From the NCBI GenBank assembly GCA_030601755.1, contig JAUWBF010000027.1, positions 1 through 39,990 of the forward strand: a stretch of 39,990 nt of DNA. Reading direction: 5' to 3'. The notes beneath the pieces are model-generated. The model was given only the letters and a program-made list of their open reading frames with translations, was not told the origin of the DNA and did not search any database. This document shows positions 1 through 39,990 of this stretch, piece by piece (position 1 is the stretch's first letter; every line of letters starts with the position of its first letter). Origin of the DNA: Verrucomicrobiota bacterium (GTDB taxonomy: Bacteria; Verrucomicrobiota; Verrucomicrobiia; Opitutales; Opitutaceae). Made by a program: the position numbers and the translations under genes.

Positions 1-237
1 CACGCCCTCGTTCACCACCAAGTCGCGGTAGTTGAAGACGCTCGCGCGCGACACCCCGGCCGCCTCCGCGATGCCCTTTGCGTCGAGCCGATGCTGCGCG
101 ATCAACCGAACCACCAGCAAACGCTTGCGCTGCCAGTCCGCCAGGTCCTTGCGCTCCCACGCTCCTTCGATCTGCGCCGCCAGTTCCTCCCCCAGCTTCT
201 CCAGTTTACGTGCCATGCCGGGAGCTTGGAGCCCCAT
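1..237 (-). CDS. Transposase-like HTH protein, N-terminal part (cut by window edge)
   Basis: The minus-strand frame reads from an ATG at 237 (alternative in-frame ATG at 216, giving MARKLEKLGEEL) to the window edge without a stop. The visible ~75 residues are a charged helix followed by a helix-turn-helix of the type 'IAEAAGVSRASVFNYRD', as seen at the N-terminus of IS630-type transposases and related winged-HTH proteins. That would make it a DNA-binding part of an insertion sequence, but the catalytic domain lies outside the window. Upstream is AT-rich sequence (TATACAAT on the minus strand at about 245-252) that could be a promoter or an element end. The family assignment is an inference from the HTH alone. 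Confidence 0.5.
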   Translation of the reverse strand, partial: MGLQAPGMARKLEKLGEELAAQIEGAWERKDLADWQRKRLLVVRLIAQHRLDAKGIAEAAGVSRASVFNYRDLVVNEGV

Positions 238-363
238 ACGTTAATTGTATAGTCCAAAAGCTACGGGCTGTTGGTATTAGTCTTTTTCCGGCGGGATCGG
301 TGGCGGGGCGGCAATGGGCAGGTGCGGCTTGTGTCGTGCGGCGAGGCGGGCAAAGTCGGGGGC

Positions 364-642
364 ATGAAGAGCGCCTACGAACTTGCCATGGAACGCCTGG
401 AACGCAGCGAGCCCAAGGGCCGCGCGCTCACCGCCGAACAGAAAAAACGCATCGGCGAAATCGACCTCGTCTACAAAGGCCGCTGGGCCGAACGGGAGAT
501 CTTCCTCAAGGGCCAACTCGAGACCGAACTCGCCAAGGGTGACCCCGACGCCGTCGAACAAATCCGCCGGCAACTCGCCTCCGAAAAGGCCCGCCTCGAC
601 GAGGAGTGCGAAGACGAGAAGGAACGCGTGCGGCGCGGGTGA
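364..642 (+). CDS. Small charged coiled-coil protein of unknown function
   Basis: A 92-aa protein, MKSAYELAMERLERSEPKGR onward, almost entirely predicted helix and very rich in Glu, Lys and Arg. A central segment (EIDLVYKGRWAEREIFLKGQ) is followed by a coiled-coil-like tail ending in RVRRG. There is no signal peptide, membrane segment or cysteine cluster. The ATG at 364 is preferred over upstream in-frame starts because the upstream residues are low-complexity and the charged helical pattern begins here. A short GC-rich hairpin (CGAGGG at 644-649 pairing with CCCTCG at 655-660) directly follows the stop and could be a weak terminator. I do not recognise a named family; it resembles short conserved hypothetical proteins of Verrucomicrobiota. 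Confidence 0.6.
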   Translation: MKSAYELAMERLERSEPKGRALTAEQKKRIGEIDLVYKGRWAEREIFLKGQLETELAKGDPDAVEQIRRQLASEKARLDEECEDEKERVRRG

Positions 643-700
643 GCGAGGGCCGAACCCTCGACGCCCACCCACCCGCTCGCCCGAGATCGCGGCAACGAGA

Positions 701-1546
701 CTAGCGATTGGCCTCGAGCTGCTCCCAGGCGATGGCCTGCAGCTTTGTGCTGGTCTCGGCGTCGAGTTTCACGTGCTTGGCCGCGACGTTGTCGGCGGGT
801 AGCTCGCGCGGGTCGGCATCGTAGATACGGCCGTAAAATGTGAGCGCGGAGAGGTAGGCGCCGATGGCGCTTTGGTGGTAGTTGTCACCGCCCCAGATTT
901 TGACCGGCCCCTCAACCACATCCTTCGTCGCGGGGTTGTCGGCGATGCCTTCATGCACCGCGGCCATGAACGAACAACCCACCGGCACGCGACCAGTCAG
1001 TCCGAAGTCCTTCACCGCGTCGGCGTAGGCTTGATGCAGTCCTTCGTGCATGGACTCCACGGACGGGATGTGGCCCTTCATCACGCGGTCGGGGCGACCC
1101 CAAGTTTCGTAAACGTAGATCTTCACGTCGGGGTTTTGCGCGCGCACGAGATCACGCAGTTTTTCCAGGTTGGCGCGAAACGAATCGTGGGACTTGCGGT
1201 TGCCGTTCTCGATCAGCGGACCGGTGCTGTAATCCTGAAAAACGACGATGTCCCACGGCTTGTCGATCAGCTCGCGCTTCGTCTCGTAGTGAAACGAGAG
1301 GTGTTTGCCGCCAACCGTTTCCATCGTGACAACCGGAGATTTTCCACCGGCCACGGCCAGCGCCTGAAACAGCGACGGCACGCCGCCGGCGGCACCGCCA
1401 TTGAGCTCCACAGCCTCGCCCACGGTGATCGAACGCGGCACGAAGGTGAAGCTATTGCCGACAAACAGCACATTCTGGGCGGACAGCGACGCGACTCCGG
1501 CGGACAGGCCGGCGAGCGCTGCGAACATCAGGGGGACAAGACGCAT
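701..1546 (-). CDS. Exported SGNH/GDSL-type hydrolase (DUF4886-like)
   Basis: A 281-aa protein with an N-terminal signal peptide (MRLVPLMFAALAGLSAGVAS, cleavage probably near LSAQ). It is followed by 'NVLFVGNSFTF', the block I position of SGNH esterases with GNS in place of GDS. A C-terminal 'GGDNYHQSAIGAYLSALTFY' supplies the Asp and His expected late in the fold. The order G-N-S near the start and D-x-x-H near the end is typical of DUF4886/SGNH proteins, which hydrolyse esters on carbohydrates or lipids. The substrate cannot be told from sequence. An in-frame GTG six bases upstream is possible, but the ATG at 1546 gives a clean signal peptide. The gene is alone on its strand between a small hypothetical gene and ettA. 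Confidence 0.75.
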   Translation of the reverse strand: MRLVPLMFAALAGLSAGVASLSAQNVLFVGNSFTFVPRSITVGEAVELNGGAAGGVPSLFQALAVAGGKSPVVTMETVGGKHLSFHYETKRELIDKPWDIVVFQDYSTGPLIENGNRKSHDSFRANLEKLRDLVRAQNPDVKIYVYETWGRPDRVMKGHIPSVESMHEGLHQAYADAVKDFGLTGRVPVGCSFMAAVHEGIADNPATKDVVEGPVKIWGGDNYHQSAIGAYLSALTFYGRIYDADPRELPADNVAAKHVKLDAETSTKLQAIAWEQLEANR

Positions 1547-1651
1547 TTGCACAACCTACCACGCGCCCGGCGCAGAGCGCAACCCCGGGGAACCGGGCGC
1601 TCGATACTATCAATGGCGCAGGCCGGCCGATAAGCGCGGCTACGCGCCGGC

Positions 1652-3343
<1,692 letters not shown>

Positions 3344-3442
3344 GGTGGTTTCGATGCGAGCGGGCGCGGGCGGCCGGGTCAAGGGACCGTTTGCCAAGGC
3401 ACCGCCAGACCTCGGCCAAACGCGCCTGCAAAACCGGCAAGT

Positions 3443-3517
3443 TTGTCACTTATTAAGTGACAATGGCCTTAAGGCCTTTTCTTCCAGCAGGATATTTGTC
3501 ACTTAATAAGTGACAAA
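3443..3517. repeat. Pair of near-identical palindromes upstream of ettA
   Basis: Two palindromes share arms: TTGTCACTTA/TAAGTGACAA around a central T (3443-3463), and TTTGTCACTTA/TAAGTGACAAA around a central A (3495-3517). Between them lies a third perfect palindrome, GGCCTTAAGGCC (3465-3476). All are seen directly in the sequence. They sit between the ettA start and the ykgJ 3' remnant. Possible roles are operators, mobile palindromic repeats or transcript-end structures; none is proven. A second pair with a different sequence but the same layout is at 35682-35778. Confidence 0.9.
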
Positions 3518-3561
3518 TGGTTCGGAGCGGGGTGCGAGCGCAGGTGGGAACGTGGGGGGGG

Positions 3562-3741
3562 TCAGGGGCGGGTGGCGTGTTCGAGGGCGGTGAGGCGGGC
3601 GTGGGCGTCGGCGGCGTCGCAACCGCACATGTCGGCCGAGGGGCGCAGGCTGGCACAGAAGGCGGGACGCTCGGGCCGGCCGAAGATCGCGCAGCGCAGG
3701 TCGGGCAGGAGTTGCACGCAGGGGATGCCCGCGGGCTTGCC
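3562..3741 (-). pseudogene. ykgJ: 3' part of host YkgJ-type cysteine-cluster gene, cut by the element
   Basis: Read on the minus strand from the att core, this codes for the C-terminal 56 residues of a YkgJ-family protein: AGIPCVQLLPDLRCAIFGRP, then PERPAFCASLRPSADMCGC, ending EHATRP and a stop at 3562. It has no start of its own. Frame and sequence continue exactly from the fragment at 13615-13734 (ending MPHGKP), so joining the two across the element restores an 84-aa protein with the family's cysteine pattern. YkgJ-type proteins are small Fe/Zn-binding proteins of unclear function. The split is the direct evidence for the integration site. Confidence 0.9.
3734..3741. other. attL core of the integrative element
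   Basis: The 8-bp GGCTTGCC is shared by the left junction (3734-3741) and the right junction (13652-13659). Left of it lies host ykgJ 3' sequence; right of it begins element DNA with the recombinase gene. Large serine recombinases typically leave only such a short identity, with strand exchange at a central dinucleotide. The exact dinucleotide cannot be fixed from one side. Confidence 0.75.
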
Positions 3742-3760
3742 ATTTGGTCCTTGGAGACCT

Positions 3761-5374
3761 ATGAAAACCTCCCTTAAAAGACTCCTTGCAGACATCATGA
3801 GCCAACCCGAGAAGACCGAAAAGCCCAAGGCCTACAGCTACCTGCGTTTCTCTACTCCCGAACAGCGGAAAGGGGATAGTGAACGGAGGCAGACCGAACT
3901 TGCCAAGCGTTACGCCGAGACTCACGGCCTAGAGCTGGATTCAGAGTTAACCTACAAGGACCTTGGGCTCTCCGGCTTTCATGGAGCCAACGTCGAGCGG
4001 GGGAGCCTTGCCGAGTTCCTTGATGCGGTCGAACGGGGCATCGTCCCGAAGGGCAGTTTTCTGCTGGTGGAGAATCTCGACCGCCTCAGTAGGAAGACTC
4101 CCCGCAAAGCCCTGCGCATCTTGGAGGACATCGTTGAGGCTGGGATTGTCGTGGTGACTCTCATGGACGGCAAACAGTTCACCCAGGCCAGCCTCGATGG
4201 CTTCGATCTGTTCCATGCGCTTCTAACAATGATTCGCGCCCACGAAGAAAGCGCAACCAAGCAACGCCGCGCAAAGGAGTCTTGGAAAGCATCATTGGAT
4301 AAAGCCTCCAAGGGAGAAGCCAGGGGGGCCTCGGCTGGGCCGGCGTGGCTCCGGCCCTCACCAGACGGCAAACGATGGGAGGCCATTCCCGAACGTGCGG
4401 ATGTGATTCGGCAAATCTACCGGCTCGCCAAGGGTGGCAAGGGAAAGGAGGCAATCGCCAAGCTCCTCAACTCTGAAGGGGTGCCCACCTTTGGCAACAG
4501 GGCCAAGCAGTGGCATGGCTCCTACATCTACCGTGTGTTGAACAACAGGGCGGTGCTAGGTGAACACACGCCCATCGAACGTGGGCTGGACCCCTCGACC
4601 GACACCAAGGTCTTAATACCGCAAAAACCGATTAAGAATTACTACCCCCGCATCGTGTCTCAGTCCCTGTGGGAAGACGTGCAGAGCATTGCCGCCACTA
4701 ATCCAAGGAGGGGCAGACACTCCCACGCTCCTGTTTCAAATATCCTAGGTGGCTTGGCGCGCTGTGCGCACTGCGGGGACTCTATGGTTCGCGTCAACAA
4801 GGGTGAATGGAAGGCCCTCGTTTGTCGGGCCGCCCGTGGGGGCGTCAAAGACGACCACGGACATCCTAAGTGCAAGTATGAGAGCGTATCCTACTCCAAG
4901 GTGGAGACCACCATCTTGGATAACCTGGAGCGACTTTGCGCCGAAGCCCCTCCTCAAGGACAGAAAACCACCAGCCTTCAAAAGCAGCTCACAGGTTTAC
5001 AGCAGGAGATAGAGGACATAACAGACGCCCTCGAAAACCTGCTTATGGCCATCGACCGCAGCAACGCCCCAGCGCCTGAGTCGATCCTCGCAAAGATCAG
5101 GCTATACGAAACTGAATTAAACGTTCTAAGAGGGCGTGAAGGCTCTGTCTTGGAGGCGCTAAAAAACACATCACAAACCCTCGTCCAGAGCCGATTGACC
5201 TCCCTGCTTGCAGAGGGGAAGAAAAAGAACCCAGACCGAACAGCGCTGAACGCCTGTCTGCGTTCCCTGCTGAACTCTGTATTCGTATCGCCCAAAAGGG
5301 GAGAGCTGGCGTTTGAGTGGAAGCATTCCGAAAATCGTTCGGACCTGCTCTTCGCCTTCCCCGCCAGGTCATAG
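3761..5374 (+). CDS. Large serine recombinase (integrase)
   Basis: A 537-aa protein. The resolvase domain opens with 'YSYLRFSTPEQRKGDSERRQ', where Ser31 is the expected nucleophile, and continues with 'LVENLDRLSRK'. A recombinase domain follows (IRQIYRLAKGGKGKEAIAKL...), then a zinc ribbon (CAHCGDSM, later Cys residues ending HPKC), a coiled coil (about residues 405-430) and a C-terminal tail. This is the full architecture of large serine recombinases, which cut attP and attB with a 2-bp overlap. The ATG at 3761 has GGAG a few bases upstream; an alternative ATG is at 3797. The start is only about 20 bp inside the attL core, so in the integrated state its upstream DNA is host sequence. It is the enzyme expected to have inserted this element. 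Confidence 0.93.
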   Translation: MKTSLKRLLADIMSQPEKTEKPKAYSYLRFSTPEQRKGDSERRQTELAKRYAETHGLELDSELTYKDLGLSGFHGANVERGSLAEFLDAVERGIVPKGSFLLVENLDRLSRKTPRKALRILEDIVEAGIVVVTLMDGKQFTQASLDGFDLFHALLTMIRAHEESATKQRRAKESWKASLDKASKGEARGASAGPAWLRPSPDGKRWEAIPERADVIRQIYRLAKGGKGKEAIAKLLNSEGVPTFGNRAKQWHGSYIYRVLNNRAVLGEHTPIERGLDPSTDTKVLIPQKPIKNYYPRIVSQSLWEDVQSIAATNPRRGRHSHAPVSNILGGLARCAHCGDSMVRVNKGEWKALVCRAARGGVKDDHGHPKCKYESVSYSKVETTILDNLERLCAEAPPQGQKTTSLQKQLTGLQQEIEDITDALENLLMAIDRSNAPAPESILAKIRLYETELNVLRGREGSVLEALKNTSQTLVQSRLTSLLAEGKKKNPDRTALNACLRSLLNSVFVSPKRGELAFEWKHSENRSDLLFAFPARS

Positions 5375-5597
5375 GCAAGCTCCGGGTGGTCCACGGGTAG
5401 GCACTGGCTACACCAACTTAGCACAGGTAAGGCCGCAAGCGCGGCTTCGGGATGGGCGAGACAGCGCCGCCACGGCTAATCTTAGGCTTTCCACTCAACA
5501 TCGCCGTGAGACGGTGACAACATAGCAAAATAACACCATAAGACACTGCAATAAAGCTACTTGACTAATAAAAATAGTGGATGGATTAGGCACCCCG

Positions 5598-6071
5598 ATG
5601 AACAAACTAAATCATATCCACACAGTCACCGTCCCCGTTGAAATTCCGCGCTACCTCTGGGATGCGCTTATCTCCCGTTACTCTGGGTTCTCAGACTGGA
5701 GGAAACAAAACCAAAGCCAGACAGACCTCGCTACAGACCTCTTTGTAGTGCCTATGCTTCATCTGTTTGCATCGGCGGTCACTGAGCTTTTGACACAAGA
5801 CCAACTAGACGAGATTAGCACGGTCTGCCCCACCTCAGGCAGGCCTTTGAAGTCGACCCACAAGGGGCGGTTCTCACGCTTCCAAAAACAGACGGCGGTT
5901 GTTTGCGTGGACACACCTCCCCTAAAACTGCGGGCAGACTCTCAGCTACTCGGGGACCTCAAACGCCTTGCTGAGGAGCGACAAAAAACCGTTGAGGACC
6001 TAATCTCGCCGTTCGTCACTACCTGCCTGCGGGACCTGCTGGAAGACGTGAAGATACGGGACGGCCTGTAA
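5598..6071 (+). CDS. Element-encoded protein of unknown function
   Basis: A 157-aa protein starting MNKLNHIHTVTVPVEIPRYL; an in-frame GTG at 5577 is an alternative start. It has no signal peptide or transmembrane segment. The middle (CPTSGRPLKSTHKGRFSRFQ) is basic, and the C-terminal third is helical (LLGDLKRLAEERQKTVEDLI) with a look of ribbon-helix-helix or tetramerisation segments, but I cannot assign a fold. It is followed 23 bp later by a strong intrinsic terminator, so it forms the end of a short plus-strand unit after the recombinase. The 223 bp between the recombinase stop and this start hold a small GC hairpin (GCCGC-AAGC-GCGGC near 5433) and an AT-rich stretch just before the gene that may contain its promoter. 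Possibly a regulator or recombination directionality factor; that is only a guess from position. Confidence 0.6.
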   Translation: MNKLNHIHTVTVPVEIPRYLWDALISRYSGFSDWRKQNQSQTDLATDLFVVPMLHLFASAVTELLTQDQLDEISTVCPTSGRPLKSTHKGRFSRFQKQTAVVCVDTPPLKLRADSQLLGDLKRLAEERQKTVEDLISPFVTTCLRDLLEDVKIRDGL

Positions 6072-6094
6072 CTCCGCCAAAGCCTACACCCCCG

Positions 6095-6124
6095 CCCCTA
6101 GGTTTGACCGCCTAGGGGTTTTTT
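6095..6124 (+). terminator. Rho-independent terminator after the 157-aa gene
   Basis: CCCCTAGG (6095-6102), an 8-nt loop, CCTAGGGG (6111-6118), then six T. A textbook intrinsic terminator on the plus strand. Confidence 0.93.
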
Positions 6125-6178
6125 GTGCCCTCATGCCGGCACCCTTGCCCCCGCCTAAAAGACTGATAGCGCGGAGGC

Positions 6179-6301
6179 ATGAAGAAAGGAGACCCCGACA
6201 AACTCAAAGGCGCTTCCCTACCTCTGTGGCTGGCAATCCTTGTCCTCTATGGCGTGCTCTACGTCATCGGTTCAACCTATGAAGCAATAACACGACGCTG
6301 A
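6179..6301 (+). CDS. 40-aa single-span membrane protein
   Basis: A short gene lying between two intrinsic terminators. It starts MKKGDPDKLKGASL, with a good ribosome binding site (GGAGG ending one base before the ATG). A single hydrophobic helix (LPLWLAILVLYGVLYVIG) and a basic tail ending ITRR complete it. Lys-rich N-terminus, one membrane span and a short C-terminus suggest an inner-membrane micro-protein. Similar small proteins in phages and satellites act as holin-like, immunity or toxin peptides, but nothing in the sequence decides this. The strong Shine-Dalgarno, unusual in this window, and the flanking terminators argue that it is a real, separately transcribed gene. Its promoter would lie in 6125-6170. 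Confidence 0.62.
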   Translation: MKKGDPDKLKGASLPLWLAILVLYGVLYVIGSTYEAITRR

Positions 6302-6323
6302 GGCATCGCCTAGGCTCTCCAAG

Positions 6324-6359
6324 GCCTCCCCAAAGGGTAACACCTAGGGGAGGCTTTTT
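6324..6359 (+). terminator. Rho-independent terminator after the 40-aa gene
   Basis: GCCTCCCC (6324-6331) pairs with GGGGAGGC (6347-6354) across a 15-nt loop, followed by five T. Confidence 0.9.
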
Positions 6360-7024
6360 CGTGTCTCCATCGGTCGACCTAGGCAGGGGAGCCACTGGGA
6401 GACAGGCCGATGAAAAAACCGATGGATAAACACGAATGAAAGCGAAGGCGGACGCCCCTCCCCTGCTCTCCGTCCCACCTCGGGCAAGCCTCTGCTGTAG
6501 ACACGCTGTAAGCGACTCACACGGGACAGGGGCGAGGCGAAGGCATCCCCCAACCCCGGACGCAGCCGCTTTGCCGAGGGCGGAAGACGGCCCAGAGTGA
6601 CACCTAAACGGCACCGATAGGCATTCCCTCAGAGGTAAAACGCATACCTCCCCGAAGTAAGGGGGCGGTCTGGGTGGCCTGTTTTTGGCCTCAGGCGAGC
6701 GGGTTGCCGTAAGGAAAACGAACTTTTTTCGCCTCGGTATGGCTAAGGGGATTCCATGCGTCCCGACAATGGCGAGAGAAACACATAAGGCGCTTTAACT
6801 CAAGCCAAAGCAAAGCCCCCTTTGCCTGCCAGACATACCCCAAATCAAAAGTTTAGCTCCCCGCCTAGGATAAACGCCTTGGCCCATAAATGCGCGCCCG
6901 TTCGCGCCCGCATATGAAGGAGGCAGGGGGCACGGGGGGAACTTAGGACAGCGATGGTATGTAATACCGGCTCGGATTTTTCCTAGAAATAGCCGCACAG
7001 GGCGACCGGCTGGAAGCAGGCAAA
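6360..7024. other. 665-bp non-coding stretch inside the element
   Basis: No convincing protein-coding frame was found on either strand in a compact element that is otherwise tightly packed. Visible structure is limited to a short palindrome GGTAT-GTA-ATACC near 6956-6968, A- and T-runs (ACTTTTTTCGCC near 6724), and purine-rich GGAGGCAGGGGGCACGGGGG near 6919. It contains no clear iterons. Candidates are a replication origin, a packaging-like signal or an untranslated RNA; the sequence alone does not choose between them. Confidence 0.5.
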
Positions 7025-7061
7025 GGGGGACTGAGGGATTGCATGGGTCCTTCAGTCCCCC
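7025..7061 (-). terminator. Hairpin terminator of the element's minus-strand operon
   Basis: GGGGGACTGA (7025-7034) pairs perfectly with TCAGTCCCCC (7052-7061). On the minus strand the hairpin comes 16 bp after the stop of the 1164-aa gene and is followed by only three T. It is a strong stem with a weak T-tract. Confidence 0.7.
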
Positions 7062-7077
7062 GCCTAACTTCTGGGTC

Positions 7078-10000
7078 TTACTGGCCGATGAGGGCCGCGA
7101 TCTGTCCGCCCCGCTCGGTCCGCTTGAGGGCGAGCTGCTGGGCTTTGACCTGGTTTACCGCGCTGCGAAGCTCGGGATATTCCCGGAGGGTCTGGGCGTA
7201 TGCGGCACGTCGATACACGCCGATGATGCGGCGGAGCTGGGACACCCTGGGACTCTCGATGCCGAGGCCCTCAGGGGCGACGCCGAGGGCTTGGTAGCCT
7301 CGGGAGTCGATGAGCTTCTCCAGGGCTTGCCGGAGGTTCTTGCCGCCCACCTTGACCTCTCCTTGGAGCTGGCTCCAGCGGTCGTAGGCGGTCTGACCTT
7401 TGGCGCTCCGGTAGTCCAGCAGGGACAGGGGTCCCTGAGCCACCGGGGGATTCTTGAAGCCGTGGTTGAGCTGGGCCAACTCGGCGAAGATGCGGTCGTC
7501 CTTGGTCCGACTCATCACGAAGGGGTTCACCGCAGCCCAGGGGGTTTGGGCGAGCATGGAGTCCACTGGCTCTCCGAGGAGGTTGCGACGCGGCTCCAGG
7601 CCTCCGGGGTTGCCGGGGAGTCGGCTGTAGATGGCGTCCTGCATCGTGCGGATTTCCTTGATGGCGTCGTCCCCGTCGAGGGCTCCTCCCACCTGATTGA
7701 TGAAGGCGGGAATGTAGGACGCGGCCTGCTTCTGAAGGAGCCGAGGGGCGAACCGGTCGGGCTGATTCAGGGCGTTCAACAACTGGGTGACACCAACGAG
7801 GTAGGAACGGTTGGTGAGATTGGCTGCCAAGGAGGAGACCAAGGCTCCCATGAGGGCCTCCTGCGGAGCGATCAGGCGGGTCTCTTGGCGCATCCCCACC
7901 TCATTCCAGTCTGCCACGATTCCCAAGAATCCCGCGAAGGGGTCGAGACGCTGGTAGGAGACATAGGTCTTCTGCCCATCCGGGCCGTCGAACACAAGGG
8001 AGTAAGGTTGCCATCCAGAGGCCAAGAGGGCGTTACGCTCCTCCAGGTTATCCGGGCCTTTGCCGGTCACCCGTCCTTCATGCCAAAGCGTGGAAGCCAT
8101 GGCGAAGATACCAAGACCCATGGCGGTGCGGCCTCGGGCCTGGGAACGAACCAGGGGGTCCGCGCTGGCGATCTCCAGGGCATGGCGGGCGTGCAGCTCA
8201 GAGAGTATCGGGAGATGCAGGTTACCGCCTCCGGGGATCGGCAGGGTGGTCAGAGCGGCGGTGCGCTGGCCGATGAACTTGAGGATGTTCGTGGGGGTGC
8301 GGACGAACGGGAGGAAAACCTGGGCGATGGGGTGCGAGGCGGTGAAGCTCTGGATGGCTTTGCCGGCCTTACCCAGCTCACGCTGGAAGGTGGCCTCGTC
8401 GGCTACGTTCTTGCCGAACACAGCGGCGGACAGGGCGGAGCTGCTTTCATCGTAGTTGTCCTCCAAATACTTCTCGATGAACTGCTGTTTCTCCAGTCCG
8501 CCGAGGCCTTTCTCCACGGCAAGGGCCTCGGCCTCTCGGGCAAGCGCGGCTTCGCTGTAGCGGCTCCCACCTTGGCGGATGGCCTCGGACATTTGGGTGT
8601 CGATGAAGTTGGCCAACTCCGCCCCGGAGAGACCCTGAAGTCGGCCCTGATGGTAGAGGTGGGCCTTGGCGGCGCCTCGGGTGTTGATCTGGCGGAAGAA
8701 CTCGTCGGTGCCGGTGAGGAACCGGGAGGGCAGTCGGGCGGCTTCACCGAAGGCGTTGAAGAAGTGCCAGAGGGAGGAGCCCTTGAGGTCGAGGGCGTCC
8801 TGGGCACCAGCCTGGAGTTCGCTGCGGAGGCCGGTGGAGACCTTGGAGGCGTCCTGGGCGAGGTAGCCTGCGGAGAGGGCCTTGCCGTTGCCGATGATGT
8901 CGGAGGTGCCCCGGCGACCGGACTCGATGATGCCTTCGCCGCTCATGAAGGCCTGGCCGGCAAACTTGAAGGCGTCCTTCACGGACTCGGCCATGTAGAC
9001 GTATTGGCGAGCGAAGGACGACGCGGCCTTGGTGTCACCAGAGGCGAGCGCACCCACGATGCCCTCCATGGGGAGGTAGAGGGTGTTGAGGGCGTTGCCG
9101 AGGGTGTTGACGATTGTGGTCTTGGGGCCGGAGAGGATGGCGTTGACCCAATACTCATTGTGGGCGCGCAAGAGGCGACCACCCCAGGTGAGTTGGTTGG
9201 AGACGAGCTTGCCTACGCCCTCAGGGGACGCGGCGGCGATCTTCTGGAGCTGGCTGGAAATGTAGCCGGTGCCGCCGAGGTCCTGGACGAGTTGCTTGGC
9301 CATGCTGACCGAGCTGATCTCGGCCTGCTTGATGTAGCGGCGGGCACGCAGGGCGCGACCCTGGGCGGTGCCGTAGCCAGACACGATGGAGATAAGCTCG
9401 GCGAGTTTCTCCTGGGCGGAGAGGGAGCGGAGCATGTTCTCCTCGGTGCCTTGGCCCTTGGCGACCAGCTCGGCGTAGTGCTTGGCTTCCTGGGCTACGG
9501 CGACCATGAGTTCGGAAGCGGCCTGAGCCTTGTAGGTGGCGTTCACGGTGTCTTCCAGTCCTCCTCGGAGGTGAGCAAACACAGCTTCCGTCGACCTGCC
9601 CGTCATGTCTTGGATGACCTGGAGGGACTTGGCTCGGGTTTCCTCCAGAGACTCGACGGCCTTGACCTTGCCGGAGGCGGTGTCGCGTTCGCGCACGAAG
9701 CGAGCACGCTCCTCAAGGAGGGCTGCGAGGTCTTCCGACGAATCAACCACGCGGCTGATTTCCTTGTCGGGGCTCTGGAAGAGGTGGCCGCTCTCGATGT
9801 CGAGTCGGGCCAGCTTCTTGATGGAGTCGGTGGCGGCTTCGCCAGCCGTATCCGAGGCACCACTACCGGCACGCTTGAGGGCGTTCTCGATGGGCTCCAC
9901 GGATACGGTGCGGGCGAGCTTGGCGGCTTCCTCCTTGGCGAGGCCGGAGAGGACGCCGGAGCGATACTTGGAATAGGCCTTGAGGCCGTGGACGAGGCCG

Positions 10001-10572
10001 TCCGCCACGGCGCCGATGCCGAGGCCTTCGAGGGCGTTCTTGAAGCGGCCCTCGATCTCCCCGTCGTCATCGTCGGCGGCGAGGTAGTCGGTGATGGGGT
10101 TGCGCAGGGCGGGGTATTCCTGGATGAGGTTGGACAGGCGTTTCTCCTGGCCGTCGAAGACGGTGAAGTCGGCGATGGCACCAGCAAGGGCGCCTTGGGC
10201 CACGGAGCCTGCCTTGCCAGCCCACCCGAGGGCGGAGCCAGCCTTGCCTGCGACTCCCAGGCCGGGGACGAAGCCGACGAGGAACTGGGAGACGCCCTCC
10301 ACGAGCTTGCCTGCGGTGGTCTCGGAGCGTCCCAGGGTAAACTCGCCTTGGTGCCAGTCGGGAAGGGCGTCGAGGGTGACGGTATCGACCAGGTTGTAGA
10401 CGCCACGGGCGGCTTGCTCAACGCCACGGAAGGGGGCCATGAGGATGTCCACGGCGGTGTTGGGGTTGGGCGTGGGGATGGAGGGGTTCTCCAGCGCCGG
10501 GGCACGCTGGGCGAGCGAGAGGTCCTGGGCTTGCGTGAGCTGGTCCTCGGGGGAGTCGTAGGTGCGGATCAT
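7078..10572 (-). CDS. 1164-aa phage virion-like protein (internal/ejection protein type)
   Basis: A very large protein starting MIRTYDSPEDQLTQAQDL. About residues 90-140 are Gly/Ala-rich and weakly hydrophobic (FLVGFVPGLGVAGKAGSALG), then long helical segments follow. Around residues 470-490 it has 'EYWVNAILSGPKTTIVNTLG', a signature I associate with very large structural or internal virion proteins of podoviruses and with polyvalent phage proteins. Later parts (SHPIAQVFLPFVRTPTNILK; DRWSQLQGEVKVGGKNLRQA) are in the same style. By analogy it would be packaged in a particle or sit at the cell envelope during DNA delivery. It is the last gene of the minus-strand operon, 109 bp after the polymerase-like gene, and ends at a strong hairpin. 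No capsid, portal or terminase accompanies it. The assignment rests on motif memory; a non-virion membrane-associated role is possible. Confidence 0.55.
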   Translation of the reverse strand: MIRTYDSPEDQLTQAQDLSLAQRAPALENPSIPTPNPNTAVDILMAPFRGVEQAARGVYNLVDTVTLDALPDWHQGEFTLGRSETTAGKLVEGVSQFLVGFVPGLGVAGKAGSALGWAGKAGSVAQGALAGAIADFTVFDGQEKRLSNLIQEYPALRNPITDYLAADDDDGEIEGRFKNALEGLGIGAVADGLVHGLKAYSKYRSGVLSGLAKEEAAKLARTVSVEPIENALKRAGSGASDTAGEAATDSIKKLARLDIESGHLFQSPDKEISRVVDSSEDLAALLEERARFVRERDTASGKVKAVESLEETRAKSLQVIQDMTGRSTEAVFAHLRGGLEDTVNATYKAQAASELMVAVAQEAKHYAELVAKGQGTEENMLRSLSAQEKLAELISIVSGYGTAQGRALRARRYIKQAEISSVSMAKQLVQDLGGTGYISSQLQKIAAASPEGVGKLVSNQLTWGGRLLRAHNEYWVNAILSGPKTTIVNTLGNALNTLYLPMEGIVGALASGDTKAASSFARQYVYMAESVKDAFKFAGQAFMSGEGIIESGRRGTSDIIGNGKALSAGYLAQDASKVSTGLRSELQAGAQDALDLKGSSLWHFFNAFGEAARLPSRFLTGTDEFFRQINTRGAAKAHLYHQGRLQGLSGAELANFIDTQMSEAIRQGGSRYSEAALAREAEALAVEKGLGGLEKQQFIEKYLEDNYDESSSALSAAVFGKNVADEATFQRELGKAGKAIQSFTASHPIAQVFLPFVRTPTNILKFIGQRTAALTTLPIPGGGNLHLPILSELHARHALEIASADPLVRSQARGRTAMGLGIFAMASTLWHEGRVTGKGPDNLEERNALLASGWQPYSLVFDGPDGQKTYVSYQRLDPFAGFLGIVADWNEVGMRQETRLIAPQEALMGALVSSLAANLTNRSYLVGVTQLLNALNQPDRFAPRLLQKQAASYIPAFINQVGGALDGDDAIKEIRTMQDAIYSRLPGNPGGLEPRRNLLGEPVDSMLAQTPWAAVNPFVMSRTKDDRIFAELAQLNHGFKNPPVAQGPLSLLDYRSAKGQTAYDRWSQLQGEVKVGGKNLRQALEKLIDSRGYQALGVAPEGLGIESPRVSQLRRIIGVYRRAAYAQTLREYPELRSAVNQVKAQQLALKRTERGGQIAALIGQ

Positions 10573-10681
10573 TTCTTGGTTCTAAAGGAGGGTTGAGGGC
10601 TATCGGTCTCGCGCCCGTCACTGGGCACGACTGGACACGAAGGGGAAACGGGGACGGCCCGTTGTAATTTGGGAGCAAGGC

Positions 10682-11980
10682 TTACGCGGCCTTGAGGCAT
10701 GGGTGCGCTCCGGTGGCGGCAAAGAACTCTTGGGACAGAATCTCCTGCACCTGCTCCCGGTGTTCCGTAGGACATAGGATGCAGTCGTGAATCGAGACAG
10801 CGGGGATTGCCGTATCCAAAGACTGGATGCGCGGAAGAACACGACCGATCACAATGTCCGCCTCGGCTTTCTGAAGCATCAGGGGGAGTCTGGCGTGGTC
10901 CTCGGCTTTGATCTCCGCAATCCGACCGGCGAGCACCGGGAACTCTTGCTGGAAGGCGGATAGCAGGGGTGAGGGAGTGGGCCTCAGCCGGTCGTTAATG
11001 ATGACCTGGACTCTCTTCTTCAGGACATCCCGCCCCTGGGCTCGTAGTTCCGCCTGTGGTTTTTCCGGCAGAAGGCTCAACAGGTGCTCATAAAACCAGC
11101 CACGGGAGGTCAACTGAAGGAGCTTCTCCCGCTCCTGGCAGTCCTCTCGGTAGAGGGTCGCCATGAGAAAGGGCTGGCAGCAGCTCACGTCGATTTCCAC
11201 CACGGGCCGTTGGTCGATCAACAGGTGCGCCCTGAGTGCCTTGGGCATGGACGTGACGTTGTGAAAGAGACGCCCCGTGTTCGGGTCTTCCCTGAGCCAC
11301 AGACAGCGGCTTTGGAGTTCGTGGTAGGAGCGGAGCCATGAGGTCCGGGCCTCCCATGTCGGGAGCGTGGGGAGGCTGGCCTGAAGGGCGGTCTCGGCGG
11401 AGCCGCTGAAGCAGAGGGCTGTCAGGCTATCCATGAGCCCACGTTTGGTGGGGCTGGTGCCGACGACCTCACGGGTCCTATCGTGGCGGTTTCGGGAGAG
11501 CGCCTTGGCCAAGCGCTGGTCCAAGCAGGGGACCATTGCCGGAGCACGGTCGCTGTAGGCCTCGGAAAGACGGTAGCCCTTGGCGTAGCCCCGGCCATGC
11601 GGAGAGGAGGCACTTGTTTGGTAGCCGGTAGGAGGGTCGATGATCCCGAGTTTGTGGAGTATCTCGGGGACTTCTGCGGCCAAACGCCAGCCGAAGAGGC
11701 GCTTCATTTCCTCGAAGGGAATCCGGGCTAGGCCCTTGTCCTTGAATTCCGCCCTTCCCTGCCCTCGCCGGCTCATCAAATCAATGAAGCACAGGAGAAA
11801 GGAGAGGCGCTTGTTGGTAGTCCAGGACCGCAGGGCGTGCGTCTCAAGCAGGGCAGCGAGGTCGAGACCTTGGGGGACCAAGAAAAATGGTGATTCATAA
11901 GGAGGCTTCGTTCCTTGGCTTTCCTCTAGGTCTTTTACTCGGCTTTCTGAAAGGGACAGGGGGGATGGGTCACCACTCAC
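10682..11980 (-). CDS. Compact family A DNA polymerase-like protein
   Basis: A 432-aa protein with an apparent Pol I-type palm/fingers core. TGRLFHNVTSMPKALR (235-250) resembles the 'TGRLSS..PNLQNIP...R' block. VVEIDVSCCQPFLMA (260-274) resembles motif A, with Asp264 as metal ligand. R317-D-V-L-K321 followed by KRVQVIIN resembles the motif B helix (R-x3-K). LMLQKAEADIVIGRVL (367-382) resembles 'iQg.aADii..am'. AVSIHDCIL (394-402) resembles motif C, with Asp399 and Cys in place of the usual Glu. No 3'-5' or 5'-3' exonuclease domain is present; the first ~200 residues are unrelated and look like a winged-helix replication-initiator region. It starts at a GTG overlapping the 64-aa gene. Likely role: replication of the element. 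Alternatives are a primase-polymerase or an inactive derivative. The match was made by eye. Confidence 0.6.
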   Translation of the reverse strand: MSGDPSPLSLSESRVKDLEESQGTKPPYESPFFLVPQGLDLAALLETHALRSWTTNKRLSFLLCFIDLMSRRGQGRAEFKDKGLARIPFEEMKRLFGWRLAAEVPEILHKLGIIDPPTGYQTSASSPHGRGYAKGYRLSEAYSDRAPAMVPCLDQRLAKALSRNRHDRTREVVGTSPTKRGLMDSLTALCFSGSAETALQASLPTLPTWEARTSWLRSYHELQSRCLWLREDPNTGRLFHNVTSMPKALRAHLLIDQRPVVEIDVSCCQPFLMATLYREDCQEREKLLQLTSRGWFYEHLLSLLPEKPQAELRAQGRDVLKKRVQVIINDRLRPTPSPLLSAFQQEFPVLAGRIAEIKAEDHARLPLMLQKAEADIVIGRVLPRIQSLDTAIPAVSIHDCILCPTEHREQVQEILSQEFFAATGAHPCLKAA

Positions 11981-12164
11981 CGGTCATCACCCACCAAGGA
12001 GACTTGCCTCGGTAGCACCTCAGGAGGCTCCAAGCCTGGGCCTCGGTCACCGCGTAGACGGTGGCCACCGAGGAGGTCCTTGGGTTCCTGAAGTTAAACC
12101 AACGGGGTCGGTTCTCTAGGTCGGCTTTGGGGGAGCTGGAGATGGCGGGAGACGGGGATGTCAT
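11970..12164 (-). CDS. 64-aa element protein coupled to the HTH gene
   Basis: Starts MTSPSPAISSSPKADLENRP and ends SPWWVMTGEW. Its ATG overlaps the stop of the HTH gene (ATGA), and its last codons overlap the GTG start of the polymerase-like gene by 11 bp, a layout typical of translational coupling. The C-terminal half (YAVTEAQAWSLLRCYRGKSP) is compact, with several aromatic residues and one Cys. I recognise no family. Its place between a DNA-binding protein and the polymerase-like protein suggests an accessory replication or regulatory role, but this is inference from position only. Confidence 0.5.
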   Translation of the reverse strand: MTSPSPAISSSPKADLENRPRWFNFRNPRTSSVATVYAVTEAQAWSLLRCYRGKSPWWVMTGEW

Positions 12165-12400
12165 CGCACCAGCATCCGATCTTGGAACGCCTCAAGGTCC
12201 TGAAGGCGGTAGCTGACCACACGACCAACACGGACTTGGGGGATGAGCTTTTGTCGGATGAGTTCCTGGAACTTGTTACGGCAAACCCGAAGATAGGCTC
12301 GGGCCTCCAAGGTGGTCATGACCTTGGGGGGATTGCGGCGGATGGCTTCAGCGGCTTCATGAGAAAGCGTCTGGATGGGTGAAGGGGCGGTAGGTTTCAT
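12161..12400 (-). CDS. Helix-turn-helix DNA-binding protein (excisionase/MerR-like)
   Basis: A 79-aa protein. Residues ~30-75 read MTTLEARAYLRVCRNKFQEL, then a short wing and SYRLQDLEAFQDRMLV. This is the winged HTH_17 layout: helix, 'ayLrv.r..f..li....ip..rvGr...yr..dle.f'. Such small proteins act as excisionases (recombination directionality factors) or as local regulators in phages and integrative elements. The start at 12400 is chosen because residues encoded further upstream look non-conserved; an in-frame ATG at 12574 is possible. It is the first gene of the operon with the 64-aa, polymerase-like and 1164-aa genes, and could set excision and replication together. Confidence 0.78.
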   Translation of the reverse strand: MKPTAPSPIQTLSHEAAEAIRRNPPKVMTTLEARAYLRVCRNKFQELIRQKLIPQVRVGRVVSYRLQDLEAFQDRMLVR

Positions 12401-12615
12401 TGGTGGTTGAGGGTCTTGGGTAGGTCGCCAACGGGAGGCCTCAGCGGATCGAATCGGGGCACGAGACAGGGATGCCTCATCCAGAGGTAGGCCCCGGTGC
12501 GAGGAGTAGAACCCAGAGCGGGACACCGCGTTGGCATATATGGGGTTGAATTGAACCCTCCCGGAGCCGAACAAGGGCCGGGACTAAACCGTGCTGGGCA
12601 TATGTGCAGGGGAAA
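12401..12615 (-). promoter_or_regulatory. Probable promoter/operator region of the element's operon
   Basis: A 215-bp gap between the antirepressor stop and the HTH gene. It contains an imperfect operator-like palindrome GGGTTGAATTGAACCC (12543-12558, one mismatched pair) next to CATATATG (12534-12541), a plausible -10 region read on the minus strand. No transcription start can be fixed by eye. Confidence 0.4.
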
Positions 12616-12987
12616 TTACCGAACCCTGACCCAAAGGCCCATGACATAGGCGCCGTCCTTGCGGATGGCCGGGAGGACCTCACGGGTCACCCAGTCTTGA
12701 AAGGCGCGGGCCTCGGGCTTGTTGGAGCGCATGACCAGCTTGTAGAGGCCGGACTCGGAGATGATGGTGACGTTGGGGTTGCCTGCCCGCCTGTGGATAC
12801 CCTGAGTCAAATTCAGGGTATTCTTCTCGTCAGGCTTTAGATTCCGAAGGTAGCGGCCAGAGGCCTGCTTTTCAACGGGGAAGCTAAGGACCTTACAGAC
12901 ATCGGCGGCGACGAACCAAGGCTGGTCCTTGATTTGGACCACGCGGACGGGGTGGGTGTCTTTGAAGTGGAAGAGGGTGGTGTTCAT
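12616..12987 (-). CDS. Phage antirepressor with Bro-N domain
   Basis: A 123-aa protein. 'MNTTLFHFKDTHPVRVVQIK', then PWFVAADVCKVLSF, a central LRNLKPDEKNTLNL, and 'TIISESGLYKLVMRSNKPEA' followed by ARAFQDWVTREVLPAIRKDG form a complete Bro-N domain, as found in phage antirepressors and baculovirus BRO proteins. The usual C-terminal KilA-C/ANT domain is absent. Such proteins inactivate a repressor or bind DNA to trigger induction. The ATG at 12987 is the family start; an upstream in-frame start at 13029 adds an unrelated leader. It is transcribed away from the 69-aa membrane gene, with 68 bp between the two starts, and towards the HTH-polymerase operon. No CI-like repressor was seen in the element. 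Confidence 0.88.
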   Translation of the reverse strand: MNTTLFHFKDTHPVRVVQIKDQPWFVAADVCKVLSFPVEKQASGRYLRNLKPDEKNTLNLTQGIHRRAGNPNVTIISESGLYKLVMRSNKPEARAFQDWVTREVLPAIRKDGAYVMGLWVRVR

Positions 12988-13055
12988 GGGAGGCGAACAC
13001 CCACGGCCTCGGTCGGCGCTTGCCCCCACATCAAAAGGCGCTACCCAACAACCAC

Positions 13056-13265
13056 ATGAGCAAAGACAATGACGACCGTAGAGCCCGCTTCATCGCTAAG
13101 TGTTTCATGGTCCTCCTCATGGGGGGAGCAGGGGTGCTGTTTCTACGCTCCGGGATCAATGCGCTAGAGCACGAACGAGGCTTCGGAGCGGTGCTCGCCC
13201 TTGTCCTCGGCGGGGGCTTCGGAATCGGCTTCTTAGTGACTGCTTGGAAAATATCTGGCGAATAG
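13056..13265 (+). CDS. 69-aa membrane protein with two transmembrane helices
   Basis: Starts MSKDNDDRRARFIAKCFMVL. A charged, basic N-terminus precedes two hydrophobic segments (about residues 13-35, FIAKCFMVLLMGGAGVLFL; and 43-63, GFGAVLALVLGGGFGIGFLV) with a short polar turn. The topology resembles small phage holins or superinfection-exclusion proteins, but no family is recognised. It is divergent from the antirepressor and lies next to the replacement ykgJ gene, on the opposite strand to both. Confidence 0.55.
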   Translation: MSKDNDDRRARFIAKCFMVLLMGGAGVLFLRSGINALEHERGFGAVLALVLGGGFGIGFLVTAWKISGE

Positions 13266-13313
13266 ACTACCGAGGTAGGAACCGCGCCGAGACGAATCCG
13301 AGGTCCGAGCCTT

Positions 13314-13586
13314 TCATGAGGCGGGGCGGGTCATGTTCTCCAGTCCATCCAAGTAGGCCAAGGCATCTTCCCTACACGATCCGCACATGGTCTGTGTTGG
13401 TCTCAGGCTAACGCAGACTGCTGGCCGCTCCGGTTTCCCGAAAATCGCACAGCGCATGTCCGGGAGAAGTTGGACACAAGGAACGCCAGCAGGTTTACCC
13501 CTCTCCATGCCCGGAATCGGGGAAGAGATGGACGGAGCAATACAGCAAGCCCCACAGCCTTCCCGACAGCTCAACACGTTCTCCAT
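13314..13586 (-). CDS. ykgJ: Intact YkgJ-family cysteine-cluster protein carried by the element
   Basis: A complete 90-aa protein, [20 protein letters not shown] onward, with the YkgJ cysteines (CxxxCGACC near the start, then PCVQLLPDMRC, a later C and CGSC) expected to bind Fe or Zn. Aligned without gaps to the 84-aa protein rebuilt from the two host fragments, about 59 of 82 positions are identical. It lies inside the element, 66 bp from the attR core. Its start is 28 bp downstream of the stop that ends the truncated host N-terminal frame, on the same strand. It is therefore placed to be transcribed from the host ykgJ promoter and to substitute for the disrupted gene. The molecular function of the family is unknown; related proteins are called putative iron- or zinc-chelating proteins. 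Confidence 0.9.
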   Translation of the reverse strand: MENVLSCREGCGACCIAPSISSPIPGMERGKPAGVPCVQLLPDMRCAIFGKPERPAVCVSLRPTQTMCGSCREDALAYLDGLENMTRPAS

Positions 13587-13614
13587 TCCCCACTCTCCCT
13601 CTCAAGTCCCCACC

Positions 13615-13734
13615 TCACAACGGGGATTTTTGGGGTCTTGACGGACCGAACGGCTTGCCGTGCGGCATGCCGGGGATGGGCGAGGTGATCGAGGGCGCGA
13701 TGCAACACGCGCCGCAATGCGGGCGGCAGTCCAT
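13615..13734 (-). pseudogene. ykgJ: 5' part of host ykgJ, ending in element sequence
   Basis: The frame starts [20 protein letters not shown], continues PGMPHGKP to the att core (13652-13659), then reads 11 unrelated residues encoded by the element ([11 protein letters not shown]) to a stop at 13615. It keeps the first cysteine cluster but lacks the second half of the family. The missing part is at 3562-3741. The host promoter should lie upstream, in 13735-13800. Confidence 0.9.
13652..13659. other. attR core of the integrative element
   Basis: GGCTTGCC, identical to the attL core at 3734-3741. To its right is the 5' part of host ykgJ; to its left is element DNA. On the minus strand it encodes GKP in the conserved GKPAG(I/V)PC segment of YkgJ, so the recombinase targets a conserved coding motif. 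Confidence 0.75.
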
Positions 13735-14081
13735 GCGGGCGACGTTGCAGACAGGGGACGATGCGTTGCGAGGGTGAAATACGACCCGGTCGACGCCAAA
13801 AGGCAGGCGGACCATACATGGAGGACGGGCACTCTTGCCCGTCCGGTTTGGGGCGTAGCCGGGAAGCAGACACGCTTTCCCGGCGGGGACGCGGGCGGTT
13901 GCCGTCAGCCTGACGCCGGTTGGAAACCGGCGCTCCTTGGGGAGGGCGGCGGCGGGACCGCCGTCGAACCGGTTGCGGACAACCGGTTCCACCCGGCTGA
14001 TGCGGGACGGCTCGCAGACGAGGGGGCACGCCGGGGGGGCCGACAACGGGGCGGGCGGGAGTGCCCGCCCTCCGGGCTGGT
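13735..14081. repeat. Intergenic cluster of hairpins between ykgJ and the DUF748 gene
   Basis: No gene is seen here. It has GGACGGGCA-CTCT-TGCCCGTCC (13823-13844), CCGGGAAG with CTTTCCCGG (13859-13883), CGCCGGTT with AACCGGCG (13914-13932), two AACCGGTT copies near 13970-13990, and GGGCGGG-AGTG-CCCGCCC (14053-14070). The last follows the stop of the DUF748 gene on the minus strand and may end its transcript. The rest resembles dispersed GC-rich palindromic repeats. The ykgJ promoter must be at the left part of this region. Confidence 0.7.
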
Positions 14082-17000
14082 TCAGCGGAGGTTGAAGTCG
14101 ACGCGGGAGCCCTTGGCGCCGGAGGCGATCACGAAGACGCGCTCGGCGGGGACCGCGCCGGTGGTGGTGAGCCAGGTGCGCACGGCCTGGGCGCGTTGGT
14201 CGGCGAGGGCGCGGAGGTCGTCGTCGGTGACCTCGATGGCGGCGGCGAGCTTGGCGGCGGCCAGCTCGGGCGTGAGCACGGGCACGCCGTCGGCGGTCAT
14301 GAGTTCGCTGGGCGCGCCGGGCGTGCCTTCCGGAACGGGCAGGATGACAGTGGAGGTCGGGGTGGGCGCGGCGGACGAGCCGGACGAGGTTCCACCAAAG
14401 CTGAACGAGCCGCGCGGGCCGAAGCGGCGGCCGCCGTTGCGGGCGGGGTCGACGTCGGCGCGGGAATCGCGCGAGGTGGTTTCGGCGGCAGGCGGGGGCG
14501 CGGTGAGAATGGCACCTTCGGCGGTGGCGATGACGGGGGCGTAGGCACCCTCGGCGGGCGGGAAGGTTTCGTTGTAGAGCTGGATGAGCAACGCGGCGTT
14601 TTGCTCGGGCGTGACGCCGAGTTGGTCGGGCGGGGGCAGGTCGGGCGTGGTGGCTCGCAACTGTTCCCAGAGGCGGTGGCGGATTTGGGCGTCGAGGCGG
14701 GTGCGTTGGAGGGCGGCGCGGTCGGCGTCGGCGGCGTAGGAGCCTTGGATGTCGAGTTGAAGCGCGGGGCGGGCGAGCAGGGCCTTGGCAACGGTCTCAA
14801 GTTTCTTGGCCTCGGTCTCGGTGGGCTGGACGGCGCCGGGCTGGAGGAGTTGGTAGGCGAGTTCGTCGCCGCCGCCGCCGAAGGCCGCGCCAAGCAGGGA
14901 GAAGGGCGAGGTGGCGGCCTTGACGAGGATGTTGGTGATGACGCGGAGGACGACACGACCGATCTTGAACTTGGGGTCGTCGAGACTGCCTTTGATGGGC
15001 ACGTCGATGACGATCTGGCCGGAGGAATCTTTGAGCAACGCGATGGCGAGGCCGACGGGCAGCTTGGTGGCGTCGGGGCTGTTGGTCTTCGCGCCGAGGG
15101 TGAACTGGTCGAGGGTGATGACGTTGCCGGCGGCGATCTTGCGGTCGGCGAGGTTGAAATCGACGTCGAGCGTGAGGCTGCCGCGGGCGAGTTCGTGGCC
15201 GGCGTATTTGCCGAGGTAGGGACCGAGGACGGCGGGCAGGTCGATGTCGGTGAAGTCGACGGTGAGCTGCGAGTAGGCGGGCTGGCCGAGGGGGTTGAGC
15301 TTGCCGGTGATGGCGATGGGCGCGGAGCCGTCGACGCGTCCGGTGAGGTTGACGTCGGCGCGGGCGAGCTGCGCGGAGGAGAGGCCGGTGATGTCGCCGT
15401 CGAGGGTGAGCGCGGTGCGCGCGGCGGGTTTCACGGAGCGGTCTTCATAGCCGAGGCTGGCGGCGCGGATGGCGACCTTGCCGATGGTGATGTCGGGGGG
15501 CGGCGCTGCGGGGGTGGACGGGGACGGAGAGGCAACGGGCTCGGGCCTCGCGAGCGAGGCCCCTACGGGCGCGGGGCTGAGGGCGGCGGCGAGGTTGAGG
15601 GTGCCGTCGGCCTGGACGACGACGCGGGCGGCGGGTTCGGTGAGCACGATCTCGTCGAGGTGCAGGGCGAGCGGGTCGGAGACGAAGCGCAGGCCGTTGA
15701 GCGCGAGCGAGCCGAGGGTGACAAATGTCTCGGCCTGCACGGGGTCGAGGACCACGAGTTGATCAAGGCCGGCGTCGCCGGTGTAGGTGAGCGCGTTGTT
15801 TTCGAGGAGCACGCTGCCGGCGGTGCGGGCGCGGCCGTCGGCGAGGCGGATATTGACGGCGGGCTCGACGTAGGGGCTGAAGGGGGTGAGCGCGACGTCG
15901 GCGACGGCGAGTTGCGCGGCGGCGGAGAGCGGCTGGAGGGCGGCCTCGCCCTTGAGGGAGATGGTGCCGCCGGCGGCGAGTTTCACGTCGAGGCCGAGCG
16001 GGAGTTTTTGGTCGAGCCGCAGCAGGGCGAAGTTGGCGAGGGTGAAGTCGATGGACTCGACGGCGACCTTGGCGGGGCGCGGCGTGGCGAGGTCCTCGAC
16101 CTCGACGGAGAAGCCGCTGACGGCGAGTTCGCCGAGGGTGAAGTCGGGCAGCGCGGGGGCGGTGGCCGGGCCGGCGGCGTTACCGCCGCCGCCATGTGGG
16201 GAAGCGGTGGGCGAGGCGGGGAGGAGTTTCAGGGCGTTGAGCGTGCCGTCGGCGGCGCGGCGGAGGCGGGCGTGGCCGCCGTCGAGGGCGATGCGGTCGA
16301 CGCGCGCGGTGTTGGCGGCGAGGTCGGCGGCGATGCCGGCGAGGGAGAGTTGCTTGAGTTCGAGCAGGGCGGCCTCCTCGCCGCGCACGGCGACGCTGAA
16401 GTCGCGCAGGGTGACGGCTCCGTTCTCGAGCACGGCCTGCGGCTGGTCGCCGGAGAGGTCGACGGCGTAGCGGCCGGAGACGTGGAGCTCGCCGGAGCGG
16501 AGGTCGGCGTTGTGGAAGGCGGCGTGATAGGGCGAGTATTTGCCGAGGCGGATGCCGGCGAGGTCGAACTCGCCCTGCGACTTCACGGGATCGAGCGAGA
16601 CGGTGCCGGTCCAGGCGAAGCGTTCGCCGCTCTCGGTGACGGCGTCGAAGCTGTAGGGCGCGCGGGCGTCGCCGGCGGTGTTGAAGCGGGAGAGCTCAAA
16701 GCTGATCGGGCCGACCGTGGTCGCGAACGGGTTGGCGAGGCTGCGGTCGGCGAAGTCGATCTTGGCGCCGGAGACGGCGACGCGGCCGACGTAGAGCGGA
16801 CGGGGCTTGCCGGCGGGCTCGGCCGGTTCGGCGGGGGTTTCGGATGGCGCGGCGGCCTTGTCGAGGAGGTCTTGGAAATTGAAGCGGGCGGCCTCGTCGC
16901 GGGAGACGCTGGCGGCGAAGTCGTCGATCTCGACGGCCTGGAAGCGCCACTGGCCGGTGAAGATGGAGAAGGAGTCGAAGTTGGCGTAGACGCGGCGCCA

Positions 17001-17309
17001 GGAGACGAAGGGCGTGCCGTCGGGGTTGGTGATCGCGAAGCCCTCGATGGACGCGGACAACACGAGGGGGTTGACGCGGATCTTCTCGATGGTGACCGCG
17101 CGGCCATTGAGCTCGGCGGAGAGGATCTTGATCGCCTGCGCGCGGATGATGGGCGGCAGGCCAAAGAAGCCAAAGAGTATCAGAAAAACCACTACGCCGG
17201 CGGCGATCAGCCAGCCGCGTCCACGGCGGCGACGTGGCTGGGCGCGCTTGCGGCGGGCCTCGATGAGGGGATTGAGCGGCTTGGGCTGCGGGTCGTTCGG
17301 CTTGGACAT
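14082..17309 (-). CDS. Large DUF748/AsmA-like envelope protein
   Basis: A 1075-aa protein. A basic N-terminus ([14 protein letters not shown]) is followed by one transmembrane helix ([20 protein letters not shown], about residues 33-55) and a very long periplasmic part of repeated beta-rich units, with recurring 'F.l....gA.v...D...' patterns typical of DUF748/AsmA-like repeats. The C-terminal ~200 residues include '[20 protein letters not shown]' and an OmpA-like run ([20 protein letters not shown], then AERVFVIA), which fits DUF748 proteins. AsmA-like proteins form bridge-like structures that move lipids between membranes; that role is inferred for this one. It is the last gene of a minus-strand run htrA, pseudoprotease, peroxiredoxin, DUF748, 36 bp after the peroxiredoxin. 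Confidence 0.85.
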
Positions 17310-17345
17310 GGCGAAAGAAAATGACGCCGCCCGAGCCGGCCGGGC

Positions 17346-17822
17346 TCAGAGTTCGGCGAGCACGGCGCGCAGTTGGGCGGCGTGGTCCTTGGTATCGACC
17401 TTGGGCACGACGGCAAGGACGCGCCCGTCGCGAGCGAGCACAAAGGCGGAACGGGCGGGGCCCTCGTAGGTGCGTCCATACATGGATTTCTCGACGATGG
17501 CGTCGGCGGCGCGGGCAAAGACGTCGTCGGGGTCGCTGGCGAGGATGAAGGGCACGGATTTCTTCACCGCGTATTTGCGGTGCGAGCCGCAGGTGTCGCG
17601 GCTGAGCGCGACGAGCGTGTAGCCGAGCCGGTCGAACTCGGCGGCGTGGGCGACGAGGGAGTTGATCTGGCGGTCGCAGCCGGGAGTGTTGTTCTTCATG
17701 TAAACCGACACGATGGCGGGTCGGCCGGCGAGGAGCTCGCCGAGGGTGACGGCGCGTTCGGCGTCGTCTTGAACGATTTTCAGCGGGACGGAGAGGTCGA
17801 TGGTCTGGCCGGTTTGGAGCAT
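17346..17822 (-). CDS. Peroxiredoxin of the Bcp/PrxQ (AhpC-TSA) type
   Basis: A 158-aa thioredoxin-fold protein. 'VSVYMKNNTPGCDRQINSLV' holds the peroxidatic cysteine (Cys49) in the TPGC motif of PrxQ/Bcp enzymes. A second Cys occurs in 'LSRDTCGSHRKYAVKKSVPF', a possible resolving residue. 'FILASDPDD' and 'RSAFVLARDGRVLAV' are the later family blocks. It would reduce hydroperoxides using thioredoxin. There is no signal peptide, so it is cytoplasmic unless exported otherwise. The start at 17822 is preferred over 17858, which would overlap the upstream gene. It begins 10 bp after the upstream PDZ protein, so the two are probably co-transcribed. Confidence 0.88.
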   Translation of the reverse strand: MLQTGQTIDLSVPLKIVQDDAERAVTLGELLAGRPAIVSVYMKNNTPGCDRQINSLVAHAAEFDRLGYTLVALSRDTCGSHRKYAVKKSVPFILASDPDDVFARAADAIVEKSMYGRTYEGPARSAFVLARDGRVLAVVPKVDTKDHAAQLRAVLAEL

Positions 17823-17832
17823 GGCGCGGCAC

Positions 17833-20013
17833 TCAATCGGCGGCCGGCGCGACATCAAGGATGACGACGCGATTTTGGTTCATGCGGCGCACGGCGAGCC
17901 GGGCGCGGGGCGACTCGGCAAGGGCGGCGGTCATCTCGGCGACGGTGCCGACGGGGCGGTCGTTGACGTGGGTGACGAGTTCGTAGGGCTTGAGTCCGGC
18001 GACGGCGGCGGCCCCGCCGGCCTCGACCTTGGAGACGACGAGGGCCTGCTCGGTGTCGGCGAGCTGGTAGAAGCGGCGGGTCTCAAAGGTGAGCTCGCGC
18101 ACACGGAAGCCGAGGTCGTCGCGGGCAAACTCGGGGGCCGCCATGAAGTGCTCGGGGCCGGGCTCGACGGTGAGGTTGACCGAGGCGACGACGCCGCCGC
18201 GGGCGTAGTCGAGGCGGTAGGGCGCGCCGAAGCCGAGGTCCTTGAGGAGAACGTTGAACGTGCTCTCGGCCGGCACCCACGGGAAGGGAATGCGGTCGAA
18301 GTAGGCCTCGTTGATCTCGTCGTAACGCTCCCAGGGGAAGGGGCGGTCGAAGAAGGCGTGGCGCTCGACCTCGATGTCGACGGGCGTGGCGGCGCCTTCG
18401 GGCAACACGCGCAGGAGGACGTCGCCGACCTCGAGGCCGACGCGGGCGGCGGGCGAGTCGGGGTAGACGTGGGTGACGAGCGCGCCGTGGCCGCCGTCGT
18501 CGGTCTGGGTGGAGACGCCGTGGGCGAGCGCGAGGTCCTTGTCGAGCGGTTGCAGGTCGACGCCAAGCCAGGCGAGGCGGCGCGCGTCGGCCTCGGAGAG
18601 GGGCACGTTGCGCGGGTCGGCCCAGGTCTCGGGGGCGGCGTTGAAGGCGGCGAGTTCGCCGGCGGAGAGGGTGAAGACGTCGGCGCGTTCCCAGCGGTTG
18701 CGCCTGGCCTTGACGCGCTTGGCGAGGGGCACGCCGAGAAGGTCGCCGGCGGGGTCGAAGAGGAAGACGTTTTCCATCTTGCCGCGGGCGAAGGTGGGCA
18801 CGAGGCGGTTCTTGTAGCCGGGGCCGGTCTGCGCGATGCGCAGGTGGCCGTAATGCACGCGGCGCTCCTCGCCGGAGAAGCGGAGGTCGGCGGTGTGGAG
18901 CAGGTGGTCGCGCAGGGCTTCCCAGTCGGCGGACTTGAGCTCGGCGGGCATGGGCAGGTCGCGGTCGGGCTCGACAACCAACGCGCCGAACTCGGACGAC
19001 GAGCCGACGAAGCCGGCGTCGATGGTGGAGCCGTCGGCGAGGCGCAGGCGGATGGACTCGACACGGGCGGTGAGCCCGGGGGCGAGCGCGGTCAGCACGA
19101 GCACGCGGCGCGGGCCGATGACGAGGGCGGTCTGCGGGAGGTCGAGGGCGTTTTCGTCCTCGTCGTCGTTGCGGTGGTTTTGTTGTTCGCCGGGACGGAC
19201 GGGCTTGGCGCGGAGCTTGATATCGGCCTGCAACAGCATGGCGGCGACGGCGGCGCGCACGCGATCAAGGCCGGCCTCGTAGGCGGCGGCGTCGAGCCAG
19301 CCCCAGGTGTCGTGCGGGGCGAGCCAGTCGGCGTCGGCGGGCAGGCGGTCGGCGTAGTTGACGGCGACGGGGCGGCCGGACTCGGCGAGGAAGAGCGCGC
19401 CGACCGGGAGGGCGCGGAGGCGGCGGCCGTTTTGCAGGAGCCAGCCGGAGTTTTGCTGCCAAGGTTGCAGCCAATGGGTCCAGCCGTTGTCGGAGCCGCC
19501 GGGCTCAAGCACGTGGAGCGGCGCGTCGGCGGGCGCGGGGGCAAAGTCGAGGGCGCGGCCGGCGGTGAGGGACTGCGCGAGTTGCAGGATCATCGCGGGG
19601 CGGTCGGCGGCCCAGGCGACGGGCGTGGCGGCGACGACCTCGTCGCCGAGGCGCACCTGCCAGCGGTCGACGAAGCGCGTCTCGATCATGGGATCGGCGG
19701 TGAGCACGCGGTCGGGGGCGACGAGGTAGCCGGCGGACGTGGCGGGGCGGTCCTGCTTCACGGCGTCGTCGAGGGCGCTGTCGTGGTATTCGCCGCAGTT
19801 GGGGCAGCGGCGGTTCCAGCCGGCGGCATCGGGGTCCTCGCCGTCGGCGGCCTTGGCGTGGAGCTCGACGCGCACGAGGGCGGCGTTGACGGCGTCCGGC
19901 AGCTCGCCGTCGGCGAGGCCGGCGGCGGCAGCCGGAGACCGGGCGAGAGCCGTCATTGAAAACAGGATACTGAGGACGGCGGCGAGACGGGCGGGCGCGG
20001 GGCGAGGTTGCAT
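17833..20013 (-). CDS. Exported HtrA-like pseudoprotease with PDZ domains
   Basis: A 726-aa protein with a signal peptide (residues 1-~31). A trypsin-like region (about 35-220) can be aligned to the HtrA encoded next door. 'GYLVAPDRVLTADPMIETR' stands where HtrA has 'TNWHVV', and 'PVGALFLAESGRPVAVNYA' stands where HtrA has 'GNSGGPLVDTAGRVVGIN', so catalytic His and Ser are both missing. A second degenerate trypsin-like part (about 290-400, TALVIGPRRVLVLTALAPGL) follows, then a PDZ domain (about 445-520, GALVTHVYPDSPAARVGLEV) and a C-terminal PDZ (about 650-722, AGGAAAVAGLKPYELVTHVN). A CPNC pair sits near residue 70. It probably binds or presents envelope proteins rather than cutting them. 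Confidence 0.72.
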   Translation of the reverse strand: MQPRPAPARLAAVLSILFSMTALARSPAAAAGLADGELPDAVNAALVRVELHAKAADGEDPDAAGWNRRCPNCGEYHDSALDDAVKQDRPATSAGYLVAPDRVLTADPMIETRFVDRWQVRLGDEVVAATPVAWAADRPAMILQLAQSLTAGRALDFAPAPADAPLHVLEPGGSDNGWTHWLQPWQQNSGWLLQNGRRLRALPVGALFLAESGRPVAVNYADRLPADADWLAPHDTWGWLDAAAYEAGLDRVRAAVAAMLLQADIKLRAKPVRPGEQQNHRNDDEDENALDLPQTALVIGPRRVLVLTALAPGLTARVESIRLRLADGSTIDAGFVGSSSEFGALVVEPDRDLPMPAELKSADWEALRDHLLHTADLRFSGEERRVHYGHLRIAQTGPGYKNRLVPTFARGKMENVFLFDPAGDLLGVPLAKRVKARRNRWERADVFTLSAGELAAFNAAPETWADPRNVPLSEADARRLAWLGVDLQPLDKDLALAHGVSTQTDDGGHGALVTHVYPDSPAARVGLEVGDVLLRVLPEGAATPVDIEVERHAFFDRPFPWERYDEINEAYFDRIPFPWVPAESTFNVLLKDLGFGAPYRLDYARGGVVASVNLTVEPGPEHFMAAPEFARDDLGFRVRELTFETRRFYQLADTEQALVVSKVEAGGAAAVAGLKPYELVTHVNDRPVGTVAEMTAALAESPRARLAVRRMNQNRVVILDVAPAAD

Positions 20014-20078
20014 GGGGCGGCGGGTGGCGGGGACGAGGCGGAAGAGGAACGCGTGTGGAGGCGGCGAAAGGAACGAGG

Positions 20079-20117
20079 TTTTAACGCAAGGGCGCGAAGG
20101 CGCAAAGGTCGCAAAGA
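20079..20117. repeat. TTTTAACGCA-type repeat, single arm
   Basis: TTTTAACGCAAGGGCGCGAA, then GGCGCAAAGGTCGCAAAG: one arm of the repeat also found at 25416-25566 and 39222-39312. Here the opposite arm is missing. It lies in the 180 bp between htrA and the pseudoprotease gene. Confidence 0.85.
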
Positions 20118-20193
20118 AAGGCCGGGGGCAACACGACGGGAGTGGAGTTGAAAAGGAATTGCTCGCGTCGGTTCGCGGACGGACGGCGCGGCC

Positions 20194-21618
20194 TCACGGG
20201 TTCGCGTAGTCGCGGGAGATGTCGACGACGATCTGACGCTGGGCGCCGTTGCGCAGGACGGTGAGCACGAGCTTGCGGGAGCCGCCGTCCTTGAGGCGCT
20301 CGAGCGACTCGGCGTGCAGGCGGCGGACTTCGTCGATTTGTTTCACCGGCAGGCCGTTGATGCGCAGGAGCAGATCGCGGGGCTGGAGGCCGCTGCCGGC
20401 GGCGTTGCCGGGCGAGCGCACACCGCGCACATAGAGGCCCTCGGGCAACTGAAAGTGCAGGTCGGGAACCTCGAAGGCGTTGACCTCCTTCACGGTGAAA
20501 TCCCATTGCGGGCAGGAAAGCTCCTCGCCGAGCACGCGGCCCTTGGCGCGCGGGGTGAGTTGCAACGTGCGCTCGTTGCCGTCGCGCATGACGACGACGT
20601 CGACCGGCTGCTCGGCGGGCAGGAGCGCGAGCAGGCGGCGCACGTCGGGCAGATCCTCCTCCATGAGGGCGGTGACGGGCTCGCCGGCGACGCTGAGGAT
20701 GCGATCTTGGGAACGCAGGCCGGCTTCGCGCGCGGGGCTGTCGGCGTCGGTGCCGGCGACGATGACACCGCGCTCGCCGGGGAAGGTGATGTTGCGCTGG
20801 AAGTCGCGCAGGGGTTGCAGTTGCAGGCCGGTCCAGGCCCAGCCGGCCTCGCCGCCGGCGCGCAGACGATCGACCACGAGGCGCACGATGTCGGCGGGCA
20901 CGGCGAAGCCCATGTCGCCGCCCTGCATGGCGCCGCGGGTGTTGATGCCGACGACGCGGCCCGCGGTGTCGACGAGCGGCCCGCCGGAGTTGCCCGGACT
21001 GATGGAGGCGTCGGTCTGGATCCACGCGCTGTATTCGCTGCCTTCGGGCAGGTAACGGCGCGCACACGCGACGATGCCAAACGACACCGAGCGGTTCATG
21101 CCCCAGGGAGCGCCGAGCGCCATGACGAAGTCGCCCTCGCGCACGGGCGGGCCCTCGGCGAATGCGGCGGCGGGCACGGTCTCGCCGGGCTTGAGCTTGA
21201 GGCGCACGAGCGCGACATCGGTGTCCTTGTCGCTGCCGACGACCTCGGCGTCGAAGGCGCGGCCGTCGTTGAGCAGGCAGCGCACTTCCTGCGCGCGGTC
21301 GACGACATGCCAGTTGGTGACGACCTCGCCGTCGGCGGAGACCACCACGCCGCTGCCGGAGACGGTGTGGCGCAGGCGCTTGCCCATCTCGAAGTTCTCC
21401 ACGACGCAGCGCAGATAAACGACCGAGGGGAAAACCGTCTCCTTGGCGCGGTTGATAACCTGCCGGAAATCCTCCGGCGACTGCTCCAGCGGGATCGTGC
21501 CGGCGGTCGCGGTCGCAGACCCGGAGATGGTCACCGCCACCACCGTCGCCGCCGTGAACAAGGCGGTTTTAAAGCCTCGGAAACGGAATCGCGACGGGCG
21601 CGGCGGCGGCATCAACAT
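20194..21618 (-). CDS. HtrA/DegP-type periplasmic serine protease
   Basis: A 474-aa protein. A signal/anchor segment (FKTALFTAATVVAVTISGSA) is followed by an S1C protease domain with His104 (VVTNWHVVDR), Asp134 (DKDTDVALVRL) and Ser211 (SPGNSGGPLVD). PDZ1 (GVIVAGTDADSPAREAGLRS) and PDZ2 (GLYVRGVRSPGNAAGSGLQP) complete the DegP layout. It degrades or refolds damaged envelope proteins. The start at 21618 (MLMPPPRPSRFRFRG) lies 4 bp after the dUTPase stop; an in-frame ATG at 21660 would overlap that gene. It is followed on the same strand by its catalytically dead relative, peroxiredoxin and the DUF748 protein, which together look like an envelope-maintenance cluster. The 180-bp gap before the next gene carries a dispersed repeat, so co-transcription is not certain. 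Confidence 0.93.
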   Translation of the reverse strand: MLMPPPRPSRFRFRGFKTALFTAATVVAVTISGSATATAGTIPLEQSPEDFRQVINRAKETVFPSVVYLRCVVENFEMGKRLRHTVSGSGVVVSADGEVVTNWHVVDRAQEVRCLLNDGRAFDAEVVGSDKDTDVALVRLKLKPGETVPAAAFAEGPPVREGDFVMALGAPWGMNRSVSFGIVACARRYLPEGSEYSAWIQTDASISPGNSGGPLVDTAGRVVGINTRGAMQGGDMGFAVPADIVRLVVDRLRAGGEAGWAWTGLQLQPLRDFQRNITFPGERGVIVAGTDADSPAREAGLRSQDRILSVAGEPVTALMEEDLPDVRRLLALLPAEQPVDVVVMRDGNERTLQLTPRAKGRVLGEELSCPQWDFTVKEVNAFEVPDLHFQLPEGLYVRGVRSPGNAAGSGLQPRDLLLRINGLPVKQIDEVRRLHAESLERLKDGGSRKLVLTVLRNGAQRQIVVDISRDYANP

Positions 21619-21622
21619 CGGC

Positions 21623-21994
21623 TCAGATGTGCTTGGAGTCGTCGGCGTCCTTGGCGGCATAACCGCTCTCCTGACGCTGGTGGTTGACGGCGTTTTTCTT
21701 CAGGTAGGCTTGATAAACGTCGTCCGCCGTCATGCCGAGAGTCTGGGCGAGGGACACGAGGAAGTGGAACAAATCGACGACCTCGACGCGGGCGTTTTGC
21801 TCGTCGAACTTCTGGTATTTCGCCCACCACTTCCACGGCACGCTGTCGATCAGCTCGGCGGTCTCCTGCTGCATGGCGCGGGTGTAGTTGAGCACCCACT
21901 TCGTCTTCTCCTCCTCGGAATCGGGCGGCAGGTTGACGCCAATGCGCCGGTTGAGCGCGTCTTGCATGCGGAAGATTTCCTCGAGCTTGTCCAT
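21623..21994 (-). CDS. Dimeric (all-alpha) dUTP diphosphatase
   Basis: A 123-aa protein. The start MDKLEEIFRMQDALNRRIGV, then 'WVLNYTRAMQQETAELIDSV' followed by PWKWWAKYQ, and 'NARVEVVDLFHFLVSLAQTL' form the helical NTP-pyrophosphohydrolase core: the ExxEL helix and the ExxD helix bind Mg. The C-terminal 'AYLKKNAVNHQRQESGY' is also characteristic. These enzymes belong to the MazG/dimeric dUTPase superfamily and hydrolyse dUTP to dUMP, keeping uracil out of DNA. The ATG at 21994 is chosen over 22036 because the leader before it is unconserved. It lies between htrA and a CBM9-like gene on the same strand. Confidence 0.85.
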   Translation of the reverse strand: MDKLEEIFRMQDALNRRIGVNLPPDSEEEKTKWVLNYTRAMQQETAELIDSVPWKWWAKYQKFDEQNARVEVVDLFHFLVSLAQTLGMTADDVYQAYLKKNAVNHQRQESGYAAKDADDSKHI

Positions 21995-22054
21995 GTGCAA
22001 AGGCTTGGCGCGGGGGCCGCTCGGATCAAGTGGCAAAGCGCGCCGCCCCGCCGA

Positions 22055-22726
22055 TCAGCCCGCCGCCTCGGCCCACGACCACTCCGGGATGTGGTGAAAG
22101 TCCGGCCGGCTCATGCGCGCGGTCGCCGACGTCACGGGCTTCAAGCGTCCCGGCTGGTAATCGTAGCGACTGAACAAAAACCGGAATTTCCGCGAGCCGT
22201 CCTCGCGCGGGCCATCCAGCACCAACGCCAGCGGGATGCGCATGAGCACCCGCCAGCCGTCGCCCGCGGCGTTGACCCGCGCCAGACTCTCGAACCGGCT
22301 CTCCGCGATCGCCCAGTGCCGGTGGCCGCGTCGCTCGTGAAACGCAGCCGAACTCGGGAAAAACAACTGCAACCGCTGGTTCTCCGGCGTCACGTGAAAC
22401 TCGAAATACCCCGGCCGCCCCTCCGCTTGGAAAAACAACTCCAACACGTCGCCCGTCATCCACGTCGGCTCGTTCCACGAAACCGCGCGGTTCGCCGGTT
22501 GGTCGTCGCGCAACTCCGCGTGGACTACCAGATCCCCGCCCTGCACGCCCAGCCACACCATGCCCGGCTGAAAGTCCGCCTCCGGCTCGGCGAACCACGG
22601 CTGCCCCAACTCCAGTCGCGCCCCCTCGCTCAGGGCCAGACCCGCCGCCTCCCAGTCGCCCCAGGCAAAGGCCGGCACCAACGGCACCGTCACGCACTCA
22701 CACCCGCCAATCGAAAGACTGTTCAT
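22055..22726 (-). CDS. CBM9-like (DOMON-type) carbohydrate-binding protein
   Basis: A 223-aa protein starting MNSLSIGGCECVTVPLVPAF. The body has 'LGVQGGDLVVHAELRDDQPA', 'WMTGDVLELFFQAEGRPGYF' with EFHVTPENQRL, and 'RFLFSRYDYQPGRLKPVTSA' ending near HHIPEWSWA. This is the carbohydrate-binding module 9-like pattern: D/E-L-F, Y-x-E-F-x-V-x-P, and a final W. Such modules usually bind sugars; here no catalytic domain or clear signal peptide is attached, so it may act alone or be cytoplasmic. In-frame ATG at 22831 would extend it by 35 less convincing residues. Confidence 0.7.
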   Translation of the reverse strand: MNSLSIGGCECVTVPLVPAFAWGDWEAAGLALSEGARLELGQPWFAEPEADFQPGMVWLGVQGGDLVVHAELRDDQPANRAVSWNEPTWMTGDVLELFFQAEGRPGYFEFHVTPENQRLQLFFPSSAAFHERRGHRHWAIAESRFESLARVNAAGDGWRVLMRIPLALVLDGPREDGSRKFRFLFSRYDYQPGRLKPVTSATARMSRPDFHHIPEWSWAEAAG

Positions 22727-22954
22727 GTAAAAATTGTCGCCATCGACCCTCCACACGTCCTCCAAACGCCCCTTTTCCGCAAGCCCGCACCCACGGCGTC
22801 GAAGCCATTTTAGCAGTTGCCCAAACGCCAATCGTGGGCGATTTTAACCCCTTGTTGCCCACAGGCAGGCGCATCCCGCGCCGCCGGCAACCCATCCCGC
22901 GAAGCTCCCGCCCAAGGCGGTGAGCGCGCGTTAACCAAAAAGATAAACACAGAC

Positions 22955-23998
22955 ATGTCAGATACATCCACGTCCGCCGGTTCGCCCGCAGAGGCCCCGA
23001 GCGAGACCCCCCAGGTGTCCGCCGAAGTGCCCGTTACGTTTGGCACCGGCCGCGGCACCGGCTTGTCCCGCGGCAAACGTGCCGCCAAGCCCGCCGGCTC
23101 CGCCGGCACGTCCGCCCCCGCCGCCGACTACACCCCCAGCTCGATCCAGATCATCGAGACCAAGTCCGCCTACAAGAACCCGTTCGCCCCCGCGGAGCCC
23201 GCCGCTCCCGAGGTCGAGACCGCCCCGGCCACCGCCGAGGCCCCCGTCGAGCAACCCGCCGCCATCACCACCGCCCCGGCCCCCCAGGCCGCCCCGGTCG
23301 AGCCCGTTGCCCCCGTCGCCGTCGAGTCCGCGCCGGTCGCTCCCGTCGAGCAGCCGGTCGCCACCGCTCCGGTCGAGCCGGCCAAGCCCGTTGAGCCCGC
23401 CCCCAAGGCCGAGCTCAACATCCTCCCCCCCGCCAAGGACAGCCGTCCCACCCAGGTCTGGGGCGACACCCTCGAGCCGCGCGACCGCCCCGTCTTCAAG
23501 CCCGAGCGCATCGAGCGCCGCGAGCGCGAGCAGGCCGCCGCCCAGTCCGCCGCGCCCCGCGCCCAGCAGGCCCCCCGCCCGCCTCGCGAACCCCGCGAGC
23601 CGCGTGAGCCCCGCCAACCGCGCGGCGACCGTCCCGAGTTCAAGCCCGCCGCCAAGACCGAGCCGCAACCCGCCAAGAAATCCGGCGGCTTCTTCGGCTG
23701 GCTCAAGTCCCTCATCTCCGGCGACTCCGCCGAGGCCACCCCCGCCGAGACCCGGCGCGAGGAGCGCGGTCAGGGTGACGGCGAGCGTCGCCGTCGCAAC
23801 CGCGGCGGTCGCAACCGCAACGGCCAAGGACGCGGCCCCCGCCCCGAGGGTCAGGGTCAGCAGCATAACGGCGAGCGCCAGCCGCGCGGCGAAGGCGAAG
23901 GCCAGCGCGAAGGCGGCCCCCGTCGCCGCCGCCGTCGTGGCGGCCGCGGACGCGGCCCCCGTCCCGAGGGCCAGAGCGGCGGCCACTCCGCCAGTTAA
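22955..23998 (+). CDS. Low-complexity Pro/Ala- and Arg/Gly-rich protein
   Basis: A 347-aa disordered protein. Residues ~1-75 are polar (MSDTSTSAGSPAEAPSETPQ), ~75-165 are Ala/Pro/Val/Glu repeats, ~180-250 are basic with REPREPREPRQPRG-like repeats, ~255-275 contain the only ordered-looking helix (KSGGFFGWLKSLISG), and ~290-347 are Arg/Gly-rich (RRRRNRGGRNRNGQGRG). The tail resembles RGG-type RNA-binding regions found in ribonuclease E-like and cold-shock-associated proteins, so RNA binding or condensate formation is a reasonable inference. The start at 22955 follows an AT-rich leader (TTAACCAAAAAGATAAACAC); a strong terminator follows the gene, making it a single-gene unit. GC-rich low complexity makes the opposite frames open too; those are taken as shadows. 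Confidence 0.78.
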   Translation: MSDTSTSAGSPAEAPSETPQVSAEVPVTFGTGRGTGLSRGKRAAKPAGSAGTSAPAADYTPSSIQIIETKSAYKNPFAPAEPAAPEVETAPATAEAPVEQPAAITTAPAPQAAPVEPVAPVAVESAPVAPVEQPVATAPVEPAKPVEPAPKAELNILPPAKDSRPTQVWGDTLEPRDRPVFKPERIERREREQAAAQSAAPRAQQAPRPPREPREPREPRQPRGDRPEFKPAAKTEPQPAKKSGGFFGWLKSLISGDSAEATPAETRREERGQGDGERRRRNRGGRNRNGQGRGPRPEGQGQQHNGERQPRGEGEGQREGGPRRRRRRGGRGRGPRPEGQSGGHSAS

Positions 23999-24033
23999 AC
24001 CTTGCCAAGGCCTCCCGGCCTGAACGCATCTTC

Positions 24034-24072
24034 AAAGGCGTCCGTCACTCCCGACGGACGCCTTTTTCTTTT
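24034..24072 (+). terminator. Strong rho-independent terminator
   Basis: AAAGGCGTCCGTC (24034-24046), loop ACTCCC, GACGGACGCCTTT (24053-24065), then a T-rich tail. Ends the Arg/Gly-rich gene's transcript just before murA. Confidence 0.95.
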
Positions 24073-24113
24073 CCAAAAAACGCGCGCCGCACACCGCGCC
24101 CCACCGCTTTTCC

Positions 24114-25403
24114 ATGGCCGATCTCATCGTTCAAGGCGGCCGGCCCCTCGCCGGCACCATCACCCCCTCGGGCAACAAAAACTCCGTCCTGCCCATCTTC
24201 TGCGCCACCCTCCTGACCGACGAACCGGTCACCCTGCGCAACGTCCCCGACATCACCGACCTCAACAAGCTCGTCGCCTTCTTCCAATCGCAGGGTTCCA
24301 CCGTCGAGTGGGACCGCGCCGCCGGCACGATGCAGGTCGATCACTCCGGCTTCCGCAACCGCCTCGACGGCGACGAGCTCCCGCAGGACATGCGCTCCAC
24401 CGTCCTGCTCTACCCCGCCCTTCTCCGCCGCCTGCGCAAACTCACCGTGCGCTCCAACACCAAGGGCTGCTCCCTCGGCGTGCGCGAGATCGACCCCCAC
24501 CTCGACATTCTCGACGCCCTCGGCGCCACCATCGACCACGGCGAGCCGCTCGTCATCGCCCTCCCCGACGGCTTCAAGGGCGCCCGCCACTGGTGCGACT
24601 ACATGTCCGTCACCGTCACGGAAAACTTCGCCATGGCCGCCGCCCTCGCCGAGGGCAACTCTACCCTCATCAACGCCGCCAGCGAACCCCACGTGCAGGA
24701 CCTCTGCGCCGCGCTCGTCGCCATGGGCGCCAACATCGAGGGCCTCGGCACCTCGCGCCTCGAGATCACCGGCGTCACCAAGCTCCACGGCGCCGACATC
24801 ACCATCAACACCGACTACCACGAGATCGTCACCTTCCTCGCCCTCGGCGCCATCACCGGCGGCGAAGTCCGCGTCGAAAAAGCCCTGCCGCACCACTTCG
24901 ACCTCATCGTGCGCGCCTTCGCCAAACTCGGCGTCACCATCGAACACGAAGGTGACACCGCCATCGTCCGTCGCGGCCAGAAGCTCCTCATCGAAGAGCC
25001 CTTCACCAGTAACCTCCTCCCGAAAATCGAAGCCGCCCCCTGGCCCTATTTCTCCGTCGACCTCCTCCCGCTCATGATCGCCCTCGCGACCCGTTGCGAA
25101 GGCACGATCCATTTCTGGAACAAGGTCTACGAAAACGGATTTTCCTGGATCCCCGAGCTCGCCAAGTTCGGCGCGCACGCCGTCGTCAGCGACCCCCACC
25201 GCCTGATCGTCTTCGGCAACAAGCCGCTGCACGCCAGCACGGTCGACTCGCCCTACATCATCCGCGCCGCGGTCGCGCTCTACATGGTCGCCGCCGCCAT
25301 CCCCGGAAAGTCCGTCGTGCGCAACGCCGAGATCATCAAACGCGCCCACCCCCGCTTCGTCGAAAACCTCCGCTCCCTCGGCGCCGACGTCGAGTGGCGG
25401 TGA
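24114..25403 (+). CDS. murA: UDP-N-acetylglucosamine 1-carboxyvinyltransferase (MurA-type)
   Basis: A 429-aa member of the enolpyruvyl transferase family. 'TPSGNKNSVLPIFCATLLTD' holds Lys22 and Asn23 (family SG-x-KN). 'LPQDMRSTVLLYPALLRR' holds the conserved Arg94. 'NTKGCSLGVREIDPHLDILD' holds Cys119, matching the active-site Cys115 of E. coli MurA, and 'YFSVDLLPLMIALA' holds the catalytic Asp. It would make UDP-GlcNAc-enolpyruvate in the first committed step of peptidoglycan synthesis. It is somewhat divergent (SGNKN instead of SGAKN), so it may be a second copy or a paralogue acting on another nucleotide sugar. The start at 24114 agrees with the family. It lies between a terminator and ruvB. 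Confidence 0.85.
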   Translation: MADLIVQGGRPLAGTITPSGNKNSVLPIFCATLLTDEPVTLRNVPDITDLNKLVAFFQSQGSTVEWDRAAGTMQVDHSGFRNRLDGDELPQDMRSTVLLYPALLRRLRKLTVRSNTKGCSLGVREIDPHLDILDALGATIDHGEPLVIALPDGFKGARHWCDYMSVTVTENFAMAAALAEGNSTLINAASEPHVQDLCAALVAMGANIEGLGTSRLEITGVTKLHGADITINTDYHEIVTFLALGAITGGEVRVEKALPHHFDLIVRAFAKLGVTIEHEGDTAIVRRGQKLLIEEPFTSNLLPKIEAAPWPYFSVDLLPLMIALATRCEGTIHFWNKVYENGFSWIPELAKFGAHAVVSDPHRLIVFGNKPLHASTVDSPYIIRAAVALYMVAAAIPGKSVVRNAEIIKRAHPRFVENLRSLGADVEWR

Positions 25404-25415
25404 GTGAACTCAGAG

Positions 25416-25566
25416 TTTTAACGCAGAGGCGCAAAGGCGCAGAGTTCGCAAAGATTATCAAACCAACCCCCTGTGGCTCTTCGTTCCCTTCGTTATCTTT
25501 TGTAGAAAAACTCCGCTCTCTCCAAACTCTGCGTCCTCTCCGCGACTTCGCGCCTCTGCGTTAAAA
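25416..25566. repeat. TTTTAACGCA-type repeat element with both arms
   Basis: The left arm (25416-25453) starts TTTTAACGCAGAGGCGCAAA; the right arm (25527-25566) ends CGCGCCTCTGCGTTAAAA, its imperfect inverse. The 73-bp centre contains TTCGTTCCCTTCGTTATCTT. The ends, length (~150 bp) and lack of coding capacity fit a non-autonomous mobile repeat. Other copies are at 20079 and 39222. Confidence 0.88.
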
Positions 25567-25581
25567 TCTCTCCACCAGCCC

Positions 25582-26613
<1,032 letters not shown>

Positions 26614-26683
26614 GCGCGTCACACGACTCTACTCCGGGCAAAAAGAAGTGGCTCACCACCACGAGGCCCCTATCGTAAATTCC

Positions 26684-27103
26684 ATGTCCCAAACACCCGA
26701 CATCCGCTGGCGCCAGCGCGCTCAAAGCTTCCGGCTGGCCTTCGCTCGTTTGTCGGATGCCGCCAATCTGGCGGCCACCCGCCCGCTTTCAGATCTCGAA
26801 CAACAAGGACTCATTCAAGCATTCGAGTTCACCCATGAACTGGCTTGGAACGTCCTTAAGGACTATCTCGAAGCCCAAGGTTTCGTTAACATCATCGGAT
26901 CGAAAAACGCCTGTCGCGAAGCCTTCAAAAACGGTCTGATCACCGAGGGGCAAACCTGGATGGACATGATCGCCGCTCGCAACCGCAGCAGCCACACTTA
27001 CAACGAAAAAACCGCACGCGAGATCACCCATGCCATCCTCGCCGATTTCGTTCCGCGGTTTCGCGGCTTGCTGACAAAACTCGCCGAACTGGAGTCTCAC
27101 TGA
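26684..27103 (+). CDS. HEPN-domain toxin of a HepT/MntA-type module
   Basis: A 139-aa all-helical protein of the HI0074/HEPN type. The motif R99-N-R-S-S-H104-T-Y106 is the RX4HXY signature of HepT toxins: R and H form the RNase site, and Tyr is the residue AMPylated by MntA in characterised pairs. 'AFEFTHELAWNVLKDYLEAQ' and 'REITHAILADFVPRFRGLL' are the family helices. The partner nucleotidyltransferase gene starts 2 bp after its stop. The ATG at 26684 is chosen because upstream residues are not conserved. The gene and the next two have a lower GC content than neighbouring ruvB, which suggests recent acquisition. HI0074 proteins have also been called substrate-binding subunits of the nucleotidyltransferase. 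Confidence 0.85.
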   Translation: MSQTPDIRWRQRAQSFRLAFARLSDAANLAATRPLSDLEQQGLIQAFEFTHELAWNVLKDYLEAQGFVNIIGSKNACREAFKNGLITEGQTWMDMIAARNRSSHTYNEKTAREITHAILADFVPRFRGLLTKLAELESH

Positions 27104-27105
27104 TC

Positions 27106-27447
27106 ATGAAGACACAAGCACACGGCTTGTCCGATCAAACGCTGGACAAAATCCGCGACGCGCTAATCCGATTCCCCGCTATTGAGCGTGCGGTATTGTT
27201 CGGCTCACGCGCCAAAGGCACGCACAAGCCCGGTTCCGACATCGATCTCGCGCTCACCGGAGATTCTCTCGACTGGCGGACAGTGGGACAGGTTTACGAT
27301 GCTCTGGACGACCTGCTTTTGCCGTATGAATTCAGCCTGATCCACCGCAACGACGACACCGACCCAGAGGTTACCGCGCATATCGACCGGGTTGGGATAG
27401 CCATCTTTGACCGCAAGACGACCAAGCGCACGATCTCCCGCCCATGA
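27106..27447 (+). CDS. MNT-domain nucleotidyltransferase (MntA-type antitoxin)
   Basis: A 113-aa protein with 'VLFGSRAKGTHKPGSDIDLA': G33-S34, ten residues, D45-x-D47, the GSX10DXD motif of minimal nucleotidyltransferases. 'YEFSLIHRNDDTD' follows, where the third carboxylate is expected. In HepT-MntA systems this enzyme transfers AMP to the toxin's tyrosine to neutralise it. It is 2 bp downstream of the HEPN gene and its stop overlaps the start of the next gene (ATGA), so the three are one transcriptional unit. Confidence 0.88.
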   Translation: MKTQAHGLSDQTLDKIRDALIRFPAIERAVLFGSRAKGTHKPGSDIDLALTGDSLDWRTVGQVYDALDDLLLPYEFSLIHRNDDTDPEVTAHIDRVGIAIFDRKTTKRTISRP

Positions 27448-28031
27448 AGTGTCCCAAGCCGGTTGGCCTATCTGGCGAGGACGCATTGGCACTGGCAAAA
27501 TTGTTCGCGGCACACTGTTACTTGCCCAATCCCGATACGGCCAAGGCTCTGCCAACAGCCATTTTCCCGACTCTGCGAGATCCCCGGAGACGGCTGCAGA
27601 CCGTAACCGAGGATAATCGCATCATCGGTATGTATGATGACAATACGACACCGCGATGGGCTCTGTTATGGTCGCATGGCATCGCCTCGGTGGCACATCA
27701 ACGCAGCTGGCAATTCGCCCACGTATGGCCGTCAAGCAACGACCTTCGCCATTATACACGCGTGGCCAATCTCGCCATGGTTCCGGAATCCTTTGGCGGC
27801 TTGACCGACAAAGTCGGTCCCTTGGTCGCCTACCTGCGTTGGCATGCCTGGCAGGAATACCGATGGAGCCCCGAGGAGCGGTCTCCCGGCTACAAGCCTC
27901 ATGGTTACGACGAAATTTCGTGGCGCTACTTGCCCCGGCATGAAGACCCTCGGGCTTTTATTAAAAACCAGCTCGAACGGCTTAACAACCAAACCGTAAA
28001 CATGCTTCGAACCATCATCAACCAAGCATGA
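27444..28031 (+). CDS. Unknown protein coupled to the HEPN/MNT pair, possible HNH-like fold
   Basis: A 195-aa protein, MKCPKPVGLSGEDALALAKL onward, overlapping the antitoxin stop by ATGA. The first ~60 residues are helical. Residues ~85-145 read 'WQFAHVWPSSNDLRHYTRVA', 'NLAMVPESFGGLTDKVGPLV' and 'AYLRWHAWQEYRW'. The spacing of H-x-x-P, N-L and a late His recalls degenerate HNH/DUF1524-type nuclease cores ('EHI.P...GNL.L'), but no zinc or full motif set is evident, so this is only a suggestion. It has no signal peptide. Its tight coupling to a toxin-antitoxin pair, and codon use like theirs, suggest it belongs to the same acquired unit. Its own stop overlaps the next gene's start. Confidence 0.6.
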   Translation: MKCPKPVGLSGEDALALAKLFAAHCYLPNPDTAKALPTAIFPTLRDPRRRLQTVTEDNRIIGMYDDNTTPRWALLWSHGIASVAHQRSWQFAHVWPSSNDLRHYTRVANLAMVPESFGGLTDKVGPLVAYLRWHAWQEYRWSPEERSPGYKPHGYDEISWRYLPRHEDPRAFIKNQLERLNNQTVNMLRTIINQA

Positions 28032-28444
28032 AGGACCAACCCCAGCCCGACGCCTACCCCCTCCCCGCCATGGGCGAGGAGGTGCCGCTGCCGCGCATCA
28101 AAGCGATCTGCGGGCACTACAGACTGCTCGCGCTCTGGGCCAAGATCGAGGCCGACCCGCCGCCGCGTCCCTTCAAGAGCGACGGCTGCACCGGCTGGGT
28201 CGACCAGTGGAAGGGCGTCAGCATCTACTCCGCCGGTTTCAAGCACGACCTCAAGTATTGGGCCGGCTACCCCGGCGAGGACGTCGAGCGCCTCGTCGCC
28301 GACGCCGAACTCATGATCGATGTCGCCCGCCTGCTCGGCGGCACCGCCATGGCCGAGACCATGTTTCACGGCGTGCGCGTCGGCGGCGTCGAACACCTCA
28401 AGACCGCCTTCTCGTGGGGCTTCGGTCGCCAACCTCTTCCCTGA
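28028..28444 (+). CDS. Small protein with phospholipase A2-like HD motif
   Basis: A 138-aa protein. 'RPFKSDGCTGWVDQWKGVSI' and 'YSAGFKHDLKYWAGYPGEDV' recall bacterial proteins with the PLA2-type His-Asp pair (H-D-x-x-Y-W) and a preceding 'DGC' loop. The C-terminal 'VRVGGVEHLKTAFSWGFGR' is glycine-rich and ends in a basic tail. There is no signal peptide. GC content returns to host level here, so it is probably a host gene even though its start overlaps (ATGA) the stop of the island's last gene. Catalytic activity cannot be confirmed; it may be a PLA2-fold protein without lipase function. Confidence 0.6.
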   Translation: MKDQPQPDAYPLPAMGEEVPLPRIKAICGHYRLLALWAKIEADPPPRPFKSDGCTGWVDQWKGVSIYSAGFKHDLKYWAGYPGEDVERLVADAELMIDVARLLGGTAMAETMFHGVRVGGVEHLKTAFSWGFGRQPLP

Positions 28445-28460
28445 CAAACCCCACACCGCC

Positions 28461-29783
28461 ATGACCCGACACCCGACTCTCACCGCCGCCATCGTCTCCC
28501 TTTTCGCCCTCGCCGCGCACGCCTCGCCCGTCGGCTGGGCCTGGAGCGGCGGAGTCACCGCCGACTCCGCCGTCATCACCGCGCGTATCGCCGGCGACGA
28601 CGCCGCGACCGCGGCCGTTCGTATCAAAAAAACCGATACACAGGCAACGTCCACGCTCGCCGAGCCGATGCTCAACGGCGCGCTCCTCCGTTTCCCTCTC
28701 GCCGGCCTCGAACCCGACACCGAATACCGCTACACCTTTGTCGGCCCCGACGGCGCGCCCCTCGACGATGAAGCGCGCTCCTTCCGAACATTCCCCCGAC
28801 CCGGCGAGCCCGCCTCATTTCGTTTCGCCGTCGCCTCCTGCGCCAAGGGCACGAATTCGGCCGTGTTCGCCGCCGCCGCGCACCAAGGCGCCCGCTTCTT
28901 TCTGCACACGGGTGATTTTCACTACTTCGACATCACCGAAAACCGCGTCGAGACCTTCCGCGCCGCCTTCGACACTCACCTCTCCCAGCCCCGCCTCCGC
29001 GCCATGCTCGCGGGCATGCCGCTCATCTACCAGTGGGACGACCACGATTTCGGTCCCAACGACAGCAATCGCCACAGCCCCAGCCGCGAGGCCTCGTTGC
29101 TCAACTACCGCCAACTCGTCCCCCACTACCCGCTCACCGCCGCGGGTGAAGACCCGCTCGGCCCGGTTGACCAAGCATTCACCGTCGGTCGCGTGCGCTT
29201 CATCCTCTCCGACCTGCGCAGCCAGCGCGACCCCGACGCCCGCCGCATAATGAGCGCCGCGCAGGACGCGTGGCTCCGCCAGGAACTACTCGCCGCCCGC
29301 GACGCCGGCTGCCCGCTGATTTTCTGGATGTCCTCCGTGCCCTGGAACGGCGCGCCCAACACCTACAACGACCGCTGGCAGGGCTACGCCGACCACCGCC
29401 GCGAAATCGCCGACTTCATCAAGGCCAACGGACTCGCCGGCCACGTCGTCATCCTCTCCGGCGACGCCCACCTGACCGCCATCGACGACGGCGCCAACAG
29501 CGACTTCGCCACCGACGGCGGCGCGCCCGTGCCCGTCTTTCAAGCCGGCCCGATCTTCAACAAAGGCAGCTACAAGGGCGGCCCCTACAACCACGGCGCC
29601 AACTACGAAACCCCGGAGGGCAAGATACTCACCCACTTCGGCCTCGTCACCATCGAGGACGACGGCACCGAGATCCGCGCCACCTTCAGCGGACGCGACG
29701 GCACCGACGGCCTCGGCGACAACGTGCTCGCATCCCAACGCGACACCACCGGTCCCATCGAGTGGACCCTGACGGTCCGCTGA
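28461..29783 (+). CDS. Exported PhoD-like metallophosphoesterase
   Basis: A 440-aa protein with a signal peptide (TLTAAIVSLFALAAHASPVG). A fibronectin-like N-terminal domain (about 25-110) ends in 'LAGLEPDTEYRYTFVGPDGA'. The PhoD-type phosphoesterase domain then has 'RFAVASCAKGTNSAVF', 'GARFFLHTGDFHYFDITENR', 'LIYQWDDHDFGPNDSNRHS' and 'VVILSGDAHLTAIDDG'. These Asp, His and Asn residues form the metal site (Fe/Ca) of PhoD alkaline phosphatases/phosphodiesterases. It would release phosphate from organic esters outside the cytoplasm. The start at 28461 gives a clean signal peptide. An ECF sigma factor gene follows 33 bp later on the same strand. Confidence 0.9.
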   Translation: MTRHPTLTAAIVSLFALAAHASPVGWAWSGGVTADSAVITARIAGDDAATAAVRIKKTDTQATSTLAEPMLNGALLRFPLAGLEPDTEYRYTFVGPDGAPLDDEARSFRTFPRPGEPASFRFAVASCAKGTNSAVFAAAAHQGARFFLHTGDFHYFDITENRVETFRAAFDTHLSQPRLRAMLAGMPLIYQWDDHDFGPNDSNRHSPSREASLLNYRQLVPHYPLTAAGEDPLGPVDQAFTVGRVRFILSDLRSQRDPDARRIMSAAQDAWLRQELLAARDAGCPLIFWMSSVPWNGAPNTYNDRWQGYADHRREIADFIKANGLAGHVVILSGDAHLTAIDDGANSDFATDGGAPVPVFQAGPIFNKGSYKGGPYNHGANYETPEGKILTHFGLVTIEDDGTEIRATFSGRDGTDGLGDNVLASQRDTTGPIEWTLTVR

Positions 29784-29816
29784 AACAAAACCACCCGTTC
29801 GGGCGTCACACCTCCC

Positions 29817-30401
29817 ATGTCCGACGCCGAACTGATCGCCCGCGCCCGGGACGGCGACCGCGACGCCTTCGGCGAACTCATGCAGCTCCACTACGAGCTG
29901 ACCTTTCGCACCGTGCTGGCCATCGTTCGCCACGAGCACGACGCCCGTGACCTCTGCCAGGACGTCTGGTTAAAAATCTGGCAAGACCTGCCCGCCTACC
30001 GCGGCGACGCCAAGTTCACCACCTGGCTCCACCCCATCGCCACCCGCCGCGCCATCGACCACCTCCGCAAACGCCGCCGCTGGTTCGACCGCTTTTTGCC
30101 CTTCCTCCGCAACGACGCCCCCGACTCTCCGCGCGAACGCTCCGCCCCCGCGGCCCCCGAGCCCGCCGCGCCCGACGACACCCGCGACCACCTCCAGCAA
30201 ACCGAGGCCGCCGACCGCTACGAACGCGCCCTCGCCGCCCTGCCCCCGCGCCATCGCGCCGTGCTCGCCATGCGCGAGATCCAAGGCCTATCCTACGAGG
30301 ACATCGCCCGCGCGCTCCGCTGTCCCGTCGGCACCGTCATGTCCCGCCTGCACACCGCCCGCCGCCTCCTCGCGCAAAAACTCAAATCCGACCCGCAATG
30401 A
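29817..30401 (+). CDS. ECF-type RNA polymerase sigma factor
   Basis: A 194-aa protein. Region 2 is 'DLCQDVWLKIWQDLPAYRGD' followed by AKFTTWLHPIATRRAIDHLRK; region 4 is 'ALPPRHRAVLAMREIQGLSY' with EDIARALRCPVGTVMSRLHTAR. A Pro/Ala-rich linker of about 50 residues joins them. This is the standard layout of ECF sigma factors of the RpoE type. Its stop overlaps the ATG of the next gene (ATGA). A zinc-finger anti-sigma gene lies two genes downstream, so it is probably held inactive by that membrane protein until an envelope signal arrives. Confidence 0.95.
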   Translation: MSDAELIARARDGDRDAFGELMQLHYELTFRTVLAIVRHEHDARDLCQDVWLKIWQDLPAYRGDAKFTTWLHPIATRRAIDHLRKRRRWFDRFLPFLRNDAPDSPRERSAPAAPEPAAPDDTRDHLQQTEAADRYERALAALPPRHRAVLAMREIQGLSYEDIARALRCPVGTVMSRLHTARRLLAQKLKSDPQ

Positions 30402-30829
30402 CGATCCCCCGCCTCCTCCTCTTCCTCGCGCTCGCCTGCCTCGTCCCCGCATCCGGCCTCGCCGCCACCTTCGAGGTCATCCTCGTCGTCGCCTCCAAGG
30501 AGCCGGGCAAGACCGACCAACGCCTCGCGCCCTATGCCGCCAATCTCAAGCGCCTGCTCCGTTTCGAAAGCTTCCAACAAGCCGGCAAGGGCAGCGCCAA
30601 GATCGACATCCCCGGCAGCGGCGCCATCAACCTCGGCGCCGGCCAGTCGCTCGACCTCGCCACCAACGGCGATCCCCAGTCCGGCATTCGCGCCCAGATC
30701 AAGTGGAAGCAAGGCGACCGCCTCCTCATGAACACCGCCCTCGTCCTCCGCCCCGGCGTGCCCGCCGTCCTCGGCGGCCCCGCCAAGGGCGAAGGCCAAG
30801 TTTACGCCGTCATCCTGACCGCCGAATAA
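30398..30829 (+). CDS. Exported small protein of unknown function
   Basis: A 143-aa protein with a signal peptide (MTIPRLLLFLALACLVPASG LAAT, cleavage near ATF). The mature part, 'FEVILVVASKEPGKTDQRLA' onward, is beta-rich, and its central repeat-like stretch ends 'AQIKWKQGDRLLMNTALVLR'. No family is recognised. It is translationally coupled to the sigma factor gene by ATGA and so is likely produced with it. Its end 'AVILTAE' fits a small beta-sandwich in the periplasm. It may be part of the signal-sensing side of the sigma system, but there is no sequence proof. Confidence 0.7.
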   Translation: MTIPRLLLFLALACLVPASGLAATFEVILVVASKEPGKTDQRLAPYAANLKRLLRFESFQQAGKGSAKIDIPGSGAINLGAGQSLDLATNGDPQSGIRAQIKWKQGDRLLMNTALVLRPGVPAVLGGPAKGEGQVYAVILTAE

Positions 30830-30896
30830 TTTTTTCAAAAAAAATCGAATAACCGTTCTCCGGGCTTCGTCCCAATCCGCGAACCCAAGAGAACAC

Positions 30897-31313
30897 ATGA
30901 AAACCAAATCCACCCTCCTGCTCGCCTTGACCGCCGTCACCGCCATGACCTTCGCCCCGCAGACCGCCCTCGCCGGCCACCGCGAGGACAAGGTCGCCAT
31001 CGCCATCGGCGGGATCATCGGCGGCGTGCTCATCGGCAAACACCTCGAACGCAACCGCGAGCCCCGCGTCGTCCAGCATTGCGAACCCGCCCCGCGTGTG
31101 GTCGTCGTCCAGCGCGCCCCCGCCTGCCCCCCTCCGCCCCCCAGCGGCTACTGGCAGGAAACCCGCACCCAGGTCTGGGTCCCCTCGCAGTGGATCGAGA
31201 GCTGCGACAACTACGGCCGCCGCACTCGGACCTGGCAGCAGGGCCACTATGAGTGGCAGACGACCCGCGTCTGGGTTGATACCTCTTCCACCGTCAGCTA
31301 CACCTATCGTTAA
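30897..31313 (+). CDS. Exported protein with aromatic repeat tail
   Basis: A 138-aa protein with a signal peptide (KSTLLLALTAVTAMTFAPQT ALA). A glycine-zipper segment (AIAIGGIIGGVLIGKHLE) is followed by a Pro/Val-rich linker and a C-terminal aromatic block 'GYWQETRTQVWVPSQWIESC' followed by 'RTWQQGHYEWQTTRVWV'. The W/Y/Q pattern with two Cys resembles YXWGXW-type and other small surface proteins. No enzyme motif is seen. It stands between the sigma factor and its anti-sigma gene. The 67 bp upstream have T- and A-runs (TTTTTTCAAAAAAAA) that could carry a promoter or a weak terminator. Confidence 0.72.
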   Translation: MKTKSTLLLALTAVTAMTFAPQTALAGHREDKVAIAIGGIIGGVLIGKHLERNREPRVVQHCEPAPRVVVVQRAPACPPPPPSGYWQETRTQVWVPSQWIESCDNYGRRTRTWQQGHYEWQTTRVWVDTSSTVSYTYR

Positions 31314-31354
31314 ACCGCCTCCGGCACGCCCTCCCCGCCCTCCGGACCACCGCC

Positions 31355-31822
31355 ATGAACTGCCGTCGATCCCAGCGCCTCCTGTCCCTCGACCGGGACG
31401 AGCCGATGCGCGCCGAGCATGCCGCCACGCTCGACGCGCATCTGACGGCGTGCGCGGACTGCCGGCGTCATCGTGACCTGCTCGCCGACGCCATCACCGG
31501 ACTGCGGGCCAATCAAGAAAGTATTCAAACTCCGGATGCGCAGGCCGAGTGGCGGTTGCTCTCCGCGACGCTCGACCGACCCGCCAACCCGCAACGTCCC
31601 CGCGCCTCACGTCGCGCCTGGATCGCCGTCTGGTCCACCGGCGCGGCCCTCGCCGCGCTGGCCGTTGCCTTCGTGTCCGGCCCCTTTGACTCCGCGCCGC
31701 CGGTCGCGGCGACCACCCTCGCCCGGGCCGAGTTCGTCGAGCTCGGCGACGCCACGGCCACTCCGGTTGTCTTCGTCGACCACGACAGCGGCTGGCTGAT
31801 CGTCTGGGCTGAGGGCGCCTGA
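31355..31822 (+). CDS. Zinc-finger (ZAS/zf-HC2) anti-sigma factor
   Basis: A 155-aa protein starting MNCRRSQRLLSLDRDEPMRA. 'AHLTACADCRRH' provides the H-x3-C-x2-C zinc motif of anti-sigma domains. One transmembrane helix (AWIAVWSTGAALAALAVAFV, about residues 85-105) separates a cytoplasmic N-terminus from a ~50-aa periplasmic tail (EFVELGDATATPVVFVDHDS). It would bind the ECF sigma factor encoded upstream and release it on an envelope signal. It is followed by an AT-rich hairpin. Confidence 0.85.
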   Translation: MNCRRSQRLLSLDRDEPMRAEHAATLDAHLTACADCRRHRDLLADAITGLRANQESIQTPDAQAEWRLLSATLDRPANPQRPRASRRAWIAVWSTGAALAALAVAFVSGPFDSAPPVAATTLARAEFVELGDATATPVVFVDHDSGWLIVWAEGA

Positions 31823-31823
31823 T

Positions 31824-31855
31824 AAAAACTAACCAGATAAGTTAGTTTTTATTTT
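31824..31855 (+). terminator. AT-rich hairpin terminator of the sigma/anti-sigma operon
   Basis: AAAAACTAAC (31824-31833), loop CAGATAA, GTTAGTTTTT (31841-31850), then ATTTT. The stem is AT-rich but perfect and followed by T-rich sequence. Confidence 0.75.
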
Positions 31856-31954
31856 CCGAGCGTGTGCGCCGCGGGGACCGGCGACCGCCGGCATAAAGCG
31901 CGTCATCCGGGCTCGCCCCCGGGCCGGCACGCACGCAACGTGCACGGCTCAATC

Positions 31955-32812
31955 ATGACGCCCTTCACGACCATCCTCACGCACCCCGGCGGCGCCCACA
32001 AGGACGAGCTGCTCGCCTGCGCCGTGCTGCTTGCCGTCAGCCCCGCGCCCATCGTGCGCCGCGAGCCGACCGCCGCCGACCTCGACGATCCCGCCGTCGC
32101 CGTCATCGACGTGGGCCAGCGTCACGAGCCCGCGCTCAACAACTTCGACCACCACCAGCTCCCCGCCGACCACCCGCCCACCTGTTCGCTCACGCTCGTG
32201 TTGCAACACCTCGGACTCTACGCCGACGCCCGCGAGTTTTGCGACTGGCTCGAGCCCGCCGAGTGGTTCGACACCCGCGGCCCCACCCGCACCGCCAAGT
32301 GGCTCGGCGTCGAACGCGAGCTGCTCAACAAGGTCCACTCGCCCATCGACGGCACCCTGCTGCGGCGCTTCGCCCAGACCGCGCGCCTCGACGCCGGCGA
32401 CCCGCTCTGGGAAATCCTGCGTATGACCGGCGAAGACATTCTCGGCTACGTGCGCGGCCTGCGTGCCCGCCTCGACTTCATCGCCGCCCGCGCCGAACTC
32501 TGGACGCTCCCTTCCGGCGACAAGGTCCTCTTCATGCCCCGCACCGAGCCGCTGCCCGAGGAGCCTTCTGCCGGCCTCGACCGCCACGTCGCCTCGCTCG
32601 GACCCGACGCCGGCGTCATCGCGCTCGTCTACCCCGACCGCCGCTCGACCGGCCACGGGCTCACCCGCTACCGCGACCACCCGCGCGTCGACTTCAACCG
32701 CGTCGCCGCCGAACCCGACGTGCACTTCGCGCACGCCTCCGGCTTCGTGGCCAAGACCACCGCCACCGATCCGGCGCGCCTGCGGGAACTCGTCCGGCTC
32801 GCCGTCGCGTAA
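31955..32812 (+). CDS. MYG1/UPF0160-family protein
   Basis: A 285-aa protein. 'TILTHPGGAHKDELLACAVL', 'AVIDVGQRHEPALNNFDHHQ' and 'LVYPDRRSTGHGLTRYRDH' are the DHH-like motifs of the MYG1 family. Eukaryotic MYG1 is a 3'-5' RNA exonuclease; the bacterial role is not established. The start at 31955 (MTPFTTILTHPGGAH) puts the first motif near the N-terminus as usual. There is no signal peptide. The gene lies between the sigma operon terminator and a glycosyltransferase and has no obvious functional partner. Confidence 0.82.
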   Translation: MTPFTTILTHPGGAHKDELLACAVLLAVSPAPIVRREPTAADLDDPAVAVIDVGQRHEPALNNFDHHQLPADHPPTCSLTLVLQHLGLYADAREFCDWLEPAEWFDTRGPTRTAKWLGVERELLNKVHSPIDGTLLRRFAQTARLDAGDPLWEILRMTGEDILGYVRGLRARLDFIAARAELWTLPSGDKVLFMPRTEPLPEEPSAGLDRHVASLGPDAGVIALVYPDRRSTGHGLTRYRDHPRVDFNRVAAEPDVHFAHASGFVAKTTATDPARLRELVRLAVA

Positions 32813-32822
32813 AATCCCCGAC

Positions 32823-32861
32823 GTATTCGACAGGCGAATACATGATGCGGATTTTCGCCTG
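32823..32861 (+). promoter_or_regulatory. Two overlapping, mutually exclusive hairpins before the glycosyltransferase gene
   Basis: Hairpin 1: GTATTCG (32823-32829) with CGAATAC (32835-32841). Hairpin 2: CAGGCGAA (32831-32838) with TTCGCCTG (32854-32861). They share bases 32835-32838, so only one can form at a time. They lie 55 bp before the glycosyltransferase start and 11 bp after the MYG1 gene. No T-run follows. Confidence 0.5.
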
Positions 32862-32915
32862 AAAAAATCGCCTCGGGCCTTGTCGCCCGCGCCATCCGTC
32901 GCCAAACTGGCGCGC

Positions 32916-34253
32916 ATGGCCACGTTACACATCGAAAAGAACCGACCGCGCATCGCCATGGTCTCCACCCATGGCTACGTGGCGGCCAATCCCCCGCTCG
33001 GCGCCGCCGACACCGGGGGTCAGGTCGTCTACGTCCTCGAGTTGTCCAAGAAACTCGCGCAGCTCGGCTACGACGTCGACATCTGGACCCGCCGCTTCGA
33101 AAACCAGCCCGAGATCGACATCGTCAACTCCCGCGTGCGTGTCATCCGCGCGCGCTGCGGCGGCAAGGACTTCATCCCGAAGGAATATCTCCACAACGAT
33201 CTGATGGAGTGGAACGAGCACGCCCTGCGCTTCATCAAGAAGCACGGGCTCCACTACCAGTTCATCAACTCGCACTACTGGGACGCCGGCGTCGCCGGCC
33301 AGCGCCTCGCCGAGGCCCTCAAGGTCCCGCACGTGCACACGCCCCACTCGCTCGGCCTCTGGAAAAAGCGCCAGATGGAGACCGATTATCCGGACAAAAC
33401 GGACACCTTCGAAAAGGAGTTCAACTTCACCGAGCGCATCCACCACGAGACCATCCTCTACCGCACCTGCGACATGCTCGTGGCCACCACGCCGCCGCAG
33501 CTCGACATGATGACGACCGACTACGGCGTCGGCGCCGACCGCGTGCACATGATCCCGCCCGGCTACGACGACAACCGCTTCTTCCCCGTCAGCGAGGCCA
33601 CGCGCCAGATGATCCGCCGCCGCATCGGCTTCACCAAACCCACCGTGCTCGCGCTCGGCCGCCTCGCCACCAACAAGGGCTACGACCTGCTCGTCGACGG
33701 CTTCGCGGTGCTCGCCAAGCGCATGCCCGATGTCATCCTCCACCTCGCGGTCGGCGGCGACAAGATGGACAAGCACGAGAAGCGCATCCTCGCCGACCTA
33801 AAGGCCCGCGTGAAACACCACGGCCTCGGCAAGCGCGTGAAGTTTGCCGGCTTCATCTCCAACGAGGACCTCGCCGACTACTACCGCGCCGCCGACCAGT
33901 TCGTGCTCAGCTCGCGCTACGAGCCCTTCGGCATGACCGCCATCGAGGCCATGGCCTGCGGCACGCCCACCATCGTCACCACCCACGGCGGCCTCTACCG
34001 CGCGGTCACCTACGGACGCCACGCGCTCTTCGCGGACACCTTCGACGCGGAGGACCTCGGCATCACCATGCTCAAGCCCTTCCAGCACCCGAAGATCTCG
34101 CGCCGCCTCTCGCGCATGGGCGCGCACAAGGCCCGCAGCCTCTTCACCTGGACCGGCATCGCCCAGCAGCTCATCAGCCTCGTCGAGGGCCGCCCCTCCC
34201 AAAGCGCCCTCGTCGACACCGAGTGGGAAGAGCCCTGGAACGACGGCGACTGA
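32916..34253 (+). CDS. GT4-family glycosyltransferase (sucrose-phosphate synthase-like)
   Basis: A 445-aa cytoplasmic glycosyltransferase. 'GAADTGGQVVYVLELSKKLA' is the N-terminal GGQ loop of sucrose-phosphate and mannosylfructose-phosphate synthases. 'HVHTPHSLGLWKKRQMETDY' follows, then 'MIPPGYDDNRFFPVSEATRQ', 'LALGRLATNKGYDLLVDGFA' and the C-terminal donor motif 'SSRYEPFGMTAIEAMACGTP' (E-x7-E). It transfers a sugar from a nucleotide donor, probably to a sugar phosphate. No phosphatase domain is attached and no sucrose phosphatase gene is adjacent. The start at 32916 follows a leader with competing hairpins. Confidence 0.88.
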   Translation: MATLHIEKNRPRIAMVSTHGYVAANPPLGAADTGGQVVYVLELSKKLAQLGYDVDIWTRRFENQPEIDIVNSRVRVIRARCGGKDFIPKEYLHNDLMEWNEHALRFIKKHGLHYQFINSHYWDAGVAGQRLAEALKVPHVHTPHSLGLWKKRQMETDYPDKTDTFEKEFNFTERIHHETILYRTCDMLVATTPPQLDMMTTDYGVGADRVHMIPPGYDDNRFFPVSEATRQMIRRRIGFTKPTVLALGRLATNKGYDLLVDGFAVLAKRMPDVILHLAVGGDKMDKHEKRILADLKARVKHHGLGKRVKFAGFISNEDLADYYRAADQFVLSSRYEPFGMTAIEAMACGTPTIVTTHGGLYRAVTYGRHALFADTFDAEDLGITMLKPFQHPKISRRLSRMGAHKARSLFTWTGIAQQLISLVEGRPSQSALVDTEWEEPWNDGD

Positions 34254-34307
34254 GCCGCCACCGCATCTACTTCCAGACACGCGCTCAACGACCGCGTTTG
34301 TCCCCCC

Positions 34308-35402
34308 TCACCGCGAGCTCGCCGTCCCCAGGATGGCGAGCTCCGTCTTGATCGGGTCCAGCCACTCCGTCGCGACCCGATACTCCAGCTCGGAAAAATT
34401 CAGTTCGCGTCCCACCGCGGCTTGGAGAATCGCGCACGCCGGCTCGTCTTTCAGCCAGACGCCGCGCACCCAGCCATCGCCGCCGAAACCCAGCTCGTAT
34501 TCCTTGGTCAGACGGTTCGCCAGCGCCACCAAGGCCACCAGCCCGCGGTGCTCCGCCGGCGCGCGCTCCGGCGCGTCATGATGCGCCACCGCGCTCAACA
34601 CCGCCGGCGGCAAGTCCGCCTCCTGTCCAAAAATCCAACCCGCCTCGCGGTGGTCCAATCCCAGTCGCGCTTGCTCCAGCGGCACCAATTCCTCGCGCCG
34701 GCTCCACGCGATGACCAGCACCGCGCGGTAGGCGTCCGGTGCCACCGTCGACAAGGCGATCTTGCCCACGTCGTGCAGCAATCCCGCCAGGTGCGCCTGC
34801 GCCTCGCCGCCCAGACCCGACCATGTCGCCAGCCGCTCCGCCAGCGCCGCGCAGGCGGCCGAGTGCATCCACAATTCGCTCCAATCAAAACCCGGCGCCA
34901 CTCCGCGCGCGTCGCCCATCGCCGCGAGCAGCGACGCCATCCGGCGCACGCGCGCGACGCCCAGTAGGTGCAGCGCGGTCGGCAGATCATCGACCCGCTC
35001 GCGCGAGCCCACCGACACGGAATTGGCCAACCGCAGGACGTTGACCGCCAGTGCCGGATCGCGTCCAACCTCCTCGATCAAATCGTCGAGCGGACAATCC
35101 TCGCCCGCCACCAGGCTGGCGAATCGCTTCGCCTGCGTCTTCAGGCTCGGCAGCTCGCGCAGGCTCTGCAGCTCCACCTGCGTCTGCCGCCAGTCGATCG
35201 GCGGCTTGGTGCGCAGCAGCTCCTCGCTCACGCCGACCATGCGCGACAACGCCCGCGCGGCGCGTTGCTCGCGTCGTTGCCGCTCCTCCTCGCTGCCGCG
35301 ACGGGGCAACGCCAGCTCGGGCGCGCCAACGGGAACCGCAGCCTCCTTGGACTCGTCCTCGGTGAGATTGTGTTGAATGGAAAAACCCAGCCAGCGCGAC
35401 AT
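34308..35402 (-). CDS. HDOD-domain protein
   Basis: A 364-aa protein. A charged N-terminal ~80 residues (RRGSEEERQRREQRAARALS) precede an HDOD domain: 'LRELPSLKTQAKRFASLVAG', 'DPALAVNVLRLANSVSVGSR', 'DDLPTALHLLGVARVRRMAS', then 'LAGLLHDVGKIALSTVAPDA' and 'LSAVAHHDAPERAP'. The HD pair in GLLHDVGK is kept, so it may retain phosphohydrolase-type metal binding; most HDOD proteins act in signalling (chemotaxis, cell cycle, c-di-GMP networks) with unknown chemistry. The start at 35402 (MSRWLGFSIQHNL) is preferred over 35438. It is convergent with the glycosyltransferase gene. Confidence 0.85.
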   Translation of the reverse strand: MSRWLGFSIQHNLTEDESKEAAVPVGAPELALPRRGSEEERQRREQRAARALSRMVGVSEELLRTKPPIDWRQTQVELQSLRELPSLKTQAKRFASLVAGEDCPLDDLIEEVGRDPALAVNVLRLANSVSVGSRERVDDLPTALHLLGVARVRRMASLLAAMGDARGVAPGFDWSELWMHSAACAALAERLATWSGLGGEAQAHLAGLLHDVGKIALSTVAPDAYRAVLVIAWSRREELVPLEQARLGLDHREAGWIFGQEADLPPAVLSAVAHHDAPERAPAEHRGLVALVALANRLTKEYELGFGGDGWVRGVWLKDEPACAILQAAVGRELNFSELEYRVATEWLDPIKTELAILGTASSR

Positions 35403-35542
35403 GACGCGCCTATCGGCACGCCCGCCCGCAGGCTTCAATCAAACCGCCCCTTTTACCCCCGCTTCACATCCCACCTGCCCCGCCACCGTCCCGCCGCCCA
35501 AGCGTCCCGTCGTCGAAGTTCTTTCCATGAACGGCTCCTCCA

Positions 35543-35619
35543 GTAGGCAGCCTGCTTGCAGGCGCGATGGACGTGATGCGACGAACAACGACAAACGCGC
35601 CTGCAAGCAGGCTGCCTAC
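35543..35619. repeat. 24-bp perfect inverted repeat (MITE/REPIN-like)
   Basis: Arms at 35543-35566 (starting GTAGGCAGCCTGCTTGCAGG) and 35596-35619 are perfect inverse copies around a 29-bp centre. Each arm itself contains the palindrome GCCTGC-TT-GCAGGC. It has no coding capacity. It lies in the 420-bp gap between the HDOD gene and recQ; that gap shows no gene. Confidence 0.9.
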
Positions 35620-35681
35620 ATTGATTTGATGGACTTCGATGACGGGCCCCAAGCTCCGCCTCCTCCAAAGGCGCATCTCAG

Positions 35682-35778
35682 GCAAAGAGTAACCCATTAG
35701 GTTACTCTTTGCAGCGGTCAAAAGGACCGATTTTACCTCTGAAGGGGCGATAAAGAGTAACCCAATGGGTTACTCTTT
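35682..35778. repeat. Pair of palindromes upstream of recQ
   Basis: Palindrome 1: GCAAAGAGTAACC/GGTTACTCTTTGC around CATTA (35682-35712). Palindrome 2: AAAGAGTAACCCA/TGGGTTACTCTTT around A (35752-35778). A smaller hairpin CGGTC-AAAAG-GACCG (35715-35729) lies between them. This is the same three-part layout as at 3443-3517, with different arm sequence. It ends 45 bp before the furthest possible recQ start and 153 bp before the preferred one. Confidence 0.9.
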
Positions 35779-35931
35779 GCGGGGATCGAGAGGCCGAGGC
35801 GGGTCGGGGAGGGCCAGGACGGAATGGTGGCCGTGGGCTGGCGATGGACCCGAGGCGGAGCGGGCGGGCGGCAGGTTTTTGAGATGCGTCCTTGCGGGGC
35901 GGGCGGACGCGTTTTTGCCTCTAAAACCTCC

Positions 35932-37761
35932 GTGCCTGATCTCGCCTTCACCTTAAAGACCACCTTCGGCTACGCTTCGTTTCGGCCGCTACAACGCGAC
36001 ATCATCGAGACCTCCCTCGCGGGCCGCGACGTCTTCGCCCTGCTGCCCACCGGCGGCGGCAAGTCCATGTGCTTCCAACTGCCCGCGCTCCACCGGCAGG
36101 GACTCACCGTGGTGGTCTCGCCGCTGATTGCGTTGATGAAGGATCAGGTCGACCAGCTTCAGGCGGCCGGCGTCGCCGCGACCTACCTGAACTCCTCGCT
36201 CACCTCCGCCGAGGCCCGCTCGCGGCTGGCCGGTTTGCACCGCGGCGAGTTTCGCCTGCTCTACGTCGCGCCCGAGCGCCTCATGCTCGACGGCTGGCAG
36301 GAAAACCTGAAGGCGTGGAACGTGCAGGCGCTCGCCATCGACGAGGCCCACTGCATCTCCGAGTGGGGTCACGACTTTAGACCCGAATACCGCCAGATCG
36401 CCAACCTGCGCGAACTCCTGCCCGACATCCCGGTCATGGCGCTCACCGCGACCGCCACCGAGCGCGTGCGCGACGACATCGTCAAACACCTCAAGCTGCG
36501 CGACCCGGCGGTCTTCGTCGCCTCGTTCAATCGGCCGAATCTCTCCTACCGCGTGCTGCCGAAGGACGGGCCGCTGAAGCAGATCATCGAGTTCGTCCGC
36601 AAGCGCGAGGACGAGTCGGGCATCGTTTACTGCGCCAGCCGCGCGTCGACCGAACGCCTCGCCGAGGCCCTCGCCGGACGCGGCTACGCGGCCCGCGCCT
36701 ACCACGCCGGCCTCACGCCCGAGGAGCGCTCGACCAACCAGGAGCTCTTCCTGCGCGACGAGGTGAAGATCATCTGCGCGACCATCGCCTTCGGCATGGG
36801 CATCAACAAACCCAACGTCCGCTGGGTCATCCACCACGACCTGCCGAAAAACATCGAAGGCTACTACCAGGAAACCGGACGCGCCGGACGCGACGGCCTG
36901 CCGGGTGATTGCCTGCTGCTCTTCAGCGGCGGCGACATCGCGAAACAAACCCACTTTATCGACGAGATGACCGACGCGCAGGAGCAGTCCGTCGCCCGCC
37001 GCCAGCTCAAGGTCATGGCGCACTACGCCGAGAGCGCGGGTTGCCGCCGACGCGAGTTGCTCGACTACTTCGGCGAGGCCTTCCCGTTGGACAACTGCGC
37101 CGCCTGCGACAACTGCCAAGAACCCCGCGAGACCTACGACGGCACGCTGCACGCGCAGAAGTTTTTGTCGTGCGTCTACCGTTGCCGGCAGGCCTCGCGC
37201 TTCGGCGTCGGGCTCAACCACATTTGCGAGGTCCTCACCGGCGCCGAGACCGACAAGATACGCCGCTGGGAGCACGACCGCCTATCGACCTACGGCATCG
37301 GCAAGGACCTCACCCGTCCCGAGTGGGCGGCGGTCGGCCGCGAGTTGCAACGCCTCGGCTACGTCATGCAGGGCGAGGGCGAATACCCCACGCTCGAGCT
37401 GACCGAGGAGGGCATGGCTGTGCTCAAGACGCGCGAGACCATCATGCTGACCAAGCCGATGGCGTTGCCCAAGACCCGTCGCGTGATCCGCCGCGAAGGC
37501 GACGTCGAGTGCGACGAGATCCTGCTCGCGCGGCTCAAGACCGTGAGAAAACAGCTCGCCGACGAACGCCGCGTGCCGGCGTATGTGATTTTTGGAGACA
37601 AGACCCTGCGCCAGATGGCCCGTGAGTATCCGGAGGACGCGCGCATGATGGAGTCCATCTACGGCATGGGCGAAAAGAAGCGCGCCGAGTTCGGCCAACT
37701 CTTCGCCGACACCATCAGCGAGTTCTTACGCGAGAACCCGCGGATGCAGTTCAACGACTGA
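35932..37761 (+). CDS. recQ: ATP-dependent DNA helicase RecQ
   Basis: A 609-aa protein from a GTG start (VPDLAFTLKTTFGYASFRPL), the same length as E. coli RecQ. Motifs: 'FALLPTGGGKSMCFQLPAL' (Walker A), 'ALAIDEAHCISEWGHDFRP' (DEAH), 'MALTATATERVRDDI', 'YYQETGRAGRDGLPGDCLLL'. The zinc-binding cysteines are in CRRRELLDYFGEAF, then CAACDNC, followed by the winged-helix RQC domain and a C-terminal HRDC domain (ERRVPAYVIFGDKTLRQMAR). RecQ unwinds DNA 3'-5' in recombination and fork repair. In-frame ATGs at 35824 and 35884 would add up to 36 unconserved residues. The palindrome pair upstream could affect its expression. Confidence 0.95.
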   Translation: MPDLAFTLKTTFGYASFRPLQRDIIETSLAGRDVFALLPTGGGKSMCFQLPALHRQGLTVVVSPLIALMKDQVDQLQAAGVAATYLNSSLTSAEARSRLAGLHRGEFRLLYVAPERLMLDGWQENLKAWNVQALAIDEAHCISEWGHDFRPEYRQIANLRELLPDIPVMALTATATERVRDDIVKHLKLRDPAVFVASFNRPNLSYRVLPKDGPLKQIIEFVRKREDESGIVYCASRASTERLAEALAGRGYAARAYHAGLTPEERSTNQELFLRDEVKIICATIAFGMGINKPNVRWVIHHDLPKNIEGYYQETGRAGRDGLPGDCLLLFSGGDIAKQTHFIDEMTDAQEQSVARRQLKVMAHYAESAGCRRRELLDYFGEAFPLDNCAACDNCQEPRETYDGTLHAQKFLSCVYRCRQASRFGVGLNHICEVLTGAETDKIRRWEHDRLSTYGIGKDLTRPEWAAVGRELQRLGYVMQGEGEYPTLELTEEGMAVLKTRETIMLTKPMALPKTRRVIRREGDVECDEILLARLKTVRKQLADERRVPAYVIFGDKTLRQMAREYPEDARMMESIYGMGEKKRAEFGQLFADTISEFLRENPRMQFND

Positions 37762-37774
37762 GACCGGACGCGAA

Positions 37775-38131
37775 CTACACGTCGATGAGGTCGACAAGAC
37801 CTCCAACCAGCCCGACCACGTCCAATCCGTCGAAAGCCGAGCGCAGGGTTTTTTTCACGCCGTTGATCGCGACAGCCAGCAGCAGTAACGACACGATCAA
37901 AAGCATAAGTCCAAGCCAGAAGCCACCGTCCACAAACAACAATACTGCCCCCGTCATGGTCCCGATCGACAACAAGCCGATAATCACCCGCTTCCAGGGC
38001 TCGATCACCTGGATGCGAAGATCCAGCAGCGCATCGACCTGACCTTTCTTGGCCGGACTGCGCGCACACTCCTTGGCCAAGACCTTGCAGGCATTCCGCC
38101 TGAGGTATTCCTCGTGGCGACGGCTTGGCAT
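37775..38131 (-). CDS. Small membrane protein of unknown function
   Basis: A 118-aa protein. A basic, Cys-containing N-terminus (MPSRRHEEYLRRNACKVLAK) and an amphipathic stretch precede two adjacent transmembrane helices (VIIGLLSIGTMTGAVLLFVD and WLGLMLLIVSLLLLAVAING), then a tail ending GLVGGLVDLIDV. No family is recognised. It is convergent with recQ, and on the same strand as gpsA. AT-richer codons than its neighbours suggest a less constrained or recently acquired gene. Confidence 0.7.
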   Translation of the reverse strand: MPSRRHEEYLRRNACKVLAKECARSPAKKGQVDALLDLRIQVIEPWKRVIIGLLSIGTMTGAVLLFVDGGFWLGLMLLIVSLLLLAVAINGVKKTLRSAFDGLDVVGLVGGLVDLIDV

Positions 38132-38160
38132 GTGGATAACAGGGAACTACCGGTTGCGAC

Positions 38161-39165
38161 TCACTCGCGCTTGAGGTCGCGGGTCATCAACGCGCGGAGG
38201 GCGTCGGCGGGGGGGCGGGCGGCGTAGAGGATTTGATAGATCTCGCCGAGGATGGGGGCATCGATGCCGCGTTCCTGGCAGAGGCCGTAAAAACTCTCGG
38301 TGGTGCGGTAGCCTTCGACCACGGACTTGCTGGCGGCGATGAGGTCGGCGGCTTTTTGGCCCTCGCCGAGGTGTTGGCCAAAGGTGCGGTTGCGGCTCCA
38401 GGTGCCGGAGCAGGTGGCGACGAGGTCGCCGAAGCCGCCGAGGCCATAAAAGGTCTCGGGGCGGGCGCCGAGCGCGGTGCCGACGCGGACCATCTCGGCG
38501 AGCGCGCGGGTGAGCAGGGCGGCCTTGGCGTTGTCGCCGAGGCGGAGTCCGTCGCAGCAGCCGGCGGCAATGGCATAGATGTTCTTGAGGCAGCCGCCGT
38601 ATTCGACGCCGGCGGTGTCGTCGCCGAGGTAGACGCGCAGGGTCGGTCCGCTGAGCGCGGCCTGCACGGCGGCGAGGTAGTCGGCGTCGGCTCCGTCGGC
38701 GGCGAGCACCATGGCGGCGGGACGTCCGGCGGCGACCTCGGCGGCGTTGGTCGGTCCGGTGAGTGCGCCGACCGCGCAGGTGGCGGGCAGGGTTTCGCGC
38801 ATGACCTCGGTGGGGCGCTTGTGCGTGCCCGTTTCGAGGCCCTTGCAGAGGCTGATCGCGAGCTTGAGCTGGGTGGCCAGACCGAGGTTCGCGGCGATGT
38901 GCTCGCAGGTGGCGCGCAGGGCCTGCGCGGGGCAGGCGAGCAAGACGACCTCGGCCTCCATGAGCACGGGGGCGAGTTCGTGGCCGAGTTGCAGGCTCAG
39001 GGGAAGCGGGTGACCGGGCAGGTAATCGGTGTTTTCGCGGGTGGAGGCGAGCGCGAGGGCCTGCTCGAAGCGGCGCGGCACGAGGGTGGCGGTGTGGCCG
39101 GCGCGAACGAGGTGGATGGCGACGGCGGTGCCCCAGGCGCCCGCTCCGATGATGGCGAAATTCAT
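38161..39165 (-). CDS. gpsA: Glycerol-3-phosphate dehydrogenase [NAD(P)+]
   Basis: A 334-aa protein. 'MNFAIIGAGAWGTAVAIHLV' is the Rossmann NAD(P) motif GxGxWG. 'LAISLCKGLETGTHKRPTEV', 'ALTGPTNAAEVAAGRPAAMV', 'GVEYGGCLKNIYAIAAGCCD' (catalytic Lys in 'LKN') and 'GLGGFGDLVATCSGTWSRNR' with NRTFG are the GpsA blocks. It makes sn-glycerol 3-phosphate from dihydroxyacetone phosphate for phospholipids. The usual GPS in the active-site loop reads GPT here. The ATG at 39165 sits at the motif; an upstream in-frame start at 39201 is unconserved. A dispersed repeat lies just upstream. Confidence 0.95.
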   Translation of the reverse strand: MNFAIIGAGAWGTAVAIHLVRAGHTATLVPRRFEQALALASTRENTDYLPGHPLPLSLQLGHELAPVLMEAEVVLLACPAQALRATCEHIAANLGLATQLKLAISLCKGLETGTHKRPTEVMRETLPATCAVGALTGPTNAAEVAAGRPAAMVLAADGADADYLAAVQAALSGPTLRVYLGDDTAGVEYGGCLKNIYAIAAGCCDGLRLGDNAKAALLTRALAEMVRVGTALGARPETFYGLGGFGDLVATCSGTWSRNRTFGQHLGEGQKAADLIAASKSVVEGYRTTESFYGLCQERGIDAPILGEIYQILYAARPPADALRALMTRDLKRE

Positions 39166-39221
39166 GCGACGAGGGCTAGGTGGCCGGCGCGGCGGGGGCA
39201 AGTCATCCGAGGGAACGGGGG

Positions 39222-39312
39222 ATTTTTAACGCAAAGGCGCGAAGACGCAAAGCTCCGCGAATTGACGTTGTGATCAAACTCTTAGCGCCTTCGCGTCTTT
39301 GCGTTAAAATTT
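39222..39312. repeat. TTTTAACGCA-type repeat element, short form
   Basis: Left arm TTTTTAACGCAAAGGCGCGA with AGACGCAAAG; right arm CTTAGCGCCTTCGCGTCTTT with GCGTTAAAAT; an imperfect inverted pair with a ~27-bp centre. Same family as 20079 and 25416 but with a shorter centre. Confidence 0.9.
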
Positions 39313-39438
39313 GGTCCTGATGCGGACGCCCTCCCCCGCGCATTGGCTCTTTCTCATTCCTCTTTATCTTTCTCGTTCTCTTACCTCCCGGTGCATGGAG
39401 AAAGAGGAACGAGAACGAATAAAGAGAAAGACCCAGCG

Positions 39439-39990
39439 TCAGGCCTGGGCCTGTTCCTGCGTGATGACCTTGGCCGGGGTGATCGGGTAGGCGATGAAGG
39501 CGAGGAAGATCGCGTCGTCGATGGCCTGGATGCGTTCCTGGATGTGGTCGAGGAACTCGTGCAGGCCGTTGGCGATGGCGGCGCGGATGTCGGTGCCTTC
39601 GAGCTGGGCGCGCAGTCCGGAAACGAGGCGGTTGGCCTTGTCGACCGCGGAGCCTTGCATGCCGTTGCTGATGCGCACGAGGTCCTGTTCGGCCTCGGCG
39701 ATGGAAAAGAGGATGCTGCGCGGGAAGAGTTCGTCGCGCACGAGGTAGTCGACGGCGCGGTGGAGGTTGAGCTCGCCGCGGCGGCTGCGGCGGAAGGCTT
39801 CGTAGGCGGAGCAGGAACGGAGCACGGAGGCCCACTGGACGACGTCGAGCGCGGAGCCGACGGCGTGCAGGTCGGGCAGGATCATGAAGTATTTGACGTC
39901 GATGATGCGCGAGGTGTTGTCGGCGCGCTCGAGGTGGCGGCCTAGTTCGAAGAACCACCAGCCGTCGTTGCGCGGCACCATGGAGTCGGC
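39439..39990 (-). CDS. Alpha-E domain protein (DUF403), C-terminal part
   Basis: The last ~183 residues of a helical protein continue beyond the window. 'DGWWFFELGRHLERADNTSR' is the diagnostic R-x-x-E-R-A-D helix of DUF403. 'QWASVLRSCSAYEAFRRSRR' and 'AVDYLVRDELFPRSILFSIA' follow, and the C-terminus ends FLAFIAYPITPAKVITQEQA. DUF403 (alpha-E) proteins usually pair with an ATP-grasp DUF404/DUF407 (CircularlyPermuted ATP-grasp) protein and a transglutaminase-like protein in a peptide-ligation cluster; those genes would lie outside the window to the right. The N-terminus is missing because the window ends. Confidence 0.88.
   Translation of the reverse strand, partial: ADSMVPRNDGWWFFELGRHLERADNTSRIIDVKYFMILPDLHAVGSALDVVQWASVLRSCSAYEAFRRSRRGELNLHRAVDYLVRDELFPRSILFSIAEAEQDLVRISNGMQGSAVDKANRLVSGLRAQLEGTDIRAAIANGLHEFLDHIQERIQAIDDAIFLAFIAYPITPAKVITQEQAQA

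Follow-up and report, generated by a model that had tools for sequence, protein, structure and literature searches.

A divergent family A polymerase-like protein, predicted to lack an exonuclease and to carry a winged-helix-like domain, in an integrated island of a Verrucomicrobiota bacterium

The closest described system to the protein reported here is divPolA2. The passages devoted to it by Yutin et al. (2024; PMC11348598) present a phage protein that has an active palm but lacks both an exonuclease and a recognisable thumb. According to the same passages, similarity is undetectable for its N-terminal domain and its gene is additional to another polymerase; both an RNA polymerase and a repair function are raised as options. 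A 2026 census of bacterial DNA polymerases recognises PolA1-3 and PolA1-like enzymes, with no such short group in its section 15, and part of its text reports Pol I to be missing from a significant fraction of Verrucomicrobia (PMC12926913). In the literature searched (subscription journals being mostly outside the scope), the group was undescribed beyond divPolA2 and had not been placed in integrated islands.

Here we analysed 39,990 nucleotides of a Verrucomicrobiota bacterium of the family Opitutaceae (contig JAUWBF010000027.1 of assembly GCA_030601755.1), the whole of this stretch being termed the window. An initial annotation had singled out a 432-aa ORF with Pol I-like motifs in order, only ~200 residues of polymerase and no exonuclease domain. 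This ORF was recovered exactly at 10682-11980, on the minus strand; frame 1 of the plus strand across the same interval is not open and contains many stops. The features of the gene are:

10682..11980, minus strand: family A polymerase-like protein, 432 aa, with a putative N-terminal winged-helix-like domain; GTG start
10685..11296, minus strand: predicted palm/fingers core, residues 229-432, with GR, motif A D264, R317-x3-K321, F347-P348, Q370 and H398-D399
11531..11893, minus strand: winged-helix-like domain, residues 30-150, with moderate support from secondary structure, a separate model and structure searches

The motif A Asp, the O-helix R-x3-K and the motif C HD were each found in the window protein, and the full order of motifs was as first described (TGRLFHN at 235-241, EIDVS at 262-266, R317-x3-K321, LQKAEADIV at 369-377 and SIHD at 396-399). 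The polymerase part, residues 229-432, likewise had the proposed length, and no exonuclease family was matched in Pfam, PHROGs or NCBIfam. Conservation was assessed in an alignment of 42 rows (A5), made up of the query plus 41 relatives that share 16-30% identity with it. These 41 were used out of 62 extracted relatives, the short L030 and others (some near-identical) being omitted without a strict rule. Invariant positions (42/42) were L108, L186, G236, R237, R250, D264, Y297, K321, P348, E373, H398 and D399, and Q370 was kept in 41/42. As these residues are identical across the 42 rows, the named motifs are not due to chance. Among the four residues that the annotation had put forward as diagnostic, Asp264, Lys321 and Asp399 were thus identical throughout, whereas the position of Arg317 held Arg in 21 rows, Lys in 20 and Asp in one. 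dN/dS lay between 0.038 and 0.289 where computable (relative pairs 60-97% identical), with many pairs saturated at synonymous sites.

The window copy departed from its relatives within the O-helix, where it has Gln325 (K+4) and Asn329 (K+8), each absent from every other row of A5. The alignment has Tyr/Phe in 36/42 rows at the first position and Phe/Tyr in 41/42 at the second, aromatics that we take to correspond to F762 and Y766 of Pol I; the relatives from G029 and G079, for instance, have Phe at K+8. Because aromatics are replaced, the O-helix of this copy may be impaired or altered. The relatives keep them, and therefore the claim at the level of the fold stands, while the activity of the window copy is less sure.

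Sequence databases returned little. The window protein had no match in Pfam up to E 1, and so none to PF00476 (DNA_pol_A), nor did ten relatives match DNA_pol_A up to E 10. NCBIfam gave no match and a PDB sequence search nothing relevant; when PDB sequences were compared with a 9-row profile, the match to DNA polymerase I was insignificant by itself (E 0.87). PHROGs gave a single weak match, to phrog_4756, 'unknown function' (E 9e-5).

Structure prediction was more informative. AlphaFold2 supplied with A5 gave a model with pLDDT 87 and pTM 0.84, in which residues 1-28 and 121-130 were poorly defined. All 50 matches listed by Foldseek against the PDB were family A DNA polymerases (best E 1.5e-4), as were all 50 rows listed by VIA-align on the Foldseek candidates (Z 14.1-12.2 over 238-255 residues), so that the model agrees with the Pol I palm and fingers invoked at the outset. 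TM-scores of the whole model against Pol I were low, at 0.28-0.41 of the query. The top BFVD matches were short phage proteins, among them one annotated as 'Putative DNA polymerase I' (TM 0.70 relative to the query); a DNA polymerase from a Rheinheimera Barba phage (TM 0.30) ranked lower, as did a Zamilon replication protein, presumably TV-Pol. Comparison of profiles with a set of five family A proteins, one of them T7 DNA polymerase, reached a pairwise E of 1.2e-4 (probability 55); the O-helix R/K, FP, Gln and HD fell in register, and motif A lay outside the aligned part; an unrelated window protein used as a control gave nothing. Together with the conserved catalytic residues, the model places the protein in family A by its predicted palm/fingers fold, and suggests that little or nothing of a classical thumb is present.

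The N-terminal half had been proposed to form a separate DNA-binding domain. Modelled separately, residues 29-160 reached a pLDDT of 78.5, and their best VIA rows were mostly winged helices, including CAP/CRP (Z 6.6 and 6.3) and ORC2 (Z 6.3). Three initiator entries, 4pql, 4pt7 and 5kbj, which we take to be RepA_N proteins, aligned over 93-94 residues with Z of 6.3, 6.1 and 6.0. Ribosomal proteins also reached Z 6.0, no row attained 8 and the best Foldseek E was 0.36. We therefore predict with moderate confidence that residues 30-150 are a winged helix, and this domain likely stands in the place of the thumb and grips DNA. As for the original proposal, a separate, winged-helix-like domain (Z ~6) is what the searches support, and its binding to DNA is something that we infer.

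The polymerase gene is present in one copy in its own genome, and a whole-genome search found relatives in 3/94 other genomes of the family or order. Across the order relatives occurred in 10/372 genomes (E 1e-5 or better) and across the phylum in 15/387 (E 1e-3 or better), the own genome being counted in both. Two loci came from a genome collection, where they are titled Opitutaceae and Opitutae; further relatives were found in three huge-phage records, a Hymenobacter plasmid and a Sphingomonas plasmid, the last adjoining an integrase and an HTH gene. Plasmid searches returned few relatives. Two scans of IMG/VR yielded 6 and 66 loci, of which some share a contig. When the window polymerase alone was compared with viral contigs, none of 25 stretches retrieved was a relative, and the viral relatives were recovered once sub-alignments served as the query.

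The family aligned at full length with an alignment of divPolA2 type (A6, AUR84708 included) in hhalign (pairwise E 3.6e-19, 334 columns). In a 40-row tree that holds three phage rows of divPolA2 type, the window family and the divPolA2 type were sister clades (100/99 each side), with long branches as a caveat. The window protein fell outside the divPolA2 clade and grouped with two relatives from its own bacterial family (98/87). One relative, L022, matched phrog_4756 strongly (E 8e-53) and matches 287 phage records (Vibrio 144, Rheinheimera 115); since relatives such as this match it so strongly, phrog_4756 probably represents the same group as divPolA2, judging by sequence. The description of the protein as unrecognised is consequently right only in part, because the divPolA2 sister group was published in 2024 (PMC11348598), although the window clade itself is separate.

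In the window, the polymerase gene lies within an island whose features, other than the gene itself, are:

3562..3744, minus strand: interrupted host gene, C-terminal part, matching residues 29-89 of the element-borne CxxCxxCC copy
3734..3741, no strand: left copy of the 8-bp GGCTTGCC common to both element ends, likely the attachment core
3761..5374, plus strand: large serine recombinase (integrase; PF00239, PF07508; phrog_95, E 2e-77)
5577..6071, plus strand: 164-aa ORF with no family match
7078..10572, minus strand: internal virion protein D-like protein, 1164 aa (phrog_6651, E 2e-66), ~110 bp downstream of the polymerase gene
12161..12574, minus strand: HTH_17/excisionase-like protein
12616..13029, minus strand: Bro-N anti-repressor-like protein
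13056..13265, plus strand: small 69-aa ORF inside the element, also listed with an earlier TTG; outside the family scan
13314..13586, minus strand: intact, element-borne replacement copy of the CxxCxxCC gene (PF03692)
13624..13734, minus strand: interrupted host gene, N-terminal part, matching residues 5-41 of the element-borne copy
13652..13659, no strand: right copy of the 8-bp GGCTTGCC, 9,918 bp from the left copy, start to start

This island of ~9.9 kb split a conserved host gene and brought a replacement copy with it, since GGCTTGCC is found at both ends, the split gene lies alongside, an intact copy is carried inside and the CxxCxxCC gene occurs in 28/57 genomes searched (own genome included). 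The highest identity of the element-borne copy, 80%, was with a homologue from a different genome of this family. For the serine recombinase the listed frame opens at 3572, and the likely ATG is at 3761. The gene set comprises an integrase, an excisionase-like gene, an anti-repressor and one virion-type gene. Among the six island ORFs scanned, the polymerase was the sole replication-like gene recognised and no capsid, portal or terminase was matched. The earlier suggestion of residence in a small mobile element is borne out by the island, its integrase and the split host gene. A repeat search of the element found no iterons or origin-like arrays; a 14-bp unit in 2.0 copies, spanning the polymerase start, was not counted as an iteron. 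No sigma-70 promoters were found in 3500-13800 (1.7 expected), and Rfam had no match in the window. A tRNA-Ala called by ARAGORN at 13847-13940, without Rfam support, was treated as spurious, and a phmmer match of the serine recombinase frame at 13357-13638 was an artefact, antisense of the CxxCxxCC gene.

Two further observations concern the genes around the polymerase. The virion protein D-like gene (7078-10572) has relatives in 66 phage records of the phage collection, and a scan of viral contigs found none. A copy with 52% identity (L146, L147, L148; G045) occurs in a second apparent integrated element from this bacterial family, which also has genes for a tyrosine integrase, a Bro-N protein and an excisionase-like protein and in which no polymerase was matched; islands with this virion protein are possibly satellite-like, bringing their own ejection protein. 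Outside the element, nearly identical 22-nt palindromes (TTGTCACTT..AAGTGACAA) at 3442-3463 and 3496-3517, upstream of an EttA-like gene (1652-3397, minus strand), have the look of operators.

In bacteria the wider group accompanies integrases, both in prophages and in integrated islands of small size. An integrase lay within 10 kb of the polymerase in 17/22 bacterial genomes (15 tyrosine; 2 serine, in the window and G576), the 22 being all genomes with a polymerase match from the three genome searches combined. The number expected by chance for tyrosine integrases was 1.07/22, which rests on Pfam counts and is to be set against the 11/22 tyrosine cases confirmed by Pfam. The integrases of G320 and G103 are counted on the strength of a custom integrase model; those of G021 and G733, counted on the same model, gave no Pfam match at E 0.01. 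When each of the 13 seed integrases (12 genomes plus Sphingomonas) was left out in turn, the model still found it at E 8e-17 or better. No integrase was within reach in 5/22 genomes (G692, G727, G550, G264 and G274); contig ends shortened the flanks in several genomes. The weak polymerase matches of G175 (with integrase) and G274 (without) were not reproduced by an ORF search, and their exclusion gives 16/20. A terminase gene was present at two loci too, L131 (with a portal) and L134. At E 0.01, Pfam recognised neither a helicase nor a primase nor a Rep among ten neighbour proteins from six loci. At L112 (G079), a 1401-aa protein (7574-11779) with only a sub-threshold AAA match is encoded directly before the polymerase, with a tyrosine integrase in the region.

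In large phages, the family member is an extra polymerase. Another replicase over its family cut-off was carried by 21/29 phage records, a chosen subset of those behind the loci that may include fragments. PolB was found in 20 (19 over the cut-off; weak in G462) and PolIII alpha in two, the same two having DNA_pol_A, while 7/29, contigs of 28-76 kb, had no other polymerase. A role as sole replicase of large phages was rejected on these counts. The label 'plasmid Rep' was also dropped, the Hymenobacter plasmid having its own annotated replication initiation protein and plasmid relatives being few. Across the 39 viral loci of A5, the next ORF was common to 31 and an upstream ORF (<=450 aa) to 29, and representatives of both had no Pfam match at E 0.01. 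At L099 and L100 (LR756511 and IMG/VR 3300036766_002288), the family member is followed by a separate canonical PolA-palm gene of 429-430 aa, their open frames overlapping at L100; this arrangement is a possible two-polymerase pair. In the host family, canonical DNA_pol_A was found in 0/13 genomes (own genome, G000, included) versus 10/14 control genomes.

Taken together, we give a probability of roughly 55% to the reading that this is a divergent, exonuclease-less family A nucleotidyl polymerase, with an N-terminal winged-helix-like domain, that extends 3' ends for the element. The palm, together with the Arg/Lys of the O-helix and the HD motif, argues for metal-dependent nucleotidyl transfer, the residue equivalences to Pol I being our assumption. 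Synthesis for the element's own replication or repair is favoured because the wider group follows integrases and no canonical Pol I was found in the 13 host-family genomes. The polymerase would act, presumably with dNTPs, on the element after its excision or on a newly arriving copy, the winged helix would supply affinity for the template or origin, and the setting would be a host family in whose 13 sampled genomes no Pol I was found. The protein is most likely an active, non-proofreading polymerase serving mobile elements. Points against such synthesis are the Gln at the steric-gate place, the absence from the window copy of the two O-helix aromatics and the lack of iterons.

The annotation had gone further and suggested an initiator-polymerase, which would be a possible role. 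In a reading that we consider less likely than not, the protein is a one-polypeptide replication module, in which an origin-recognising winged helix is joined to a minimal family A polymerase that both starts and extends synthesis. Such a module would serve small integrated islands and prophages, perhaps favoured in hosts without Pol I. The cousins that lie near integrases hint that small elements may have a little-known means of replicating themselves.

An accessory repair or translesion polymerase of phages and elements, unconnected with the start of replication, is an unlikely alternative to the 3'-end-extending enzyme of the element that we prefer. It would fit an extra enzyme in large phages that has no proofreading domain, and hosts without Pol I could profit from it; repair is also among the divPolA2 options in the relevant passages of Yutin et al. 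(PMC11348598). In the small island, however, the polymerase is the only replication-like gene recognised, and the alignment of its N-terminal domain extends across the two clades, pointing to a specific site or structure in DNA.

Slightly less likely, yet a live rival, is a family A-derived RNA or primer-making polymerase, which would furnish the element with transcripts or with primers of RNA or mixed composition and not copy its DNA. At D+5, which we assume to be the place of the dNTP steric gate (Glu in Pol I), A5 has Gln in 41/42 rows and His in 1/42; this Gln, the HD-Ser form of motif C (36/42) and an Asp shortly before GR (40/42) could be read, on our assumption, as signs of the RNA polymerase type. 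Gln370, a Pol I-type residue, is nonetheless kept in 41/42, every row listed by VIA-align and Foldseek (50 each) was a DNA polymerase, and the family profile did not match T7 RNA polymerase, a weak comparison with one sequence. An RNA polymerase was raised for divPolA2 in the corresponding passages of Yutin et al. (PMC11348598). Finally, that the window copy is decaying or inactive and retained for DNA binding alone is improbable, as Asn329 and Gln325, found in no other row, are set against a full open frame, intact catalytic acids, O-helix Arg and Lys and motif C, and a well-folded AlphaFold2 model.

These data show that short family A polymerases of a scarcely described group occur beyond phages, in integrated bacterial elements, and link the group to integrases, and they give an N-terminal domain left unplaced in its first description a testable winged-helix idea. 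An initiator-polymerase, if real, would account for the copying of small islands in which no replication gene is known, and would stand alongside primase-polymerase and Rep-helicase initiators as a further solution; a protein that makes primers or RNA would be a new branch among single-subunit polymerases. Minimal polymerases that lack proofreading might find practical applications as well.

In comparison to canonical family A enzymes (Pol I, T7 DNA polymerase; PF00476), the window protein shares the predicted palm/fingers fold and the ordered catalytic motifs. It differs in having no PF00476 match and no exonuclease domain found, an apparently reduced thumb, Gln at D+5 and an extra winged-helix-like domain. 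TV-Pol of virophages and polinton-like viruses is likewise a family A polymerase of small mobile elements, but it is larger (778 aa), belongs to eukaryotic hosts and was only a weak Foldseek match (E 1.4e-3). Plasmid replication initiators (4pql, 4pt7, 5kbj) have a winged-helix domain that aligns with the window protein (Z 6.0-6.3), whereas the chains matched are short domains without a polymerase, and their Z values are below 8 and tied with other winged helices. The greatest likeness is to divPolA2 of barbaviruses and of Vibrio and Aeromonas phages, which is also ~430 aa, with a family A palm and its catalytic acids, no exonuclease and an N-terminal globular domain, and in phages is an extra polymerase, as are members of the window family. 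The two differ in motif A (EIDxxNSQP in the window family versus ELDFxALH) and at D+5 (Gln versus His in 8/9 and Glu in 1/9 divPolA2 rows). The N-terminal domain, for which the divPolA2 passages of Yutin et al. (PMC11348598) report no detectable similarity, is predicted here to be a winged helix, and unlike phage divPolA2, the window protein sits in a small integrated island.
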